64,000 nt of DNA, taken from the NCBI RefSeq assembly GCF_016757965.1, contig NZ_JAEKIW010000003.1:62001-126000 (forward strand). The letters are read 5' to 3'. This document shows, in pieces, positions 1 to 64,000 of the stretch. The translations under genes and the position numbers were made by a program. Positions within the stretch are counted from its first letter, which is position 1. Each line of letters starts with the position of its first letter. The notes beneath the pieces are model-generated. The model saw only the letters and a list, made by a program, of their open reading frames with translations. It did not search any database and was not told the origin of the DNA. The DNA is from Archaeoglobus neptunius (lineage in GTDB: Archaea > Halobacteriota > Archaeoglobi > Archaeoglobales > Archaeoglobaceae).

Positions 1-185
1 TTCTTATGCTCAGAGACGATTTGAAGCTGACGGTTTTGCTGGTTGAGCAGAACGTCCAGAGAGCCCTTGAGATAAGTGACTACGCCTATCTGCTTGTAAG
101 CGGAAGAGTGGCATTCGAAGGGAAAGCAGAGGATCTCTTGGAGCACGAAAAATTTGAGAAGCTCTGCATGGGCATTGTGGACTAA
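1..185 (+). CDS. livF: Branched-chain amino acid ABC transporter ATPase, C-terminal end (LivF-like)
   Basis: Only the last 60 codons are inside the window; the reading frame begins at base 3. The visible part has the H-loop-distal ABC ATPase ending, with [20 protein letters not shown] followed by [14 protein letters not shown]. This wording is typical of LivF, the second ATPase of high-affinity branched-chain amino acid importers. The rest of the operon would lie to the left. The stop overlaps the stop of the convergent helicase gene by 4 nt. Another Liv-like ATPase of the same class cannot be excluded. Confidence 0.75.
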
Positions 186-2098
186 CAAATTCTGCTGTAA
201 ATTCCTCTTCTCCTAACATATTCAATCAGCCTTCTGTACGTATCGTTTGAGGACAGGGTTTCTGAGTCGCCCACCATTATGAGCTTCCTTTTCGCCCGCG
301 TAATTGAAACGTTGAGCCTCCTCAGGTCATCAAGAAAGCCAATCTCCCTTTTTCGATTGCTACGCACAAATGATATCACCACAACCTCCCTCTCCCTCCC
401 CTGAAAGCCGTCAACCGTGCTCACATCAACCCTAACCCTTCTTCTCAGAAAATCCACCTGATCTTCGTACGGTGTTATAACACATATCCAGTCTTCCTTT
501 ACCCCCATTCCAACCAGACCGTCCACGATCCTCTCAACGATTCTGCATTCAAGCCTGTTGTACCTTGAGGGGGAGTCTGCGAGCTTGCTTTCCCATCTGT
601 CAGGACAGTCTGATGTGTCCACGAATACTATAGGCTCTGCAGGGTCTAGGACCTCCCAATCCGCCCTGCCGTTAATAAGGTCACTGAGGGTGATTTTCCT
701 CACACTTTCATGCGCCTTTATTCTGCCTCCGTAAAACTCTCTGCTTGGAAACTCCATTATCCTCTCATTCATCCTGTACTGAACGTCCAGGAGACGAGAT
801 TTCTCGGGAAATCTGTCAATCAGCATTTCGAAAAGTGTATTGCTCAATTCTCTGGCCTCAAGCACCGTAGGTGGAAGCTGCTTGTGATCACCTGCCAAAA
901 CGAACTTTCTGGCCTTGCTGATGGGTATGAGGATGCTCGGAATCGTAGCCTGTGTGGCCTCATCAATCACAACCACATCAAAATTTCCATCAAGGACGAA
1001 TGCCATAGAATTTGTTGCGAGAACGACTTCAGAATTCTCGATAATTTCCTTTGCTATGGACTCCTCAATTTCCCTCATCTTGCTATAAATTTTATCCAGC
1101 TCTCTTCTTAGCTCTATCCACCTTGCCATAGAGATGATCTTATCCGCCGACAGGCCCCTCAACCCCCTACCTTCTCTTGCCAGTCTGAAGATTTCTTCAT
1201 CACTCATACCCCTTCGCAGAGCAGGAACGGGCTTTGTAAGGGTATCCATATCCTTTTCAAGCTTTTCAACTGTCATCTTGAGCTTTTTAATCTCCTCGTA
1301 GGTTGTATGGCTGCAGATCTGGTGTGAGAGTGTGAAGGTTTTAAGCCTGTGATCCACTCTTGCAGGATGCCCGACTCTGACTATTCTGAGATCAGAGAGA
1401 ATTTCAACAAGATTGTCCACAGCAGTATTGCTCTCAGCAGTAACCAGAACCCTCTCACCACTTTTAACCAGTTGTCTGACAACTTCAGCCAGGGTTCTCG
1501 TCTTACCCGTCCCGAAGGGTCCATGGATCAGGAAAAAGTCCGGAGACCCCAGTGCAAGTGACACTGCCTCTCTCTGCGCGCTGTTAAGCTTGTCGTCCAG
1601 CGGTGTAAAATGAATTTTACTGTTCTCCAATGGCTCTTCAATACCAAGGGCCAGTTTTAACGCCCTTACTCCACTGGCATTCAGATTCTGCAGATTCTCA
1701 ATCCACCTTTTGAATGTGAGATCGCTTGCAAACAGATCTACCCTCACATCCTTCAAAGCCCAGTCGGGGACAGTTTCAAGAGCTACGGTGATGTATCTGC
1801 TTCCTTTTTCCGCCACAACTCCTCTCAGGTCACTCTTAAGTGGGTCTCCTCTGCTGACTATTACCTCATCGCCAACAGATATCTCAGTCTCAATCTCTCT
1901 CCTTCTCCCGTATCTGACAAGTTTGAATCCAAACTCTTCACCAGCAATCTTTCCTCTCAAACCCAGAATCGCTCTCCCCTTCTTCTCCCTTTTCTCTCCG
2001 CTGAGTCTTTTCATTTCTTCAATCATCGTCTTGATCTGGGCATCTCTCTCGATACGGGTTAGTTCCAGAAGTCTTTTTTGAAACTTTTCGGGTTCCAC
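182..2098 (-). CDS. UPF1/IGHMBP2-like superfamily 1 DNA/RNA helicase
   Basis: A 638-residue superfamily 1B helicase. Walker A is [15 protein letters not shown] near residue 195, motif II is [11 protein letters not shown] near 375, motif III is GDHKQLPPT, and the C-terminal RecA domain has [19 protein letters not shown] and [16 protein letters not shown] (motifs V and VI). The first 150 residues form the beta-barrel region seen in IGHMBP2-type enzymes. Family members unwind nucleic acids 5'-3' using ATP. The ATG at 2098 is the first start and gives full family length. Its exact cellular substrate in archaea is not known from sequence. Confidence 0.9.
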
Positions 2099-2132
2099 AC
2101 CCCTCTGTAGCGTCGAGATTGAAAAGGATAAC

Positions 2133-2142
2133 TTTAATATAT
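2133..2142 (+). promoter_or_regulatory. TATA-like box of the PAS histidine kinase gene
   Basis: TTTAATATAT is centred 29 nt before an in-frame ATG at 2167. A box at that spacing puts transcription start at or just before the ATG, so it supports a leaderless mRNA and argues against the upstream TTG at 2119. Confidence 0.55.
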
Positions 2143-2166
2143 CTTATGGTCGTTGTTATTATTATA

Positions 2167-3534
2167 ATGATATCCAGTTCAACACAGTATGGCGAAAGAT
2201 TCTGGAAGGATGTCGTTGAGAACTCCCTAACGGGCGTTATTATTGTCGATGAGAGCCTGAAAATAAGATACGTTAACAGAATAATCGAAATTACGACCGG
2301 CTACACAAAGGAGGAGTTTCGCAGGATGAGTGTTTTTGAACTGATCCCTGAAGAGGAGCATCATAAAATACTCGATGCATACAGGAAGGGTTTGGGTGGA
2401 GAACAGATTTTTATGGAAAACAGATACATCACCAAGGACAAACAGGTGAGATGGGCCTGGGGGTTTATTTTACCGGCCGAAATTGGTGGAGAAAGAATCG
2501 GTGTGACAAACTGGATTGATATCACTGGACTAAAGAGGTATGAGAAAAAGCTCAGAGAGAGTGAGGAGTTCCATCGCTCTCTCATAGAGGAATTTATCAC
2601 GCCAGTTGCTGTAATTCAGGATGGCAGACTGGTTTACGTCAACAGGATATTTGAAAAAAACACCGGGTATCGGAAAGACGAGTTGATCGGGAAAGACCCT
2701 CTTGAGCTGCTGGTCCATCCGGAAGACAGAGATTTATTCAAAAGATGCATTGATGGGGGCAACTCAAAAGATTACGAAATCCATAACTTTTTCAGGATAA
2801 AAACAAAATCGGGCCGGGAGAGATGGATGGCAATCAGGCTGTCAGAAATAACGTACAGGGGGAGAGAAGCTGTAGCCATAACCAGCGTAGACATGACGGA
2901 GTTGCATAGATTGACCGAAGAACTGAGGCGAAAAAACGAGTATCTTTCTCTGCTTAACAAGGTTCTCAGACATGACATACTCAACGATCTCACCATTATA
3001 AGGGCAGCACTTGAACTGAAAGATGAGAAGCTGATAAAGGCGGCAAGATCAAGAGTAGACAGGATATCAGAGCTTATTGACGAAATAAAAATCCTTGAAG
3101 AGGCTGGAAAGGAGAAAAGGGTGCTAAATCTGGCCGAAGTCGTGAGGGAAATAGCTGAAATGTACAGAGACGCCGCGGTGGTAAAACTCAATCTGGAAGA
3201 TGTCCATGTTTCCGCAAATGAGGGTATCAAGACCGTGATTCAGAACGTTTTGAACAACGCCGTGAAGCACTCGGAAAGATTTCCGGTCGAGATTGAGATT
3301 GAAACGATGGTGGAGGGGGACTGGATCGTTTTGAGAATAGCCGACAACGGCAGGGGGGTTCCCGATGAAATCAAGGCAAAAATATTTGACGAAGGTTTTA
3401 CAACCGGTGGAGGAAGTGGTCTCGGGCTGTTTATCGTGAAAAACATAACCGAACTCTATGGGGGAAAGGTTGAGGTTAAAGACAATGACCCGTCCGGAGC
3501 AGTTTTCGAGATAAGACTTCCAAAAAGTTTCTAG
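2167..3534 (+). CDS. PAS-PAS sensor histidine kinase
   Basis: Soluble kinase of about 455 residues with two PAS domains (about 10-120 and 130-250), then a dimerisation helix with the phospho-acceptor in VLRHDILNDLTIIRAA and a HATPase_c domain (N box NVLNNAVKHS, G1 DNGRGVP, G2 GGGSGLGLFIV). I chose the ATG at 2167 because a TATA-like box lies 29 nt upstream and because the paralogue at 54690 starts at the equivalent place. The TTG at 2119 would only add a spurious hydrophobic stretch. No response regulator is adjacent, so its partner and signal are unknown. The stop overlaps the convergent DUF166 gene. Confidence 0.88.
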   Translation: MISSSTQYGERFWKDVVENSLTGVIIVDESLKIRYVNRIIEITTGYTKEEFRRMSVFELIPEEEHHKILDAYRKGLGGEQIFMENRYITKDKQVRWAWGFILPAEIGGERIGVTNWIDITGLKRYEKKLRESEEFHRSLIEEFITPVAVIQDGRLVYVNRIFEKNTGYRKDELIGKDPLELLVHPEDRDLFKRCIDGGNSKDYEIHNFFRIKTKSGRERWMAIRLSEITYRGREAVAITSVDMTELHRLTEELRRKNEYLSLLNKVLRHDILNDLTIIRAALELKDEKLIKAARSRVDRISELIDEIKILEEAGKEKRVLNLAEVVREIAEMYRDAAVVKLNLEDVHVSANEGIKTVIQNVLNNAVKHSERFPVEIEIETMVEGDWIVLRIADNGRGVPDEIKAKIFDEGFTTGGGSGLGLFIVKNITELYGGKVEVKDNDPSGAVFEIRLPKSF

Positions 3535-4373
3535 AGCACCACATCTTTTATGTGCTCCGGAATATCCTCATCACCCTCATATCCGAGAGCCTTGTCCACC
3601 GCATGTCTTGCAATGTATCCGGCTATGTGGAGGAGCGTTTCGTTGTACTCGTTATCCCTCTCCATACTTGCCGTGCATGGAAAGCTGTGATGAGCCTCAG
3701 AAACAACATTCCACAGTTCCCTCATCTCCCCTCTGACAACCTCTGAGAAATCGAAACCCCTCAGCTTAATTCCGATGTAATATGCACATCCACATGGCTG
3801 AGTCCTCAGGATTCTCACGTAGGCCTTTCCGTCCTCCAGAATGTCAATTTCGAACTCCGGGTAACCTATTCCCATCTCATCTATCATCCTGTTTATCGTG
3901 GGATGTTCCTCACTTTTCCTGAGATTGCAGAATGGTTTGGGTGCAGCAAACTCGATTCCGAGTTCTTCACATTTCTCCTTTATCTGTTTTGCAAGACCTG
4001 GCGAACACCACCCGGGCTCTTCAACCGGAACCACGAGAGCCTTTACCCTCCCCTCAAGCTTTTCCGGTAGCACCGCCAGTACATCTGGATGCAGGTTGAT
4101 CGCAACGGCTATATCGGCGTCGGGTATGACCTTCGGAAGAAAATCCTCTGCATTTTCGATAAAATCAGGCATTGTTGTAGGGTCGGGCATTGAGAATGCA
4201 GCGATGATGTTCTTTGAGAAGTTGTACAGTCCCTCCTTACACTGTGTGCATCCGTCAATGCCGCAGGCTCCGTAAGCAGGGCATGAGTTGGGGTAGTTCA
4301 TTATATTGGCAATGAATCTCTCTCCGAAAAATCCATGCTGGAACACTACAAGTTTCAAATCCGATGTGAACAT
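3531..4373 (-). CDS. DUF166 family protein
   Basis: A 280-residue protein matching the archaeal DUF166 family, which older annotations sometimes call thymidylate-synthase-like without strong support. It is rich in cysteines, including CPAYGACGIDGCTQC near residue 32, PFCNL near 146 and QPCGCAY near 195, suggesting a metal or Fe-S site. The C-terminal part has SEAHHSFPCTASMERDNEYN. No enzyme activity can be assigned from the sequence. It is convergent with the kinase gene and separated by about 100 bp from the divergent YkgJ-like gene. Confidence 0.75.
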   Translation of the reverse strand: MFTSDLKLVVFQHGFFGERFIANIMNYPNSCPAYGACGIDGCTQCKEGLYNFSKNIIAAFSMPDPTTMPDFIENAEDFLPKVIPDADIAVAINLHPDVLAVLPEKLEGRVKALVVPVEEPGWCSPGLAKQIKEKCEELGIEFAAPKPFCNLRKSEEHPTINRMIDEMGIGYPEFEIDILEDGKAYVRILRTQPCGCAYYIGIKLRGFDFSEVVRGEMRELWNVVSEAHHSFPCTASMERDNEYNETLLHIAGYIARHAVDKALGYEGDEDIPEHIKDVVL

Positions 4374-4480
4374 GTTCTTTTTTAATTCCCCTGTAGATAT
4401 AATGATTCTCCCTAAGACTTTCGAAATTCATCAGCCTCGTAGTAGCTAATTTTTTAAATTATCAGGTTTAATTATTAATT

Positions 4481-4891
4481 GTGGAACTCGTGACCTGGAA
4501 AAGAGTTGCAGGCTGGAGGTGCCGGCGCTGCGGAAAGTGCTGCAGAGACCTTGATATCATGGTCACGCCTGAAGAGGAAAGGAGACTGCAGAAGTACGGT
4601 GAAGTTTTTGAAAGAGGCAAAATACTGACATATCTCAGGAAATTAAACGGGAAATGCATTTTTCTGAGAGGAAACACGTGTACAATTTACAGTGAACGTC
4701 CAATGGCATGTGTAAAGTACCCCTTCTACTTCAGATTGAAAGGCGATGCAGAGGCTTTCTTTCAGGGTATCTACGTTTACGTCGATCCTTCATGCCCCGG
4801 ACTGAAAATAACCCGGTGTCCTGTCCCAAATTTTGAAATCGCCGCCATCATCTACCAGTTGCTGAAAAATGAAAAACTTATTATAGTGTAA
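4481..4891 (+). CDS. YkgJ-family zinc/iron-chelating (CxxCxxxCC) protein
   Basis: A 136-residue protein with the family cysteine signature RCRRCGKCCRDLDI near residue 13, followed by GKCIFLRGNTCTIYSERPMAC near 57-77. These cysteines are characteristic of the YkgJ/UPF0153 family, thought to bind Fe-S or zinc, with no proven general function. The GTG at 4481 follows an AT-rich stretch with TTTAATTATT about 12-20 nt away. The next gene begins 15 nt downstream, so the two may be cotranscribed. Confidence 0.8.
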   Translation: MELVTWKRVAGWRCRRCGKCCRDLDIMVTPEEERRLQKYGEVFERGKILTYLRKLNGKCIFLRGNTCTIYSERPMACVKYPFYFRLKGDAEAFFQGIYVYVDPSCPGLKITRCPVPNFEIAAIIYQLLKNEKLIIV

Positions 4892-4906
4892 TTTCAATAT
4901 TGAAAT

Positions 4907-5269
4907 ATGGAAAAGGTGAGGGTACTTAGTTTGTCCTTTGCTCTGGTTAACGTTGCCGATTACATCACCACTGTTGAGGGTATTAATCACGGATTTCATG
5001 AGCTGAACAGCCTAGTGGCATCTTTAACCCCCGGTTTATTCCTCATGTTAAAAATTCTGATAGTATCCTCAATCACGGCCTTAATCATGCTTACCTGCGA
5101 TCTCAGAAAGAGAAATGTTTACGCAAGAGGTGTTTACGTGGGTCTTATCGCCGGAATGGGCATCTCAACAGTTGTTATTGCAGTAATAGCAGCCCACAAC
5201 GCACTGCTTCTGGTCGGTTTTCCGGAAATTGAAATTGTGACCAGAATATTCTCAAATATTCTGATCTAA
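4907..5269 (+). CDS. DUF5658-like small membrane protein
   Basis: A 120-residue membrane protein with about four hydrophobic segments. The N-terminal part has D-YITT-x7-G-x-H-E-L-N (residues 18-34), the pattern of DUF5658 proteins in which an Asp, a Thr pair and a Glu-Asn pair lie in the first two helices. Its function is unknown. It follows the YkgJ-like gene by 15 nt and overlaps the convergent S27e gene by 18 nt. Confidence 0.65.
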
Positions 5270-5440
5270 AACCTCCAGAACCTCGGCTTTCAGGCTCCCC
5301 TTCCCACCTGTGGGTTCTGCGAGAGTTCTGCCGCAAATCAAACACTTGACAACCGTTGATGGGTGGTCAAAGATCGTCTGCTCGTGCTCGCAATCCGGAC
5401 ACTTCACCTTAATGAACTTGCTTTTTTTGACTGCCAACAT
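5252..5440 (-). CDS. rps27e: Ribosomal protein S27e (eS27)
   Basis: A 62-residue zinc-ribbon protein of the small ribosomal subunit. The four zinc cysteines are in [14 protein letters not shown] and [20 protein letters not shown] start it at the ATG at 5440, which has GGTGGT directly upstream and lies 10 nt after the L44e stop. The in-frame codon at 5470 would sit inside the L44e gene. It is the third gene of an operon with L44e and Gins51. Confidence 0.93.
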
Positions 5441-5450
5441 TACCACCCCC

Positions 5451-5732
5451 TTACCTCTCCACAAGCTCAAATCTCTTTGCCCTCCAGGTCGGGCGGTGAT
5501 GGGCTTTCTTGCATTCCGTACATCTGAACCTTATGTTGACCCTTTTGGTCGGCTTATCTCCTCCGGGAACCTTGCTGAACTTACCGAGATTTCCGACCTT
5601 TCCCCGCCTTGCCTTCTGTCTGTTAATCCATTTCAGCGAACTGGCCTTTCCCTTGCTAACCTTCTCCACTTCATGCAACGTGTGTTTTCCGCAATATTTG
5701 CAGAACGTTTTAATTTTCTTGGGATATTTCAT
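5451..5732 (-). CDS. rpl44e: Ribosomal protein L44e (eL42)
   Basis: A 93-residue basic protein of the large subunit near the E site. It has the zinc-binding pairs [20 protein letters not shown] and [12 protein letters not shown] and the conserved [15 protein letters not shown] core. The start overlaps the end of the Gins51 gene by 23 nt and S27e follows closely, forming a replication-translation operon common in euryarchaea. Confidence 0.95.
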
Positions 5733-6297
5733 CCTCTTTCACCTCTATCCTCTCTGCAACACCACCTTTTATCAGAGCATCAGCATTCAACTGAGGGAGT
5801 GTAACCACATCTTCTTTCCTCAATTTATATGTTTTTCCGTCAACACCCTGTATTTCAACATCTTTTTTAATCCTTACAAGTACTTTGTCATCCCTTTTGC
5901 GGATCTCTCCCTCAATAACGCTTTTCTTGAACTCCCTGATGATTTCCATAAGCCTCTTGAAAAAAGATCTCTCGTTACTGCACATATTTTCAATATCGCT
6001 CGTCATCTGCTGACCGCATACCTCAGCCCATGCAGCATTGATTATCTTGCCAGTCCTGAGCTCAAAAATCTTTCTTTGCAGCCGCCTCAACGCCCGTATT
6101 TCATCTTCGTATCTGAAAAAGTCAAAATCATTGGCGGAGGCTTTAAGCTCCTCTAGTTCCTTTATTCTTGCTCTTATTTTTTCATATAGCTCGTCATCAA
6201 TTTTGGAGAGATGGTGACGGTTCTTCTCAACGAGGAGGAGCAACTCATCTATGTTCATCAAAGTCCTTACGAGTTCCTGAACTTTAATGTTGTTCAT
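5710..6297 (-). CDS. GINS complex subunit Gins51 (Sld5/Psf1-like)
   Basis: A 195-residue subunit of the archaeal GINS complex, which joins MCM and GAN/Cdc45-like proteins in the replicative helicase assembly. The N-terminal half is helical (residues 1-110). The C-terminal B domain, with VRIKKDVEIQGVDGKTYKL and LPQLNADALIKGGVAERIEV, is characteristic of the Gins51 paralogue, which has the A-B domain order. It overlaps the following L44e gene by 23 nt. Confidence 0.85.
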   Translation of the reverse strand: MNNIKVQELVRTLMNIDELLLLVEKNRHHLSKIDDELYEKIRARIKELEELKASANDFDFFRYEDEIRALRRLQRKIFELRTGKIINAAWAEVCGQQMTSDIENMCSNERSFFKRLMEIIREFKKSVIEGEIRKRDDKVLVRIKKDVEIQGVDGKTYKLRKEDVVTLPQLNADALIKGGVAERIEVKEDEISQEN

Positions 6298-6329
6298 AAT
6301 CTTTAAATCTTAGATAGCCAAGAACCTAC

Positions 6330-7322
6330 ATGGAGTTCCGTAAAGAGATTGAGGTGGCAAAGGTTCTTGTTGGCGGTAAGGTTGACGAAAGCGTTGTAGA
6401 AATTCGTTACGACCCTTTAACCCTCCAAACAACGAGAATCGTAAAGAAGAACTTTCCCATACAGAGCGGTGACTTTTCGGAGGAAATTGAGAGCACAAAA
6501 AGCTGGTGCCCTTTTTGCTCTGAAAGGATTGATCAAATGGCTGCCCGCGACCCGGAGATCATGAACGGGGAGCTTTGGAAAAGGGGTGAGGCGGTACTAT
6601 TCTCAAACCTCATGCCTTACTCAAAGCACTCCCTCGTTTTGAGGTTGACGGAAAATCACTTTGTCGGCGTTTCGGAGTTTAAAACCAAGCATTTCATCGA
6701 TGCCTTTATTCTGGTTCAGGATTACATCAAAAAGATACCTGACGGGAAATACTATGTAACAATCGGTATGAACTACCTGAAACCTGCAGGAAGCAGCATA
6801 ATGCATCCCCATATTCAGGTCATGATTTCTGAAGTTTCCACGGACTACTTTGCGAGACTTGACTGGAGTGCACTGGAGTTCATGGAATCCAACGGGGTAG
6901 ATTACTGGAAGAAGCTTGTGGAGGATGAGATAGAGGGGGAGAGATATGTCGGAAGGACTGACAAAACCGAATGGATTGCGGCTTTCGCTCCAAAGGGCTT
7001 CTTCCACATAATGGGTATCCCGGAGGAAAGGGAGTTTGCAGAGATGAGTGAGGAACAGCTTAAAGGCATTTCCAGCGGAATTGTAAAAATTCTGCGATAT
7101 TATGGCAGTAAAAATCTCAACTCGTTTAACTTCACGCTCTACTGTGCTGACAGGCTTGGAGAGCACTTCAGAACGAACTTCCACATTGTGGCGAGATCTC
7201 CTTTCGGCAAGTATTACTGGTGTGACGTGTTCTACCCCAAAATGCTCCACGACGAGAGCGTTGTATTTTTCACACCAGAGGAGTATGCCAGAGAGATCAA
7301 GGAACGCTGGGAGGAGCTATGA
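6330..7322 (+). CDS. Galactose-1-phosphate uridylyltransferase family protein (GalT-like)
   Basis: A 330-residue HIT-superfamily nucleotidyltransferase. It has a zinc-type WCPFC motif near residue 50 and the nucleotidyl-transfer centre GSSIMHPHIQ near residue 155, where the second His of HPH would carry the nucleotide. The C-terminal half repeats the fold and has RTNFHIVARSPFG. CTTTAAATCT at 6301-6310 lies about 24 nt before the ATG, so the mRNA is probably leaderless. The gene overlaps the next by 4 nt (ATGA). The true sugar substrate in this organism is not shown. Confidence 0.85.
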   Translation: MEFRKEIEVAKVLVGGKVDESVVEIRYDPLTLQTTRIVKKNFPIQSGDFSEEIESTKSWCPFCSERIDQMAARDPEIMNGELWKRGEAVLFSNLMPYSKHSLVLRLTENHFVGVSEFKTKHFIDAFILVQDYIKKIPDGKYYVTIGMNYLKPAGSSIMHPHIQVMISEVSTDYFARLDWSALEFMESNGVDYWKKLVEDEIEGERYVGRTDKTEWIAAFAPKGFFHIMGIPEEREFAEMSEEQLKGISSGIVKILRYYGSKNLNSFNFTLYCADRLGEHFRTNFHIVARSPFGKYYWCDVFYPKMLHDESVVFFTPEEYAREIKERWEEL

Positions 7323-8329
7323 TTGTTGAGTCCTATCTGTACGAAAAGCTGAACGGAGAGGTGAGGTGCAACACCTGCTGGCATCGATGCAAGCTCAAAG
7401 AGGGAAAGTGGGGAATTTGCAGAACCAGAAAGAATGAAGATGGAGTTTTGAAAGTGTACAACTACGGGATGGCATCTTCAATAGCCCTCGATCCGATAGA
7501 GAAAAAGCCCCTGAACAATTTTAAGCCCGGAACCAAGGTGCTGTCTTTCGGAAGCGTTAGCTGCAACTTTAGATGCCTGCACTGTCAGAACTACGAAATC
7601 GCATTTGCAGACCTAAATTACACCTACATCAGGGAAATTGATCCCGGTGGAGTTCTAAGAATGTGCATGGACAGAAATGCGGACGGTGTAGCATGGACAT
7701 ACAACGAGCCTTCGATATGGCATGAGTTCGCTCTCGATAGCTCAAGACTTGTTAAGAACTCAGGATTTTTCGTCGTGTACGTAACAAACGGATATATGAC
7801 TCCAGAGGCCGTAGATCAGTTTGAGGGGATTCTCGACGCTGCCAACGTCGATGTGAAGGCCTTCAGTGAAAGATTTTACAGAAAGGTTTGCAAGGCCAGT
7901 CTGGAAAACGTTATCAGAAGTGTTGAGTACATGCACAGAAAGGGAGTTTTTCTGGAGCTTACATACCTCATAATTCCGGGTGAGAACGACGACAGGGAGG
8001 AGATCAGGGAATTCGCAGAATGGGTTGTGTCAGTTGACGCAAGAATTCCCGTTCACTTTTCAAGATTCCATCCGGACTTCAGGATGATGGATAGGTCAGC
8101 AACACCGGTCGAGAAAATCGAAGAGGCAATAGGTATTGCGAAGAAAGCGGGTATTGAATACGTCTACGCAGGCAACGTTTGGGGTCATGAATACGAGAAT
8201 ACGTACTGCCCGAACTGCGGAGAACTTCTGATAGCACGGGAGGGTTTCTACGTTTACAACATAAATGTGGTAAAGGATCAACCACCGAGATGTCCAAATT
8301 GCGGTTACGAGCAAAACATCATTCTTTAA
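7319..8329 (+). CDS. amrS: AmmeMemoRadiSam-system radical SAM enzyme (AmrS family)
   Basis: A 336-residue radical SAM protein. Two cysteines and CxxxC-like ligands occur early (CNTCWHRCKLKEGKWGIC), then the SAM cluster motif CNFRCLHCQN near residue 81, and a C-terminal pair of CxxC motifs (YCPNCGELL, RCPNCGYEQ) like a rubredoxin-type knuckle. This matches AmrS, named for its genomic association with AMMECR1 and MEMO1, neither of which is next to it here. Its reaction is not established. It is translationally coupled (ATGA) to the GalT-like gene. Confidence 0.85.
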   Translation: MIVESYLYEKLNGEVRCNTCWHRCKLKEGKWGICRTRKNEDGVLKVYNYGMASSIALDPIEKKPLNNFKPGTKVLSFGSVSCNFRCLHCQNYEIAFADLNYTYIREIDPGGVLRMCMDRNADGVAWTYNEPSIWHEFALDSSRLVKNSGFFVVYVTNGYMTPEAVDQFEGILDAANVDVKAFSERFYRKVCKASLENVIRSVEYMHRKGVFLELTYLIIPGENDDREEIREFAEWVVSVDARIPVHFSRFHPDFRMMDRSATPVEKIEEAIGIAKKAGIEYVYAGNVWGHEYENTYCPNCGELLIAREGFYVYNINVVKDQPPRCPNCGYEQNIIL

Positions 8330-9041
8330 GGTGGTTTCTGATTATTTCGTCAACATTTTTTCTCACCGCAGAATAGTCATACGTGCATTCAACGATGTTT
8401 CCTGCCATCAGGCCGTTGAGGTTTCTCGGGTTGAATGGCTTTCTGCCACCGTACACGACTAGTGTGTCTGCCCTAAACTCCTCACCATCAACCTCAACCC
8501 TCTCAACTCTTTTTCTCCCGAACACCTCCGCAGGCTCTGTTGAATTCACGACCTCAACATCGTAGTCCATACTCACAAACTGCGAAGATGCAGTATCCAC
8601 AACTTCACCTCCAGTCCTTGCAAGAACCAGCACCCTGCTCCCGATCCTGAATCCAAAGGCCAGCAACCTCAAAGCCGTTTCGAGGGTGTAAATACCGGCA
8701 ACTCTTTTTCCATAAACTCTGCTTGCCGCCGGTGTTAGATCGGTAGCTCCAGTACAGATTACCGCCTTCGCATCACAGGTCTCAACACCTCTGGCACTCA
8801 GTACCTTAAAGGGCACGGTTGATAAAACACAGCCCTTCCTCACGTCCAGATCTTCACTCAGCTCGTTAATTTCAGAAATAAACTCACCGTATTGGTCTTT
8901 AAACTCTTCTAGCTTTTCAAAAATTCGCAGCTCCCCTCCCACAACTCCCGCATCATAGAGGATTGCATCAAACCCCATGTCCGTCAGAGCCCTGGCTACC
9001 CTCAAACCGGCATATCCGGCACCAACTACTGCATACTCCAT
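8319..9041 (-). CDS. Small FAD/NAD(P)-binding oxidoreductase paired with GlpA-like gene
   Basis: A 240-residue protein with an N-terminal Rossmann motif (YAVVGAGYAGLRVARAL), a central ICTGATDLTPA stretch typical of pyridine-nucleotide disulfide-type oxidoreductases, and no redox CxxC. It is shorter than usual family members (about 400 residues). It overlaps the upstream GlpA-like gene by 16 nt, so the two are probably subunits of one complex, with this one as a nucleotide-handling partner. The substrate is inferred only from that context. Confidence 0.7.
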   Translation of the reverse strand: MEYAVVGAGYAGLRVARALTDMGFDAILYDAGVVGGELRIFEKLEEFKDQYGEFISEINELSEDLDVRKGCVLSTVPFKVLSARGVETCDAKAVICTGATDLTPAASRVYGKRVAGIYTLETALRLLAFGFRIGSRVLVLARTGGEVVDTASSQFVSMDYDVEVVNSTEPAEVFGRKRVERVEVDGEEFRADTLVVYGGRKPFNPRNLNGLMAGNIVECTYDYSAVRKNVDEIIRNHLKE

Positions 9042-10396
9042 GCGATATCACTCCCTTCAATCTCCTTTTTCGCCTCACCCGCATGTTCATACATAATTCT
9101 GATTATGCTGGCATGACACCTGCAGCAATCCATTCCAGCTCTGGTAAGATGCTTGACGGTATCAAAGCACCTGCCCTCCTCAAGAGCGTTCAAAATTTCG
9201 GCCTTGCTCACCATGTTGCATATACAGACAATCTCACCGAAATTCTCATCCTCCGCCACTGCTCTGTTTATTTCCATCTCATCCATCTCCGAAAGTCTTT
9301 TCCATTCCGGCTTCTTCAAATCATCCTTCTTTCTCAGTTCGAAAATGGATGAGAGCATTTCAACGACCATTTCAGCTATGGCTGGGGCTGCGGTCAGGCC
9401 GGGACTCTGAATTCCCGCTACGTTTATGAAGTTCCTGATCGGCTGGTTGATCACAAAGTCTTTCCCCGCAATTGATCTCACGCCGGCATAAACCGCAACA
9501 ATCTCCTCAGGTCTTCTTTTAAACAGCGGCGAGAATTTTGCCAGTATCCCGTCAATCTCCCCCTTTTTCACTGAGGTGTCCTCCTTGCTCTCAACGTCAA
9601 TCAAATTCGGTCCCCATACTGGCTTTCCGTCTATGCTGACCAGAGCTCCTCCACCCTTCGTCCTTTTGTTTGGCTTGAGTGGGATTGCCACAACCAGATG
9701 ATTCGAGAAGCTCCTCTCACCGAAAACCAAATGTGTGCCCTTTCCAGGGGTGATTGTCATATCATAACCAACCATTCTCGAGATTTCGTCAGCATGCAGT
9801 CCGGCGCAGTTCACAACACATCTCGCCTCAAAATCACCTTTGGTCGTCCTGACAGTGAAGTGATCTCCCCTGTTCTCAATCCCAACAACCTCACAGTCGT
9901 AGTGGAATTCCACTCCGTTTGCCTTCGCAAACCTGCATGCAGAGGCAGTCATTTCAACCGGATTTACAACTCCAGCAGTCGGGAGCAGCAATCCTCCCCA
10001 TATTTCCTCTCTGAGGTTGGGCACCATTTCCAGCACTTTTCTCCTGCTTAACCTCTTGGACCTCACTCCATTGATCCTGAAATAAAGCTGGATCAGAGGG
10101 ATCGCAAGGAATGTGAGGATGTTCGTTGCAACGAGGATCAGACCAACCCTTTTAAAGGAGAAACCGAGTTCCTCAGCCTCCCTGTCCATCATGGCATTTC
10201 CCTTTAGACACAGCCTGCCTTTGAGGGAGCCGAAAGGTAGCTGCAAAGGGTGAATTATTCCAGAACATCCCTTGGTCTGATCCAATCCTGGTCCGGACTT
10301 TTTTTCCACTACAACAACGCTGAGTTCGTATTTTGATAGTTCCTTGGCCAGAAAGCTGCCGGTTACACCTGCGCCAACAATAAGCACATCCTTCAC
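9026..10396 (-). CDS. glpA: GlpA-like FAD-dependent dehydrogenase with BFD [2Fe-2S] domain
   Basis: A 456-residue DAO-type flavoprotein: N-terminal FAD site DVLIVGAGVTGSFLAKELS, central VNCAGLHADEISRM and C-terminal flavin segment NVAGIQSPGLTAAPAIAEMV. Residues about 390-435 form a BFD-like domain with cysteines in VCICNM and DCCRCH, which bind a [2Fe-2S] cluster. This architecture is that of anaerobic sn-glycerol-3-phosphate dehydrogenase or related 2-hydroxyacid dehydrogenases. The GTG start at 10396 is preceded by an AT-rich TATA-like stretch about 28 nt upstream. The downstream gene overlaps and probably encodes a partner subunit. Confidence 0.8.
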   Translation of the reverse strand: MKDVLIVGAGVTGSFLAKELSKYELSVVVVEKKSGPGLDQTKGCSGIIHPLQLPFGSLKGRLCLKGNAMMDREAEELGFSFKRVGLILVATNILTFLAIPLIQLYFRINGVRSKRLSRRKVLEMVPNLREEIWGGLLLPTAGVVNPVEMTASACRFAKANGVEFHYDCEVVGIENRGDHFTVRTTKGDFEARCVVNCAGLHADEISRMVGYDMTITPGKGTHLVFGERSFSNHLVVAIPLKPNKRTKGGGALVSIDGKPVWGPNLIDVESKEDTSVKKGEIDGILAKFSPLFKRRPEEIVAVYAGVRSIAGKDFVINQPIRNFINVAGIQSPGLTAAPAIAEMVVEMLSSIFELRKKDDLKKPEWKRLSEMDEMEINRAVAEDENFGEIVCICNMVSKAEILNALEEGRCFDTVKHLTRAGMDCCRCHASIIRIMYEHAGEAKKEIEGSDIAWSMQ

Positions 10397-10492
10397 AATG
10401 TGCCTTTGACCCTCAGTATTAAAATTTTCACCATAGTGAATTGAGGAGATGGTATGTGATTGCCCTGCCGGGCAGTTTGATTTTTCAGAACC

Positions 10493-10500
10493 TTTAAATT
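10493..10500 (+). promoter_or_regulatory. TATA-like box of the 88-aa hypothetical gene
   Basis: TTTAAATT lies about 24 nt before a GTG codon at 10521. This makes the GTG the likely start of a leaderless gene, rather than the ATG at 10449 upstream of the box. Confidence 0.55.
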
Positions 10501-10520
10501 CTCCCTGCCAACTTTCATCC

Positions 10521-10787
10521 GTGAAAGTCGAGATCGGAGACTTTGAGGAATGGCTGAGGGAGAGGGGTTACGATCTGATGATGGGGGAGGAGAACTTCAG
10601 GCTATATCTCAGGCTCGGTTTTTCTTCAATGCTTTTCTACAACAGCAATCTCCTGTTCAGTTTCATTCTCGACAGGATTGGAGTTAAAATCCCTGAGGAT
10701 AGGGTGCCCGACAGAGCAAGATTTGAAATTGCGAAAAGAATTAGAAGGATTTCAGCCACAAAAAACACTCTTGAAATAGAAATTTAA
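10521..10787 (+). CDS. Conserved hypothetical protein, 88 aa
   Basis: I do not recognise this small protein. From the GTG at 10521 it reads [20 protein letters not shown] and then a mixed helical segment with [13 protein letters not shown] and a basic region with KRIRRIS near the C terminus. It has no membrane segment or cysteine motif. The upstream 24 codons of the open frame lie before the TATA-like box and are unlikely to be translated. It converges on the aTrm56 gene with a 4-nt overlap. Confidence 0.6.
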
Positions 10788-11293
10788 TCTCTGGTTTCAA
10801 CTATTTTCTCCCTCTCGCTTGGAATCACCCTTATTTTTCCGTCCGGAAACTCGATCTCAAAGGTTTTCCCAATGACCCGATCAAGAAAGACCGCGAGAGC
10901 CGCGACCTCACTGTGGGGCTGCGTGCCAATGGAGACATTCATGTCACACATCTCGTAAACTTCAGGCGGCACTTTTTCGGCCCCCACAACGATCAGAACT
11001 CTCCTTGCCCTTTTAATATCCTCAATTTTCTCCGGTAAAGGTCTTCCGTACATCGTGAGATGTACTTTCAGTCCATCGAATTCCCTGAGAAGCTTTTTCC
11101 AGCTCACAGCCTCGATGAAAAAATCTCCACCCCATCTCTCAACAACATCCCGTACACTCTCAAAAACAGAGGAATCTTCCCTGTCAAAATAAATTCCCTT
11201 CGCTCCCAGAGCTCTTGCAGTTAAAGCAACGTGAGTTGAAATCCTTCTGTCCCTCTCTGGCCTGTGGCCGAGTCTCAGAACGTAAACCTCCAT
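10784..11293 (-). CDS. trm56: tRNA (cytidine(56)-2'-O)-methyltransferase (aTrm56)
   Basis: A 169-residue SPOUT-class methyltransferase that 2'-O-methylates C56 in the T loop of archaeal tRNAs. The N-terminal signature [20 protein letters not shown] is diagnostic, and the SAM-knot region includes [11 protein letters not shown] and [20 protein letters not shown]. The start at 11293 is preceded by AGGAGG; the open frame extends further but runs into the oxidoreductase gene. It sits just downstream of the oxidoreductase beta-subunit gene. Confidence 0.92.
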
Positions 11294-11294
11294 A

Positions 11295-12038
11295 CTACCT
11301 CCTGTAAATTCTGTATATCGCCTCCTCAAATGTTTCGTCTTCCTTTTGGTAAAACACACCGCATACCTTTTTGTCAGAGCACAGCTTTAGTGCTGTCTGA
11401 ACACTGTCAGCCCTTTCGACCCATTTTATCTCGTCTCTGATCCCCCAGAAATTGTTGAAGCTGACGCATGGCTGAAGGATTTCAACGAATGAAAATCCCC
11501 TGTGTTTCATTGCATCGTACATAATTTGTGCAAGCTTCTGGATGTCGCCGGCAAAGGCCCTCGCAACAAAGGTGGCACCGCTCATCAGCATAAGACTGCA
11601 TGGTTCGATGGGATTTTCGGGATTTCCGTATGGTGTTGAACGCCCTTTTTGCCCTTTTGGACTCGTTGCTGTGACCTGACCCGTCGTAAGACCGAAAACA
11701 CCGTTATTATGGAGAAAAATAGATATGTCTGTATTTCTCCTTGCCGCATGTATCAGATGTTCAATACCCTCGTTCATCGCATCCCCATCGCCCACAAAAC
11801 CAACTGAAATCATTTCTGGGTTCGCAAGCTTGAAACCTGTCAGAAAAGGCGGAACCCTCCCGTGAATAACATGAAAGCTTGGAACTTTGAGATAATCAGC
11901 AATCTTGCCATGACATCCAATTCCGGATGAAACAACAACTCTGGCATTTCCAATCATTTTAACTGCCTTCTCAAACGCCCTCATGATTCCAAAGTTTCCG
12001 CATCCCGGACACCACGTAATCTTTGCAGAAGTTTTCAC
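11295..12038 (-). CDS. 2-oxoacid:ferredoxin oxidoreductase, beta subunit
   Basis: A 247-residue thiamine-diphosphate-binding subunit. It has [14 protein letters not shown] for cluster contact, SSGIGCHGK, and the TPP motif [12 protein letters not shown] followed about 25 residues later by [13 protein letters not shown]. It works with the fused gamma-alpha subunit to oxidise a 2-oxoacid to an acyl-CoA while reducing ferredoxin. The GTG start at 12038 has AGGAGGTGAT upstream and lies 4 nt after the alpha-subunit stop. The substrate is not decided by sequence. Confidence 0.88.
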
Positions 12039-12042
12039 CCTA

Positions 12043-13656
12043 TCACCTCCTGGCGAGCTCTTCTTTGACTTCCTCCGGTGTGAAAGGTCTCCCATCCCAC
12101 CTCAGCACCCTTGCAACATCTATACCGGTCTCCCTCTCAATCAATCCGGCCAGCAACCCCCTGTAGTTGCACTCAACACAGATTACATTTCCACCAAGTT
12201 TCGGCAATATCAAAGGCCTTAAAAACCGAATTCCCAGTACCGAATAACCAAGCTCTTCTGCAGCTTCCAAAACTGCACCAAAATTGCTTCCCCACGTTAC
12301 AATGGTATCCTGACCGTTCTTAATAAGCCAGTACGGCTCAAGTTTCTTAACTTCCTTCAGAATCTCCTCTTCCTTTCTCATTCTTTTCGCATACATCTCA
12401 GTTGCCATTTTCGCATCGTCGGTTGTTATTCCAAACTCATCGTGCTCGTTGCTGTTGCATTTAACAATTGCAGGCGGTACTGCAAATCTCGAAATCCCGC
12501 TCTCTGTAATCTCGTACCTCGGAAACACATCATCTGTAACAGAACTGAAAATATCCACCTCCTCAACTTCAACTCCATCTAAATCCTCGTTCTCATAGCT
12601 CTCGGTCATGTGCTTCTCCGTAAGAAGAATTGTCGGTGTCTGGAACTTCCATGCAAGATTCAGTAAAGTGCCCGCCAGAATGTAGGAATCCTTCAACGTA
12701 AGCGGAGAGGCAACGATAACCGGAAATTCTCCATGTGCCGGGCTGAGGGAGAAGTAAAGGTCCTCCTGCGCTGTAAATGTAGCCATACCTGTTGATGGAG
12801 CACTTCTCTGAGCTAAAATGATTAAAAGCGGTATCTCTGCCATCGCAGCAAGACTTATGCTCTCGGACATTAAAGCAAAACCTCCTCCGCTCGTACCGGT
12901 AGCACTTCTCTTTCCTGCATATGCACTGCCTATGGCCATCATAATTGCCGCAATCTCGCTTTCTGGCTGTATGGCATAAGCAAGCTTCTTTTTTGCAAGA
13001 AAATGAAGAACCGGTGATGCCGGTGTCATTGGATAGGCAAAGTAATATTCAAGCCCCGCATCGACCATTCCGAGGGCAATGGCCTCCGACCCCGAGAACA
13101 CATTTCCATCCTGAGATTTTTTTGCAGGGATTTCCATCAACCTATCAAAATTTCTCTCGGCATAATCAAACGCAATTTTTGCCAGTTCCACGTCAACTCC
13201 CGATTTCTCGCCGTACTCTGACTGAAAGACCTCATTCAGGAATTTTAACTCCACACCTGATAGATGGCAGAAGCTGCCAAGAGCAGCCGCATTTCGGTAA
13301 AGAAATGACAGATTTTCTTCTTTCACAAATTCTGAAAGTGGAACCGGGAATGAATTTGAATACTCACACTCGAACTTGGCATCGTGAATAAGAAAACCCT
13401 TCAACCTCTCTATGTGATTTTTCAAAACATAATCCTCAAGGCATATCATTGCATCGTAATAAAACCTGTGTGCGTGCACCTTTCTGTCCGATATTCTGAC
13501 AACACTTGCATTATGCCCTCCTCTGATAAGGGACTCGTATTCCTGATACACGAACACATTGTATCCCATCCTGGAAAAAAGCTTGGCAAGTACTTCCCCT
13601 GCCTCTTTAACACCATCCCCAGCCGCTCCCGCGATACAGACGTTGAAGTCGAACAT
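12043..13656 (-). CDS. 2-oxoacid:acceptor oxidoreductase, fused gamma-alpha subunit
   Basis: A 537-residue fusion. Residues 1-185 are the gamma domain (VCIAGAAGDGVKEAGEVLAK, SLIRGGHNASVVRIS). Residues about 190-400 are the alpha pyrimidine-binding domain (YFAYPMTPASPVLHFL, TGTSGGGFALMSESISLA). The rest is the C-terminal domain. This gamma-alpha fusion with a separate beta subunit is the layout of 2-oxoglutarate-type or general 2-oxoacid oxidoreductases of archaea. It differs from the four-subunit POR operon at 38.7-41.6 kb, so the organism has at least two such enzymes in this window. Confidence 0.88.
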   Translation of the reverse strand: MFDFNVCIAGAAGDGVKEAGEVLAKLFSRMGYNVFVYQEYESLIRGGHNASVVRISDRKVHAHRFYYDAMICLEDYVLKNHIERLKGFLIHDAKFECEYSNSFPVPLSEFVKEENLSFLYRNAAALGSFCHLSGVELKFLNEVFQSEYGEKSGVDVELAKIAFDYAERNFDRLMEIPAKKSQDGNVFSGSEAIALGMVDAGLEYYFAYPMTPASPVLHFLAKKKLAYAIQPESEIAAIMMAIGSAYAGKRSATGTSGGGFALMSESISLAAMAEIPLLIILAQRSAPSTGMATFTAQEDLYFSLSPAHGEFPVIVASPLTLKDSYILAGTLLNLAWKFQTPTILLTEKHMTESYENEDLDGVEVEEVDIFSSVTDDVFPRYEITESGISRFAVPPAIVKCNSNEHDEFGITTDDAKMATEMYAKRMRKEEEILKEVKKLEPYWLIKNGQDTIVTWGSNFGAVLEAAEELGYSVLGIRFLRPLILPKLGGNVICVECNYRGLLAGLIERETGIDVARVLRWDGRPFTPEEVKEELARR

Positions 13657-13672
13657 GTTCGAAATGAGTTCT

Positions 13673-14590
13673 TTAAAATTTATAACATTTTGGTAATAGT
13701 ACTTTAACAGCCCTATCCAGGACTTCTATTTCTGCATAACCCTCCCCGACGGGATTTCCGTCGCACGAAATTATCTCATCAGCCCACACTCTCACCGTTT
13801 CATCATCAAAACTCATCGTCTGTGTTACAATCGGTTCAATTTTCCTCAGATCATCCTTGGTGTACGTCGAAACCACTATGCCCTCACTCACACATGCAAC
13901 AACTGCCTTAAAATTGAGGAACGCCGAGAGAGATGCCCCTCCCGCAGTACCTTTCCCGAGAAATCTCCTGTCAGATAAAGAAAAAAAGACGTTGCCAAAT
14001 TCCCCCTCCACGATCCTCTCTCCCACCTCAACACGCGCCCTGAATTTTCTCGGTAATGCAACAGCCCTCTCTCCCATCATGAACTTTCTCGCATCAACCT
14101 GAACTCTTTTATTTCCAACCGTCGCCAGAATCGTGGAGCCAACAACAACGTCGTTGAATGCAATCCTTTCTTCATTCCCTATCTTCAATTTCAGCCCCCT
14201 CATATCACATGATTTGAGCTCATCAGGATCGAAATCCGGCGGACATAAAACAGGACTCACATTGGTTGTGCCGATACCAATGCAGAGTAACGGACTCTCC
14301 GGTCTTGCCGAAGCCGCATCGCTTACGGTTCCGTCCCCACCAAAAACAGCTATCAGATCCACAACCCTATCAATCTTTTTAACCAGGTCTACGGTGTCAT
14401 CTCTTGTTCCCTTTAAGGGTATTTCGACTGTCCGGGGATTTAACACTTCGAGAATTTTTGCTGTATTCCCCGAAGTCCACACCTCACCTCCGAGCTTTTT
14501 CAGGGTGCTGACTATGAGTTCAACCTTCTCCTGGTTCAGCCCACCACCAGCGGTTGGATTCACAACAACCCCCACTCTCACACCATTCAT
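13673..14590 (-). CDS. ATP-NAD kinase-like protein (COG3199 type)
   Basis: A 305-residue protein with the NAD/diacylglycerol-kinase fold: GVVVNPTAGGG at residue 8 and the phosphate-binding GGDGT motif in VFGGDGTVSDAASA near residue 85, then IGIGTTNVSP. Archaeal members form a group distinct from classic NadK and their phosphate acceptor is uncertain. The ATG at 14590 is divergent from dapF, with 41 bp between the starts. Confidence 0.8.
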   Translation of the reverse strand: MNGVRVGVVVNPTAGGGLNQEKVELIVSTLKKLGGEVWTSGNTAKILEVLNPRTVEIPLKGTRDDTVDLVKKIDRVVDLIAVFGGDGTVSDAASARPESPLLCIGIGTTNVSPVLCPPDFDPDELKSCDMRGLKLKIGNEERIAFNDVVVGSTILATVGNKRVQVDARKFMMGERAVALPRKFRARVEVGERIVEGEFGNVFFSLSDRRFLGKGTAGGASLSAFLNFKAVVACVSEGIVVSTYTKDDLRKIEPIVTQTMSFDDETVRVWADEIISCDGNPVGEGYAEIEVLDRAVKVLLPKCYKF

Positions 14591-14631
14591 TTGCTCATCA
14601 TTTTTTTAAATCTCTCCCCAGACCTTGACCC

Positions 14632-15474
14632 ATGCGGGTTAGGGTAACAAAAATGCACGGGAATGGAAATGATTTTATTCTGGTAGATGAATTCAAGGAG
14701 GTCATTATCCCGGAAAATGAGAAACCAAAGTTCGTTAGAGCGGTCTGCCACAGAAATTTTGGTGTGGGTGCGGACGGTGCTCTTTTCGTTCAGCCATCCG
14801 ACAGGGCGGATGTCAGGTTCAGATATTTCAACAGCGATGGCAGTGAGGCTGCGATGTGTGGTAACGGGATAAGATGCTTTTCCCGTTATGTCGTTGAGGA
14901 GGGCTACGCAAGCAACAGGTTGAAGGTGGAAACTCTCGCAGGCGTTCTCGAGCTGGAGGTATACAACGAGGATGGATGGTGGGTCAGGGTTGATATGGGA
15001 AAGCCAAGATTTGAAAAAGAGAGCATACCCGCTGTGGAGGACGTCTGGGGGTACGAAATCGAATTTGAAGGTGAGAAATACAAACTCTACGCCGCAAACA
15101 CGGGTGTTCCGCATGTTGTTATTTTTGTCGATGACCTGAATTTTGACATCATACCGCTGGCAAGAAAGGTGAGATACCTCAATGTGTTCCCGGAAGGGAC
15201 GAATGTGAACCTTGCAAAGGTTGAGAGCAGGAGCAGGATAAGGATAAGAACGTACGAGAGAGGTGTGGAAGATGAGACTTTGAGCTGTGGAACGGGCAGC
15301 GTTGCAGTTGCAGCGATAGCCAGCGAACTTGGGATGGTTGACGAAAAAGTAGAGATTATCACAAAAGGTGGTGTGCTGAGAATAGAGCTAGCAAAGGATA
15401 GCGCATACATGACCGGCAGAGCGAACAGGGTTCTTGACGGATTTGTTAACGTAAAGGAGTTATATGAGGTTTGA
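14632..15474 (+). CDS. dapF: Diaminopimelate epimerase
   Basis: A 280-residue enzyme converting LL- to meso-diaminopimelate in lysine synthesis. The two catalytic cysteines are visible: MCGNGIRCFSRYV near residue 81 and SCGTGSVAVAAIA near 224, with the opening KMHGNGNDFILVDEF. An upstream TTTAAAT at 14605-14611 lies about 24 nt before the ATG. The next gene overlaps by 11 nt. Confidence 0.95.
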   Translation: MRVRVTKMHGNGNDFILVDEFKEVIIPENEKPKFVRAVCHRNFGVGADGALFVQPSDRADVRFRYFNSDGSEAAMCGNGIRCFSRYVVEEGYASNRLKVETLAGVLELEVYNEDGWWVRVDMGKPRFEKESIPAVEDVWGYEIEFEGEKYKLYAANTGVPHVVIFVDDLNFDIIPLARKVRYLNVFPEGTNVNLAKVESRSRIRIRTYERGVEDETLSCGTGSVAVAAIASELGMVDEKVEIITKGGVLRIELAKDSAYMTGRANRVLDGFVNVKELYEV

Positions 15475-16201
15475 GAACAGACTTGTACTGTCAGCAATGG
15501 CAGGAATCAACGATGCGGATTTTTGCAGGAATCAGAAGGCTGCTCTGGTGATTCTTGGTGGGTTTAGTGCCGATAAAACAGCTATGGAGGCTGCAAAGAT
15601 GGCTGCAATGAGAGGACGGAAGGAATTCATTTTTTCCGAACCGCTGGATGGAATAGAGAGGGAGATAAAAAACCTTAAAAGAGAAAAGTTTGCTGTAAAT
15701 GTCAGATCCGGCAGTCTTGAGGGTTATATGGAGGTTGCAGAAATTGTGGAGAGATACGGTGGAATACTGGAGATCAATGCTCACTGCAGACAGCCCGAAT
15801 TCGTTTCGGCTGGGTGTGGTGAATGGCTGCTTTTCAATCCAGAAAAGCTACTGGAAATTACACGAGAAGTTTCCAAAATTTCCACAACATTTGTGAAAAT
15901 TCGAGGAAGTCATCCGATTGATTACGAGAGGCTTGCATCCAAGATCTTCTCAGCGGGGGCAAAGGCAATTCACATTGATGCAATGATTCCAAACGGAGGC
16001 TGCAATTTTTCTCTGATCAGCAGAATATCCAGATACGGCCCCGTTATAGGAAACAACTCTTTCACGGATATTGAGAGTGGAGAAAAGATAATCAGGTCGG
16101 GAGCGAGAATGGCATCGGCGGCAAGGGCTGTTCTCAAGGACATGAAATTTTTTGAAAAGATGCTCAGAAGTGGGATTCTTTCCCAGCCCGTTGAGCTCTA
16201 A
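15464..16201 (+). CDS. MJ0144-type tRNA-dihydrouridine-synthase-like TIM-barrel protein
   Basis: A 245-residue flavin-type TIM barrel of the archaeal group related to NifR3/dihydrouridine synthases. It opens with FENRLVLSAMAGINDADFC and ends with a phosphate-binding segment (GPVIGNNSFTD, IIRSGARMASAARA). ILEINAHCRQPEFVSAGCG corresponds to the catalytic region of the family. It is shorter than true Dus enzymes and lacks their C-terminal RNA-binding domain, so a tRNA role is not assured. It overlaps dapF and converges on pyrD. Confidence 0.7.
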   Translation: MRFENRLVLSAMAGINDADFCRNQKAALVILGGFSADKTAMEAAKMAAMRGRKEFIFSEPLDGIEREIKNLKREKFAVNVRSGSLEGYMEVAEIVERYGGILEINAHCRQPEFVSAGCGEWLLFNPEKLLEITREVSKISTTFVKIRGSHPIDYERLASKIFSAGAKAIHIDAMIPNGGCNFSLISRISRYGPVIGNNSFTDIESGEKIIRSGARMASAARAVLKDMKFFEKMLRSGILSQPVEL

Positions 16202-17097
16202 TCGTGGGCTGTGCCTACAAGCTCAGTTATGGTACAGTTATTTGCCCTCGTGTATGCAATGAGACTTTCCTTGAGGCTGTAGAAGATCCTTCTGCTGTAA
16301 TATACCGCCGATCCTATCTGCACAGCGTTCGCTCCTGCAAAGATGAACTCCAGAACGTCCTCAAAGCTCGTAACACCTCCACACCCTACAACCGGGATCT
16401 CAAGCTCCCTGTAAAGGTCGTAAACGCATTTCAATGCTATCGGCTTGATTGCCTTTCCACTGACCCCTCCAGAAATGTTGCTTAGAACCGGCTTTTTTGA
16501 AACAATATCTATTTTCATGCCCCTCAGTGTATTTGAAATCGATATTCCATCCACCCCTACCTTCTCGAGTTTCTTCGCAAGATTGACATAATCATGCATT
16601 GCAGATATCTTTGCAAAAACAGGATTTTCAGTGGAATCCTTCAACGCCATTACAATCGCCGAAGACAGTTCCAGATCACTCCCCACATCGTAACCTGCAC
16701 CTTTGACGTGTGGGCAACTGAGGTTGATCTCGTAACCGTGTTTGAATGGCAGTGATTCGTCAAATATCTCAGCCAGCCTTGAGAAATCCTCGGGCGTATA
16801 CCCGTAGAGGCTTACAATCAACGGTGACTCGTTTGTAAAATCCTTTAGCTCCTCTGCAAATTCGACTGCAGGAGGTGATGCAAGACCCACAGCATTGATC
16901 AGACCGCAACTCCAGTTTATAACGGTAGGGTTTCTGTAACCTTCTCTCCCCTCCAAGCTTACAGATTTTGTCACAACTGCCCCGGCATCCCTCGCAATGA
17001 GGTTGAGAGAATGAACGCTGCTTCCCAAAACGCCACTTGCCAGCATCAGAGGATTTTTCAGTCTCAGACCGCACAGCTCGATCTCCAGAGGATTCAT
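16198..17097 (-). CDS. pyrD: Dihydroorotate dehydrogenase, class 1B-like
   Basis: A 299-residue FMN enzyme of pyrimidine synthesis. It has LKNPLMLASGVLGS at residue 12, the active-site cysteine in NLSCPHVKGAG near residue 130 (the base of class 1 enzymes), and the FMN phosphate site VGCGGVTSFEDVLEFIFAGA. VFAKISAMH fits the FMN-contacting lysine. No pyrK electron-transfer subunit is adjacent. GGTTATAAAG at 17118-17127 lies 25 nt before the ATG on this strand. Confidence 0.92.
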   Translation of the reverse strand: MNPLEIELCGLRLKNPLMLASGVLGSSVHSLNLIARDAGAVVTKSVSLEGREGYRNPTVINWSCGLINAVGLASPPAVEFAEELKDFTNESPLIVSLYGYTPEDFSRLAEIFDESLPFKHGYEINLSCPHVKGAGYDVGSDLELSSAIVMALKDSTENPVFAKISAMHDYVNLAKKLEKVGVDGISISNTLRGMKIDIVSKKPVLSNISGGVSGKAIKPIALKCVYDLYRELEIPVVGCGGVTSFEDVLEFIFAGANAVQIGSAVYYSRRIFYSLKESLIAYTRANNCTITELVGTAHD

Positions 17098-17174
17098 TGA
17101 TAGTTGTTTTTCAGAGGGTTATAAAGATTTAGCCATCAAACAAAACAATTAAATCTCCGGAATCGAGGTAAATT

Positions 17175-18743
17175 GTGGAAAAAGTACTCCAGCTTGTAAG
17201 GCGGGGTGAAGGAGAGAATATTGAATTCAAAGAGTTTCTTACCTCTTACCACCTCAGGGAGGGTAGATTCAGGCAGCTTGCCTGTCAGATGAACCACAGG
17301 ATCATAATGGGAAAGGGAAAGGCCATTTACGTTATTGGCGTTTCTGATTCCGGACAGATAAGAGGTATTGATGAGAGCAAGTTTGAGGAGACTGTTGAAA
17401 TTCTGAAAAAGCTTGCTGAGGAGGTTGAAGCAGAGTTAAGCTCTGTAGAGAGATACAGCATTAATGACGGGCTCGTGGGCATAGTTGAAATCAGAAAAAC
17501 AAATGCGAAAGAGCACATACTTGTCGGGACCGCCGGACACGTTGATCACGGTAAATCAACCCTTGTAGGCTGTCTGATCACAGGAAAACCGGATGATGGA
17601 GATGGTGCAACGAGAATTTATCTGGATGTTCTCAAGCACGAGATTGAAAGGGGATTGAGTGCAGAAATAAATTTTGCCGTTTTTGGATACAAGAATGGCA
17701 AAACCATAAGACTGAAAAATCCTGTAAGTAAGAGCGAGAAGGCTCTTGTGGTGGAAAACGCTGACAAGCTTGTCAGCTTCGTTGATACAGTGGGCCACGA
17801 ACCATGGCTGAGAACTACGATAAGAGGTCTGCTGGGACAGAAAATAGATTACGGTCTGCTTGTGGTTGCTGCAAATGACGGAGTAATGAGGACAACAAGA
17901 GAGCATCTTGGAATCCTGCTTGCAATGGAGCTCCCTGTAATTGTGGCAATCACAAAGGCAGATATGGTTTCTGAAGACAGGTTAGAGGGAGTTATCCGGG
18001 AGGTTTTCTCCACACTCAGAAGGGTTGGCAGAATACCATTCCTCATGAAAAGTCCAGAAGATGCGGGCAAAGTTTCAGAGCTTATGGCAGAGAACAGACT
18101 TGTCGTTCCCGTTGTCGTGACCTCCGCTATAACTCTGGAAGGCTATGACATTCTTGAGGAGATCTTCTTCCACCTTCCAAAACGCTACGTGTCTGAAGAG
18201 GACTTTTTGATGTATATCGATAAGATCTACAGAGTTACGGGCGTTGGTACCGTTGTTAGCGGAAGTGTGAAGAGCGGTGAGCTGAGGGAAGGGGAGGAAC
18301 TCTACATAGGGCCGTTTGAGGACGGAGAATTTAGAAAAGTGAGGGTCCAGAGCATCGAAATGCACCACTACAGGATCGATAGGGCAAAAAGCGGGGATAT
18401 AATCGGAGTTGCGCTGAAAGGTGTGAGGTACGACGAATTGAGAAGAGGGATGGTTCTGAGCAAAAATGAACTCAATGCAGTCTGGGAATTCGATGCAGAT
18501 GTTTACGTTTTCACTCATCCCACACTGATAAGTGCTGGCTACGAGCCAGTCATGCACGTCGAAACGATTTCGGAGACCGTTACATTCGTTGAGATCGACG
18601 GAGACTACCTGAAGTCCGGAGATAGAGGAAAGGTGAGGATGAGGTTCAAATACCGCCCGCATTATGTTTACGAAGGTCAGAAGTTTATTTTCCGTGAAGG
18701 AAGAAGCAAGGGGATGGGAGAGATAACAAAAATCTTCGTATAA
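17175..18743 (+). CDS. GTPBP1-like translational GTPase with N-terminal AlbA_2/Schlafen-like domain
   Basis: A 522-residue EF-Tu/EF-1A-class GTPase. The G domain starts near residue 117 with GTAGHVDHGKSTLVG (P loop), then VDTVGHEPW (G3) and VAITKADMV (TKAD, G4), followed by two beta-barrel domains. Residues 1-100 are a separate domain: ENIEFKEFLTSY and GKAIYVIGVSDSGQIRGI resemble the AlbA_2 nucleic-acid-binding domain of Schlafen proteins. The function is unproven; the eukaryotic relative GTPBP1 acts in translation and mRNA turnover. The GTG start has a TATA-like AATTAAATCT about 24 nt upstream. Confidence 0.82.
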   Translation: MEKVLQLVRRGEGENIEFKEFLTSYHLREGRFRQLACQMNHRIIMGKGKAIYVIGVSDSGQIRGIDESKFEETVEILKKLAEEVEAELSSVERYSINDGLVGIVEIRKTNAKEHILVGTAGHVDHGKSTLVGCLITGKPDDGDGATRIYLDVLKHEIERGLSAEINFAVFGYKNGKTIRLKNPVSKSEKALVVENADKLVSFVDTVGHEPWLRTTIRGLLGQKIDYGLLVVAANDGVMRTTREHLGILLAMELPVIVAITKADMVSEDRLEGVIREVFSTLRRVGRIPFLMKSPEDAGKVSELMAENRLVVPVVVTSAITLEGYDILEEIFFHLPKRYVSEEDFLMYIDKIYRVTGVGTVVSGSVKSGELREGEELYIGPFEDGEFRKVRVQSIEMHHYRIDRAKSGDIIGVALKGVRYDELRRGMVLSKNELNAVWEFDADVYVFTHPTLISAGYEPVMHVETISETVTFVEIDGDYLKSGDRGKVRMRFKYRPHYVYEGQKFIFREGRSKGMGEITKIFV

Positions 18744-18841
18744 TGCTGAAAATAATATTTCCATTCAGAGCGGCGGAACCATCCATTGCAATCTCGGCTG
18801 GAACCGGGCTGTTGAAATCGGACAAAAACTGTAGAGATACA

Positions 18842-18852
18842 TTTTTATAAAT
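18842..18852 (+). promoter_or_regulatory. TATA-like box of nikR
   Basis: TTTTTATAAAT is centred 25 nt before the nikR ATG at 18872, implying a leaderless transcript. Confidence 0.55.
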
Positions 18853-18871
18853 TGACCGCAAAAGTCCTCTC

Positions 18872-19291
18872 ATGGAGGAAGGAGTGACGAGAATCGGTGT
18901 AAGCCTCCCAAAAAATCTTCTTGATGAGTTTGATAAGATCATATCAACAAGAGGCTATTCATCAAGGAGCGAAGCGATAAGAGATGCGATAAGAAACTAC
19001 ATTTCCGAGTACAAGTGGCTTGAAAGCGAAAAAGGGGAGGTCGTGGGAGCTCTCGTTGTTGTTTACGATCACAACGTAAAGGGTATCAGCGATATGATCA
19101 TCGACTTTCAGCACGACTACAATGATGTCGTCACTTCAAGCACGCACATCCATCTGAACAGGGACCAGTGTCTGGAGTTGATTCTGGTTAAAGGCAGGAT
19201 GGATGAGATAAGGGGTCTTGTGGACAAGCTCTCAGCGGCCCGAGGAGTGCTAAACGTCAAGCTTATTACGGCAGTGAAGAGATTTGAGTGA
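18872..19291 (+). CDS. nikR: Nickel-responsive regulator NikR
   Basis: A 139-residue regulator with an N-terminal ribbon-helix-helix ([35 protein letters not shown]) and a C-terminal ACT-like domain. The nickel ligands of NikR are present: His in [10 protein letters not shown], His-x-His in [20 protein letters not shown], and the Cys of DQCLEL. It would bind nickel and repress nickel uptake or tune nickel enzymes. No nickel transporter is adjacent. It converges with the primase gene without a gap. Confidence 0.93.
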
Positions 19292-20311
19292 CTAGGGCTC
19301 ATAACTTGCAAATCCTCTGCAAATAAGGAAAACTGCTGCATATTCAGGGAGCTTCACCCTCCCCGGATAAACTCTGGTGTCAACATCTCCCAGTCTGAGA
19401 TGCATTTTTCTGCTAACCTTTACAACCACCTCTTCACTGCCAAAGGCTACTGCTTCTTTAAGGGGATTGAAACTGTCGATATCCTCCACCTCTGTCACCT
19501 TCAGCCCGGTTTTCCCGTGAAGACTTCCAGGCAGCCTTATCAGCCGTCTGGTGTCTGCTGTTACGGGGGCATCTATGTGGACTCTCAAAACAGTCTCTGC
19601 ATGATTTCTGAACTTATCCAATGCCTTCAAAGCCTTTTTTGTGAGCTTATCCTTTCTGAGATCTTTGACAGTTATTTTTAGCTCTTTAGCTAGGGACTCA
19701 TCCTCCTCGAGCTTCTTTCTCATGTAGTTGAAGAACCTCCTTGCGGCATTAGAACTGGCAAATCTGCCGTCTTCAATCAGTACAGGTGAGTTTAAGGTCA
19801 GATAATCCACTATCTCCCTTCTCTCCGCACTCCCAAGCCTCAAAAACTCCTCATCGTGAACATGAACGTGATATCCTCTCCCACCAGAAAAGTAAACATC
19901 CATGTCCCTGACACCAAAATCTGTTTTCAATATATTTACTAGCTTTTTCAGCTCCCTTCTGGCTAGCTCGAGAGCCCTTTCAAAAGAGTTCGTTCTCACA
20001 GGCAGGTGATCCGCATCTATGTCGAAAATCAGATCTGCGCCGACCCATTCCTTGTCCTCCATTCTGGCCTCATCCGGTCTTTCATAGTATGCGGACGAGA
20101 AGTACACATGTGCAGGTATTTTCGAGAGCAAATACGCTCTGAACTCCTCATACGACCTGAATGAAATGTGTCTGAACATTACGAAATCAGGGAGAAGCTC
20201 CAGCGGTACAAAGGCAAATTCCCTTTTTCTGAAGTGGGGTGGAAGTGAAATGTCATTTTTAGAGTAAAACTCCTCAAACTTTTTCTCCAGATACAGCTTG
20301 GTCAGATCCAT
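19292..20311 (-). CDS. priS: DNA primase small (catalytic) subunit PriS
   Basis: A 339-residue archaeo-eukaryotic primase catalytic subunit that makes RNA/DNA primers with PriL. It has LIFDIDADH near residue 100 (the metal-binding DxD), SGGRGYHVHVHD near 142, DAPVTADTRRLIRLPGSLHG near 253 and a zinc-free N terminus starting MDLTKLYLEKKFEEFY. The ATG at 20311 is 2 nt past the upstream gene's stop; the 27 codons further upstream lie inside that gene and are rejected. It is the last gene of a three-gene operon. Confidence 0.93.
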   Translation of the reverse strand: MDLTKLYLEKKFEEFYSKNDISLPPHFRKREFAFVPLELLPDFVMFRHISFRSYEEFRAYLLSKIPAHVYFSSAYYERPDEARMEDKEWVGADLIFDIDADHLPVRTNSFERALELARRELKKLVNILKTDFGVRDMDVYFSGGRGYHVHVHDEEFLRLGSAERREIVDYLTLNSPVLIEDGRFASSNAARRFFNYMRKKLEEDESLAKELKITVKDLRKDKLTKKALKALDKFRNHAETVLRVHIDAPVTADTRRLIRLPGSLHGKTGLKVTEVEDIDSFNPLKEAVAFGSEEVVVKVSRKMHLRLGDVDTRVYPGRVKLPEYAAVFLICRGFASYEP

Positions 20312-20313
20312 CG

Positions 20314-20736
20314 CTAGGCCCTCAGAATCTGCAACAAAACCCTTCTTTTCCTCCTCCTTGTATCGAAGTTGATTATGACCACCTGCTGCCACCTTCCCAG
20401 AATCAGCCTCCCATTCACGAATGGTACGAGCAAAGAGGGGCCAATAATGCTGGCCCTAACGTGTCCCGAGCCATTGTCGTCTCCCCATGTCCTGTGATGC
20501 TCGTAGTCCTCACCATACGGAGCAATTTTTTCCATTATTCTAGGAAGGTCTTTTTTCAACCCGGGTTCATACTCGATTGTGGTTACAGCCCCTGTTGAAC
20601 CGATATTAAAAACCAGCACCGCCCCCTCATCAATCCCCATCCTCTCAACATACTCGTCCACAAATTTCCTTAGCTCTTCGGTGATGTCCGCCATATCTCC
20701 AAAACCATCGAGTTCCACCTCAATCTCCCTTATCAT
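20314..20736 (-). CDS. YjbQ family protein (UPF0047)
   Basis: A 140-residue protein of the YjbQ/UPF0047 family, a small trimeric fold; some members show weak thiamine-phosphate-synthase activity. Conserved patches are GSTGAVTTIEYEPG, DNGSGHVRASIIGPSLLVPF and LGRWQQVVIINFD, with the family histidines in YEHHRTWGDDN. The ATG at 20736 is preceded by GGGGGAGGG. It overlaps the upstream UPF0146 gene by 17 nt. Confidence 0.9.
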   Translation of the reverse strand: MIREIEVELDGFGDMADITEELRKFVDEYVERMGIDEGAVLVFNIGSTGAVTTIEYEPGLKKDLPRIMEKIAPYGEDYEHHRTWGDDNGSGHVRASIIGPSLLVPFVNGRLILGRWQQVVIINFDTRRRKRRVLLQILRA

Positions 20737-21112
20737 GCTCCCTCCCCCAGTAGTAGAAGGCAAGACCTCTGTAATTGAAAAGCTTACCATCAAAGTGATC
20801 CCCATAAAGTGGTTTCACTATGCAATCTGCCCCAATCTCTCCTGCAACTCTTAGAATGGCCGGAACTATTTCAGGTGGAGGCCTGATGGAATACACGAGG
20901 CTTGCTTTGTCGTATATCCACAATCTGGGACTGTTGATGTCATCAACAAAAAATCCCACACCATCCGGAACTTTCCTCCTTACAACATCTGTTGCAACAA
21001 CGTGAAGTCCGGACTTCGCCAGCATCTCTGCTACAGCCGTAAAATTCCCGATTCCTACCTCAACAACCTTCCCCCTGTATCTCCCGGCGATAAATTCGGC
21101 AAGCCTCAGCAT
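20720..21112 (-). CDS. UPF0146 family protein
   Basis: A 130-residue archaeal protein with a methyltransferase-like Rossmann core: VVEVGIGNFTAVAEMLAKSG then VVATDVV, VGFFVDDINSP and YSIRPPPEIVPAILRVA. It lacks the C-terminal half of ordinary methyltransferases, and no activity is known. The ATG at 21112 gives the usual family length. It forms an operon with YjbQ and PriS and is divergent from rimI. Confidence 0.85.
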   Translation of the reverse strand: MLRLAEFIAGRYRGKVVEVGIGNFTAVAEMLAKSGLHVVATDVVRRKVPDGVGFFVDDINSPRLWIYDKASLVYSIRPPPEIVPAILRVAGEIGADCIVKPLYGDHFDGKLFNYRGLAFYYWGREHDKGD

Positions 21113-21119
21113 GAATAAT

Positions 21120-21129
21120 CTATATATCT
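21120..21129 (+). promoter_or_regulatory. TATA-like box of the RimI-like gene
   Basis: CTATATATCT is centred 25 nt before the GTG start at 21150, supporting that non-ATG start and a leaderless mRNA. Confidence 0.5.
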
Positions 21130-21149
21130 CAAAATGACAATTAAGTTTT

Positions 21150-21599
21150 GTGCAGAGCATAATTATCAGAGACTACAGCACCAGGGATTTCAAGGAGATT
21201 TTGGAGATAGATAAGGAAGCCTTCTCGCCGAGAAATCCGGCTTACGATGTTTACGTCTATCTGACCTACGGAAGTGACCTGCTTGTGGCCGATCTGGGGA
21301 ATAAAATAGCTGGCTACATCGTTACCATGGACGTTGACGAAACCACGGGAAAAATCATAGCGTTTGCTGTCAGAAAGGAATTCAGGAGAATGGGGATCGG
21401 AAAGATCCTGCTCGGCAGTGCGATTAAAAGACTTGAGGGGCGAGGGAAAAAGAAAATTATTCTGGAAGTGCGGGTTTCAAATATACCTGCGCAAGAACTG
21501 TACAAAAAATTTGGATTTAAAGTTGCTGAGATTATTCCTGGTTACTACAGCGATGGTGAAGATGCCTATCTCATGATTCGCACATTTCAGGAACAATAG
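21150..21599 (+). CDS. rimI: RimI-like N-acetyltransferase (GNAT)
   Basis: A 149-residue GNAT enzyme. The acetyl-CoA site is VRKEFRRMGIGKILLGSAI near residue 75 (R/Q-x-x-G-x-G/A), followed by LEVRVSNIPAQELYKKFGF, as in RimI/NAA10-type protein N-terminal acetyltransferases. In archaea this clade acetylates many protein N termini. The GTG at 21150 is supported by a TATA-like box 25 nt upstream. It converges on the UPF0058 gene with a 29-nt overlap. Confidence 0.85.
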   Translation: MQSIIIRDYSTRDFKEILEIDKEAFSPRNPAYDVYVYLTYGSDLLVADLGNKIAGYIVTMDVDETTGKIIAFAVRKEFRRMGIGKILLGSAIKRLEGRGKKKIILEVRVSNIPAQELYKKFGFKVAEIIPGYYSDGEDAYLMIRTFQEQ

Positions 21600-21852
21600 A
21601 CTCTATGACTATTCTCAAATTCTCGTTCTCTATCAGGTCATCCGGGCTGCGCTCTTTAAACACTTCCGATATTCCCTTACACAGCAATAAAATTGCCTTT
21701 TTGTGGTCCGATTTGCTTTTGTGGATGTGTACAGGCTGTACACCCAGCTCATCATAGCTCCTGAAGTGGCCATTTGCAATGCCTGCATTTTCGAAAAGTT
21801 TTTTAACATGGTACAGTGTCATGTGCAGAAGGACGATTTCCTCTTTGTGCAT
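21571..21852 (-). CDS. UPF0058 family protein
   Basis: A 93-residue archaeal protein with the typical opening MHKEEIVLLHMTLYHVKKLF and the PVHIHKSKSDHKKAI histidine-rich middle of UPF0058. Its function is unknown, and its fold is probably all-helical. Upstream, TTTTTAAGT at about 21887-21896 could be the TATA box, giving a short leader that includes GAAGGGAGTGAT as ribosome-binding site. Confidence 0.8.
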   Translation of the reverse strand: MHKEEIVLLHMTLYHVKKLFENAGIANGHFRSYDELGVQPVHIHKSKSDHKKAILLLCKGISEVFKERSPDDLIENENLRIVIESIVPEMCES

Positions 21853-21997
21853 GGGGCATCACTCCCTTCGGGTTGTACTCACGATAACTTAAAAACCTTT
21901 CTGCTGCTTAAAGGCTAACAAGCTTCTATAATGTTTTATTCTTAAAAATTAAGCCGGTAAAGAATTATCGAAATTTTAAATTTTTAAAAAATATTAT

Positions 21998-22201
21998 TTA
22001 TCCACCAGAGATTACTCTGATCACTTTAACTTCGCCAGGCTCCGCCACGTCATCTGTGGGTACCGGGAGCCCGTCCTTAACGACGACCACGGACTCAGGA
22101 TTGATTCCAAGCGAATCCAGAATTTCCGAGTACCGCTGACCATTAACTTCAACTGTAACCTCCTTTTTATCAAAACCGATAAAATTAATTTTGAGCTTCA
22201 T
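21998..22201 (-). CDS. Ubiquitin-like MoaD/ThiS-family protein (SAMP-like)
   Basis: A 67-residue beta-grasp protein ending in VIRVISGG. The C-terminal Gly-Gly is the activation site of MoaD/ThiS sulfur carriers and of archaeal small modifier proteins (SAMPs). SVVVVKDGLPVPTDD fits ThiS/SAMP2-like members. The start codon overlaps the stop of the 52-aa gene upstream (ATGA), so the two are translationally coupled. Whether it serves in tRNA thiolation, molybdopterin or thiamine synthesis, or protein conjugation is not decided here. Confidence 0.85.
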   Translation of the reverse strand: MKLKINFIGFDKKEVTVEVNGQRYSEILDSLGINPESVVVVKDGLPVPTDDVAEPGEVKVIRVISGG

Positions 22202-22356
22202 TCTTCCGGGAGAACCTCTTTTGATATCTCCTTAATGCTCTCTCCAGCACGGACGTTCTTTATTTCCGGTACAATACTTTCGATCAGCTTTTCATCTTTG
22301 CTAAAAAGCTTTCTCTTGCCCTTTCTCCTGTACTTTCTCCAGTTGAACCTCCTCAT
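22198..22356 (-). CDS. Small basic protein, 52 aa, coupled to the SAMP-like gene
   Basis: A short gene reading MRRFNWRKYRRKGKRKLF at its N terminus, then a helical acidic half (KDEKLIESIVPEI, ESIKEISKEVLPEE). Its TGA overlaps the ATG of the ubiquitin-like gene as ATGA, the coupling used throughout this window. The N-terminal 18 residues carry 10 Lys/Arg, consistent with RNA or DNA contact. I do not recognise the family. GGGTGAT lies about 5 nt before the ATG. Confidence 0.5.
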   Translation of the reverse strand: MRRFNWRKYRRKGKRKLFSKDEKLIESIVPEIKNVRAGESIKEISKEVLPEE

Positions 22357-22677
22357 GGAATCACCCAATCTAATATAGTGTGAGAGGAAATAGAAATAGT
22401 TTTTGATTCAGACTGCACCTTCCGGATACCCTCAATCATAACACGCCCTTTGTTGGTGATCTGTCTTGTGAGAAAGCTTATCGATTAATGCAGAAGGGGA
22501 TCAGATAGCTCAAGATAACATGAACGGTTTTAATGGACGTTAATTTGAAGTTACTGTCGGGTTGCTGGCGTTTTATGTCATTCTCGGCAGCACATCAGAA
22601 ATCCACGAGAAAACTGTATATTTCCAAAAAAATTAAAAATGGCTTTCACACTACATGCAATCTTGATCGGGAGAATA
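22357..22677. other. 321-bp stretch left of the integrated element without a convincing gene
   Basis: This stretch lies between the 52-aa gene and the left att repeat. On the minus strand an open stretch with no good start (22353 to about 22483) ends with TGA overlapping the ATG of the 52-aa gene. Part of it, ITNKGRVMIEGIRKVQ, has a helix-like look, so it may be the tail of a decayed gene. TAATATAG at 22371-22378 is TATA-like but only about 19 nt from the 52-aa start. CTGTATATTTCC near 22614 is another TATA-like run. I see no RNA gene. Confidence 0.35.
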
Positions 22678-22705
22678 AATGGGCTCGCCCGGATTCGAAC
22701 CGGGG
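22678..22705. repeat. Left attachment repeat (copy of tRNA-Val 3' end)
   Basis: This 28-bp sequence is identical to 29309-29336. It contains the T arm and 3' acceptor strand of tRNA-Val (GGGCTCGCCCGGATTCGAAC followed by CGGGG on the plus strand). The bases on both sides differ between the copies (A versus T on the left, CTAAAA versus ACCTCC on the right), so the 28 bp are the exact core. Confidence 0.9.
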
Positions 22706-22936
22706 CTAAAAAGGGTTACTGGCTTTAACTTCCCCACTGAATTTCTCGATGAGCTTAAGAAGACTAAAATTGATCAAGGATACAAAGTAATTCAAAAGGC
22801 AATAGCTCACGGAAGAGTGAATGCAGAAACAATCAGGAAGTGGCATTTTAACTTCATGATAATCGAGAACGATGTTCCAGAATCCATAGCCGATTTTATT
22901 CAGGGAAGAAGGCCTGACAACCTCTTCATTCGGTAT
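22679..22936 (+). pseudogene. int: Integrase remnant, int(C): tyrosine recombinase with large internal deletion
   Basis: Reading from the att repeat gives MGSPGFEPG, the peptide archaeal integrases obtain from a tRNA-borne att site. It then passes directly into the C-terminal catalytic region: TIRKWHFNFMIIENDVPESI and ADFIQGRRP, then RY at 22931-22936. The R-x-x-H/K and QGR boxes and the closing Tyr match SSV-type tyrosine recombinases. A normal enzyme is 300-400 residues; here only about 85 remain, so the N-terminal and first catalytic parts have been deleted. After about 22935 the sequence is antisense of the DUF1156 gene. Not functional. Confidence 0.75.
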
Positions 22937-23719
22937 GTGTGCTCCACACTTCAAACAAACCCCACTTCCTCTTGAAACATTCCCCTCGGGAGCCTTACCC
23001 TCTTTGACCTCAAGCTTCAGCTCATCACCTTCAACTTCGTAAGCGAGATAAAGTTCCTTCTTTTTCGTTTTGGCAAGCTGCCATGAGCCAACCAGAGGAG
23101 TTTCAAAACCGCACTGCGGGCATTTAACCACCCAAGCAAATATGTAGGCTGCAACATCCTTCCTATCGTGCTTCGGATAAAATCTGCCGAGCTCCTCTTT
23201 CAGCTCGCTGAATATCTGCTCCGCATACTTCTTAACGTCATAATAGAGCTTCATCCCGTACTTCTTCGGATATTCAAGGGTGGCTTTGAGAATCAGGTAA
23301 GCAACGGGGTTGTAATCAACAGCCACAGCATTGCACCCAAGCCTTAAAGCTTCAAATGGAATAGAGCCTCCACCGGCAAAGGGATCGAGAACTGTGGGCA
23401 TTTCCCCCCACGTTTTGATTATGGCGTCTTTCAGATACTCTGCTGGCGGATTCTGGGTGTGTGCTCTTGGGCCTTTACTGATATCTTTGGGTATTCGCAA
23501 AATATGCAGTAGGCTTGTTTTTAGATCACCATTTCCAAATGTTTTTGGCAGATTCTCTTTCGAAACTAAAGCCCCCAGAACTGCCGCTCTTGCGGTGATT
23601 AATGGCTTTCTCGCCCACCAGTAATGGAGTTCAAAGGTAGGAGCCCTTCCAAGCTTTTCCTTCTTAGCCTCCTCGCTAATCTCCTCAACCGGGATGAATT
23701 CCTCGATCAGCAGCCTCAT
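22935..23719 (-). pseudogene. DUF1156-type adenine-specific DNA methyltransferase, 3'-truncated
   Basis: About 262 genuine residues remain of a family usually 800-1000 long. It opens with MRLLIEEFIPVEEISEEAKK, then FELHYWWARKPLITARAAVL and methyltransferase motif I DPFAGGGSIPFEALRLGC near residue 115, then zinc-finger-like pairs VKCPQCGFETP and VCLKCGAHIP. After that the frame runs antisense through the integrase remnant (to 22706), so the sequence there is not genuine. The catalytic (N/D)PP(Y/F) motif and all C-terminal parts are missing. In intact systems this protein methylates DNA and travels with a DUF499 ATPase. Confidence 0.8.
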
Positions 23720-23727
23720 CGGATCAC

Positions 23728-24180
23728 CTATCTCAGGTTTTCAACATCTGAGATGAGTGTAATGCCCTCATTCCTGCAGGCTTCTTCATAATCAGTATCG
23801 AGACTCGCCAGAGCATCCAGTTCGTAGTGCTTGCAGGTTGCCAATATTAGGGCATCATTTGGAAGCAGCCCGTATTTCTGGATGAAATTATTTGAAATGC
23901 TCACAACCTCCCTATTGATCTCCAAAAAGTTCGCAAGCTTCAAAGCTGGGTATATCAGTTCTACAAACTTCTTACCGGCAGCAGAAACAAGTTCTCTATT
24001 TTTCTTCAAATCAGGGTACGATTTCTCGGAAAACGTTCTTATGAAGATGTATGCGACCTCTGAATAAACAACTTCGTTGATATACAGCTCTTCTCCAATC
24101 ACTCTTTCCAGCAGGCTACTTGCATTCTTGTTTCCTTTAAAATGCTCTATGAAGATGTTACTGTCCAAAAATATCTTCAT
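23728..24180 (-). CDS. vapC: PIN-domain ribonuclease toxin (VapC-like), module 1
   Basis: A 150-residue PIN protein: first acidic residue in [13 protein letters not shown], a second in [10 protein letters not shown], and the third and fourth in [20 protein letters not shown] with ASLDTDY. This is the VapC arrangement of toxins that cut specific RNAs. The ATG at 24180 overlaps the end of the antitoxin gene by 23 nt; a TTG at 24195 is also open but less likely. It lies 8 nt from the DUF1156 gene inside the integrated element. Confidence 0.85.
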
Positions 24181-24358
24181 ACATTTCAGCCTCAAGTTCC
24201 TGCCAAGATTTTTCTGTTTTGAGCACTCCTTTGGTCTTTTTCAGGGTTTCGAATCTTTTTATTGTATCCTCTACTTTCTTCTTCAGAATTTCCTCAATTT
24301 CTTTTTCAGAGCCTTCAAGCTCCTTGGGTATTCTTGCCTTAATCGTTATCTCGCCCAT
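24158..24358 (-). CDS. Putative VapB-like antitoxin, module 1
   Basis: A 66-residue acidic helical protein: [20 protein letters not shown] at the N terminus, then [20 protein letters not shown]. The first 12 residues could form a ribbon-helix-helix strand. The ATG at 24358 has a GGTG 8 nt before it; a longer frame to 24424 lacks such a site. Overlap with the PIN gene and the fixed antitoxin-toxin order support the assignment. Confidence 0.7.
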
Positions 24359-24411
24359 TTCCAGCACCTGTTTAACATAAGCTTTTAACCTTAAAAAATT
24401 ACCTGAAAATG

Positions 24412-24804
24412 TCACTTTATCCACAGAATATCCGGATAAACTCCGTCAAACTCCTTGTCTCCAGTTACAATAACCCCTTTCCTGTCAATAGCAGTGGCAA
24501 CAACAAAGGCATCAGCATAGGATAGTTTGTGAATGGCTTTAATTCTTGCAGCGATCAATGCAATACTCTCATCAACTCCAACGAACTCCAAATTCCACCT
24601 CTTCACGATGGCTATCGCCTCGTTTGCCTTTGAAACACCCAATTCTCTCGCAATGATGTAGTAAACCTCCCCAAGGTTGACGTAGTTCATGAATATCTTT
24701 ACCTCTCCTCTCTCAGCCTTTTCAAGCAACTCCTCGACCTTATCCGCTCCCTCTTCATCGCCGAGATAGGCAAGAACTGCCATAGCATCAAGGACGTAGT
24801 TCAC
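24412..24804 (-). CDS. vapC: PIN-domain ribonuclease toxin (VapC), module 2
   Basis: A 130-residue PIN toxin: [15 protein letters not shown] (first Asp), [17 protein letters not shown] (Glu), [13 protein letters not shown] (Asp) and [10 protein letters not shown] (last Asp). All four acidic positions are intact, so the nuclease should be active. It overlaps the AbrB-type antitoxin gene by 4 nt. Confidence 0.88.
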
Positions 24805-25031
24805 TTTCTCATCTCCCTCCTCTTCTCCTCCTCTTTGTATTCGGCAATTATCTCGTCCAGCTTCCTCTTGAATTTCACGAATCCCCTTCCCTTGGTTTCA
24901 GGGACTGGCACGATGACTATCTCACCTCCAAAATCAAGTATTTCAACTTCCTTTCCCGCTTCAATTTCGTATTTTTTCCTCAGTTCAGCGGGCAGAACAA
25001 GCTGCCCCTTGGTGGATACCTTTACTGGCAT
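24801..25031 (-). CDS. vapB: AbrB/SpoVT-type antitoxin (VapB), module 2
   Basis: A 76-residue protein with the swapped-hairpin DNA-binding fold: MPVKVSTKGQLVLPAELRKK and EAGKEVEILDFGGEIVIVPV, then a charged helix (KRKLDEIIAEYKEEEKRR) that would mask the toxin. ACATATAACT near 25052-25061 lies about 25 nt before the ATG on this strand, so it probably autoregulates a leaderless operon. Confidence 0.88.
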   Translation of the reverse strand: MPVKVSTKGQLVLPAELRKKYEIEAGKEVEILDFGGEIVIVPVPETKGRGFVKFKRKLDEIIAEYKEEEKRREMRK

Positions 25032-25185
25032 AATAATCTGTCTTACTTAATCAGTTATATGTTTTACCTTTGTGAATTACAGCAAACTTGTCTCAAGCTC
25101 CCATAGGTTATTCTCACTTTTGACTTAAATCTGAATCGAAACAAATTATTTATCTCTTCAAAGCTGAATGAATACGGGTGAAATT

Positions 25186-25383
25186 ATGAACGAAGCACTC
25201 CTCCAAGAAATTTACAGCGAGATAAAAAAGATAAGAGAAAAACTCGAGCAGCTTGAAGAGCTCATAATACCGCCGGAGAAAGTTTCTGATGAGGAACTTC
25301 AGGAAATCAGGAAGCTGAAAGAAGAATCGTTAAAAGGAGAGCATGTTGATTGGGATGAGTTGAAGAGGGGGCTTGGTGTTTAG
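25186..25383 (+). CDS. Putative RelB-like antitoxin
   Basis: A 65-residue acidic coiled-coil protein: EALLQEIYSEIKKIREKLEQ at the start and EESLKGEHVDWDELKRGLG at the end, the C-terminal pattern of archaeal antitoxins upstream of RelE toxins. The ATG at 25186 has GGGTGA 5 nt upstream; the ATG at 25168 is an alternative. Its stop overlaps the start of a RelE fragment. ATTATTTATC near 25145-25154 may be its TATA box. Confidence 0.65.
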   Translation: MNEALLQEIYSEIKKIREKLEQLEELIIPPEKVSDEELQEIRKLKEESLKGEHVDWDELKRGLGV

Positions 25384-25441
25384 AGTCGTTGTTCACAAAA
25401 AGGTAAACAAGGAGCTGAAAAATCTACAAAATATTGATTAA
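25376..25441 (+). pseudogene. RelE-type toxin, N-terminal fragment (21 aa)
   Basis: From the GTG at 25376 the frame reads [20 protein letters not shown] and then stops, where a RelE toxin would continue for about 65 more residues. The first 18 residues match the opening strand and helix of archaeal RelE. The stop coincides with the stop of the convergent gene at 25438, so a deletion joined the two. The toxin is inactive. Confidence 0.6.
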
Positions 25442-25809
25442 ACCAGCCCATACAGCACCCTGAAAGCGTAAGCTCCATTCTTCGTTGATGAGAGCTTCCA
25501 TGCCCAGAAAAACACTTCTTCTGGCGGTAAATTGAGAACTACATCTATCAGCTTGTACCTCTGCTCCGCCTTCTTCATTGAGTTTAAAACTTTAAAGGCA
25601 ACGTAAACCCTCATCGCCTTCTCAACGTCATCCGTTTTTTCCTGAATTTTGAGCTTCTTCATCAGTTTTTTAATCGCATCTTTTCTCCATGCAGTGGCTG
25701 AGGCTATTTTCATCCTGTAACTCTTCTCCCTGTTCTGGTAGCTCTCATACATCGTTATGTACTTAGGGGTTTCAACCACCTCGTAAACAGTATTTCTGAT
25801 GGCGAGCAT
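25438..25809 (-). CDS. Uncharacterised protein following the DUF499 gene
   Basis: A 123-residue protein I cannot name. It opens [20 protein letters not shown], has a basic helical middle ([16 protein letters not shown]) and ends [20 protein letters not shown] plus seven residues. It is translationally coupled to the DUF499 pseudogene, whose stop overlaps a preceding ATG at 25812. GGGTGG before the second ATG favours 25809. Coupling suggests it is a fixed partner of DUF499 in the cassette. It appears full length. Confidence 0.5.
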
Positions 25810-28800
25810 CATTCCACCCAGAACTGCTTCTCAGACTTTGTTGAAGTGAGCTCCTCCGCAAATATTCTGAAGTCATCGTTTATTTCAGCATCAGTTTCAA
25901 GTTCTATGGAGTATTCAGGATTTGCATCCAGCTCAGTAATTTTCTTGAGAATCTCCGCTATCACTCCTACCTTTTCAATCTCAGCTCCACATCTGAAAAC
26001 AACGCTCCCCCTCACGTCAACCTTAATCCTGCCGGCAAGGTTGAGGAAAGATACGGCTCCAGATACACTCAGAGAGTCCTCTTTGAGATCTGAACCCTTA
26101 CCAGCAATTCTCAGCAGCTTAACCTTCTTCCCCCTTAACTCCTCAAATTTCTCAATTAGGTTCTGAACGTCAACTTTCTCCATTTCGGGCATCGGTGGCG
26201 GAGATGGAGGTGCAGGAGTGCTAATCAACCTCTTCTTAATTTCTTCCACATAGTCGCTTTTGAAAATGAAATCTCCATCTTTACCAAACCCTGAAATTAT
26301 TTCCTCAGTCTCATTTTCATTCACTTCAACCCCATCTTCCAGCTTTTTAACAAGAGATATTTTCCCACCATACAGCTCAAGCCTCTGAGATCTTTTCGCT
26401 GCATCAACGATATCTTTTCTGCTTAAATCCGGAATTGCTGACTCAATGTATGAAATTTCGGCATAGTTGCTGTCACCAAGCACTTCGAGAATTCTCTGGG
26501 CAATTCTGTCGGCTCTCTTTTTCTCCGCAGCTTCCAGCAGTTCTTCAGCAAATTCTTTTTTCAGGATGTAGTCCGAATCTCTGACATCCTGAATCTCACT
26601 GCGGATCTTCAAACTTCTAACTATTTCTTCACTTTTTGTAAGATCAACTTCCTCTGGTTTGCAAACCTCTCCTCTATATAATGCAAGCTCCCCATCTCTA
26701 ACCAGCTCCTTTATGCTCCCTTTGAGGTATTTAGCAGGAACGAAAGGGTAGCTCGTCGAATTTGCTATTGTACTTATCAGCTCTGAAACCCTCATGTGCT
26801 CTCTTTCCATGCCCATAACTCCGTTAATGTAATCCACGCTTACCGAACTCAAAACCTTGCCCCATTTTCTTTCAAGTTCTTCAAAAATCCTTTCCGTGTA
26901 TTTCGCCTTTTCATCGTAGGTTATCGGCGAAAGTTGCCTGACCACATGGTCATTCCTCTGGAAGAATCCAGTGTATGAGTAGAGGTTTACAAGCTTTTGA
27001 GCTGTTTTTGCGTAAATTCTTTCCTGTATTGACTTCAATTCCCTGAGGAATTCCTTATCCTTTGCCCTCTCCTTTTTAAGCTTCTCACAGGCAATGAGCT
27101 CTTTCACGTCATCCATAAAGGAAGGGATCTCCCAAGCAACCGGGAAAAGGAGTACAACTGAATTTCTGTTTGGAGTTGTAATCGATAACATGCTTGAGAA
27201 AATCCTGCTGTAAACCTCTCCAGCCACTACATCCTCGGATTCGCTTTCGTATTCTTTGGTCCTCTTCAAACTTGCATACAGCCTGAATACCTCTTCGTAA
27301 TCAATTAAAAAGATGTTGAGCTTTTCCGGATTCGTACTGTCTCTCTTGATTTCCTTCTCAAAGATGTTAACTGAAACCACATCTGTAGAGGGGATTATCT
27401 TTCCAACAAGCTTTTTCTGCAGGTGAAGCTTCACCTCCTCATCCTTAACATCCTTAGCAGCATACCTCACAAGGGCTCTCGGATTCTCCTCGGTCTTGAA
27501 GTAGTATCTGTCAGTCCCCTCCGCTCTGAAGATGTGCGTGGCAATTTCATCGTACAATTTTTCGAGATACGCATCTATCGTTGAAGGGTTGAGACTCTCA
27601 TCTCCCAGAACTTTAAATATTTGCCTGCTATTGGCACCTTTTTTGGTCTCATCCGGATAGAGAGAATAAAGATAAACTGCAGTGGCTACTCTCACGAAAT
27701 TGCCAAATCTCGTTTTTCTATCCGCTATCTGTGCATGAGCCGTGCCTTCAGCCGTAGCAATGTCCGTTTGGATAACCTGATCAAGCTTTGCACCAAATAC
27801 CTTGTCCGCAAGTTTTCTCATAAGTTCCGGATCGGATAGATCAACTTCCCCAGCTGAAATGAAGATGGTGGTTTCTGGAAGCTCATCTGCATGCCTCAGC
27901 AGATTTACAATAACCCTTGCCATTATCTTGAGAATCCCTCTCGTTCTTTGGAATTCCTCGTACATACCTATTCTACCAAAGAAAATCTCTTCTACGAGTT
28001 CCGGATTAAAAGGATAACATTCAAACAATCTTTCCTCACTGATGGACTCTCCGATACCAAGTTTTGTCACGTAAAGGTCGTGTAAAGCTTTAGCAGCCTC
28101 CTTTGCGTATTTTTCATCAATACTTTTCACAAATCTTTTCTTCAGAATTCTGATGATGTCTTCTTTGGCAACAGGAGCGATTTTGGTTGCCCCTCTTTCG
28201 GCAATGGTTGTTATATCCCTTAGAATTTCCGATTCTCTCTTGTATGCTTCACTCTCCGGTATCTAAGTATTACAATTGAAGTTCTTGTCGCCTCAACTGC
28301 AACGAAAAGAGAGTGAATGAATCCCTTGTTCTGAGCTACCCTTGCTTCATCATTCAATATCTTGGAAATGTAAACCACAAGCTCATCAAGCAGAAATACA
28401 ACAGGTCTTCCTACTTTTCTGATAGCTGTCTCGATGTCTTGGGCTGTTGGTGGTGAGGTGCGGGATGCGAGAGTTTCATCTCCGAGGATTTTTCCTATGG
28501 CATTCCAAAGGTTCTCTTCTGCATCGATATTATGCCCATCTACAGCAACAATTTCAACATCAGGAATTGTTGAAATCCCAAGATCTCTCAGAATTTGCTT
28601 TATATCCTGATAATTCAGAGCGACATCCCTATTTTTAAACTGAAAAACAGTGCAGGGTCGAGATATATCGGATGTGCATTCCCATTCAAGAAGTTGGAGA
28701 ATTCAACTTCGAAAATTGCCTCATTTATATTCGCATGTGGATCGGATGCAATCCTTACAAGCTCATCATCAAAAACAACTTTGTTCTCAAGAATTGCTCT

Positions 28801-28830
28801 TCTTAGAGATGGTGTTTCCAGCATTACCAT
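25809..28830 (-). pseudogene. DUF499 AAA-type ATPase, broken by a Walker A deletion and a frameshift
   Basis: Three pieces on this strand make one gene. Piece 1 (28830 to about 28650): MLETPSLRRAILENKVVFDD to AHPIYLDPALFF, the N terminus of archaeal DUF499. Piece 2 (about 28645 to 28260, another frame): FKNRDVALNYQDIKQIL through Walker B VVFLLDELVVYISK to RTSIVIL. Piece 3 (from about 28260, third frame): ESEAYKRESEILRDI onward, the long C-terminal part to 25809. The P-loop that normally stands between pieces 1 and 2 is absent, and a TAG in the piece 3 frame at about 28263 marks the frameshift. A start at 28130 could still express 773 residues without the ATPase core. Confidence 0.7.
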
Positions 28831-29078
28831 GTTCCGTATTCCACTCTTTCCAAAATTAAGTTTTCTATTTGGCTGATAATGATGTGAATCCAAATGCTGA
28901 TTTTGGAGGTTGAATCAACGTAATTTGTTTGATCAACTTTGACCACAAAACTGGATCCCGACATCTCAAACCTACTAAATTCGGGTTACTTTCACTTCAA
29001 AAACCTGCTGCAGGTGGTAAACTGTCTAAAAAACTACCTCTTTCACCACGAAATGTTTAAGACCTTTCCCCGATATTA

Positions 29079-29104
29079 CGTTCATGCACGAACGTGTGCG
29101 AACG
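29079..29104. promoter_or_regulatory. Inverted/direct repeat over the start of the small regulator-like ORF
   Basis: CGTTC (29079-29083), ATGCAC, GAACG (29090-29094), TGTGC, GAACG (29100-29104): a 5-bp inverted repeat plus a second GAACG copy, covering the ATG at 29084. TTTAAG at 29056-29061 is a possible TATA box about 25 nt upstream. The layout suggests an operator where the encoded protein could repress itself. Confidence 0.35.
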
Positions 29105-29365
29105 TATGGTGGATCAACATTTAGAGAAGAGATCTCGCCGAAAAGAGTCAGAGAACTCAAAGATTTGCACATTACAATTTCAAAGGAGAACTATATATTT
29201 CTAAAAGAAAATTTTAGAGGAAGGATTTCAGAGACATTCGATAAACTTGTGGGCTGGCTCAGGACTGGAGAGCCAGCAGAAATCCAGATTTTAAGAATAG
29301 GAGGTTTTAATGGGCTCGCCCGGATTCGAACCGGGGACCTCCTGCGTGTGAGGCAGGCGTCATAA
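29084..29365 (+). CDS. Small integrase-adjacent protein, possibly DNA-binding
   Basis: The frame encodes a charged protein with the conserved-looking core HITISKENYIFLKENFRG and RISETFDKLVGWLRTGEPAE, a short strand followed by two helices, which could be a ribbon-helix-helix-like fold. The frame runs into the att repeat and the antisense tRNA, so residues after RIGGF are att-encoded and would differ in the excised circle. It lies directly upstream of the integrase start, as an excision or control factor would. The family is not recognised with certainty. Confidence 0.5.
   Translation: MHERVRTYGGSTFREEISPKRVRELKDLHITISKENYIFLKENFRGRISETFDKLVGWLRTGEPAEIQILRIGGFNGLARIRTGDLLRVRQAS
29309..29336. 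repeat. Right attachment repeat within tRNA-Val
   Basis: Identical to 22678-22705 over 28 bp. Here the repeat is continuous with the complete tRNA-Val body, so this is the end at which the tRNA was kept intact by integration. Confidence 0.9.
29310..29351 (+). pseudogene. int: int(N): separated 5' end of the integrase gene
   Basis: A strong ribosome-binding site AGGAGGT (29299-29305) stands 4 nt before ATG 29310, which reads MGSPGFEPGTSCV and stops in the tRNA antisense strand. In an excised circle the same ATG would continue into the integrase body found after the left repeat. This is the SSV-type arrangement, in which integration splits the int gene. Confidence 0.7.
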
Positions 29366-29383
29366 CCACTAGACCACGAGCCC
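29311..29383 (-). tRNA. tRNA-Val(CAC)
   Basis: All four arms can be drawn: acceptor GGGCTCG/CGAGCCC, D arm with GTGGTTATGAC, anticodon stem CCTGC/GCAGG with loop CTCACAC (anticodon CAC), and T arm CCCGG-TTCGAAT-CCGGG with discriminator A. CCA is not encoded. No intron. It is the integration target of the element to its left. Confidence 0.95.
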
Positions 29384-29405
29384 TCATCATATCAGGAAGA
29401 CACAT

Positions 29406-29414
29406 GTTTATAAC
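29406..29414 (-). promoter_or_regulatory. TATA box of tRNA-Val
   Basis: GTTTATAAC (plus strand) is centred about 26 nt upstream of the tRNA 5' end at 29383, the normal archaeal spacing. Confidence 0.6.
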
Positions 29415-29467
29415 GTTTGCTCTGTAAATCCAATCTTCTTTGAAGTGTACGGCAAACTCGGGAAAGG

Positions 29468-29475
29468 TATAAATA
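29468..29475 (+). promoter_or_regulatory. TATA box of the tusA-iscU operon
   Basis: TATAAATA is centred 26 nt before the tusA ATG at 29498, predicting a leaderless operon mRNA. Confidence 0.6.
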
Positions 29476-29497
29476 TCTTCTTAACAATGTTAATAAC

Positions 29498-29731
29498 ATG
29501 AAAAGTGTTGATTGTATAGGTCTTTACTGCCCTGAACCGGTATTCAGAACAAGAAAGGCCATAGAAGAGGCACGAGTTGGAGAAATAATAGAGGTTCTTG
29601 CAGACGATCCTGCAGCGGAGTCAGACATCCCAGTTCTGGTTAAAAAACTCGGTCAGGAACTGGTTGGATTTGAAAAAGATGATGACGGAATTCTTAAGTT
29701 TACCATCAGAGTGGTAAAGGAGGTGAGATAG
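29498..29731 (+). CDS. tusA: TusA-family sulfurtransferase
   Basis: A 77-residue sulfur-carrier protein with the hallmark CPxP in DCIGLYCPEPVFRTRKAIEE; Cys11 would hold a persulfide. LADDPAAESDIPVLVKKLGQ completes the fold. It is the first gene of an operon with DsrE-like, IscS, IscU and two small proteins, pointing to sulfur delivery for Fe-S clusters or thiolated molecules. Confidence 0.92.
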   Translation: MKSVDCIGLYCPEPVFRTRKAIEEARVGEIIEVLADDPAAESDIPVLVKKLGQELVGFEKDDDGILKFTIRVVKEVR

Positions 29732-29732
29732 A

Positions 29733-30092
29733 ATGGCAAAGATCGTTTACGTTCAGACCAGCGGTACAGACACTCCTGAAAGGTTGTATGTGCCGTTCAT
29801 ACTGGCAATGACGGCAAAGGCGATGGGAGACGAGGCCATTATATACTTTGTCGTTAAGGGTGTAACTGTTGTAAAGAGAGGTAATGCTGAAAAGATAAAA
29901 ATCGGTCAGTTTCCCACACTCAAAGAGGTGATGGATCAGGCAGTGCAGAGTGGGGTGGAGATGATGGTATGTGACCGGAGTTCTGAGCTTCTTGGAATTG
30001 ATAGCGGGGAAATCGTCGAGGGTGTTAAGGTAGTCGGTGCTGCAACGCTAAACCAGCTTGTTCTGGAGGCCGACGCAGCCCTGTATTTCTGA
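29733..30092 (+). CDS. DsrE-family sulfur-relay protein
   Basis: A 119-residue DsrE/DsrF-like protein: [29 protein letters not shown]-like helix region and [12 protein letters not shown], with a single cysteine in [15 protein letters not shown] that could take part in persulfide transfer. It starts 1 nt after tusA. TusA and DsrE proteins often exchange sulfur; here they may feed the IscU scaffold. Confidence 0.85.
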
Positions 30093-30102
30093 GGTGATGG
30101 GA

Positions 30103-31245
30103 ATGGCATATTTTGACTACGCTTCATCATCCCCTGTGGACAGGAGAGTTGTTGAGGCGATGCTGCCGTATATGACCGACCATTTTGGAAATCCATCGTC
30201 TGTCCATTCTTTCGGTTTCAAAGCTAGGGAGGCAATTGAGGAGGCAAGAGAAAAGGTTCTGCAGCTTATAGGCGGAAACGGTGATCTGGTATTTACATCT
30301 GGTGCTACCGAGGCCAACAATCTTGCATTAATAGGCTACGCAATGAGAAATTCAAAGAAGGGGAGACACATTCTTATCTCCTCTGTAGAACACATGTCCG
30401 TTATCAATCCGGCAAAATACCTGCAGAAGCAGGGATTTGAGGTGGAGTTCATACCCGTTAACGGCTTTGGGGAGGTGAAACTGGATTTTATCGAGGAAAA
30501 GCTCAGAGAAGATACAATCCTCGTATCGGTACAGCATGCCAATAGCGAAATCGGAACGATTCAGCCATTGGATGCCGTATCTGAAATTCTCGAAAAGAGT
30601 GACGCCGTGCTTCATGTTGACGCAACTGCGTCTGTCGGAAAAATTGATGTATCAAAACTCAACGCAGAGCTTATTACAATCTCATCCAACGATATCTACG
30701 GTCCAAAAGGAGTGGGGGCGCTTTTCATTGCAGAAAATGTCAGGATTCAGCCCCTGATTCTCGGTGGAGGGCAGGAAAAGGGTCTGAGGAGCGGGACTGA
30801 GAATGTTCCTGCAATAGTTGGTTTTGGAAAGGCTGCAGAGATAACGTCAAAAGAATGGAAAGACGACTCGGAGAGAATTAAAAAGCTCAGAGACAGGATA
30901 ATTGAAAATGCCTTGAAAATTGAGGATAGCTATCTCAATGGTCATCCGGAGAGAAGATTGCCGAACAATGTGAATATCAGATTCAGCTACATCGAGGGTG
31001 AGTCAATAGTCTTAAGTCTGGATATGAACGGAATACAGGCCTCAACAGGCTCTGCATGCAGCTCCAAAACACTGCAGCCAAGCCACGTTTTGATGGCATG
31101 CGGTCTGAAACACGAAGAAGCCCACGGATCGTTGCTTCTAACCCTCGGAAAATACAACACGGATGAGGATGTGGATAAACTGCTCGAAGTGCTGCCGGGT
31201 ATTATTGAGAGGTTGAGGAGCATGTCTCCTCTCTACAGGAGGTGA
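30103..31245 (+). CDS. iscS: IscS/NifS-like protein lacking the PLP lysine
   Basis: A 380-residue aminotransferase class V protein aligned along its length with cysteine desulfurases, including the loop cysteine in [11 protein letters not shown] (Cys319). The PLP site is degenerate: where IscS has SAHKIYGPKG this protein has [10 protein letters not shown], so His and Lys become Asn196 and Asp197, and the Gln of the DAxQ motif is Ala176. The PLP aldimine cannot form normally. A lysine-less IscS has been reported from A. fulgidus as lacking desulfurase activity. Start: the ATG at 30103 follows GAGGTGA; earlier frame codons overlap the DsrE gene. Confidence 0.9.
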
Positions 31246-31251
31246 TGTGGA

Positions 31252-31713
31252 ATGTACAGCGACAAGGTTTTCGAACACTTCCAGAACCCGAGAAATGTTG
31301 GTAAGATAGAGGATGCTGATGGTGTTGGTACCGTGGGGAATCCGGTGTGTGGAGACCTGATGACCATCTATATCAAGGTTAAAGATGGCAGGATAGAGGA
31401 TATAAAATTCCAGACTTTTGGCTGTGCTGCAGCCATAGCCACGAGCAGCATGGCAACAGAAATGGCAAAGGGTAAAACTATCGAAGAGGCTTTGCAGATA
31501 ACCAGAGACGCTGTAGCTGAGGCACTTGGAGGTCTGCCAAAGCAGAAGATGCACTGCTCCAACCTTGCAGCAGATGCGCTCAGGCGTGCTATAGTTGATT
31601 ACTTCAGAAAAAATGGAAACTTTGATAAAATAAAAGAACTTGGTCTCGAAAGGGAACTTGAAAAAATGGAAAAGGGAGAGATGGATGACCATGGAGAGTA
31701 CTGTGAGGCCTGA
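31252..31713 (+). CDS. iscU: IscU Fe-S cluster scaffold
   Basis: A 153-residue scaffold. The three cluster cysteines are in VGNPVCGDLMTIYIK, FQTFGCAAAIATSS and KQKMHCSNLAADAL, with the cluster-releasing Asp of CGD intact. The C terminus is extended and charged (EKMEKGEMDDHGEYCEA). It lies 6 nt downstream of iscS; in A. fulgidus the two form a complex in which an IscS cysteine can serve as a cluster ligand. Confidence 0.93.
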   Translation: MYSDKVFEHFQNPRNVGKIEDADGVGTVGNPVCGDLMTIYIKVKDGRIEDIKFQTFGCAAAIATSSMATEMAKGKTIEEALQITRDAVAEALGGLPKQKMHCSNLAADALRRAIVDYFRKNGNFDKIKELGLERELEKMEKGEMDDHGEYCEA

Positions 31714-31725
31714 GAGAGGGTGCAG

Positions 31726-32061
31726 ATGAAGCCACACTGTGTGGTAATGGTGAAATACATTCTTCCCGCCTTGAGAGCGAAAGTGGCGGGAGAGCTGATA
31801 GAAAGAGGATACAGAGTAAAGGATGTTGCCGAACTTCTTGGACTGACTCAGGCGGCAGTATCACAGTATCTTAAGAGCAAAAGGGGGCAGAAGGGGATGG
31901 AAATAATCGAAAAATCTGACAGAGCTCTGAACGTTGTAAGCGAGCTTGTTGATGACCTTATTGCGGGCAAAACGACCATTGAGGACGAGGTTGAATATCT
32001 CTGCAGGGTGTGCGAAATTCTACGAAAAGAAAATATTATAGAGGAAGAACATGCCGTTTGA
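31726..32061 (+). CDS. HTH transcriptional regulator (COG2522-like) with conserved cysteines
   Basis: A 111-residue protein with an XRE-like helix-turn-helix at residues about 27-53 (RVKDVAELLGLTQAAVSQYL). Cysteines lie near the N terminus (KPHC) and in the C-terminal helix (YLCRVCEIL). Three cysteines in such a small regulator next to iscSU suggest an Fe-S or redox sensor; this is inference. The ATG at 31726 is favoured over the GTG at 31720 because of the upstream GAGAGGGTG. Confidence 0.7.
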   Translation: MKPHCVVMVKYILPALRAKVAGELIERGYRVKDVAELLGLTQAAVSQYLKSKRGQKGMEIIEKSDRALNVVSELVDDLIAGKTTIEDEVEYLCRVCEILRKENIIEEEHAV

Positions 32062-32251
32062 GCTTGAAAGAAGTGCTGCACGACTCAGATGTGATGTTTG
32101 CGGTAAGATTGCGAAGGATCCAATCGTTGTTAAGACGTGCTGCGTTGACAAACCGGTGACCTTTTGCGGCAGAAAATGCTACCAGAAATGGAAGGCCGGA
32201 TGGATGAGGAGACAGGAGCAGATTGTTGACAAAAGAAAAAGGATTCTTTAG
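32051..32251 (+). CDS. Small TRASH-like metal-binding protein
   Basis: A 66-residue protein with LRCDVCGKIAKDP and TFCGRKCYQKWKAG, the C-x2-C ... C-x3-C layout of TRASH/zinc-finger domains, plus a CC pair between (VKTCCVDKP). It overlaps the regulator gene by 11 nt and ends the iscSU operon. Metal trafficking or sensing is plausible; function unknown. Confidence 0.6.
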   Translation: MPFELERSAARLRCDVCGKIAKDPIVVKTCCVDKPVTFCGRKCYQKWKAGWMRRQEQIVDKRKRIL

Positions 32252-32964
32252 CTTCGAAATGCCTTAACGCATCTCAACTGGCTTTCCTTCGCCTGCCTGA
32301 GACTTTCTTTGAAGTCAACCATCCAGCTCTGCTCGATCAAACGCTTTGCCTCCTCCAGAACCACCCCGGGTACTGAAAGCAATTTTTTGGAGTACTCCTC
32401 AATGCCCTTCTCAAGATCATCAAAGATTTCATTGACAAGCCCAATAGCTCTGGCCTCCTCGGCCGTCACCTTTCGCCTTGTGAAAATAAGATCTCTCGCC
32501 ACTCCATCACCAACCAGCCGTGGTAGAAGATATAGAGCTCCCATATCAGGTATTATGCCAAACTCTGGCTCTCTGATGAAAAACACAGTCCCGGGGGTGG
32601 CTATTCGAATATCTGCAGCAAGAGCAAGCTGCATCCCTCCACCTATGGCATACCTCTGCACAGCAGCCACCACAGGAATATGCAAATTTCTGAGTTCGTA
32701 AATTATTTCCTGAACGAAGTCAATGGACTCTGCAAACTCCTCCATATCCATGTTGACCATGCTCATCAGCAGGTTCCTGTCCAATCCAGCACAGAATGTA
32801 TCCCCTTCACCGCTTATGATCAGAACTCTTGCGTCAGATTCCTTAACGGCATTAATGGCTTCTCTGAGTTCTGTCAAAAGCTGAATGTCCAGCGCATTTT
32901 TCTTTTCCGGACGGTTCAGACTTATTCTGGCCACATCAGCCAGGGTAAGTTTTATTTTTTCCAT
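32248..32964 (-). CDS. Enoyl-CoA hydratase/isomerase family protein (crotonase fold)
   Basis: A 238-residue crotonase. The oxyanion-hole segments are GEGDTFCAGLDRNLL and YAIGGGMQLALAADIRIAT, and EPEFGIIPDMGALYLLPRLV carries one of the usual catalytic acids (Glu in EFGI; the second Glu position is Asp in PDMG). It may hydrate or isomerise enoyl-CoAs in beta-oxidation. TTTTAAATAC near 32987-32996 (minus strand) is 27 nt from the ATG. Confidence 0.88.
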   Translation of the reverse strand: MEKIKLTLADVARISLNRPEKKNALDIQLLTELREAINAVKESDARVLIISGEGDTFCAGLDRNLLMSMVNMDMEEFAESIDFVQEIIYELRNLHIPVVAAVQRYAIGGGMQLALAADIRIATPGTVFFIREPEFGIIPDMGALYLLPRLVGDGVARDLIFTRRKVTAEEARAIGLVNEIFDDLEKGIEEYSKKLLSVPGVVLEEAKRLIEQSWMVDFKESLRQAKESQLRCVKAFRS

Positions 32965-33039
32965 AAACCTGCAGTGAAAGACAAGTATTTAAAACTGCCT
33001 GACCACACCTCTTAAATATCCGCAAATGTACTATTATTT

Positions 33040-33591
33040 ATGAAGAAAGTTCTGATCGTTGCCGGTGATGCAGTAGAAGCGCTTGAAATATTCTATCCAT
33101 ACTACAGGCTAAAGGAGGAAGGTTTTGAAGTTCACGTTGCCGCCCCTTCAAAGAAGGACCTTTTCACGGTCGTGCACGATTTCGAAGAGGGCTGGGAAAC
33201 CTATACAGAAAAAAGAGGATACGTTTTCCGCTGGGTTGATCTGAGTTTTTCCGAAGTAAATCCCGAAGAGTACGACGGACTTTACATCCCGGGTGGTAGA
33301 GCCCCAGAGTACATTCGCACGTACCCAGAACTGGAAAGGATAGTAAAGCACTTCTTCGAAGCAAATAAACCCGTTGCCGCAATCTGTCATGGTCCTCAGA
33401 TACTCGCAGCCTACGGCCTGCTGGAGGGCAGGAAGGGAACGTGTTATCTCGCTGTGAGGCCAGATCTGAAATCATGTGGGGCAGAATACGAGGACAGAGA
33501 AGTTGTGGTAGACGGAAATCTCGCAACAAGCAGGGCTTGGCCAGACCTTCCCGCCCTGATGAAAGAATTCATAAAGATGCTCAAAAAATAA
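33040..33591 (+). CDS. DJ-1/PfpI family protein
   Basis: A 183-residue glutamine-amidotransferase-like protein with the nucleophile elbow AICHGPQILAAYGLLEG (Cys near 116) and the supporting glutamate in LYIPGGRAPEYIR. PfpI-type members are reported as proteases or deglycases; which applies here is unknown. CTTAAATATC at 33011-33020 lies about 24 nt before the ATG. Confidence 0.88.
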   Translation: MKKVLIVAGDAVEALEIFYPYYRLKEEGFEVHVAAPSKKDLFTVVHDFEEGWETYTEKRGYVFRWVDLSFSEVNPEEYDGLYIPGGRAPEYIRTYPELERIVKHFFEANKPVAAICHGPQILAAYGLLEGRKGTCYLAVRPDLKSCGAEYEDREVVVDGNLATSRAWPDLPALMKEFIKMLKK

Positions 33592-33596
33592 TTTTG

Positions 33597-35357
33597 CTAA
33601 ACGTACTTTGCATATATCTCCGGAAATAGCTCGGCCTTTCCCGGCAAGCTGATAGCAGCCCTGTACTCGTCCACAAAATCCGCATCTGTTGCTAGGTCGA
33701 AGTATGCAAACATTGCCGCTATTGTATCTGCCAGCTCTCTTTTTCTTCTTGATGTCAGAACCATGTACGCCCCAGCCAGAGAACCGTTGCCTATCTGGTG
33801 GACTCTGGCCCTCATCTCCGGGAACAAACCTATGGTTACCGCATTGTCGAAATCTATGTAGTAGCCGAAGGCACCAGCGATATAAAAGTCGTCAATATCC
33901 TTCATGCTTAACCCGGCCTTTTTCACAAGCACGGCAATTCCCGCACACACTGCAGCCTTAGATTTTATCAGCGTCTCTATATCTTTCTCTGTAAACGTTA
34001 TGGGCTTCCCGGTTGCAGATTCATCAGCCTCAGCAACCACGAACTCCGCCCCATCTTCCGTTAGAATGACTCTCGGGTGATCTCTCTTCAACGTTCCCTG
34101 TACATCCACAATGCCATTCTTGAAGAGTTCCGCCAGTAGATCGATCAAACCGCTCCCACAGATGCTCCTGGGTTTTGTATTCCCTACGACGGAGTAAACC
34201 ACCTCATCTCCCTCAATTTTGACGTGGTCTATTGCCCCTTCAACAGCCCTGCTACCATGTTTTATCTCGTAGCCCTCAAAAGCCGGACCACTTGCAACGC
34301 TTGTGGCCATGGCCCAGCCTTCACTTCCTATGACTATCTCTCCATTCGTTCCGAGATCAACCATCAGGGATATTGTCGCAGAGTCTACGATTTTCGATGC
34401 TATAATGTCTCCGACGATATCGCCACCGATGAATCTCCCAACGGAGGGAAGAGCATAGAAGCCTGCCTTATCATTGACTCTCAACCCCAGTTCGATGCCC
34501 CGATACTCGTATCCCTTCCTGTTCAGCTTCACGTCGGATGAGGAGAACAGATACTCAACATCCTTGCCAATAAGAAAGTGCGTCATTAGTGTATTACCGG
34601 CCGCAACAACATCGTATATCCTATCTGGAGATGCATAGCCCTCGAGCAGATTCTCAACCAACCGGTTTATGGAGTCCACAACAGCTTTCTGCAAAATCAT
34701 GATCCCATCACGTCTGCTTCTGGCAAATTCAACCCTGCTCAGTACCTCTTCACCGTAGATTATCTGTCCGTTGTAGTCGGATGCTATGTTCAAAATTCTT
34801 CCGTCTGTTAAATCAACCAGGGCAGCAACGATTGTGGTTGTACCCACATCTATGGCCAGACCGTACACCTCTGCTTTCCCCGGAAGAACGTCTATTACGT
34901 TACCATTTCTGATCACCAGAGTCAGCTCACCTTCCTCAACCTCAGGAGTTATGCTGAGTCTGTAACCTTTTTCGCTAAGAATTTCCGGCAGAAATGCATC
35001 GGTATAATGCTCAACCCTTACAGCGGGATTAAAATCTCTCTCCTCAACAAAAAACTCTTTAAGGATCTGCTGCTTTTCAAGCCTCGATTCTGGAGGGATA
35101 AACACCTCAACATCACCAACAACAGCAGTCTGACAGGCCAAATAATATCCTTCATCCTTTATAAATTTCTCATGTGCCTCCTCGCTTATAACCTGAACTT
35201 CCCCCTTTCTGACCGCAACCCTGCACTTCCCGCAACTTCCCTTTCCGCCGCATAAACTTCTTATTCCCTCACCAACATCCTGTGCTGCAGAGAGGATCGT
35301 TCTACCCTTTTCCACCTCAACTCTTTTGCCGGAAGGGAGAAACGTGATCAAAGGCAT
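33597..35357 (-). CDS. RACo-like corrinoid-protein activator ([2Fe-2S] plus DUF4445 ASKHA ATPase)
   Basis: A 586-residue protein. Residues 1-90 are a plant-type [2Fe-2S] ferredoxin (LCGGKGSCGKCRVAV, later ACQTAVVGDVEVFIPP). A linker follows, and from about 165 an actin-like ATPase with GLAIDVGTTTIVAALVDL, LMVDLGTNGEIVIG, ASGPAFEGYEI and FYIAGAFGYYID. This is the architecture of RACo, which uses ATP to reduce inactive Co(II) corrinoid proteins in acetyl-CoA and methyltransfer pathways. It suggests a corrinoid methyltransferase elsewhere in the genome. Divergent from the HDAC-like gene, sharing one TATA-like box. Confidence 0.85.
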   Translation of the reverse strand: MPLITFLPSGKRVEVEKGRTILSAAQDVGEGIRSLCGGKGSCGKCRVAVRKGEVQVISEEAHEKFIKDEGYYLACQTAVVGDVEVFIPPESRLEKQQILKEFFVEERDFNPAVRVEHYTDAFLPEILSEKGYRLSITPEVEEGELTLVIRNGNVIDVLPGKAEVYGLAIDVGTTTIVAALVDLTDGRILNIASDYNGQIIYGEEVLSRVEFARSRRDGIMILQKAVVDSINRLVENLLEGYASPDRIYDVVAAGNTLMTHFLIGKDVEYLFSSSDVKLNRKGYEYRGIELGLRVNDKAGFYALPSVGRFIGGDIVGDIIASKIVDSATISLMVDLGTNGEIVIGSEGWAMATSVASGPAFEGYEIKHGSRAVEGAIDHVKIEGDEVVYSVVGNTKPRSICGSGLIDLLAELFKNGIVDVQGTLKRDHPRVILTEDGAEFVVAEADESATGKPITFTEKDIETLIKSKAAVCAGIAVLVKKAGLSMKDIDDFYIAGAFGYYIDFDNAVTIGLFPEMRARVHQIGNGSLAGAYMVLTSRRKRELADTIAAMFAYFDLATDADFVDEYRAAISLPGKAELFPEIYAKYV

Positions 35358-35377
35358 GGAATTTTCTAATCAAAAAA

Positions 35378-35387
35378 GATATTTAGC
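35378..35387. promoter_or_regulatory. Shared TATA-like box between two divergent genes
   Basis: AGATATTTAG (CTAAATATCT on the other strand) is centred about 25 nt from the minus-strand ATG at 35357 and 24 nt from the plus-strand ATG at 35406. One near-palindromic box could serve both directions. Confidence 0.45.
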
Positions 35388-35405
35388 CCTTTCCTTACAT
35401 TGGTT

Positions 35406-36176
35406 ATGGAAATTGCAATTGTTTATTCAAGAAACATAATCACAGAATTAATCCCTGCCTCAGGCAGATTCGAGGTTCTTCTCGAATTTCCGGTTAAATT
35501 TGAGATGCCGGGGGAGGTTGAAGTTGAGCCCCTTCTCCTTAAATTTCACGATCCTGGATACGTTACCGAAATGAAGAATCATCCGTTTTATCATGCGGCT
35601 GTTGAAAACGTGAGGTGCATCGCTAAGGGTGTTGAGATCCTGAAAAGCTACAGTACAGTGGTCGTGCCGGTAACCGCTGCCGGACATTTGGCCGAGAGGG
35701 ACAGAATGCGGGGATACTGTCTTTTCAACGGTCTCGCAATAGCCGCAAGCCTTATGAGCGAGCAAACCGAAAAAGTCGCCATCATCGAGACTGATGCTCA
35801 TCACGGTGTGGCTGCAATTGTTTCTTCTGAGAAGGTCGAAGTTTTCTGCCTGGGCGGGAGGAAGTGCAGGATATCCGACGACCTGAGATGTGTTCTGGGC
35901 AGACAGGTTGGGAAGAGATACGTGGAGAGTTTTGAAAAAATGGTTGAGAGAGTTAAGAGATACGAACCCCGCGGAATCATCTGGTATCTCGGTGCGGACA
36001 TAGACAGCAGGGAGTACTCCGAAATGGAACTCGATGTAGAGGATGTCAAAGCTATTATGGCTAGGATGGCTGAAGTTGCAAAAGGTAAGAAGCTGCTCAT
36101 CCTCCTGTCTTCAGGATCGAAACCCGAGGTGATTAGGGACTTTGTAGCGGGTATAGTGAACGTCTTTAAAAAATAA
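35406..36176 (+). CDS. Histone-deacetylase-like protein with degenerate active site
   Basis: A 256-residue protein resembling arginase/HDAC-fold deacetylases: RGYCLFNGLAIAASLM, VAIIETDAHHGVAA and WYLGADIDSREYSEMELDVE fit the core. Key differences: the tandem active-site histidines before the FN segment are replaced (GHLAERDRMRGYC), the metal motif DxH is kept as DAH, and the protein is about 50-100 residues shorter than usual. It may bind metal but catalysis is doubtful. The ATG at 35406 is preferred to the TTG at 35400. Confidence 0.7.
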   Translation: MEIAIVYSRNIITELIPASGRFEVLLEFPVKFEMPGEVEVEPLLLKFHDPGYVTEMKNHPFYHAAVENVRCIAKGVEILKSYSTVVVPVTAAGHLAERDRMRGYCLFNGLAIAASLMSEQTEKVAIIETDAHHGVAAIVSSEKVEVFCLGGRKCRISDDLRCVLGRQVGKRYVESFEKMVERVKRYEPRGIIWYLGADIDSREYSEMELDVEDVKAIMARMAEVAKGKKLLILLSSGSKPEVIRDFVAGIVNVFKK

Positions 36177-36282
36177 TTTATTTGCATGCTTTGGTCACGG
36201 CCTCATGAAAATCGCCCTCCGGAACAGAATAAAACTACAGACGCCAATCCAGTAGTCAAAGGATCTGAAGCAGAAGAAAATG

Positions 36283-36356
36283 TGCCCGGACCCGGATTTG
36301 AACCGGGGACTATGCGGTCTTCAGCCGCACGCTCTCCCTGGCTGAGCTACCCGGGC
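36283..36356 (-). tRNA. tRNA-Phe(GAA)
   Basis: Acceptor GCCCGGG/TCCGGGC (one G-U pair), D arm TAGCTCAGCCAGGGAGAGC, anticodon stem TGCGG/CCGCA with loop CTGAAGA (anticodon GAA), T arm CCCGG-TTCAAAT-CCGGG, discriminator A. CCA not encoded; no intron. No att copy of this tRNA was seen in the window. Confidence 0.95.
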
Positions 36357-36378
36357 TCAGCTAAACATCGATCGAAGG

Positions 36379-36388
36379 TATTTTAATA
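36379..36388 (-). promoter_or_regulatory. TATA box of tRNA-Phe
   Basis: TATTTTAATA (plus strand) is centred about 27 nt upstream of the tRNA 5' end at 36356. Confidence 0.55.
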
Positions 36389-36433
36389 TTTTTGGTCGAC
36401 TCTTGGGTAAAATAATTTAAGTCAGACCGTTCC

Positions 36434-36637
36434 ATGAAAACCATGGAAAAACTCTCTCATCTGCTGGAGCACTGGCTCGAACACAGTCGTGAGCACACGA
36501 TGAAATACGAGGAGTGGGCGGATAAAATTGCTGACGAAGCACCTGAAGTTTCTGAACTGCTTAAAAGTGCTGCAGAAAAATTCAGAGAAGGTGAGGCAAT
36601 ACTGGAGAATGCGCTGAGGAAGGTGAGACATGTTTGA
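36434..36637 (+). CDS. Hypothetical helical protein, 67 aa
   Basis: An all-helical small protein rich in His and Glu: KLSHLLEHWLEHSREHTMKY and EWADKIADEAPEVSELLKSA. The His-rich first helix recalls small metal-associated helical domains, but I do not recognise it with certainty. A second ATG at 36443 is possible. It overlaps the following gene by 8 nt. Confidence 0.6.
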   Translation: MKTMEKLSHLLEHWLEHSREHTMKYEEWADKIADEAPEVSELLKSAAEKFREGEAILENALRKVRHV

Positions 36638-36998
36638 GGTGAAGGTTGAGTCTGAGGATGGAGTTTGCAAAATAAAACTCTTCCCTTCAGACCCCGAACT
36701 GGAAATTGGAGGATACGGAAGAGATGACATACTCGTCTTTAAAGGAGCCCCGGTCAGCATATCGGCTCTCGAGAAAATGCTGGAGAGGGAATTCGGAAAT
36801 ACCATTATAACGCTGAAGGGAGGGTCAGTTGAGGTTGAAGTCCAGAGGACTGACTGTATGCTCTTGATAGAGGAAGTAGCGGATGCAATTAGAGAAATGA
36901 TGGAAAATGCTGCCAGAGATCTTGATGAAATAGAAGATGCCATAAAGAGATCTCTTGAAAAATTTGTCAGAAGGTCGGTAGGGCGAAACGGAGATTAG
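36630..36998 (+). CDS. Hypothetical protein, 122 aa, coupled to the 67-aa gene
   Basis: The N-terminal two thirds look like beta strands (VKVESEDGVCKIKLFPSDPE, DDILVFKGAPVSI), and the C-terminal third is a charged helix (VADAIREMMENAARDLDEIE). Two cysteines. No family recognised. It overlaps the 67-aa gene upstream and the convergent membrane-protein gene downstream. Confidence 0.55.
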   Translation: MFEVKVESEDGVCKIKLFPSDPELEIGGYGRDDILVFKGAPVSISALEKMLEREFGNTIITLKGGSVEVEVQRTDCMLLIEEVADAIREMMENAARDLDEIEDAIKRSLEKFVRRSVGRNGD

Positions 36999-37183
36999 CC
37001 CTTGACCATCCTTGCCAGAATGACGAGTCCTGCTAACACTAGCGAGATTACAATTGAAACGGTCAGGCTAAAGCCGGAGTAGTGGAGAACGAGGAGAACT
37101 ACTGCAAACGTCATTACTCCACTGCCCACCACGGAGAGCAGATTGAGACTTTTAAAAAGTTCATTTCTCGTTCTTTCATTCAT
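36995..37183 (-). CDS. Small membrane protein, 62 aa
   Basis: From the ATG at 37183: a charged N terminus MNERTRNELFKSLNLLSVVG, then two hydrophobic helices (GVMTFAVVLLVLHYSG and VSIVISLVLAGLVILA) ending in RMVKG. The longer open frame to 37348 runs antisense into the MqnD gene and is rejected. No family recognised. Confidence 0.6.
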   Translation of the reverse strand: MNERTRNELFKSLNLLSVVGSGVMTFAVVLLVLHYSGFSLTVSIVISLVLAGLVILARMVKG

Positions 37184-37223
37184 AGATTTTGCCAGACGTT
37201 CTCGTATTTGTCTTTTACCACAG

Positions 37224-37233
37224 TATTTATTTA
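37224..37233 (+). promoter_or_regulatory. TATA box of mqnD
   Basis: TATTTATTTA is centred about 28 nt before the mqnD ATG at 37256. Confidence 0.55.
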
Positions 37234-37255
37234 ACCCGCATCTTTCCCTCAACAT

Positions 37256-38077
37256 ATGAAGGTTGCACACACACCCGATGCCGACGATGCCTTCATGTTC
37301 TACGCCATGACTCACGGAAAGGTTGAAACATGGCTGGAAATCGAACACGTGATTGAGGACATCGAAACCCTCAACAGAAAAGCTCTTAAAGGTGAATATG
37401 AGGTTACCGCACTCTCAGCTCACGCTTACGCTCTTCTTGACGAAAAATACAGAATTCTGTCTGCTGGGGCTAGCGTGGGAGATGGATACGGGCCAATTGT
37501 TGTTGCAAAGAAGGAGATGAAGCTTGAAGGTAAGAGAATAGCTGTACCGGGAAGCTACACCACTGCCAGCTTGCTGCTGAAGCTTGCAGTAGACAATTTT
37601 GAGGTCGTTGAGATGACCTTTGACGCAGTAATTGATGCCGTGCTTAGTGGCGAGTGTGATGCGGGACTGCTGATCCATGAGGGTCAGATCACCTACAGAG
37701 ACTACAACCTGGTCTGCCTGCTTGATCTCTGGGACTGGTGGAAGAGTGAGACTGGAGGTCTGCCGTTACCTCTTGGCCTCAACGCAATCAGAAGAGATCT
37801 GCCTGATGACATGCAGAGGGAGTTTCTGAGGGTATTGAGGGCAAGCATAAATTACGCCCTTGAAAACGTTGATGAGGCCATAGATTATGCTATGAAGTTC
37901 TCGAGGGGCCTGGACAGAGAGAGGGTGAGGAAATTCGCACTGATGTACGTTAACGAATACACCTACAAAATGCCGGAAAGTGTTGTTAAAGCTCTTGAAC
38001 TGCTTTACAATATGTCTGAGGAGAAAGGGATCCTCAAAAAACCAAAACTAGACATTTTAGAACAGGAAATGGCTTGA
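37256..38077 (+). CDS. mqnD: MqnD-family protein (1,4-dihydroxy-6-naphthoate synthase)
   Basis: A 273-residue periplasmic-binding-protein-fold enzyme of the futalosine route to menaquinone. The opening HTPDADDAFMFYAM and the pieces LSAHAYALL, IAVPGSYTTASLLLKL, DAGLLIHEGQITYRD and LPLPLGLNAIRRDL are family hallmarks. MqnD cleaves cyclic dehypoxanthine futalosine. Other mqn genes are not in the window. It overlaps the convergent LysE-type gene by 21 nt. Confidence 0.88.
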   Translation: MKVAHTPDADDAFMFYAMTHGKVETWLEIEHVIEDIETLNRKALKGEYEVTALSAHAYALLDEKYRILSAGASVGDGYGPIVVAKKEMKLEGKRIAVPGSYTTASLLLKLAVDNFEVVEMTFDAVIDAVLSGECDAGLLIHEGQITYRDYNLVCLLDLWDWWKSETGGLPLPLGLNAIRRDLPDDMQREFLRVLRASINYALENVDEAIDYAMKFSRGLDRERVRKFALMYVNEYTYKMPESVVKALELLYNMSEEKGILKKPKLDILEQEMA

Positions 38078-38680
38078 AGTTAAGGCGTAGTGTATAAAAT
38101 CAAGTCCGAACAGAGCAACGAGGATGGCTAGTGCAAAAAGCAGAGATCTGTATATTTTAAGACTGAAACTGCTCAGAGACGTCACGTGGGCAAGAAGAAT
38201 CAACCATGCGAAATCCAGCCATACGTGACTGACATACAGAACAACAATTCCGGCCATCCCCCACAAGGAAAGAGCTTCCCTTATAAGGCTTGCCCCTACA
38301 CTGGCCCACCAAGCTATGAAAAACGGATTGAGTGCGGTTAGGCCGATTCCCGTTAGAAAAGGTGATGACGCTTTGCCCCAATCATCAAGCGATTTAACCT
38401 TAATTGCGCTTTTTGCTGTGAGATAGCTGAAAAAGAGCAGCATTATTCCACCAAAAAAGCTGAGCATCGCTGCCACATCTTTTCTTGTTAAAACTGCGGC
38501 AACACCCAGTGCGATGAGCACAACCAGAGGTAGCTCAACCACCGCATGCCCCACACTTATCCAGAATCCGCCCCTCCATCTGTACTTCAAACCGCTTGCA
38601 GCCGTTGCTGCGGTAAGCGGACCGGGAGCCAGAGCACCCGACGTACTTATCAGGACAACCTTTAAAACAAAAGATAACAT
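38057..38680 (-). CDS. LysE-family amino acid exporter-like membrane protein
   Basis: A 207-residue protein with about six membrane helices. The N terminus VVLISTSGALAPGPLTAATA is the LysE/RhtB GxxPGP motif region, and GLTALNPFFIAWWASVG is the second conserved segment. It probably exports amino acids or related solutes; the substrate is unknown. Confidence 0.82.
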   Translation of the reverse strand: MLSFVLKVVLISTSGALAPGPLTAATAASGLKYRWRGGFWISVGHAVVELPLVVLIALGVAAVLTRKDVAAMLSFFGGIMLLFFSYLTAKSAIKVKSLDDWGKASSPFLTGIGLTALNPFFIAWWASVGASLIREALSLWGMAGIVVLYVSHVWLDFAWLILLAHVTSLSSFSLKIYRSLLFALAILVALFGLDFIHYALTSSHFLF

Positions 38681-38696
38681 TATAAAAAATTGATTA

Positions 38697-39584
38697 TTAT
38701 TCTTCTTTCCTCAAATCCAGGCCGTATTTCTCTGCGTTTTCATCGGCGAATTTTTGCAGAACCTCAATCATTTCTCTGCCTCTTTCATGAGTAAAAAGGT
38801 GTCTGAATCTCCTCTGAAGCTTGAGATACTCTTCAACTGGCTTCCTGTCCTTTATCTTTTTCACTGAGGTGAGCTTTCCGTATTCGTACTCAACCAGTGG
38901 ATAAAGGCCGGTTTCAACAGCAAGTCTTGCAACCTTGATGGACAGGCTACCATCAATTCCCCAGCCGGTAACACAGGGCGAATGGATCTGGATGTACTTT
39001 GCACCTTCAAACTTTACAGCTTTCTTAACTTTTCTTCTGATGTCGGAAATGTACCCAACTGAAGATGACGCTACATAAGGAATGCCGTGTGCAACAGCAA
39101 TGGATATCATGTCTTTCTTTCTACCAACCTTGCCCGGTAGAACTCTGCCCGCCGGAGTTGTGGTTGTTGACTCGCCGGGAGGTGTTAAGCCACTCTGCTG
39201 ATGTCCGGTGTTCTGGTACGCCTCATTGTCAAGACAAATGTAAAGAATGTCGTGATTTCTGTCGAAAGCGCCGCTGAGAGTTCCAATACCAATGTCTGCG
39301 GTAGCACCGTCTCCCGCAAAGACCACCACGTACCCCTCATCCTTCCTTTTCATCGCTCTTAAAGCAGCCTCAACACCCGCTGCCACGGCTGCTGCATTCT
39401 CAAAGAGAGAATGAATGTACGGTACGTTCCAGGCATTCTTTCCGTACTGCGAGCTTATGATTTCCAGACATCCTGTAGAGTTGACAGCAAAAACCTTTCC
39501 CTCGAGAACATTCAGAACAGTTTTGACCGCTATGGGCAAACCGCATCCAGGACAGGCTCCATGTCCGCTGCCGAAAAACTTCAC
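38697..39584 (-). CDS. porB: Pyruvate:ferredoxin oxidoreductase, beta subunit
   Basis: A 295-residue TPP-binding subunit: GHGACPGCGLPIAVK (cluster cysteines), VVFAGDGATADIGIGTLSGA and LDNEAYQNTGHQQSGLTPPG (TPP motif and pyruvate-type loop), with the third Cys region in NSTGCLEI and a fourth in HSPCVTGWG. The GTG start at 39584 follows GAGGAGGTGAT and overlaps porA by 4 nt. With porA, porC and porD it forms the four-subunit enzyme making acetyl-CoA, CO2 and reduced ferredoxin. Confidence 0.92.
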   Translation of the reverse strand: MKFFGSGHGACPGCGLPIAVKTVLNVLEGKVFAVNSTGCLEIISSQYGKNAWNVPYIHSLFENAAAVAAGVEAALRAMKRKDEGYVVVFAGDGATADIGIGTLSGAFDRNHDILYICLDNEAYQNTGHQQSGLTPPGESTTTTPAGRVLPGKVGRKKDMISIAVAHGIPYVASSSVGYISDIRRKVKKAVKFEGAKYIQIHSPCVTGWGIDGSLSIKVARLAVETGLYPLVEYEYGKLTSVKKIKDRKPVEEYLKLQRRFRHLFTHERGREMIEVLQKFADENAEKYGLDLRKEE

Positions 39585-40756
39585 GGTATCACCTCCTCAA
39601 ACTCGTGATATCCCTTGAATGCAAACCCTGGTTCCTCTCTGCCTTCAGCGACATCTCTTATCAGTTTCTCAAGGAAGTCCTTTGGCATATCTCTTCCACC
39701 CAGCCCTACAGCGTATGAGTAAATTTCCGCCGAGCTGTGCCCGTAAATTGCAGACTTCAGGTCGATGGAGACCGGCCCTTCATACCCGAAGCTAACCGAT
39801 CTGTCCAGAACTATCACCTTTTCTGCATCCTTCAAAGCATCTCTGAGTTCTTCAACCGGGAAGGGGCGGAAAGTTCTTATCTTGATCAGACCAACGCTCT
39901 GACCCTCTCTCCTCAACTCCTCAACAACTTTCCTGAGCAGTCCCACAACAGATCCCATAGCTACGACGAATATCCTGGAATCCGGGAAGTCAACAGCGAT
40001 ATGCCCTCCCCAGTCTCTACCCGTAAGCTCCCCCCATTCCCTATACACTTCAGACATTACTTCTTTTGCCCTCTCCATTGCCTGCTGCATCGCAACTCTG
40101 AGTTCCATGTAAATGTGCGGTGGTGCGTAGCAGCCGAATGCGAGAGGTTTTTTGGTGGTCATGTAGGCTGCCGGCTCGTAAGGTGGGAGAAAACTGTCCA
40201 CAGTCTCCTGATCAAGCAGGTCTATTGGCTCATACGCATGCGTGAGCTTGTATCCGTCCATACAAACCATAAAGGGCAGCAGCACTCTTCTGTCCTCAGC
40301 AACCTTGTATGCCTGCGGAACCATATCATGGGCCTCCTGATTGTTCTCAACGTAAACCTGCATTATACCTGCATCCCTCATTGCCATACTGTCCTGATGA
40401 TCGTTCCATATGCTCAGAGGGGCCGAGAGAGCTCTGTTGGTATTCACAAGAACTATTGGTAGTCTCATACCAGCAGCATTGAAAAGCACCTCACTCATCA
40501 GTATCAATCCCTGACTGCAGGTTGCCGAAAAAACTCTAGCTCCCGCCGCTGAAGCCCCAACGAGCGTACTTGCAGCTCCAAATTCAGATTCCGCTGTGAT
40601 ATACTCCGCATCACCGAGCTCGCCGTTAGCGTACATTGCGGCAAGATTTTCCACGATTTCTGTCTGAGGGGTTATCGGATAAGCGCAAATCACGTTTGGT
40701 TTGCAGAGTTTAACCGAGTAGGCTACTGAGTAAAAGCCTCTAACAACTTTCCTCAT
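39581..40756 (-). CDS. porA: Pyruvate:ferredoxin oxidoreductase, alpha subunit
   Basis: A 391-residue subunit: VICAYPITPQTEIVENLAAM, EYITAESEFGAASTLVGASA, FSATCSQGLILMSEVLFNAA and the C-terminal VIVLDRSVSFGYEGPVSIDL. These match archaeal PorA rather than the fused gamma-alpha enzyme at 12-13.6 kb. GAGGTGGTAG precedes the ATG at 40756. Confidence 0.92.
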   Translation of the reverse strand: MRKVVRGFYSVAYSVKLCKPNVICAYPITPQTEIVENLAAMYANGELGDAEYITAESEFGAASTLVGASAAGARVFSATCSQGLILMSEVLFNAAGMRLPIVLVNTNRALSAPLSIWNDHQDSMAMRDAGIMQVYVENNQEAHDMVPQAYKVAEDRRVLLPFMVCMDGYKLTHAYEPIDLLDQETVDSFLPPYEPAAYMTTKKPLAFGCYAPPHIYMELRVAMQQAMERAKEVMSEVYREWGELTGRDWGGHIAVDFPDSRIFVVAMGSVVGLLRKVVEELRREGQSVGLIKIRTFRPFPVEELRDALKDAEKVIVLDRSVSFGYEGPVSIDLKSAIYGHSSAEIYSYAVGLGGRDMPKDFLEKLIRDVAEGREEPGFAFKGYHEFEEVIP

Positions 40757-40765
40757 TCTACCACC

Positions 40766-41059
40766 TCAGCATACCTCAAATTTGAATATATCCTTCAGCT
40801 CCATCTTTATCGCCTCAAATGGGCAGACTGACGAGCAAATTCCGCATCCCTTGCAGTAGTCATAATTTACAACCGCATACTTTTCATCGTTGAACTCTTT
40901 GACCTCTATACACGAATCGGGGCAGTACTGCTCGCAGGTCTTGCACCCGGTGCATTTTTCCCTGTCAATGACGGGATAATGGGTGCCCCAATCCCCGGTT
41001 TTCATTTTTTCAGATTGTATCGGTTCAGAAATTGCTCCAAGATTGATTTTGAGCTTCAT
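40766..41059 (-). CDS. porD: Pyruvate:ferredoxin oxidoreductase, delta (ferredoxin) subunit
   Basis: A 97-residue two-cluster ferredoxin: CTGCKTCEQYCPDSCIEV and YCKGCGICSSVCPFEAIKME bind two [4Fe-4S] clusters that carry electrons from TPP to external ferredoxin. The ATG at 41059 follows GGAGGTGT; the GTG 6 nt earlier is less likely. It overlaps porC by 4 nt. Confidence 0.92.
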   Translation of the reverse strand: MKLKINLGAISEPIQSEKMKTGDWGTHYPVIDREKCTGCKTCEQYCPDSCIEVKEFNDEKYAVVNYDYCKGCGICSSVCPFEAIKMELKDIFKFEVC

Positions 41060-41640
41060 CTGCACACCTCCATCATATACCTGTAGGCATCTTCAACAAG
41101 TCTGGCATTTTTCTCCGCCAGTTCCCCCCTGAACCACTCATTAACAACCTCGATGAGAGTCTCCAGAGATACAACTCTTGTGGCCCCTCCAAAAGCTCCC
41201 ACCATTGTGGTGTTTGTGATCGGCCTTCCAAGAACCTCCATTGCCATTTTTGTGGCGTTAATCGTGACCGCCTTTATCCCAAGCTCATCAGCTTTCAGCT
41301 CGGCTTTGAGATCCTCACTGCCCTTGGGATAATTTGCGATCAGCATTCCGTCTTTCTTCAGTCCGGCCACAACGTTAACAGTCTCCATAACGGTTGGATC
41401 TAGAACAACAACGTAATCCGGATTGTAAACCTCATCTCTCGCAACAATTGGCTCATCAGAAATCCTGAGGAATGAAACTACCGGAGTTCCCCTCTTCTCT
41501 GCACCAAACATCGGGAATGATAGGGTATAATAGCCCTCCTTAAACCCAGCAACCGCAAGAAGGTCGGCTGCCGTTACAGCACCCTGTCCTCCTCTTCCGT
41601 GAAATCTCACCTCAATCAGAATTTTAACCACCCCTTTCAA
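41056..41640 (-). CDS. porC: Pyruvate:ferredoxin oxidoreductase, gamma subunit
   Basis: A subunit of up to 194 residues with VRFHGRGGQGAVTAADLLAV at its start and MFGAEKRGTPVVSFLRIS, NPDYVVVLDPTVM and NTTMVGAFGGATRVVSLE. The start is uncertain: the TTG at 41640 has no ribosome-binding site, while GGGGTGG at 41627-41633 points to a non-ATG start (ATT or CTG) around 41616-41619, just before the conserved IEVRFHGRGG. First gene of the por operon. Confidence 0.9.
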   Translation of the reverse strand: MKGVVKILIEVRFHGRGGQGAVTAADLLAVAGFKEGYYTLSFPMFGAEKRGTPVVSFLRISDEPIVARDEVYNPDYVVVLDPTVMETVNVVAGLKKDGMLIANYPKGSEDLKAELKADELGIKAVTINATKMAMEVLGRPITNTTMVGAFGGATRVVSLETLIEVVNEWFRGELAEKNARLVEDAYRYMMEVCR

Positions 41641-41679
41641 TGCAAGAAAATGGGAAATAAAAAAATTTTGTTTTCGCTC

Positions 41680-42207
41680 TTATCGGGAATAGACTCCGTA
41701 AATTTCGCCATACTGCAATACGTGATTTTCTATTGCTTTTAAAAGCTCTTCTCGACTGAAATCTCCATCGAGAGTGGTGTCAATTGCGAAGACCCTGAAA
41801 TAGTATCTGTGAACTCCGGAAGGTGGGCAGGGGCCGCTGTATCCAATTTTGCCGAAATCATTTTTACCCTGAACCATCCTGACAGGCCCGATCACTTCTT
41901 TTGATTTCGGAATGTTTTCCGGAATTTCATTAACAACCTGTACGTTCCAGGCAATCCAGTGCGTGAAAACTCTTCCGGGAGCATCCGGGTCTTCGCAAAT
42001 TATGACGAGGCTTTTTACATTCTTGCCAAGTCCATCAATGTACAGGGGTGGAGAAACATCCTCTCCATCGCATGTGTACTTTTTGGGAATCCTATCCCCA
42101 TTGCCGAAGACCGATCTCACGGTCAGGGTTTTCTGATAATGCTTTTCCTGAGTGCATCCAGCCAAAGTTAGGGCAACAAGAATTACGAGGACCAGCACTC
42201 TCCTCAT
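41680..42207 (-). CDS. YbhB/PEBP-family lipoprotein
   Basis: A 175-residue protein with a lipoprotein signal (RRVLVLVILVALTLAGC, lipid-attachment Cys at residue 18) and a phosphatidylethanolamine-binding-protein fold: KYTCDGEDVSPPLYIDG, CEDPDAPGRVFTHWIAWNV and GYSGPCPPSGVHRYYFRVFA. These ligand-site motifs are intact. It would sit on the outer face of the membrane; its ligand is unknown. Confidence 0.88.
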   Translation of the reverse strand: MRRVLVLVILVALTLAGCTQEKHYQKTLTVRSVFGNGDRIPKKYTCDGEDVSPPLYIDGLGKNVKSLVIICEDPDAPGRVFTHWIAWNVQVVNEIPENIPKSKEVIGPVRMVQGKNDFGKIGYSGPCPPSGVHRYYFRVFAIDTTLDGDFSREELLKAIENHVLQYGEIYGVYSR

Positions 42208-42252
42208 ATCGAAAAATATCCCGGACTCTATAAGTAAATTGGGTTGAGCATC

Positions 42253-43140
42253 TCAGGACATGAAAAACTGTGTGATATATCGCAGAGCGGTGAATATCAC
42301 AACGACAAATAGGATCAGCCTTATAAGCCGCTCCGGCATGTACCTCTGGAATCTTGCTCCAAAGTAAAGTCCGAAAAATCCACCAATACCAAAGAGTATA
42401 CCCGTGGTGAAGTCAGGAGGATAGCCAAGGTATGAATAGCTCACAACTCCAACAACAGAGGTGAGAAACGTGCCCATCAGGTTTGCGCCAGCAATGGTGT
42501 AGGTGGGAAGTCCAAAGAAGCTCACAAAGAAAGGGGCAAGTATTGCCCCGCCTCCAATTCCATAGATTCCCCCGACCACACCCACAACGAAAGAAACGGC
42601 CAGGGCTATGATGGGAGAAAAGGAGAACTTTTCTCCCCAGAACTCGTACACTATCTCTCTGAAGCTGACACTAACGTTTCTCACTACCGCATCTCCTGGA
42701 ATTCCTGCACTGAGCAACCCTTCCTTGGCCTCACCGAATTTTCTGTCTATCTTCCTGATTCTGATGTCCGGTTTCACCACAGAAAACGCTATCCTGCTTG
42801 CAAGATACAGCAGAACGCATCCAACAAAAAGCTTGAACAGTTTTGGATCCAAAAACAGGTGTACCCTCAAAACAGCACCGAGAAAAACTCCCGGCAGAGT
42901 GCCTGAAATTACAATCAAGACGAGTGGCCATGCCATCCTCTTCTCCACCGTATATCTGTAAACACCACTCGGAATTGCGAGCAAATTGTAAACGAGATTG
43001 GTTGAACTCACATTTGGTGTCGTAAATCCAAGGACGCTCATCTGGAATGGCAGGAGGAGGAATGCCCCGCTAACACCTGCCGGTGCCATGAAGAAGGCCA
43101 GAATGAATGATACCAGAGGTAAAATCAGATATTCCTCCAT
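42253..43140 (-). CDS. TauE/SafE (TSUP) family anion permease
   Basis: A 295-residue membrane protein with about eight helices. The repeat signature occurs twice: FFMAPAGVSGAFLLLPFQ near residue 17 and VVGVVGGIYGIGGGAILAPF near 188. A soluble loop of about 50 residues lies between the halves. The family exports sulfite, sulfonates or other anions; here, with sulfur metabolism likely, a sulfur anion is a reasonable guess. Confidence 0.85.
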   Translation of the reverse strand: MEEYLILPLVSFILAFFMAPAGVSGAFLLLPFQMSVLGFTTPNVSSTNLVYNLLAIPSGVYRYTVEKRMAWPLVLIVISGTLPGVFLGAVLRVHLFLDPKLFKLFVGCVLLYLASRIAFSVVKPDIRIRKIDRKFGEAKEGLLSAGIPGDAVVRNVSVSFREIVYEFWGEKFSFSPIIALAVSFVVGVVGGIYGIGGGAILAPFFVSFFGLPTYTIAGANLMGTFLTSVVGVVSYSYLGYPPDFTTGILFGIGGFFGLYFGARFQRYMPERLIRLILFVVVIFTALRYITQFFMS

Positions 43141-43177
43141 AAACGGTGTTCCGGAAGAAGCTCATAAGCCTTTCGTT

Positions 43178-43636
43178 CTATCTCCTGAATTTCAGAAACA
43201 GAAAAAGAAGGATTGTCGCCAAAGCTAAAAGCAGCAACAGATACTCATATTCAAAACCCTGTGCGGCTCCAGCGATTTTCACTCGCTTTTCCGCTGCTGC
43301 AAATAGGAGCTTGGGTTTTTTCATAACTCTTATTGCAGCAAAGGCCATTAAGGAAATAGCAGCAGTTACTATGGATACTGCTGAGACTGTCTTCTCAACC
43401 TTCACAGTCTTTCTGCCCCTCTCTGTAATCCTGTAGTAAACCCATTTTCCCCTTTCCATCCTCTCCACAAGCCCTGCTTCATACAGTCTGTTCAGATGAT
43501 AACTTACTGTCGTCTTTGAATAGCCGGTGAGTTTTGCTATTTCGGATATCGTAAATGGCCTCTCTACGAGTTTGGATAGAATCTGGACTCTTGTAGAGGT
43601 GAAGATCTCAATCACACTGAGAGTAGCCGGATGCAA
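43178..43636 (-). CDS. Membrane-anchored winged-helix regulator (ArsR/MarR-like)
   Basis: An N-terminal winged helix (RVQILSKLVERPFTISEIAK, YSKTTVSYHLNRLYEAGLVE, RGKWVYYRITERGRK) is followed by two hydrophobic helices (VSAVSIVTAAISLMAFAAI and LLLLLALATILLFLFL). Such anchored regulators sense membrane or redox state in archaea. The frame is open to 43678, but an AT-rich TATA-like block (GTTTTATTAAATAAAAC) at about 43656-43672 falls inside it, so I place the start at the TTG at 43636; a GTG at 43615 is also possible. Confidence 0.75.
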   Translation of the reverse strand: MHPATLSVIEIFTSTRVQILSKLVERPFTISEIAKLTGYSKTTVSYHLNRLYEAGLVERMERGKWVYYRITERGRKTVKVEKTVSAVSIVTAAISLMAFAAIRVMKKPKLLFAAAEKRVKIAGAAQGFEYEYLLLLLALATILLFLFLKFRR

Positions 43637-43658
43637 AAAATAATTTTTTGGTTTTGTT

Positions 43659-44120
43659 TTATTTAATAAAACTTCCAATTGAAATTACTCCCAAAGAAGC
43701 AAGAAGAACTATCAAACCCGCAATACAGATTCCGGCAAAGATTGATACTAACGCTCTGACCCTGTTAAGTCTCAGCAGAAAGGCCATCAGTACACCCGTC
43801 CAGGCTCCTGTTACGGGTAAAGGCATGGCCACGAACATCACAAGACCAATATACCCGTATTTTTCAACAATGGCCTTCTTTCTCTCGACCCTTTCAACTA
43901 TCTTCCTGTAAAATGCATCTAAAAATCCTATTCTGGTGGCCACCCTTATCATATAGTCAAGAAACATCAGGAGAAAAGGAATGGGCAGGAAATTGCCGGC
44001 AAGAGCAAGTAAATAGGCTTCAAAGGGATCAAAGCCATAATAAAGGGCAAGAGGCAAACCTCCCCTTATTTCTGAAATCGGAAGGGCAGAAACCAGAAGC
44101 ACATTAAGGACTGAATTCAC
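43659..44120 (-). CDS. Small multidrug-export-type membrane protein (COG2426)
   Basis: About 153 residues with four to five helices: LVSALPISEIRGGLPLALYY, YLLALAGNFLPIPFLLMFLD and VMFVAMPLPVTGAWTGVLMA match the COG2426 family, named putative small multidrug export protein. The re-entrant-type Pro and Glu/Arg residues resemble SNARE-associated DedA-like folds. The GTG at 44120 follows AGGGGGA; the TTG at 44138 is the alternative. Confidence 0.8.
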   Translation of the reverse strand: MNSVLNVLLVSALPISEIRGGLPLALYYGFDPFEAYLLALAGNFLPIPFLLMFLDYMIRVATRIGFLDAFYRKIVERVERKKAIVEKYGYIGLVMFVAMPLPVTGAWTGVLMAFLLRLNRVRALVSIFAGICIAGLIVLLASLGVISIGSFIK

Positions 44121-44985
44121 TTTCAATCCCCCTGACAATATTCAGCAATGTTTCATTCACAGGGCAGTGAACGCCAAGCTCTTTCCCTTTCCTTACTATT
44201 GCACCGTTTATGAACTCAATCTCAGTCTTCCTTCTTCTTTCAAAATCCTGCAGCATTGATGACCTATTGCTGGCGGTCATTTCCGCAACCCTTCTGACCT
44301 CACCCACAGCATCGAACTCGTACCCCATTCTTTTCATCACCTCTCCCCCTTCTTCAGCCACAGCCCTAGAAACTTTCCACAGGTACTCGTTCTCCACAAT
44401 TCTGCCATTTCTCACTCCGCAAATTGCAGTTACGGGATTGATTGCAGCATTCACCACAGCCTTTGCCCAGATTCTGAACCTGATGTTATCAACCGCCTCA
44501 CAGTTCATTCCAGCTTTCTTTAAAATCTCAGCGACCTTCAATGCATCCTCACTCAATCTACCATCGAGCTCACCAACGTAGGTGAAACCTTCACCGGCGT
44601 AAATCACATGGCCGAAATCTGCAAGATTTGCCGCATAGCTTGTCACTCCACCCAGAACTTTTTCGCAGTATTTCTGAAGAATCTCCTCGTTACCAACACC
44701 ATTTTGAAGACTGCACACGATTCCGGGGTTTACTTCAGACAGCATTTCAGCCGCTCTTTCCGTGTCGTAGGCCTTAACGGTCACAAAGGTAATCTCGGCA
44801 TCTTCAGGTCTGCTGGACACGTTAACCTTCATGGTCGCCTCCATAAGACCGGAGACCTTCAATCCAGATTCAAGAGCTTCAAGCTGCCTGCCTCTCGCAA
44901 CAAACAGCACATCAAAACCTGAAAGGTGAAGTATAGCCCCGACAAGTGATCCAAGAGCCCCTGCACCCATTATCTGTATCTTCAT
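44104..44985 (-). CDS. panE: Ketopantoate reductase family protein
   Basis: A 293-residue NADPH-dependent reductase: KIQIMGAGALGSLVGAILHL (Rossmann), LQNGVGNEEIL, YAGEGFTYVGELDG, and the catalytic Lys in IWAKAVVNAAINPVTAI. In archaea PanE makes pantoate for coenzyme A. The ATG at 44985 gives family length; the frame upstream overlaps the divergent TrpRS gene. Confidence 0.88.
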   Translation of the reverse strand: MKIQIMGAGALGSLVGAILHLSGFDVLFVARGRQLEALESGLKVSGLMEATMKVNVSSRPEDAEITFVTVKAYDTERAAEMLSEVNPGIVCSLQNGVGNEEILQKYCEKVLGGVTSYAANLADFGHVIYAGEGFTYVGELDGRLSEDALKVAEILKKAGMNCEAVDNIRFRIWAKAVVNAAINPVTAICGVRNGRIVENEYLWKVSRAVAEEGGEVMKRMGYEFDAVGEVRRVAEMTASNRSSMLQDFERRRKTEIEFINGAIVRKGKELGVHCPVNETLLNIVRGIESEFSP

Positions 44986-45003
44986 CAAACTGCAATCTGC
45001 ACA

Positions 45004-45014
45004 AAGAATATTAA
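45004..45014. promoter_or_regulatory. Shared palindromic TATA-like box between panE and trpS
   Basis: AAGAATATTAA contains the palindrome AATATT centred at 45009.5, which is 24.5 nt from the panE start (44985, minus strand) and 25.5 nt from the trpS start (45035, plus strand). Both genes could use it with near-equal spacing. Confidence 0.45.
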
Positions 45015-45034
45015 CCTGCCGCCTACTGAATGCC

Positions 45035-46303
45035 ATGCAGGTTACACCCTGGGATGTCGAGGGAGTCATAGATTACAACAAACTCATCAGGGATTTCGGG
45101 ATGCAGCCCTTCAGCGAGGTACTGGATGAGATTGATGAGCCGCACATTCTGATGAGGAGGGGAGCAATTTTCGGTCACAGAGACTACTGGAGGATTGTAA
45201 ACGCCATGAAGAAGGGGATACAGTGGGCAGTCATGTCCGGATTCATGCCCTCAGGCCACCCGCATTTCGGCCATAAGATGACGATGGATGAGATCGTATG
45301 GCATCAGAGGGCCGGCGGGAGGGCTTTTGTTGCGATTGCAGATATGGAAGCTCACGCTGTCAGAGGACTGAGCTGGGAAAAAACAAGAGAGATCGGGCTG
45401 GAGTACATCAAGTCCATAATCGCCCTCGGGCTTACCAGAGAATCTGTAATTTACTTCCAGTCGAAAAGCAGCTACGTAAAGGATCTCGCATTTGAACTCT
45501 CAGCAGAGGTTAATTTCAGCGAGTTAAGGGCCATTTATGGATTCAACGGTGACACGAAGCTTGCCAAGATGTTTATAACCTCGATACAGGCTGCTGACAT
45601 TCTTCATCCCCAGCTTTCCGAATTTGGTGGCCCGAAGCCGGTTGTCGTTCCGGTTGGTGCCGATCAGGATCCCCACATGCGTCTTACCAGAGATCTCGCT
45701 GCAAGAGCAAGCATATTCTCTTTCGAGCCGATAGAAGGCGGATTGAGGATCAGAAGCCGAAAGGGGAAGGTATATCTGGAAGCCCTGTCCGAAATGCCCC
45801 TCGAGGTCAGGTTTTATGAAGAACATGCAGACATTTTTGGTGAAAGGGATGAGATTGAGGAATTCGTCAGGGAGATCGAAGTGAAACTTGGCGGTTTTGC
45901 CTTCGTTCCTCCTTCCTCTACCTATCATCGCTTTACCACAGGACTGACAGGAGGGAAGATGAGTTCAAGTAAGCCTGAAAGTTACATCTCTCTGCTGGAT
46001 AAGCCCGAGGATGGGGCCAGAAAGGTTATGAAGGCTTTCACCGGTGGAAGAGCTACGGCAGAGGAACAGAGGAGGTTGGGAGGACAACCTGAGAAATGCG
46101 TGGTATTCGAGCTATACAGCTACCACCTAATCCAGAGTGACGAAGAGCTAAGGCAGATTGAATCAGACTGCAGAGAGGGGAGACTGCTGTGTGGAAAATG
46201 CAAGAGGCTTGCATCTGAGCTGGTCAAAAATTTCCTTGAGGAACATCGGGAGAAAATTGGAGAGGCTGAGGGGATGCTGGAGGATTACTTCATTATAATG
46301 TGA
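45035..46303 (+). CDS. trpS: Tryptophanyl-tRNA synthetase
   Basis: A 422-residue class Ic synthetase of archaeal/eukaryotic type. The HIGH-like motif is PSGHPHFGHKMTMDE near residue 73, and the KMSKS-like motif is GGKMSSSKPESYISLLDK near 310. VGADQDPHMRLTRDLAAR is the tryptophanyl-type connecting segment. A short cysteine pair (LLCGKCKRLA) lies near the C terminus. It charges tRNA-Trp. Confidence 0.95.
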   Translation: MQVTPWDVEGVIDYNKLIRDFGMQPFSEVLDEIDEPHILMRRGAIFGHRDYWRIVNAMKKGIQWAVMSGFMPSGHPHFGHKMTMDEIVWHQRAGGRAFVAIADMEAHAVRGLSWEKTREIGLEYIKSIIALGLTRESVIYFQSKSSYVKDLAFELSAEVNFSELRAIYGFNGDTKLAKMFITSIQAADILHPQLSEFGGPKPVVVPVGADQDPHMRLTRDLAARASIFSFEPIEGGLRIRSRKGKVYLEALSEMPLEVRFYEEHADIFGERDEIEEFVREIEVKLGGFAFVPPSSTYHRFTTGLTGGKMSSSKPESYISLLDKPEDGARKVMKAFTGGRATAEEQRRLGGQPEKCVVFELYSYHLIQSDEELRQIESDCREGRLLCGKCKRLASELVKNFLEEHREKIGEAEGMLEDYFIIM

Positions 46304-47296
46304 TCAAACGTCGATCCTGAGGTCCTCCACATAAACTCCCTCTCCTCTGTCTACATAACCCACAACTGAACCGTCACAGAGATTTAGCACCTTATCTACC
46401 TCTTCTTCAGGCAGAATGACCATGAAACCCATTCCCATGTTGAATGTCCTGTACATCTCATCCCTGTCAACATTGCCAAGCTCCTCGATCAGCCTGAAGA
46501 TCTTATGGGGCTTCACAGGCTTGTCTATGACGTATTTGACATCACCTTTCAGCCTTCGGAGTTTCATAACACCACTCCCGGTTATGTGAGCAAGGCCGTG
46601 GACACTGCAATACTTCACGATTTCAAGAACCTCCATGTAAATTCTGGTGGGGGTTAAAAGCTCTTCTCCGATAGTTTTCCCGTTAAATTTGTCTGTATAG
46701 CTTATTCCGCTCTGCTCGATAACCTTTCTTGCCAGTGTAAGTCCATTGCTGTGTATACCACTGCTCGGTATTGCCACAATAACATCTCCGGGCAAAATTT
46801 TTTGCCCTGTGATTATACTGTCTTTCTCCACGATACCAATCGCCGTTCCGGCCAAGTCAAACCCCCTCACTATTTCAGGCAGTGTGGCCGTTTCACCACC
46901 AAGCAGAGTTATATTCGCAATTCTGCACCCCTCTTCAAGCCCTTTGGCTATCTCCGCCATAATCCACTCATCTGGCTTTTCTATCGCTATGTAGTCCACC
47001 ATGGCAAGGGGTTCAGCAGCTATGGCGAGCAAATCATTAACGTTCATTGCCACACAGTCAATTCCTATTGTGTCAAACTTCCTCATGGCCTCTGCAACGA
47101 GAATCTTGCTACCTACTCCGTCAGTTGTGATTGCAATGCCAAAATCTCCACAGTCAATAACCCCTGCATAATGAGACGTCAGTATGGGCTGCCCGAAACC
47201 CCTTCTCACGAATTTCACAACTCTTGCAAGAGATCTGATTGCTTTTTCCTCCTCCTTGACATCAACTCCTGCCTTCGCATAATCGAACTTTGGCAT
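46304..47296 (-). CDS. purM: Phosphoribosylformylglycinamidine cyclo-ligase
   Basis: A 330-residue AIR synthetase of purine synthesis: [20 protein letters not shown] at the start, [49 protein letters not shown] and [20 protein letters not shown]. These are the ATP- and FGAM-binding motifs. Divergent from the endonuclease III gene with 44 bp between the starts. Confidence 0.95.
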
Positions 47297-47314
47297 GAAT
47301 CAACTCAGAAACTC

Positions 47315-47326
47315 TTTTTAAAATAT
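47315..47326 (+). promoter_or_regulatory. TATA-like box of nth
   Basis: TTTTTAAAATAT is centred 20-21 nt before the GTG at 47341. A start at the upstream TTG (47326) would overlap the box. The same AT block is about 24 nt from the divergent purM start. Confidence 0.45.
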
Positions 47327-47340
47327 TGCCTATCCTCTAT

Positions 47341-47979
47341 GTGGATCTTGAAGAGGTTGTTGAACTTATGGAGAGGGAGGCAAAGAAAAGGGGGGCAGCA
47401 GTTTACACTCTTAAAAGTAATATTAAAACGCCTTTTCAGCATCTTGTCGCAGCCTTGCTGAGTTCAAGAACGAGAGACGAGGCTACGGTTCAGGCCGTCC
47501 AGAAGTTGTTTTCGAAAGTTAAGACGCCTGAAGATATCGCCAAAATGGATGAGGACGAGATTGCCGACCTAATAAAGAGTGTTGGATTTTACAGGGTTAA
47601 GGCAAAAAGACTGAAGGAGCTGGCAAAAAGGCTGATTGAAGATTACAACTCAGAGGTGCCACTCGAGTTCGATGAGCTTGTTAAGTTACCCGGAATTGGG
47701 AGAAAGTCTGCCAACGTCGTACTGGTGTACTCCGGGATTCCCACCATACCCGTCGATACACACGTTCACCGCATTTCAAACAGACTTGGACTTGTCAGGA
47801 CAGCAAAGCCTGAAGAGACTGAGAAAGAGCTTAAGAAGATTTTTCCAGTTGAGATGTGGAGCAAGGTAAACAGAGCCTTTGTGGGATTTGGCCAGACCGT
47901 ATGCAGACCCCAGAAGCCCTTATGCAATGAATGCCCTTTGTTGAACATCTGCCCAAGAAAGGGATTAGATGAACAGTGA
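47341..47979 (+). CDS. nth: Endonuclease III (DNA glycosylase/AP lyase)
   Basis: A 212-residue repair enzyme: HhH motif VKLPGIGRKSANVVLVYSG with the catalytic Lys, catalytic Asp in PVDTHVHRISNRLG, and the [4Fe-4S] loop C-x6-C-x2-C-x5-C (VCRPQKPLCNECPLLNIC). It removes oxidised pyrimidines and cuts abasic sites. I start at the GTG at 47341, in keeping with the upstream TATA-like box. It overlaps the next gene by 11 nt. Confidence 0.93.
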   Translation: MDLEEVVELMEREAKKRGAAVYTLKSNIKTPFQHLVAALLSSRTRDEATVQAVQKLFSKVKTPEDIAKMDEDEIADLIKSVGFYRVKAKRLKELAKRLIEDYNSEVPLEFDELVKLPGIGRKSANVVLVYSGIPTIPVDTHVHRISNRLGLVRTAKPEETEKELKKIFPVEMWSKVNRAFVGFGQTVCRPQKPLCNECPLLNICPRKGLDEQ

Positions 47980-48784
47980 AATTCTTGTCCTGCTGGTTCC
48001 ACTGCTTTTCAGCATCCATCAGATCTTCGTCAGACTCGGTAGCGGTGAAACGGACACAATGAGTGGGGTCTACATCAGTCTTCTGGCCTCAACATTAATT
48101 TTTCTCCCATCTCTGCTAACTCCGACTTTTGATCCTCAATTCCTCCTCTTCATGATCCTCGCCGGGGTTCTCCATTTCTTCATCGCACGAATGTGCTTTT
48201 ATCATGCCATTGCCAGAATTGGAGCCAACCTGTCCGCTCCACTATCCGCCACAAGAGTCTTTTTCGCAGCATTTTTGGGGACGTTCCTGGGAGAAACCTT
48301 AACCCCGAGAATAGCGCTGATGTCCTTTTTGATTTTTTCAGGAATAGTCCTTCTCTCAAGACCCAGAGGTAAAGCCGATTATGTCGGCATAGCTCTCGGG
48401 GTTTTGACAGGATTCTTCACCGCGCTGTCCTCATTTCTAGTTAAGTTTGGTTACAAAGTTGAGTACAACCCCCTGTTCGGTATTTTTGTCGGATTTGCCG
48501 TATCCACACTTCTGATGTCTTTGCTTGTGGGCAAAAATCTCTCAAAGCATGGTTTGAGGTGGTACATCGCAGCCGGGATTACTGTAGGATTCGGCCATCT
48601 GGTAAGATACACGGTCCTGGTTGATTTGCCTGTGACCGTGGTTGAACCCATAACAAGCGCCTATCCCCTCTTTACCGTTTTACTCACCTTCATTTTCCTC
48701 AGAGAAAAAGAGGTTTTCACAATTCCATCCATCGTCGGGACCCTCCTAATTTTGACCGGCATCTATTCCTACTACTTGGGATAA
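47969..48784 (+). CDS. EamA/DMT-type transporter
   Basis: A 271-residue membrane protein with about ten helices in two repeats; ARIGANLSAPLSATRVFFAA and VEPITSAYPLFTVLLTFIFL are the conserved ends of the two EamA halves. It moves metabolites or drugs across the membrane; substrate unknown. Its start overlaps the nth end. Confidence 0.82.
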   Translation: MNSEILVLLVPLLFSIHQIFVRLGSGETDTMSGVYISLLASTLIFLPSLLTPTFDPQFLLFMILAGVLHFFIARMCFYHAIARIGANLSAPLSATRVFFAAFLGTFLGETLTPRIALMSFLIFSGIVLLSRPRGKADYVGIALGVLTGFFTALSSFLVKFGYKVEYNPLFGIFVGFAVSTLLMSLLVGKNLSKHGLRWYIAAGITVGFGHLVRYTVLVDLPVTVVEPITSAYPLFTVLLTFIFLREKEVFTIPSIVGTLLILTGIYSYYLG

Positions 48785-48785
48785 G

Positions 48786-48800
48786 TTTATATTTATATAC
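48786..48800 (+). promoter_or_regulatory. TATA box of the amino acid permease gene
   Basis: TTTATATTTATATAC gives two overlapping TATA-like registers, the nearer about 22 nt and the farther about 28 nt before the ATG at 48816. Confidence 0.5.
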
Positions 48801-48815
48801 CAACTCCCTAAAGCG

Positions 48816-51029
48816 ATGGAGGCGAGAGAGGTACAGGTTTCCCTGAGCAGAGATCTCTCATTTTTCGATATCACTATGATAGGGATTGCAGGAATGATTG
48901 GTGCCGGAATCTTTGCCCTCACCGGCATAGCTGCCGGAATAGCCGGACCTGCAATACTTCTTGCCTTCTTCCTGAATGGTATAATCGCAACACTTACAGG
49001 TTTAGCTTATGCGGAACTCGGTTCGGCAATACCTCAGGCCGGTGGTGGTTACCTCTGGATTAAAGAGGCTATGGGTGATTATGCTGGTTTTATGGCCGGA
49101 TGGATTGACTGGGCAGCCCACACGATAGCCTGCGCTCTTTATGCCGTAACTTTCGGTGCATTTTTCGCTGAAATGGTCGTTCACTTTATCGGCATCGCCG
49201 CTCCGGCACACCTCCTCTCCAAAATTTCCGCCCTCGCCATGGTTTCTTTTCTGGCTTATGTGAACTACAAAGGAGCCAAAGAGAGCGGCAAGCTTGGCGG
49301 AATGGTTACTTTACTGAAGGTGCTGATCCTTGTGGTCTTTGCTTTATTCGGCATATACCGCATGCTCACCTATCCCGACTGGATGGATTCGTACAGGCCC
49401 TTCATGCCCACCGGCATTTCAGGTATTCTGGCAGCCATGGGATTGACGTTCATAGCCTTTGAGGGTTTTGAGATAATAGTCCAGAGCGGTGAGGAGGTTA
49501 AAGATCCCGAAAGAAACATTCCGAAAGCAATAGTTGTCTCTCTCTGGGTTGCTGTTGGAATATACATCCTAGTTGCATTTTCACTTCTCGGAGCGGTCAA
49601 AGCCGATGTGCCGAGCTGGATGTATCTGGGCAGGCTGGCCGAACTGAGCCTGGTTAGGGTGGCCGATACCATAATGCCCCTCGGTGGATGGATGATCCTT
49701 GCTGGAGGACTGATCTCAACAGTGAGTGCGATGAATGCAACGATCTACTCCTCATCGAGAGTTGTTTTCGCCCTTAGCAGATCGGGATACCTCACCAGAG
49801 CACTGTCTAGAATAAACGAGAAAACACGAACACCCCACTATGCAATATTTTTCAGCTATGTCATAGTTGCGGTAGCCTCTCTTGCCCCTATTGAGACCGT
49901 GGCATCTGCAGCCAGCCTTATGTTCCTCTACCTGTTTCTTTCCGTAAATGTAGCCCTTGTGGTTCTGAGATTGAGGAGACCGGACATAAAAAGAACCTTC
50001 AGCCTTCCACTAGTTCCAGTTCTCCCTCTCATCGCCATTGTTTTCCAGATAATAATCGCCTACTTCCTGATTTCACAGATAGAACATGGACTGACAGTTT
50101 TCCTTATGACTGCAGTGTGGATGTTCTTCGGCTCTCTGGTTTACTATGCATACTCCGAGAAAGAGCTGGAGAAGAGAGAGGAAGAAGAGGTAATGACCGT
50201 TTTTAAGGAAATACCGATTGACAAGAAGAAGTTTGTTGTGCTTGTACCCATTGCCAATCCGGTGATAGCCAAGAAACTTGTAAGATTTGCGGAACTGATC
50301 GCAAGACAGAGGGATGGAGAGGTTGTTGTCATGAACACGGTTAAACTTCCCATACAAACGCCGATCTCAACTCCAGCGAAGGATGTTAAAAATGCAAAGG
50401 AGATGGTGGAAAAATTGATGAACCTCAGTGTTCCGGCAGGTGGTGTGGTTACTGTTAGCCACAATATTGCAGAGGCAATTCTCACTGCAGTCGATGAGTG
50501 GAAAGCGGATATGATAGTTATGGGGTGGAGGGGAAGAACATTTCGCAGGGATGTTGTCCTGGGAAGCACGATAGATCCAATTTTGATGAAGGCGAAGTGT
50601 GACGTGGTGGTTGTGAGATTCGAGCCCGGAGAGAAGATGCCCGACTTCAAAAGAATTCTCATTCCAACCGTGGGTGGTCCGCATGCAAAGCTCGCATGCG
50701 AGATAGCACGGGATATTGCAGCAGAGAGAAAGGCCAAGATCAAACTGCTTTATGTGGGAACCTCGGAAAAAGAGATGGAAAAGGCGGATTTGGTATTCAA
50801 AGAGGCTATTAAGGAACTTGAGGGATTGAACGTCGAGACTGAATTTGACGTGAGCAGATCTCCATCGGAAAGAATTGCAAGAGAGGCCGAAAATTTTGAC
50901 CTCACCATCATAGGCGCTTCCGAAAAAACCTTCCTTCACAACTTCCTTCTTGGCCTATTCCCAGAGAAAGTTGCGAGAAAAACGTCCAGAACTGTTGCAA
51001 TGACGAGGAAATGGGTGAGAATTATCTGA
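48816..51029 (+). CDS. APC amino acid permease with two C-terminal UspA domains
   Basis: A 737-residue fusion. Residues 1-450 are a 12-helix APC transporter (GMIGAGIFALTGIAAGIAGP, YAELGSAIPQAGGGYLWIKE). Residues about 465-605 and 610-737 are universal-stress-protein domains. The first keeps the ATP motif GWRGRTFRRDVVLGST; the second, ending IIGASEKTFLHNFLLGLFPE, is weaker. USP domains probably gate transport by ATP or AMP binding. Cytoplasmic C terminus expected. Confidence 0.9.
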   Translation: MEAREVQVSLSRDLSFFDITMIGIAGMIGAGIFALTGIAAGIAGPAILLAFFLNGIIATLTGLAYAELGSAIPQAGGGYLWIKEAMGDYAGFMAGWIDWAAHTIACALYAVTFGAFFAEMVVHFIGIAAPAHLLSKISALAMVSFLAYVNYKGAKESGKLGGMVTLLKVLILVVFALFGIYRMLTYPDWMDSYRPFMPTGISGILAAMGLTFIAFEGFEIIVQSGEEVKDPERNIPKAIVVSLWVAVGIYILVAFSLLGAVKADVPSWMYLGRLAELSLVRVADTIMPLGGWMILAGGLISTVSAMNATIYSSSRVVFALSRSGYLTRALSRINEKTRTPHYAIFFSYVIVAVASLAPIETVASAASLMFLYLFLSVNVALVVLRLRRPDIKRTFSLPLVPVLPLIAIVFQIIIAYFLISQIEHGLTVFLMTAVWMFFGSLVYYAYSEKELEKREEEEVMTVFKEIPIDKKKFVVLVPIANPVIAKKLVRFAELIARQRDGEVVVMNTVKLPIQTPISTPAKDVKNAKEMVEKLMNLSVPAGGVVTVSHNIAEAILTAVDEWKADMIVMGWRGRTFRRDVVLGSTIDPILMKAKCDVVVVRFEPGEKMPDFKRILIPTVGGPHAKLACEIARDIAAERKAKIKLLYVGTSEKEMEKADLVFKEAIKELEGLNVETEFDVSRSPSERIAREAENFDLTIIGASEKTFLHNFLLGLFPEKVARKTSRTVAMTRKWVRII

Positions 51030-51085
51030 TTTTTTACACCGTCAAAACGCAGTAAATTATAATAGCCATTGAGAGAGTGATTGCT

Positions 51086-52036
51086 ATGCTCCCTGACGTT
51101 CAGCTTTTAAAACCTGAAGTGCCAATTGGACTGAGCAGAGTTGGAGCCACCGGTATAAAAAAGCTTGTTGAAGTTCAGAGAGAAGGAAAGAGGCCCATCA
51201 TACTCATATCATCCTTTGACGTTTTTGTTGACCTTCCCGCTCACCTAAAAGGTGTTAACCTCAGCAGAAACTTCGAGGTTATTGACGAGGTTATAGAAAC
51301 CCTCACCTCACAGCCAATTGAAAACATTGAGGATCTTGTGGTGGAGGTGGCAAAGAATCTGCTCGACAGACACGAGTACGCAACGAACGCAGAGGCTAAG
51401 ATGACCGCTGAACTCATAATGCGAAAAAGAACTCCAAAAACGAGGCAGAGAACGCAGGAGGTTGTCAGGATCTTTGGTGAGGCAAAGATATCGAGAAATG
51501 GAAAAAAGCTTGTGTTTGTTGGTGTGGAGGTTACGGGGATCACTGCCTGTCCATGTGCCCAAGAACTGGTAAGGGCAAGATCCGCTGAAAGACTTGCAGA
51601 GATGGGCTTTGATGATGATGCAATCCAGAGAATACTTGACGCTGTTCCGGTTGCATCCCACAATCAGCGAGGAAGGGCGATGCTGAAAGTTCAGGTAACG
51701 GATAGCTTTAAGGTTCCGATTGCAAAGCTCATCGAGATAGCCAAAACGTCTATGAGCTACGAGACCTTCGAAATTCTCAAAAGAGAGGACGAGCTCGAGG
51801 TCGTTGAAATGGCACACCGCAATACGAGGTTTGTTGAAGACGGAGTTAGAATTATGGCATGCAATTTGCTCAAAGCTTTCCCTGAAGCTCCTGATAACGT
51901 GCTCGCTTTCCTCAGACAGGAGAATGAGGAGAGCATACATCAGCACAATGTTGTGGCCGAGAGATACGCAACTTTTGGAGAGCTAAGAAATGAAATTGGC
52001 TCTGCTGGTACTGCTGCTGACAGCCCAAATCCTTGA
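51086..52036 (+). CDS. mptA: GTP cyclohydrolase MptA
   Basis: A 316-residue Fe(II)-dependent GTP cyclohydrolase that forms 7,8-dihydroneopterin 2',3'-cyclic phosphate, the first step of methanopterin synthesis. [20 protein letters not shown] holds the metal cysteine, and [17 protein letters not shown] and [18 protein letters not shown] are family marks. The ATG at 51086 has GAGAGAGTGA upstream; a GTG at 51077 is also open. The C terminus overlaps the next gene by 47 nt. Confidence 0.93.
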
Positions 52037-53303
52037 AGTCTGCCCCAACCCCTACGGGAGCGATGATGCAGAGTATGTGAAATTTTACTGCAACTCCTCC
52101 TGTGTTCTTACCGACGGTGAAGGTAAAGTTGAGGCCGGTAAAGGGCTCCATGTTGCCGCCAGGAATCCTGAAGAGTTCGAGAGACATTTTGGTGCGAAAG
52201 CCGACATCCAGCTCCCACGTAGCCTGGCCCTTTCGAATCGAGGGGAAGAGATATGTGTAAACGAGGACTGTTTTCGTTATGGACGTGATATCCGAGTTCT
52301 CGACGACGGAGTTGTGTATTACCGAACATCGGGTGGGTGGGACTTCAGATACGAGGACTGGACCAATTTCACATGCATAACAGAAAATGTTAAAGGAAGG
52401 CTGATAATAACTCCAGCGGACTTCAACCTGGGAGATGGATGGATCGTTGCCTCATACACCTTTTCATCCCCCATAAGACCTGCAAAACTCTATGTTGATG
52501 GAAATCCACCCTCCTTACCATGCAGAGAACTAAAAATTTCTCCAGCAGTGTTTCTATCCTCCAGCTCATACAGGCATTTCCATTATAAATTTGCTATAAG
52601 GGGTGACAGAGTCGTGATAACAACAGAAAACTGGCAGTTCACGAATAAGGGATACATAGTTGAGTTTGAAAGCAAAAACGTTTCGACAGCACTGCACAAT
52701 CTACTGAAAAACGACGAAAGATATGCTGGAAAAAATCCTGAATACTGCTCCGAATGGAGATACAGGAAAGGTGAGGGTGGTAGGGCTTTAAATTTCAGGG
52801 CAAACTTAACACTTTTTATCCTTCCAGACTGCAATCCGGTACTTGATTTTATCTCCTCTGCAAAAAACCGTCTGTATATCATAGCACCATATATGAATCT
52901 GAAATGGTATTCCGATCACGGAATTCTGAATGCAATAAAAAAGGCAAAGGTCAATGGCTCCAGAGTAAGGATTTTTCTGGATGAAAGGTACGCAGATGAT
53001 AAAACTTTGAAAATTCTGAAAGAGGAAGGGGTTGATATAACATTGCTGAAAAACCTGCACGGCAAGGCGGTGGTTTCAGATGACAGAGTTCTCATCACAT
53101 CCGCAAACATGAATATGTTTGGACTGAAGCTAAACAGAGAAATTGGAATTATTATAAGCAGCAAAAAAGTTTCAGATTTCGTTGTAAATGACATTGAAAG
53201 TGGAAGCGGTACTGTGATACTTCCAGACCTTATCATTTCTCTTACAGCTTTCGTATCCTCTGCAGCTATCTTCATTCGATTCAGAATGAAGGATAAGCTT
53301 TAA
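51990..53303 (+). CDS. Secreted/membrane-anchored LTD-PLD protein
   Basis: A 437-residue protein. Residues 1-16 are a signal peptide ([15 protein letters not shown]). Residues 18-100 look like a lamin-tail domain ([33 protein letters not shown]). Then come two phospholipase-D halves: [18 protein letters not shown] near 205, where the HKD spacing is off by one, and [20 protein letters not shown] near 355, a proper HxKx4D. A C-terminal membrane helix ([17 protein letters not shown]) anchors it. Probable extracellular nuclease or lipase. Seven or more cysteines may form disulfides. It starts inside mptA. Confidence 0.8.
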
Positions 53304-53338
53304 TTATCACCTATAACAAGATAAGGTGAGGTGTCAGG

Positions 53339-53974
53339 ATGGGATTAATGATCGCTCTCAGAAAAAGGTTCGGATTCATACTGAGACTGTTCTTTAAAAA
53401 AGATAAAATGAGGATCGGTATTTACGGCCCTCCAAACGCCGGAAAAACAACTCTTGCCAACCGTATTTTAAGAGACTGGACCGGAGATATTATAGGCTCG
53501 CCGAGCGACGTTCCGCATGAGACGAGGAGGGCGAGGTTAAGGGAGGGTGTAAAAATCGAGGTTGATGGCAAGTCTCTAACGATAGATATTGTTGACACCC
53601 CGGGCCTGGCCACAAAGATAGATTTTCAGGAGTTCCTTAAGTACGGGCTTGAAGAGGAGGAAGCAAGAAGAAGAGCAAAGGAGGCTACGGAGGGCGTTAT
53701 TGAGGCAATAAAATGGCTTGACGATCTCGATGGTGTGCTGCTGGTTATGGACGCTACCGAAGATCCGTTCACCCAGGTAAACGTGACCATCGTCGGAAAC
53801 ATGGAGGCAAGAAAGCTTCCTCTGCTGATCGTTGCAAATAAAATAGACCTGCCCACAGCCTCACCGGCAAGAATCAAATCTGCATTCCCGCAGCATCCTG
53901 TTGTGCCAATTTCAGCGTTGAAGGGCATTAATATAGATTCCCTTTACAAGGCGATGGCCGAGAGGTTTGGCTAA
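53339..53974 (+). CDS. Era-like small GTPase of a conserved archaeal operon
   Basis: A 211-residue GTPase. A hydrophobic basic N terminus (GLMIALRKRFGFILRLFFKK) may bind membrane. Then P loop GIYGPPNAGKTTLAN, switch II VDTPGLATKIDF and NKxD in VANKIDLPTASPA, with ISALKG as G5. It is followed by DUF2073 and a zinc-ribbon gene, a three-gene set kept together in many euryarchaea. Its role is unknown. GGTGAGGTG precedes the ATG. Confidence 0.85.
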   Translation: MGLMIALRKRFGFILRLFFKKDKMRIGIYGPPNAGKTTLANRILRDWTGDIIGSPSDVPHETRRARLREGVKIEVDGKSLTIDIVDTPGLATKIDFQEFLKYGLEEEEARRRAKEATEGVIEAIKWLDDLDGVLLVMDATEDPFTQVNVTIVGNMEARKLPLLIVANKIDLPTASPARIKSAFPQHPVVPISALKGINIDSLYKAMAERFG

Positions 53975-53984
53975 GGTGGTGACG

Positions 53985-54332
53985 ATGGAAGGAGTTCAGA
54001 TGAATTTAATATCTAAGGATATGCTCGAAAGAATGCCTTCAATGGAGAAACTCAGAATGATTCTTGACAGTGTTAAAGAGGGAAAAATCGTCGTTCTCGA
54101 AACAGGACTTACTCCCGAGGAGGAGGCAAAGCTCATCGAAATGACCATGCTGGAAATCGATCATGAAAAATTCATAGGAATCGAAGTAGAATCATATCCT
54201 GCGAGGGAGGAGTCATTTCTATCGAAGCTTTTCGGGAAAAGGAAAGGCAGATTGACCGTAATAGGACCGGCAAACAGACTGAAAACTCTTGAAAAACAGG
54301 AAGATGTTATTAAAGCTCTTGTTCAGATTTAG
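53985..54332 (+). CDS. DUF2073 family protein
   Basis: A 115-residue archaeal protein: VQMNLISKDMLERMPSMEKL, VKEGKIVVLETGLTPEEEAK and DHEKFIGIEVESYP are characteristic of DUF2073. The ATG at 53985 follows AGGTGGTGA; the upstream in-frame TTG at 53967 lies inside the GTPase gene. It is the second gene of the GTPase operon; function unknown. Confidence 0.88.
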   Translation: MEGVQMNLISKDMLERMPSMEKLRMILDSVKEGKIVVLETGLTPEEEAKLIEMTMLEIDHEKFIGIEVESYPAREESFLSKLFGKRKGRLTVIGPANRLKTLEKQEDVIKALVQI

Positions 54333-54340
54333 TGGTAACC

Positions 54341-54667
54341 ATGCCCCACAGATGTACAAAGTGCGGCAAGCTGTACCCGAGCGGGGACATGAGGATACTC
54401 AACGGATGTGAATGCGGAAACAACAAGTTCCTGTACGTTCCTGAGAAGCGGGAGGTTGAACCGGTCGAGGTTGAGCAGGAGATTACGAGAGAACTGACAG
54501 AGATGGGGATAGAAACCGTGAGAATTATCTCTCCCGGAAGATATGAGATAAACATCGAGAGACTTCTACAGGGAGAGGGGATAGTTATAGCACTTCAGGA
54601 GGATGGCAGATATATCATACACCTGCCATCTTTATTAAAAAAGAGAGGACAGAAAAAGTTTAAATAA
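54341..54667 (+). CDS. Zinc-ribbon protein (COG3364-like)
   Basis: A 108-residue protein with an N-terminal zinc ribbon (MPHRCTKCGKLYPSGD and NGCECGNNKFLYVP) and a second domain (ELTEMGIETVRIISPGRYEI) ending in a basic tail. It closes the GTPase-DUF2073 operon. Binding of nucleic acid is plausible. A GTG at 54332 that overlaps the previous stop is an alternative start. Confidence 0.82.
   Translation: MPHRCTKCGKLYPSGDMRILNGCECGNNKFLYVPEKREVEPVEVEQEITRELTEMGIETVRIISPGRYEINIERLLQGEGIVIALQEDGRYIIHLPSLLKKRGQKKFK
54658..54667 (+). promoter_or_regulatory. TATA box of the second PAS kinase
   Basis: GTTTAAATAA is centred 28 nt before the ATG at 54690, within the end of the zinc-ribbon gene. Confidence 0.55.
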
Positions 54668-54689
54668 CTAGATTTTCAGGTTGTTTGAA

Positions 54690-56051
54690 ATGAGGTTATT
54701 CGATGCAGAATTTTGGAAGCTTGTATCTGATAAATCTCTTGCTGCCATTTACATAACAGATGAAAATGGAAAGGTTCTTTACGTGAACGACATCGTTGTG
54801 AGAGCTACCGGGTACACGAAAGAGGAGATCTACAGAATGGAGAGCATATTTGACCTTTCTCATCCCGAGGACAGGGAGGATCTGATCAGGAGATTTAGGG
54901 AAGTTTCAGGAGCCGAGCCTCTGTTCTACGAGTCCCGGTATATAACAAAGGATGGCAGAGAGAGGTGGGTGTGGGGATACACAGTAGCGGTTGAGTTTGC
55001 AGGGCAAAAATTCATAATAGGAAACTGGATTGACGTCACCAGAGCCAAGAAGCTTGAACAACGACTTAAGGAAAGTGAAGAATTCTACAAAACCCTCGTA
55101 GAAGACTCTCTAACTCCGATATACCTCATACAGGATGGGGTGATGGTTTACGTAAACAGGGCTTTTGAGGATGCAACGGGCTACAGAAGAGAGGAGATAA
55201 TAGGAAAGAGCCCCTTTTTTATAATCCACCCCGAAGACAGAGAAATTGTACAAAAAAGGTATCTGGAAAGGGAAAAAGGGCTCAGAGAGACCGAAACATA
55301 TAGCTGGAGAATTATAACCAAAAGCGGGGACGTTAGGTGGGTTACGGCAAGACCGGGTAAGGTAACCTACAGGGGTAAACCTGCAGTTGCTGCCACTGCA
55401 ATCGATACAACGGAAATTTACCTGCTTACAGAAGAGTTAAAGAGAAGGGGTGAGTATCTGGCTTTCCTGAACAAGGTTATGCGGCACGATATAGCCAACG
55501 CAATAACTGCAATCAGAATCTCGATTGAGATGGTCATGGAGTCTCCGGAGCGTGCAAAAAAGATGCTGCCGCTTGCCATGAAAAAGGCAGACTACATCAT
55601 AAAACTTATCAATGACTCGAGGGAGCTTGAAAAGGCTCTTGAAGAGTTGAAACCAGTTAATCTTGCCGACATCGTAAGAGAACTCCTTGAGGTCTACAGG
55701 GATAACGATATATCAGCAAAAATCGAAGATGTTGTGGTTATGGCCAATGAGGGGATCAGAACCGTGATAAACAACATCATTCACAACGCTCTTGTCCACG
55801 GCAGATCCGGAGTTAAAGTTGAGGTATGTTCAAATGAGAAAAACGGGATTGTGAGAGTGTCTGATCTCGGAGATGGTATTCCCGACGAATTGAAGGACAA
55901 AATCTTTGAGGAAGGGTTCACGACCGGAGAGGGGACGGGTCTGGGACTGTACATCGCCAGAAAAATAGTTGAAATATACGGGGGAAAAATCGAAGTAAAG
56001 GATAACGTACCAAAGGGATGCATCTTTGAAATAATAATACCTAAAAATTAA
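54690..56051 (+). CDS. PAS-PAS sensor histidine kinase (paralogue of the 2167 gene)
   Basis: A 453-residue soluble kinase with the same plan as the kinase at 2167: PAS (FWKLVSDKSLAAIYITDENG onward), PAS with VRWVTARPGKVTYRGKPAVA, phospho-acceptor VMRHDIANAITAIRISIEM, N box NNIIHNALVHG, and ATP boxes DLGDGIPDEL and GEGTGLGLYIARKI. The two share long stretches, so they arose by duplication. The ATG at 54690 is supported by a TATA box; the TTG at 54681 is rejected. No response regulator nearby. Confidence 0.9.
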   Translation: MRLFDAEFWKLVSDKSLAAIYITDENGKVLYVNDIVVRATGYTKEEIYRMESIFDLSHPEDREDLIRRFREVSGAEPLFYESRYITKDGRERWVWGYTVAVEFAGQKFIIGNWIDVTRAKKLEQRLKESEEFYKTLVEDSLTPIYLIQDGVMVYVNRAFEDATGYRREEIIGKSPFFIIHPEDREIVQKRYLEREKGLRETETYSWRIITKSGDVRWVTARPGKVTYRGKPAVAATAIDTTEIYLLTEELKRRGEYLAFLNKVMRHDIANAITAIRISIEMVMESPERAKKMLPLAMKKADYIIKLINDSRELEKALEELKPVNLADIVRELLEVYRDNDISAKIEDVVVMANEGIRTVINNIIHNALVHGRSGVKVEVCSNEKNGIVRVSDLGDGIPDELKDKIFEEGFTTGEGTGLGLYIARKIVEIYGGKIEVKDNVPKGCIFEIIIPKN

Positions 56052-56434
56052 AATGGGAGAGTGAGTGCCTCGGTAGGACACACCTTTGTGCAGGCTCCGC
56101 AGTGCACGCACTTCTCAGCTTCAACAATAACTCTCTTCTCACCATTGAATTTCAGTGCCTCGGTAGGACAGATGCTGATGCATGCTCCGCAGTGCACGCA
56201 CTTCTCATCGTCCTTCTGGACGGCTCCGACCAGCTCAATAACGTCTACTCCCTGGGTTTTCAAAATTTCTTCAACTTCCTTTGCCTTTTCGTCTTCAACC
56301 TCTATCAGAATCTCGCCCCTTCTCGCCCCCACAGATGCCCTCAGTATGTTTATGAGAGCACCTGTTTTGAGTGTTGTTCTGGAGAGCACAGGTTCCGTAA
56401 CAGTTCTCGAATCAAAGTGAAGAACCATTCTCAT
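56048..56434 (-). CDS. NIL-domain ferredoxin (partner of aspartate semialdehyde sulfurtransferase)
   Basis: A 128-residue protein. Residues 1-70 are a NIL domain (MRMVLHFDSRTVTEPVLSRT, RRGEILIEVEDEKAKEVEEI), and residues 75-128 hold two [4Fe-4S] motifs (CVHCGACISICPTEAL and CVHCGACTKVCPTEAL). The homologue MA1822 supports homocysteine formation together with a DUF39 protein, encoded immediately upstream here with a 5-bp gap. The two cluster repeats are nearly identical in DNA as well as protein. Confidence 0.92.
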   Translation of the reverse strand: MRMVLHFDSRTVTEPVLSRTTLKTGALINILRASVGARRGEILIEVEDEKAKEVEEILKTQGVDVIELVGAVQKDDEKCVHCGACISICPTEALKFNGEKRVIVEAEKCVHCGACTKVCPTEALTLPF

Positions 56435-56439
56435 TTCTA

Positions 56440-57915
56440 TCACCTCGCAAGCAGTCTGCTCAGATCTTCACTTGTAACAATTCCGAGCACATTTCTCTTT
56501 GAGTCCACAACTGGAAGTGCCGAGATGCTGTTTTTCTCCATTTTCCTTGCTGCGATCTCAACAGGCTCCTCTGGAAACGTCACCACAACATTTTTTGTCA
56601 TGACTTCTGAAACTGTGCCTGCCTTCTTCAGAGCGACGGCCTTTGCGACATCCCAGGATGTGACTATTCCTATAAGCTTGCCATCCTTCACGACCGGCAG
56701 GTGATTAACGCCCTTTTCAATGATAAGTTTTGCAGCATCCTCTATACCTGTATCAGGTGAGATTGTGAAGGCCTTAACCATCACACTCTTCACGACTCTG
56801 ATCTCCCTCTGCCTCATAGGTTTGAAGACTTCTTCCCGCGGAATTCTGTCTACAGGACTCGTAAGCAGAAACTCACCTTTCTCTATCTGCCTTTTGAGCT
56901 CATTCATTATCCTTTCTGCCATGTAGAAACTCGACAACGGGGACGTTCTCACTTCCTCCCCGTTTATCTCAACCTTTCCGCTTATAAGCTCCTCATAGGT
57001 CACCTTTCTTACAACGGGCCTTCCCCTTCTTGCAACTCCGAAATCGAGTATTTTCGTTTCAATTTCACTGTTCCTAACTGCAGTAAACTTTGCCATTTCA
57101 GCATCCAGTATCGGAATTGGAATGCCTATACCCACAAATAGAGTGGCACCATATCCCGGGAAGTACGCACCTTTCATGTACTCCGGGTCCATTTCCCTGA
57201 GATTTCCTTTCACCATCAGTGTACCGTACGGTGGAGCGTGCTGAGTCCCTTCCCCGATAACGTATCCCTTGGCACCGCACAGGAATATCCTTGTTCCCAC
57301 CCCAATTGTACGGTATTCCGGATCGTTATTCAGCGGAGAGATCTCTCCTGTTCCGGCAAACGTTACATTCCCGAAGTTCGGGAGAAGTGTTCCCATGTAA
57401 GTTCTCAGAATTCTGTTTGAGCTGTTTGTGGCTGCATTATACCTCTGATAGGCATTTCTCGGATTCAGCATTACTGCCTGATTCACGTCATCCAGAGAAA
57501 TTTCAGTGACAATCTCTTTTCTGGGATAACAGTCCGTTCCGTATGCTGTAGCTCTCAGCTCAACCTCCTTGCCCTCAACAAGCGTCTCGATTACATGCCC
57601 TCCTCCGTAGCCCTCTTCAGTTTCGGAAAGCTGGGTTGCTCCGAGATAAGCATCAACGGCAGCGACACCTGTATATGCCTCAACATCGTTAAGCCAGACT
57701 CTTTGCATTTTTATCGGAGGATCGGAATGGCCAAAATTGAAAAACGCACCGCTCGAACACATTGCACCAAATGTTCCGGTTGTGACCACATCCACCTCCT
57801 TTGCTGCCTGCTCCGGACCAAGTTCAGCAACAATTTCCTTCATTTCCGCCGCTGTGACAACCCTTACATTTCCCTCTCTGATTTTCTGGTTTATCTCCTC
57901 TACCGACTTGACCAT
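56440..57915 (-). CDS. L-aspartate semialdehyde sulfurtransferase (DUF39) with two CBS domains
   Basis: A 491-residue protein. Residues 1-360 are the DUF39 domain, with the two cysteines expected for persulfide chemistry in FGAMCSSGAFFNFGHSD and YGTDCYPRKEIV, and GYGGGHVIETLVEGKEVELR. Residues 370-491 are a CBS pair (HLPVVKDGKLIGIVTSWDVA, ALPVVDSKRNVLGIVTSEDL), which may sense adenosyl ligands such as SAM. MA1821-type enzymes turn aspartate semialdehyde into homocysteine with sulfide. The ATG at 57915 follows CAGGAGT. CBS and ferredoxin partners point to regulated methionine synthesis. Confidence 0.9.
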   Translation of the reverse strand: MVKSVEEINQKIREGNVRVVTAAEMKEIVAELGPEQAAKEVDVVTTGTFGAMCSSGAFFNFGHSDPPIKMQRVWLNDVEAYTGVAAVDAYLGATQLSETEEGYGGGHVIETLVEGKEVELRATAYGTDCYPRKEIVTEISLDDVNQAVMLNPRNAYQRYNAATNSSNRILRTYMGTLLPNFGNVTFAGTGEISPLNNDPEYRTIGVGTRIFLCGAKGYVIGEGTQHAPPYGTLMVKGNLREMDPEYMKGAYFPGYGATLFVGIGIPIPILDAEMAKFTAVRNSEIETKILDFGVARRGRPVVRKVTYEELISGKVEINGEEVRTSPLSSFYMAERIMNELKRQIEKGEFLLTSPVDRIPREEVFKPMRQREIRVVKSVMVKAFTISPDTGIEDAAKLIIEKGVNHLPVVKDGKLIGIVTSWDVAKAVALKKAGTVSEVMTKNVVVTFPEEPVEIAARKMEKNSISALPVVDSKRNVLGIVTSEDLSRLLAR

Positions 57916-58007
57916 GCTACTCCTGATGACGTCCAAGTATATAAATGTTTGTAATCTGAAATCAGTGTTAAATTACAAATAGTAATAAAGAAAATGAAAA
58001 AATATAA

Positions 58008-58904
58008 TTATTTTTTAATTCCATAGAAATCATACCACCCTCCTCTGCTCCCCGGCTTCAGCTTCTTGTCGCCGATATACCCAGAAAGCACCAGCTTTTT
58101 CAGCGTGTTTGGCGGAGCATAGTGCTTCTCTTTCGTCTCTTCGTAGAGATACTCGGCTATGTGCAGCGCTGTATCCAGGCCTATCAGGTCCATCAGCTCA
58201 AACGGTCCCATCGGGAAGCCAAAGGCAAGTCTGCACATTTCGTCAATTTCTCTAATTCCGCCAATTCCCATCTCAAAAAGTCTCACCGCTTCAACAAGCC
58301 ACGAATTGATGAACCTAGTTGTGAAAAATCCCGGACCGTCTCCAGCTTCAATGGGTATCTTTCCAAATTTCCTCGACAGCTCAACGGTCAGGTCAAATGT
58401 TTCATCAGAAGTTAAAGCGCCCCTCACTACCTCAATCAGCTTCATCACCGGAGCGGGATTGAACCAGTGCATTCCTATAAACCTGTCCTTCCTATCAACG
58501 GCAGTTGCCAGATCGGATATCATTATTCCAGAAGTGTTGGAAGCAATTATCGCTTCCGGCTTGCAGATTTTGTCAAGCTGCGAGAATATTTTCTTTTTCA
58601 GATCTGCATTCTCCGTAACAGCCTCGATGATGAAATCTGCATCTTTAAGACTGTCAAGAGACGTTGAAGTCTTTATCCTTGCCATGCACGCCTTTGCATC
58701 TTCTTCACTCATTTTTCCTTTCTCAACAAGTCTTTTCAGCCCGAAGGGTCCGGACTCAATCAGTTCCAGTGCTTTTTTCAGAACCTCCTCGCTGATGTCG
58801 ACCAGTACCACCTCATATCCCGCCTTTGCTGCAACCTGAGCAATTCCATGCCCCATCACTCCAGCACCAACAACTCCAATAACTTTAACGTCTTCCAGTT
58901 TCAA
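58008..58904 (-). CDS. 3-hydroxyacyl-CoA dehydrogenase
   Basis: A 298-residue NAD enzyme: GVVGAGVMGHGIAQVAAKAG (Rossmann), ASNTSGIMISDLA, the catalytic His in GMHWFNPAPVMKLIEVV and DGPGFFTTRFINSWLVEA. It oxidises 3-hydroxyacyl-CoA in beta-oxidation; with the crotonase at 32.2 kb it points to fatty-acid degradation. Confidence 0.93.
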   Translation of the reverse strand: MKLEDVKVIGVVGAGVMGHGIAQVAAKAGYEVVLVDISEEVLKKALELIESGPFGLKRLVEKGKMSEEDAKACMARIKTSTSLDSLKDADFIIEAVTENADLKKKIFSQLDKICKPEAIIASNTSGIMISDLATAVDRKDRFIGMHWFNPAPVMKLIEVVRGALTSDETFDLTVELSRKFGKIPIEAGDGPGFFTTRFINSWLVEAVRLFEMGIGGIREIDEMCRLAFGFPMGPFELMDLIGLDTALHIAEYLYEETKEKHYAPPNTLKKLVLSGYIGDKKLKPGSRGGWYDFYGIKK

Positions 58905-59019
58905 ATCACCACCTCCTCTGAAATTTCAACTTATTAAAAAATACTTAAGGCTTCTTGTTTTTTTAAAAATTACATTCAGGTCAGGAAAGGATTAAGTATG
59001 CAAAACTGAAAATTAACCA

Positions 59020-59964
59020 ATGGACTTCGGCCTACCACTGATTGCAGCTTTTGCAATTGCATTCGCAATAGGATCGAACGACACGAGCAATTCATTCGGA
59101 ATCTGTGTTGGATGCGGATTGCTCACAATCAGAAGGGCGGTTTACATTCTCTTTATTCTCGTGCTGCTGGGATTTCTGTTTGGCGGGGGCAATGTGATGC
59201 AAACAGTTGGCGGAAAAATTGTCGAGCTGAACGGAGTGATCGTTTCCATCTCCCTCATGATATCTTCTGCAGCAATTGTGGTGGCAAATTACCTACGTAC
59301 ACCAGTTTCAAGTCATCAGGCCATAGTTATGAGTCTGATAGGCTCGGCCTTTGCACTGGGGAGGGAAATTGACCTATCAACCGTAACCAAGATAATTTTA
59401 TCCTGGATAATATCCCCATTTGGTGCCCTTGCAATCTCCATTCTCATTTACTGGATTATGGAGCGCACCCTTTCTGGAAAACCTGCTCTGAAGGTTGAGA
59501 GAATTTTGAGGGTGTTTCTGCTGATTGGAGCCTCGGTAATCGGTTTCAATACAGGCGCTAATGAGCTCGCAACAGCCCTAGCTCCAGCAATATGGTTCGG
59601 AACTATGAGTGTTCTTGAAGGGGCCGTGGTTGGAGCCACAATGCTATTTTTGGGAGCGTGGTTTATCAGTGCGAGAGTTGCTGAGTCTGTTGGAAAGGGA
59701 ATTACGGCTCTCGACCCATTTTCCGGTTTTGCTGCACAGTTCGCAGCGGGACTGACAGTTTTACTTTTCACGTACCTTGGTATGCCTGTGTCCACAACAT
59801 ACTGCACCGTGGGCTCGATTACGGGTGTAGGGCTGTACAAGGGATTCAAGGGGGTGAGATTCGCTTTTCTGAAAAGAATAATACTGAGCTGGATCTTCAC
59901 CCCATTTACCGCATTTTTCATCAGCTTCGCAGTTACAATTGCCGTTTCTCAATTAACCGCCTGA
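59020..59964 (+). CDS. pit: PiT-family inorganic phosphate transporter
   Basis: A 314-residue permease with the PiT signature in both halves: AIGSNDTSNSFGICVGCGLL near residue 16 and GFNTGANELATALAPAIWFG near 172, plus LRTPVSSHQAIVMSLIGSAF and LGMPVSTTYCTVGSITGVGL. About ten helices. Probably works with the AbrB-PhoU regulator at 61.3 kb. Confidence 0.92.
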   Translation: MDFGLPLIAAFAIAFAIGSNDTSNSFGICVGCGLLTIRRAVYILFILVLLGFLFGGGNVMQTVGGKIVELNGVIVSISLMISSAAIVVANYLRTPVSSHQAIVMSLIGSAFALGREIDLSTVTKIILSWIISPFGALAISILIYWIMERTLSGKPALKVERILRVFLLIGASVIGFNTGANELATALAPAIWFGTMSVLEGAVVGATMLFLGAWFISARVAESVGKGITALDPFSGFAAQFAAGLTVLLFTYLGMPVSTTYCTVGSITGVGLYKGFKGVRFAFLKRIILSWIFTPFTAFFISFAVTIAVSQLTA

Positions 59965-60625
59965 ACCTCATTGCATCGTCAAACATGTGGATGTTGTTGA
60001 ACATCACATAGCCGTCCTTATCTACCATCTCCGCCAGCTTTTCAAGTTCCTCATCCGTATACTTGTGCTTGTAATTAAAACCATGGAGCCTGAAGTAAAC
60101 AATCTCACCGTAAAGCTGACTGACAACAAACGGATCGACGACATGTACCAAATCCAGCTCCCTGCATGTTTTCTCGATGCTCTCTTCCCTCCATCCTCTC
60201 GGTTCAAAACCGAAGATGAAGTCCCTCTCGATGCAGTTAAAGAAGTCGCGCATGTTCTGCATGTTCTCCGCACTGTCCTTGAAGCTTTTTGGCGTCTGAA
60301 ACAGTATGAATTTCGCTCTCAGAATTTTCGCAATGTTCCTTGTTACCTCCCAGGCTTCAAAAACCTCTCTGATTGGTTTGAAGAAGCCGCAATCTACCGC
60401 TTTAATCTTTGCTTTTCTGAAAGTTGGACTGGTTGGGGGATGCGTGATCACCTGCCACGCCTTCACCGTGAACTCGAAGTTTTCGGGGGCCATTTTTCTC
60501 CATTTTTCTGCAGTCCTTTCCGATGGGGGTTTGTAAAAGGTTTTTTGAACCTCCACCACTTCGAATGTCTGAAAATACCTGCTCATTCCAGTGGGAAATC
60601 CGCAACACCCAACCTTAATGACCAT
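59933..60625 (-). CDS. DUF72 family protein
   Basis: A 230-residue TIM-barrel protein: KVGCCGFPTGMSRYFQTFEV, VVEVQKTFYKPPSERTAEKW, FEFTVKAWQVITHP and YFRLHGFNYKHKYTDEELEK are DUF72 marks. Function unknown. GTTTTTAAGA at 60644-60653 (minus strand) lies about 23 nt before the ATG at 60625, so codons further upstream are not used. Confidence 0.88.
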   Translation of the reverse strand: MVIKVGCCGFPTGMSRYFQTFEVVEVQKTFYKPPSERTAEKWRKMAPENFEFTVKAWQVITHPPTSPTFRKAKIKAVDCGFFKPIREVFEAWEVTRNIAKILRAKFILFQTPKSFKDSAENMQNMRDFFNCIERDFIFGFEPRGWREESIEKTCRELDLVHVVDPFVVSQLYGEIVYFRLHGFNYKHKYTDEELEKLAEMVDKDGYVMFNNIHMFDDAMRFRRLIEKRQL

Positions 60626-60673
60626 AATGCACATACACACCAATCTTAAAAACATTGTCAACTGATAACCAAA

Positions 60674-60684
60674 AGATATATATG
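60674..60684 (+). promoter_or_regulatory. TATA box of the Yip1-like gene
   Basis: AGATATATATG is centred 27 nt before the ATG at 60706. Confidence 0.55.
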
Positions 60685-60705
60685 CTTTGAAATTTATTTG
60701 CTCCC

Positions 60706-61326
60706 ATGGATTTTCTCACGAATCCGGACAGATTCATGGAAAGGCAGAAAAGCGGAAGGTTTCTCTTACCGGTTTCCATTGTTGCCATCTCTGCCGTGAT
60801 ATCATCGGCAACATCTTACGTTTTAATCCCGACGGTGGTTGAGGTCCTCAAAAAACAGCTCCAGGGAGCGGGCATTACGGGACAGCAGTTGGAGGCAGCG
60901 ATTCAGATCACACAGATCAGCATGATTATTTCTCCTTTCATCGTGACTTTCATTGGCTGGCTAGTTATCTCTGCAATTCTGTACGTCATATCCGGGATTC
61001 TTGGAGGAAACGGCAGTTTCTCGGACCTCACCAAGCTTGTGGCTTTTAGTTATATACCAGCTATAATCCTCAGCCCTGTGACATCCTATCTGGCAGTTGA
61101 GCAGACAAAGTACGCCCTTGCAGGAATTAAGGCCTATGCAATACCAACCGCCATTCTCACCATCTCTGTTGCTGCCTGGCAGGCTGTCTACTGGGCCTTT
61201 GCTGTCAAACATGCGAGAGATCTCGAACTCAGAAAGTCTGCAATGGCCAGCAGCATCGTTTTCATTGGCTACCTGTTACTGACTGCGTCCTCTCTGGTTT
61301 TCTCAGCTCTTTCAGGGACTCCCTAA
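60706..61326 (+). CDS. Yip1-domain membrane protein
   Basis: A 206-residue protein with five predicted helices. It starts with the Yip1-type FLTNPDRFMERQKSG segment and contains FIVTFIGWLVISAILYVISG and FSDLTKLVAFSYIPAIILSP. Role unknown. Its end overlaps the convergent AbrB-PhoU gene by 65 nt, a large overlap for this window. Confidence 0.8.
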   Translation: MDFLTNPDRFMERQKSGRFLLPVSIVAISAVISSATSYVLIPTVVEVLKKQLQGAGITGQQLEAAIQITQISMIISPFIVTFIGWLVISAILYVISGILGGNGSFSDLTKLVAFSYIPAIILSPVTSYLAVEQTKYALAGIKAYAIPTAILTISVAAWQAVYWAFAVKHARDLELRKSAMASSIVFIGYLLLTASSLVFSALSGTP

Positions 61327-62269
61327 CCGACTTGTTGAAGGCTATTTCCCCTATTGACTTCATGTGTCTGCAGGCACTGAGTATTGTTTCCAGCGCCAGC
61401 CTGTAGTACACACTTCCCTTCATATTGCTCAGCAGTGTTTCTTCCAGCTCCTCAAGGTCTTCAATCGACTCCTCTGAGAGGGAAACATCCGAATTGAAGT
61501 AAGCGTTGGACAGCTTTTCGAAAGCCATTTTCAACTTTTCAAAGTACTTTTTCACCTCTTTAAGCTCATCAGACTTCATCTCTACTGCGTATGTGGAGAA
61601 ATTGTACAGTGCATCTGATATCTCTTCAATCAGCTTTGCCACAGTTCTGATCCCGAGAATTAACCTTAATTCGTTCCATTTTGATGGACTGGAAAACTCC
61701 CTCACAAGTCTGTGTTCCTGTCTTACAGCCAGTAGATAAAGTCTGTCAGAATCTTTTTCTAGATTTTCAATATCTCTGAGGGCTTCTCGATCCCTCCTAT
61801 CAATCCCATCAAGAATGGTCGCTATCATGCTCTGGATGATCTGCGTCATTCTCCGCACTACACCGTATACATCAAAGTCTGTGGACGTGAGGCACTTCAA
61901 AACAATCCTGCCTTCACTTGCATCTATAATCTCCATGCCGATTAAATCCTTGACGATTTCGCCCATTCTGCTTACAGCCCTTGCATTTATCTTCCTGTCG
62001 GTTATCACAATTTCATCAATTCCCTGAAGGTAAAGGGCATATATGAACCTCCTGACAAACTTCTCATCAAGACTAGGAAGCTTGTCAATCTGAACGCTGG
62101 TGATCCTCGCAAATTCTCTGAAACTTTTTGGGTAGAGTGTGATTACGCTGTCCTCAACCTGAAGATAGATATCATCACCCTGCTTCAGTTCGTTCAGCTT
62201 CACCCAGTTCTTGGGCAGACTGACCATGTAACTTGAACCGCCTATCAACTGAAGTTTCCTAACCTCCAT
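61262..62269 (-). CDS. AbrB-PhoU phosphate-uptake regulator
   Basis: A 335-residue protein with an AbrB-like hairpin at residues 1-50 (KLQLIGGSSYMVSLPKNWVK, GDDIYLQVEDSVITLYPK), a linking domain (60-120) and two PhoU-type helical repeats (130-330). Archaeal AbrB-PhoU proteins regulate phosphate transporters; the PiT gene 1.3 kb away fits. Start ATG at 62269, with a TATA-like block CGTATTTTAACC about 28 nt upstream on this strand. Confidence 0.88.
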   Translation of the reverse strand: MEVRKLQLIGGSSYMVSLPKNWVKLNELKQGDDIYLQVEDSVITLYPKSFREFARITSVQIDKLPSLDEKFVRRFIYALYLQGIDEIVITDRKINARAVSRMGEIVKDLIGMEIIDASEGRIVLKCLTSTDFDVYGVVRRMTQIIQSMIATILDGIDRRDREALRDIENLEKDSDRLYLLAVRQEHRLVREFSSPSKWNELRLILGIRTVAKLIEEISDALYNFSTYAVEMKSDELKEVKKYFEKLKMAFEKLSNAYFNSDVSLSEESIEDLEELEETLLSNMKGSVYYRLALETILSACRHMKSIGEIAFNKSVRESLKELRKPERTQSVTGSQ

Positions 62270-62330
62270 TGATACATATGCATTTTAAAGGGTTAAAATA
62301 CGTTTTCCTTTTCAAGTGTCATACTCTTAG

Positions 62331-62340
62331 TTAAATATAA
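62331..62340 (+). promoter_or_regulatory. TATA box of the KaiC-like gene
   Basis: TTAAATATAA lies about 31 nt before the ATG at 62367. Confidence 0.5.
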
Positions 62341-62366
62341 ATGCAGACCAAAACATATAGTATTAT

Positions 62367-63221
62367 ATGTATAGGTATTATGAGCTGAAGGAGCTGGAGT
62401 CGAGGGCTCCGAAACTTTTTGGAATTCCAACCGGGACGAAGCTTGATGATATGTTTTTCAAGATTGAGAAAGAAGGTGACAGGTACGTTAAAAAACCTCT
62501 CGGAGGAATACCGCATCTCGCTGTTATAAACCTCACAGGGGTTCCGGATACGGGTAAGAGTTTGCTGGCAGAGCAGTTCGCAATAACACAGGCAAATGCT
62601 GGGTACAAAGTGCTTTACGTTACGGTCGAAAGTCCCGCAAACTTTCTCTATACAGCGATGAAGCAGAGAAGCGAAGCAATGGGAGTTGATTTCAGCAAAG
62701 TAGAGAGTAACATAGTCGTCATAGATGCAAGCGAGAGCGATGAACTCAGGGAAAATCCCAAAGCACTCATGGAAACCATGGCATACGCAATCAAGGAGAA
62801 AAAAGTTACGAACACCGTCATTGACAGCATTACTGGACTTTACGAGCATAAGGAAGTGATGGCAAGGCAGATCGTAAGGCAGTTTTACAACTTCATGAAA
62901 AGGTACCGACAAACCGGTGTTTTTGTATCCCAGAAGAGGTCTGCGCAGGCAAGCGAGACTGCAGAGGCTGCAGGTGGTTTGGCGGTTGCACACATAGTTG
63001 ACGGAACCATAGTTCTCGACAAAAAGCTGATAGAGTCAAGATGGGACGTGAAACTGTACGGCCTGCCAATTGGCAGCGTTTTGAGGACGATAAGAATAGA
63101 CGGATGCAGGATAGCCCCTCACGACCCAAGAACCTGGGTTTTTGAAATTAGCGAGATAGGTACGATTGAGATCACAGTCCCGCTTGATGAGTTCATCAGA
63201 AAATCCGCTGAAGAGCAGTAG
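62367..63221 (+). CDS. KaiC/RadA-like RecA-superfamily ATPase
   Basis: A 284-residue single-domain ATPase: Walker A LTGVPDTGKSLLAEQF near residue 57, Walker B NTVIDSITGLYEH near 150 and GGLAVAHIVDGTIVLDK. It is shorter than RadA and lacks the DNA-binding HhH domain and L2-like loop. Archaeal KaiC-like proteins are linked to signalling, motility and sensing. It is followed 12 nt later by a gene for a regulator, forming a stable two-gene unit. Confidence 0.85.
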   Translation: MYRYYELKELESRAPKLFGIPTGTKLDDMFFKIEKEGDRYVKKPLGGIPHLAVINLTGVPDTGKSLLAEQFAITQANAGYKVLYVTVESPANFLYTAMKQRSEAMGVDFSKVESNIVVIDASESDELRENPKALMETMAYAIKEKKVTNTVIDSITGLYEHKEVMARQIVRQFYNFMKRYRQTGVFVSQKRSAQASETAEAAGGLAVAHIVDGTIVLDKKLIESRWDVKLYGLPIGSVLRTIRIDGCRIAPHDPRTWVFEISEIGTIEITVPLDEFIRKSAEEQ

Positions 63222-63233
63222 GGGGTGATGGAA

Positions 63234-63839
63234 ATGGGATTTGAAGTTATCGCCAGGCCAAAAGGCGGAAATGTTGACAAAATGGCAGAAAAAGTTTTTT
63301 ATGAAAGTATAAAACTACTTGGTGGTTTGAGGAGGCTGATCGAGTTCAGAAACCTGACGTGGCTGCCAAGCCTAGCAGAGGCAGCCTATGTTGTCGTCCT
63401 CAAAAATGAGACTTTGAAGACCTACGGAGAAATAGCAAGAGAGCTAGGAATAACGGAACAGACGGCAAAGAACATAGTAACTGCAGATGAGGAGGAGGTC
63501 ATAAAATATCTGGAGGGTGAGCTTGAAGAGAGGCCGAAAGACCACATTGCAGGAGGAATTGCAAAAATGGCCTACAGAAGACTGAAAGAGGAAGGCAAGC
63601 TTGATACAGAAGAAATTGAAATCAGGCAGGAAGAGATGAATGTTCTGGACATAGACTGGGCGGTGCATGTTCTGGCGAAAGTCAGGGGGCTCGATTTCCC
63701 GGCTAGCAGAGAAGAGCTGGTGGAAAGGCTTGGCGGAATGATCATCAAAGGCAGAAAGATTGAGGACATCCTCGAGATGATTGAGTATCCAGTAAAATCG
63801 CCTGCTGAACTCCTGCACAAGATTAAGCTTCAGCTCTGA
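63234..63839 (+). CDS. Regulatory protein paired with the KaiC-like ATPase (HTH)
   Basis: A 201-residue protein. The core LGGLRRLIEFRNLTWLPSLA and LKTYGEIARELGITEQTAKN look like a helix-turn-helix regulator; the C-terminal half is helical (VHVLAKVRGLDFPASREELV). It shows features of the archaeal regulatory domain proteins encoded next to KaiC-like ATPases. GGGGGTGATG precedes the ATG at 63234. Confidence 0.75.
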   Translation: MGFEVIARPKGGNVDKMAEKVFYESIKLLGGLRRLIEFRNLTWLPSLAEAAYVVVLKNETLKTYGEIARELGITEQTAKNIVTADEEEVIKYLEGELEERPKDHIAGGIAKMAYRRLKEEGKLDTEEIEIRQEEMNVLDIDWAVHVLAKVRGLDFPASREELVERLGGMIIKGRKIEDILEMIEYPVKSPAELLHKIKLQL

Positions 63840-63876
63840 CCAAATATTTTTTTACAGTATCCCCAACAGAGTTTTC

Positions 63877-64000
63877 GTGGAGATTGTTACATACTCCAAA
63901 AATGTTTTTATTCCCCTCACACCAAACTGCCGTAATCGCTGTGCTTACTGCGGATATCGGAGTGATGAGCCAAAACTGATGAGTGAGGGCGAGGTCAGAT
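63877..64000 (+). CDS. cofG: FO synthase subunit 1 (CofG), N-terminal fragment at window edge
   Basis: The frame from the GTG at 63877 reads VTYSKNVFIPLTPNC and the radical SAM motif CRNRCAYCGYRSDEPK, ending at the window edge after 41 codons. The wording is that of CofG, which with CofH builds the deazaflavin FO of coenzyme F420 from tyrosine and a ribitylaminouracil. AAATATTTTT at 63843-63852 lies about 28 nt upstream. Confidence 0.85.
   Translation, partial: MEIVTYSKNVFIPLTPNCRNRCAYCGYRSDEPKLMSEGEVR

Follow-up and report, generated by a model that had tools for sequence, protein, structure and literature searches.

A conserved small protein encoded beside a SAMP2-family ubiquitin-like protein in Archaeoglobus neptunius and other archaea

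Introduction

Archaeal ubiquitin-like proteins (Ubls) have two roles, carrying sulfur and modifying proteins, and the way in which they choose their targets is poorly understood. The passages of PMC2948915 available to us describe arCOG07188 as an uncharacterized small protein adjoining URM1-like genes in Sulfolobales. The small protein studied here is not mentioned in the abstract, section 3.2 and those passages of the same article, and the literature searched contained no description of it. A passage of PMC11456600 reports a 70-aa 'MoaD' in M. mazei, which may correspond to the SAMP2-like gene downstream of the small gene, the product of which has 70 aa in the relative G382.

Here we describe a cysteine-free small protein that is encoded with SAMP2, and in one genome fused to it, and that offers a concrete candidate for a factor in Ubl target choice.

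Results

The window, by which we mean the whole stretch of 64,000 nucleotides of Archaeoglobus neptunius DNA that was analysed, contains on its minus strand a small gene (22198–22356) that reads from an ATG at 22356 through 52 codons to a TGA stop at 22198. The encoded protein has a basic N-terminal half and an acidic C-terminal half, and 10 of its residues 1–18 (MRRFNWRKYRRKGKRKLF) are Lys or Arg, in agreement with the basic N terminus reported in a first-pass annotation of this DNA. An alternative TTG start in the ORF list would give a 56-aa protein. The ATG start was preferred, because homologues start at MRRF and because a Shine–Dalgarno-like GGGTGAT (22360–22366, minus strand) is placed just 5' of it. 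With a motif set of our own choice, 90 of 142 loci had a Shine–Dalgarno-type motif at −17 to −4 relative to the small gene, compared with 4 of 142 for a control stretch lying farther upstream. Codons 12–16 (22309–22323, minus strand) encode a KGxxK motif, the K, G and K columns of which are invariant in 142/142 homologues; this invariance is a description and not an independent test, since the homologues were picked by a profile containing KGxxK.

Directly downstream lies a gene for a 67-aa protein ending in VISGG (21998–22201, minus strand), with the C-terminal Gly-Gly encoded at 22001–22006. The protein passes the Pfam SAMP2 model PF21965 over residues 1–64 (67.7 bits, cut-off 27), and fails both the Pfam ThiS model PF02597 (18.9 bits, cut-off 22.5) and the NCBIfam SAMP2 equivalog NF041919 (59.2 bits, cut-off 70). 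It matches the PDB SAMP2 chains 2l32 and 4hrs with E about 2.5e-8, and TtuB is among its PDB relatives. Judged by these matches, the gene is best called a SAMP2-family Ubl, and the SAMP-like ubiquitin-fold neighbour of the first-pass annotation is upheld. The genome itself (G000) contains two matches to PF00899, which represent E1-type genes. The stop codon of the small gene and the start codon of the SAMP2-family gene overlap in an ATGA at 22198–22201 (minus strand), with the ATG at 22201, as had been claimed. The strict coupling read from this overlap is common without being general, since a start with the 4-nt overlap is available for the SAMP2-like gene in 70 of the 129 linked loci.

Conservation of the small gene was examined in 55 genomes of the family. 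A single-sequence search matched the small protein in 44 of them at E < 1e-6, and a profile search added two more. Absence from relatives and stop codons in the orthologues had been named beforehand as signs against the gene, and neither was found, the small protein being present in 46/55 genomes and the strong matches having no internal stops. All 46 genomes contain SAMP2 as well, 45 by search and one in which the gene is cut by a contig end and is partly visible. The other nine, which have no strong match to either the small protein or SAMP2, are mostly incomplete assemblies, with G027, G032 and G054 being 91–96% complete. Comparison with same-genus homologues gave dN of about 0.09–0.11, with synonymous sites near or at saturation. 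The small gene differs at 33 bases from its same-genus homologue L006; when these differences were permuted, none of 5000 runs gave a count of changed codons as low as the observed 10. Conservation and codon-level selection rule out a chance ORF or artefact, and the 52-aa frame is a real gene under purifying selection.

A profile of the Archaeoglobaceae copies picked up shorter relatives in other families, and a broader profile (A3), applied with an E-value limit of 0.05, matched 148 of the 392 phylum genomes, of which five weak matches (E 0.0026 or worse) were discarded to give a count of 143/392. The genomes containing the small protein include those that we take to be Archaeoglobus fulgidus (G001), Methanohalophilus mahii (G069), Methanococcoides burtonii (G233), Methanocella paludicola (G075) and Methanothrix species (G127 and G377). 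No motif-bearing ORF was found near SAMP2 in the loci of families f10, f15, f20 and f22 (presumably haloarchaea-like), f7, f4, f14, f24, f25 and others, for which the absence of the small gene rests mainly on the phylum profile search. In a further genome containing the small protein, G382, eL24 matches the PDB chain 9nri_BV and points to Methanosarcina acetivorans, to which the entry 9nri is assigned in a passage of PMC12605026.

The homologues are mostly about 38–66 aa in length, with a median charge of +5 over residues 1–16 and −5 over the remainder. An AlphaFold model of the small protein is all helix, at low confidence (mean pLDDT 67, pTM 0.26). Searches of the 52-aa protein against Pfam-A and NCBIfam gave no matches, and those with diverse homologues (10 against Pfam and 31 against NCBIfam) gave only sub-threshold matches at chance level, which rules out a known domain. 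A PDB profile search with the family likewise gave chance-level matches only (malate dehydrogenase, 0.037). The small protein is not among the modelled chains of the M. acetivorans ribosome in the entries of the PDB copy searched, and these chain searches rule out a constant subunit of that modelled ribosome. The small protein represents an undescribed archaeal family that is cysteine-free, probably helical and marked by KGxxK.

The position beside a sulfur carrier could also suggest a relay enzyme, either E2-like or a sulfurtransferase. A cysteine is present in 1/142 homologues and none is conserved, so that the small protein cannot relay sulfur and cysteine-based chemistry is refuted; together with the lack of a known domain, this leaves a relay enzyme with virtually no probability.

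The arrangement of the locus was examined in 142 of the 143 genomes, with G044 left out, although its small-gene and SAMP2 coordinates adjoin. In 129/142 loci, the gene immediately downstream on the same strand is SAMP2-like. In loci with longer flanks, the outer neighbours vary by genus and the pair of small gene and SAMP2 is constant. A neighbour table, for which 65 loci (L078–L142) were scanned and rows were made only where the small gene was detected, showed no thiolation gene or thiolase as a constant neighbour in the loci tabulated. Two same-genus relatives (L079 and L080) have genes for a small membrane-like protein and a protein that we label DHH/RecJ-like as the nearest genes upstream of the small gene, an arrangement that is not constant; a Ubl-associated RecJ complex has reportedly been described in Haloferax.

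In a single genome of the 142, G063 (L256, reverse strand 1501–1815), the small protein and SAMP2 form one 104-aa frame, with the small-protein domain at residues 1–34, the SAMP2 domain at residues 42–104 and a tail of SGG. Codon 41 of the fusion, a GTG, is a possible internal start, from which the SAMP2 part may be re-initiated.

Linked SAMP2 is missing in 13/142 loci, one of which (G033) is at a contig end. The other 12 come from genus g26 (five of its seven genomes), genus g110 (three) and family f18 (four); the occurrence of the small protein is therefore not SAMP2-specific. The g26 genomes contain a SAMP2 remnant with an in-frame stop, for example TLEK*LNILDIYQETLLIQK in G198 compared with TYEKVLEILDINQETVLILK, and no remnant was recognized in the g110 and f18 genomes. 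After the loss of SAMP2, the small protein is still constrained, with dN 0.09 and dS 1.36 (G307 against G377), and dN 0.08 and dS 0.75 (G081 against G130). Within the five g26 genomes, 2 synonymous and 1–5 non-synonymous changes per pair are too few to judge. The small gene has thus outlasted its better-known operon partner. E1 (PF00899) and a ThiS/MoaD-type Ubl (PF02597) are retained in 10 of the 12 SAMP2-less genomes, and neither was detected in G081 (94% complete) and G130 (63%). A PF01171 PP-loop ATPase, a superfamily that we take to include the thiolase NcsA, is present in 12/12, which is barely informative because each of the 29 genomes and each of the 14 controls gave a match. In the opposite direction, SAMP2 is matched in 343/392 phylum genomes and the small protein in 143/392, so that SAMP2 frequently functions without the small protein.

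These distributions bear on the proposal of the first-pass annotation that the small protein is a partner or target of the Ubl. The linkage in 129/142 loci, the natural fusion and the conservation of the protein speak for such a relationship, but not for an obligate one, as 12/142 loci keep a constrained small protein without linked SAMP2, and the small protein is missing from no fewer than 200 of the 343 SAMP2-matching genomes. The same data are relevant to a regulatory leader peptide, the translation of which would set SAMP2 expression by coupling, with an unimportant product. The ATGA in the window and the overlap starts in other loci would suit such a peptide, but constraint at the amino-acid level over several families, persistence without the downstream gene and the fusion make it highly improbable, and we regard it as nearly refuted.

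Persistence of the small gene can also be read in favour of an independent factor, small and associated with RNA or the ribosome, that only shares a transcript with SAMP2, each of the two serving translation on its own. Purifying selection persists after SAMP2 loss in both of the pairs compared, five of the seven g26 genomes lost SAMP2 and retained the small protein, and the N terminus is basic. However, the pair outlasts all other neighbours and has once been fused, suggesting more than co-transcription, and no related PDB chain was found despite the M. acetivorans ribosome entries. We consider an independent factor possible, though not probable.

The linked SAMP2 itself has changed in some lineages. 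It ends in QG, RG or KG instead of Gly-Gly in 22 genomes of family f5 (for example L103–L105, L107, L110 and L113), and in AG or SG in 11/11 genomes of family f21 that have the gene (for example L112, L116, L122, L127 and L129), so that a Ubl with a Gly-Gly tail has been worn to xG in two lineages. The last Gly is preserved in all 33 eroded tails among the 129 linked SAMP2, and seven others have a few extra residues beyond GG. Since Ubls of the UFM1 and ATG12 types have just one terminal Gly, SAMP2 with an xG tail may still be active. Some f5 genomes (G276 and G140) have a second SAMP2-like gene elsewhere, which matches via the C-terminal end of the model.

Erosion of the tail is relevant to a further alternative, in which the small protein is a SAMPylation target: SAMP2 would be attached to its invariant lysines, possibly to provide a feedback switch. 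The two KGxxK lysines are found in all 142 homologues, and the passages of PMC2948915 propose proteins encoded next to Ubl genes as targets. Lysines are, however, frequent in basic proteins of any kind; the small protein is nearly unchanged in SAMP2-less genomes, and the loss of Gly-Gly in 33/129 linked SAMP2 may weaken conjugation. A SAMPylation target therefore appears improbable.

Upstream of the small gene, 28 bp from the 3' end of a tRNA-Val(CAC) are perfectly repeated in direct orientation, at 22678–22705 and 29309–29336 of the window, 6631 bp apart. The repeats enclose a DUF1156 methylase frame, which ends at the repeat, together with two PIN genes, a gene for a MazE-type antitoxin and one for a 773-aa protein that has no Pfam match. 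The bracketed segment looks like an integrated element. Just beyond it lies a gene for a TusA-family sulfur carrier (29498–29731); its participation in the system of small protein and SAMP2 was ruled out, as it has no homologues in the 259 loci compared.

Discussion

Our preferred explanation, which we put forward tentatively, is that the small protein is a non-catalytic adaptor of the SAMP2 pathway, or of that of another Ubl, with its gene placed first on one short mRNA. An adaptor would explain the linkage, the fusion, the charge pattern and the missing cysteine. It is supported by the 129/142 linkage, the co-occurrence in the family, the fusion, the purifying selection and the helical model, the latter at low confidence. 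It is also supported by the presence of E1 and a ThiS/MoaD-type Ubl in 10/12 SAMP2-less genomes, and of PF01171 in 12/12. From these data we infer a shared mRNA that would yield the small protein first and then SAMP2. Through a central amphipathic helix, the small protein may bind SAMP2 or a partner common to both (E1 or a thiolase), and the basic N terminus would tether the complex to tRNA or another RNA–protein particle. Binding of RNA through the basic KGxxK end is perhaps possible, an idea derived from charge only, and the link to tRNA thiolation suggested in the first-pass annotation is drawn from charge together with the known roles of SAMP2.

Several observations weaken the adaptor explanation. 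Linked SAMP2 is absent from 12/142 loci, with G081 and G130 lacking detectable E1 and ThiS-type Ubl as well; many SAMP2 genomes are without the small protein; the fusion is single and has a possible internal start; there is no constant thiolation neighbour; the RNA idea is based on charge; and the AlphaFold model is of low confidence. Because the small protein survives the loss of SAMP2, an adaptor requires the extra assumption of another partner: where linked SAMP2 has decayed, the small protein would serve another Ubl or the thiolase itself. Such a partner is possible, because inorganic sulfide is enough of a sulfur source for NcsA of Methanococcus maripaludis to thiolate tRNA in vitro, according to the passages of PMC10067955 available to us.

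In a wider form, the adaptor would represent a new class of Ubl accessory, a KGxxK protein that brings a free Ubl to RNA, is sometimes present as an N-terminal extension (G063), and can switch partners after decay of the Ubl. We regard this generalization as rather doubtful. Genetics exist in Methanosarcina.

Comparison with known systems places the downstream gene within the SAMP2 family (PF21965) by its Pfam score and GG end, with the difference that it is below the NCBIfam equivalog cut-off; the 52-aa protein is itself not a Ubl. The TtuB–TtuA and URM1–Ncs6 relays for tRNA thiolation are similar in combining a Ubl sulfur carrier with a PP-loop thiolase, but in the family and PDB searches, no known component of these relays resembled the small protein. 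Compared by its description in the available passages of PMC2948915 only, arCOG07188 belongs to another lineage and accompanies another Ubl family, but like the 52-aa protein it is uncharacterized, small and Ubl-adjacent.

Follow-up and report, generated by a model that had tools for sequence, protein, structure and literature searches.

The closest described counterpart of the protein considered here is the IscS of Archaeoglobus fulgidus. As summarised in PMC7585200 with reference to Pagnier 2014, this protein has no desulfurase activity and gives a cysteine ligand to the IscU cluster, and a drawing of the IscS-IscU complex shows both PLP and a [2Fe-2S] cluster in place (PMC9769115). In E. 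coli, TusA sits on IscS with the sulfur-carrying cysteines of the two proteins about 4 Å apart, and IscU occupies a neighbouring site (PMC2854127, PMC11302665). The route by which sulfur enters the Fe-S clusters of anaerobic archaea lacking a desulfurase has been described as unknown (PMC12442378, PMC12192291). An inactive IscS lending a cluster ligand to IscU, the core of a first-pass annotation of a gene in Archaeoglobus neptunius, is thus already published for A. fulgidus, and the precedent is as that annotation described it, to the extent given in PMC7585200 and in the PDB entries 4eb5, 4eb7 and 4hvk. What is new here is that IscS without the lysine forms a broad class and is not an oddity of a single species; the class is marked by the joint loss of four residues. 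In the accessible literature on IscS of the A. fulgidus type, no description was found of the operon neighbourhood, of the arginine loss or of the class-wide distribution.

The window, a stretch of 64,000 nucleotides of A. neptunius (contig NZ_JAEKIW010000003.1, positions 62,001 to 126,000), carries the gene at 30103..31245 on the plus strand, as defined by its open reading frame, homology and alignment to E. coli IscS. It starts with ATG and specifies 380 aa. Homology to IscS/NifS proteins (class V aminotransferase fold) extends over the whole fold (PF00266, E 5.2e-76); the score with TIGR03402, 461 bits, stays under the equivalog cut-off of 530.75, and the subfamily model NF002806 gave 305.4 versus 304. 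Residue numbers were checked on E. coli K-12 IscS, with K206 and C328 as reference points. In the alignment, the lysine and the adjacent histidine of the PLP Schiff-base site (Lys206, His205) are replaced by Asp197 and Asn196, which are part of an SSND sequence (codons 194-197, 30682..30693, plus strand) seen in the translation and as a DNA pattern match (G000:C3:92688-92710). Ala176, the last residue of VDATA (codons 172-176, 30616..30630, plus strand), takes the place of Gln183, the residue contacting the PLP ring at O3'. The absence of lysine, histidine and glutamine had been recognized in the first-pass annotation, but its list of three lost PLP contacts was incomplete: Leu345 (codon at 31135..31137, plus strand) is found at the position of Arg354, which binds the cysteine carboxylate of the substrate, and Ser148 at that of Asn155. 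Cys319 of the mobile loop (codon at 31057..31059, plus strand) aligns with Cys328 and is kept, as had been stated; it is invariant in all 123 IscS sequences compared. Since His97, Asp173, Thr69 and Thr232 (E. coli positions 104, 180, 76 and 243) are also kept, the loss of three PLP contacts does not mean that the PLP pocket is gone.

With lysine changed to aspartate, histidine to asparagine, the cysteine retained and iscU adjoining, the protein corresponds to the A. fulgidus type. Its nearest solved relatives are structures of A. fulgidus IscS2 (PDB 4EB5/4EB7/4HVK; lysine variant 4R5F), to which it is about 80% identical. The same SSND is present in all copies of the family, and its Asn-Asp pair in every archaeal SSND-type sequence examined, so that a sequencing error or chance can be discounted. 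A. fulgidus IscS already exists, in effect, as the aspartate-to-lysine variant that had been proposed as an experiment (4r5f); as histidine, glutamine and the substrate arginine are missing too, this single change is not expected to restore activity.

To define which residues distinguish the class, 35 lysine-bearing, 66 Asp-type and 22 other lysine-less sequences were compared. Exactly four sites that are invariant in lysine-bearing proteins (at least 34 of 35) are lost in both lysine-less classes, namely Q183, H205, K206 and R354, and all four serve substrate or PLP chemistry. Arginine is present at position 354 in 35/35 lysine-bearing and in 0/88 lysine-less sequences, and Asn plus Asp occupy the His and Lys sites in each of the 66 archaeal SSND-type sequences. 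Cys328, Ser326, His104, Asp180 and about 40 other sites, among them fold residues, are mostly kept in the lysine-less classes. The archaeal class has a mean pairwise identity of 59%, and the IscU-contacting E309 and E347 are fixed in 66/66. The loss of four catalytic sites with retention of Cys328 and the fold indicates that the chemistry has been abolished and that selection has continued to maintain the carrier part. One sequence, L237, appears intermediate, with histidine and glutamine kept (SSHQ with DAVQ) and arginine changed to valine. The residues of E. coli IscS on which TusA docks, W45 and E49, vary in all IscS classes, including the lysine-bearing one, and are therefore uninformative about preservation of the docking site. 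Arginine is found at E. coli position 89 (Arg82 in the window protein) in 66/66 archaeal lysine-less copies and is variable elsewhere; the position lies in a partner-binding region of E. coli IscS and may be a class-specific docking residue.

These comparisons bear on the possibility that some desulfurase activity, weak or of an unusual kind, is left, or that the protein is a different PLP enzyme working with another base. The cofactor can still bind, according to the legend of PDB 4EB5 (PMC9769115), Asn196 and Asp197 are invariant in the archaeal clade, and Yamanaka 2013, a paper on A. fulgidus listed among the references of PMC7585200, was counted in favour of residual activity. The later report, Pagnier 2014 as cited in PMC7585200, gave no desulfurase activity, the substrate arginine is lost from 88/88 lysine-less copies, and none of the residues found instead of lysine in Actinomycetota, Gln, Leu or Met, can form an internal aldimine. 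We consider such an enzyme improbable.

The distribution of the type was followed with a DNA pattern for N-D-x-Y-G-P. Among 394 genomes from the phylum to which A. neptunius belongs, 47 matched, representing 27 genera and 12 families; these figures are a lower bound because copies with SSNDIHGPRG escape the pattern. In the phylum of a Thermoproteota record, 19 of 398 genomes were positive. Outside Archaeoglobaceae, 29 genomes of the window's phylum matched the pattern; a second IscS was present in 18 of them, and for 11 the lysine-less copy was the sole one found. A separate set from Actinomycetota has Gln, Leu or Met at the lysine position, and Gly in one broken ORF. When active-site columns were left out of the tree, the archaeal Asp clade (98/88) stood apart from that of Actinomycetota (100/99), giving two changes in all. 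Constraining the tree to a single origin was 20 log units worse and was not rejected (AU p = 0.124), so that the whole catalytic set has perhaps been lost twice. Several of the genomes are metagenome drafts, and the lysine-bearing sequences used for comparison are a sample rather than a complete survey. In-frame stops flagged in lysine-less matches turned out to be normal gene ends at the inspected loci except for one, an internal TAA in L084, from a genome that is 64% complete.

Within Archaeoglobaceae, IscS was found in 19 of 55 genomes, with SSND in all 20 copies; no normal IscS was detected in these 19 genomes at E below 1e-30. The gene is absent from the remaining 36, and since many genomes of the family lack both IscS and IscU, the pair is dispensable there. 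This would be compatible with a degenerating paralogue retained only through its location in an operon. Such decay is very hard to reconcile with a reading frame that is intact in every Archaeoglobaceae genome having the gene, with the presence of IscU in all 19 genomes harboring lysine-less IscS, and with the fixation of the cysteine, its loop, E309 and E347 in 66/66 sequences despite their divergence, and we give it almost no weight. One genome (G001) has two lysine-less IscS-IscU copies (L165, L166), the second adjoined by DsrE, with no TusA found.

A second, normal IscS providing the sulfur had been named beforehand as the finding that would speak against the proposal. In the window genome, which is 99.99% complete, protein and Pfam PF00266 searches detected no other IscS, NifS or SufS; as the searches covered these types, the absence of such a desulfurase does not equal the absence of sulfide from cysteine. 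The remaining class V matches exceeding the cut-off, SepCysS (TIGR02539, 585 bits), an aminotransferase and MfnA-type decarboxylases, were rejected as candidates, as were more distant PLP enzymes. One SufB is encoded in the window genome. SufB was not found by Pfam and protein searches with working positive controls in seven Archaeoglobaceae genomes with lysine-less IscS-IscU (G023, G027, G028, G029, G030, G031, G033); all seven are drafts, three closed sister genomes (G024-G026) have SufB, and the observation was therefore given no weight.

In the window, iscS is part of a tight run of genes on the plus strand, in the order tusA-dsrE-iscS-iscU-HTH-Cys-rich; successive genes lie 1, 10, 6 and 6 bases apart, and the last two overlap. 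The first gene (29498..29731) specifies a TusA sulfur carrier of 77 aa with the TusA fold and a DCxGxxCPxP motif, in which Cys11 corresponds to Cys19 of E. coli (PF01206, E 1.2e-22, 80 bits). It reached 50.9 of 78 with the E. coli TusA equivalog NF001423 and is, being under this cut-off, assigned to the TusA family with no orthology to the E. coli protein implied. There are four TusA genes in the window genome, and thus TusA has other roles too. A DsrE-family sulfurtransferase of 119 aa with one conserved cysteine follows (29733..30092; PF02635, E 3.6e-18). Downstream of iscS, the IscU scaffold (31252..31713, 153 aa) has the NifU_N fold, three cluster cysteines and the aspartate (TIGR03419, 206.5 bits versus a cut-off of 187.9). 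The penultimate gene (31720..32061), with weak HTH_31/HTH_3 matches, specifies a small regulator-like HTH protein of 113 aa and is kept 3' of IscU among Archaeoglobus relatives. It is overlapped by the gene for a Cys-rich protein of 66 aa (32051..32251), which is kept at the loci of near relatives. Just 5' of tusA (29468..29493, plus strand), a TATA-like sequence, TATAAATA, is followed by an operator-like palindrome, TTAACAATGTTAA (29481-29493), which has at most one change in 4/4 aligned Archaeoglobus loci having tusA at this place. Its sequence makes TTAACAATGTTAA a candidate operator, to which the HTH protein encoded in the run might bind. A related HTH protein is also encoded after iscU in some lysine-bearing operons (L120, L123, L125, L129), so that this protein may regulate Fe-S functions in archaea generally. 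Upstream of the operon, a tRNA-Val gene is located on the opposite strand.

The first-pass annotation had taken the neighbouring TusA and DsrE genes as a hint that they or sulfide, not cysteine, supply the sulfur, and their presence is indeed not incidental, tracking the loss of the lysine across three phyla. TusA and/or DsrE are encoded on the same strand at 72 of 75 lysine-less loci versus 0 of 36 lysine-bearing loci, when the same HMMs were applied to about 4 kb on each side where the contig allowed; many of the lysine-bearing loci are from the same genomes. The corresponding Fisher p of about 5e-26 ignores relatedness and is descriptive only. As an out-of-sample check, 18 further Thermoproteota loci were chosen solely by the motif, and 17 of these had TusA adjacent. 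The CPxP cysteine is present in 71 of 73 aligned TusA proteins from lysine-less clusters, the remaining two having an ambiguous X, the DsrE cysteine (alignment position 81) in 49/49, and the cluster cysteines and aspartate are invariant among about 92 aligned IscU proteins. Gene order differs: in archaea TusA(-DsrE) precedes IscS-IscU, and in most of the Actinomycetota set TusA and/or DsrE follow IscS-IscU. A DsrE2-type protein (PF13686) replaces DsrE in some Actinomycetota clusters, and one TusA of this group (L020:7711-8049) has an N-terminal Cys-rich extension (CKCPFC...CTPC). Because some close relatives keep TusA without DsrE, the latter is not essential. Both are absent at four lysine-less loci (L230, L233, L274, L151), of which L230 lies on a contig ending about 1 kb downstream. 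At L151, where TusA-DsrE was lost, a remnant of the DsrE C-terminus is fused in frame 5' of IscS.

IscU has a C-terminal extension in eight lysine-less clusters from several families (L132:2641-3984, L142:2651-3982, L145, L146, L147, L148, L149 and, partial, L143:5131-5958). In the two full-length fusions scanned with Pfam, L132 and L142, the extension is a pyridine-nucleotide-disulfide oxidoreductase; L143 has a shorter extension without a clear assignment. The fused oxidoreductase is a possible built-in reductant for persulfide sulfur, and it fits sulfur arriving as S0 (persulfide), since S0 needs reduction.

The explanation that best accommodates these data, which we judge about equally likely to be right or wrong, is that a desulfurase has become a non-catalytic relay or adaptor for sulfur, which is fed by TusA, with DsrE, and serves IscU. 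The IscS homodimer would have kept its fold, the C-terminus binding IscU and the mobile loop with Cys319, and would no longer take sulfur from cysteine. DsrE would probably charge TusA from sulfide-derived polysulfide, persulfide or thiosulfate; TusA would dock on IscS and hand its persulfide to Cys319, or to IscU within the same complex; and during assembly of the [2Fe-2S] cluster by IscU, Cys319 would donate persulfide and/or serve transiently as the fourth ligand of the cluster. The direction of flow, the identity of the sulfur source and the role of DsrE are what we infer here, as is each step from source over DsrE, TusA and Cys319 to IscU. TusA is co-inherited with exactly those copies that lack the chemistry, which makes it the best candidate for a replacement supply, and the short distance between the TusA and IscS cysteines in E. 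coli indicates that a geometry for reverse transfer exists. In addition, a separate clade, in which the lysine replacements and the gene order are different, has this gene set as well. Against the relay, genomic association is not flux, four lysine-less loci have neither TusA nor DsrE, the sequences are related and the tree has only two origins of lysine loss, so that the independent sample is small, and TusA and IscU compete for IscS in E. coli (PMC11302665). The wider proposal, a cysteine-independent ISC module TusA(-DsrE)-IscS(dead)-IscU across Halobacteriota, Thermoproteota and the Actinomycetota group, in which the usual direction of IscS/TusA transfer is reversed, is more tentative, falling a little short of an even chance. 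As a whole, the earlier interpretation is partly supported.

Free sulfide is a serious rival to TusA as supplier, even if we regard it as rather unlikely. A. fulgidus is a sulfate reducer producing sulfide. With sulfide as donor, the dead IscS would be a platform positioning IscU and lending Cys319 as fourth ligand, TusA and DsrE serving some other sulfur task. This agrees with the A. fulgidus structure, in which Cys321 of IscS ligates the [2Fe-2S] cluster of IscU (PMC7585200, PMC9769115), and with desulfurase-less methanogens, which take sulfide for their Fe-S clusters (PMC7585200, PMC12192291). It would leave unexplained why TusA/DsrE go with the loss of the lysine in three phyla and with none of the lysine-bearing copies compared, and also why an oxidoreductase is fused to IscU, as sulfide needs no reduction. 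Alternatively, sulfur could run the other way, IscS-IscU loading TusA for tRNA, molybdopterin or other acceptors after Cys319 has been charged from sulfide or polysulfide. IscS to TusA is the direction in E. coli (PMC2854127), and TusA is a known carrier for multiple pathways. The constant partner in the clusters is IscU, however, not a tRNA or Moco enzyme, and the catalysis to charge IscS is gone; we think this improbable as well.

A fixed partnership of a dead IscS with TusA offers a specific and testable supply route, and if the TusA-fed relay is true, Fe-S clusters would be supplied by a source other than cysteine. The four residues also give annotators a rule for recognizing 'IscS' genes to which the name cysteine desulfurase should be denied, and the class is a natural test separating IscS residues needed for catalysis from those for the carrier role.

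Among known systems, A. fulgidus IscS2-IscU (4EB5, 4EB7, 4HVK, 4R5F) is orthologous to the window system, with 678 bits over the full length and the same SSND, DATA and cysteine; it is from another species, and the window genome has one copy. Methanosarcina acetivorans IscS1 is likewise reported to lack the catalytic lysine and was proposed to function in the manner of its A. fulgidus counterpart, but it coexists with an active IscS2 and formed inclusion bodies on expression (PMC7585200). E. coli IscS shares the fold family, the docking of TusA and IscU and a mobile cysteine reaching both (PMC2854127, PMC11302665), whereas it is an active desulfurase, sulfur flows from cysteine over IscS to TusA, and tusA is located far from iscS in the genome. 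The archaeal MIS (MisS-MisU) is similar as a two-gene minimal system of the IscS-IscU type, and SMS (SmsBC) in assembling Fe-S clusters from sulfide without a desulfurase (PMC12442378, PMC12192291). MIS has been described with a cysteine desulfurase, in contrast to the window system, which presumably works without one and has TusA/DsrE in addition. The DsrE3A-TusA thiosulfate carriers of Metallosphaera cuprina (PMC4175335) are another case of an archaeal DsrE and TusA handing sulfur from cysteine to cysteine, but are tied to Hdr-like sulfur oxidation and not to IscS-IscU.
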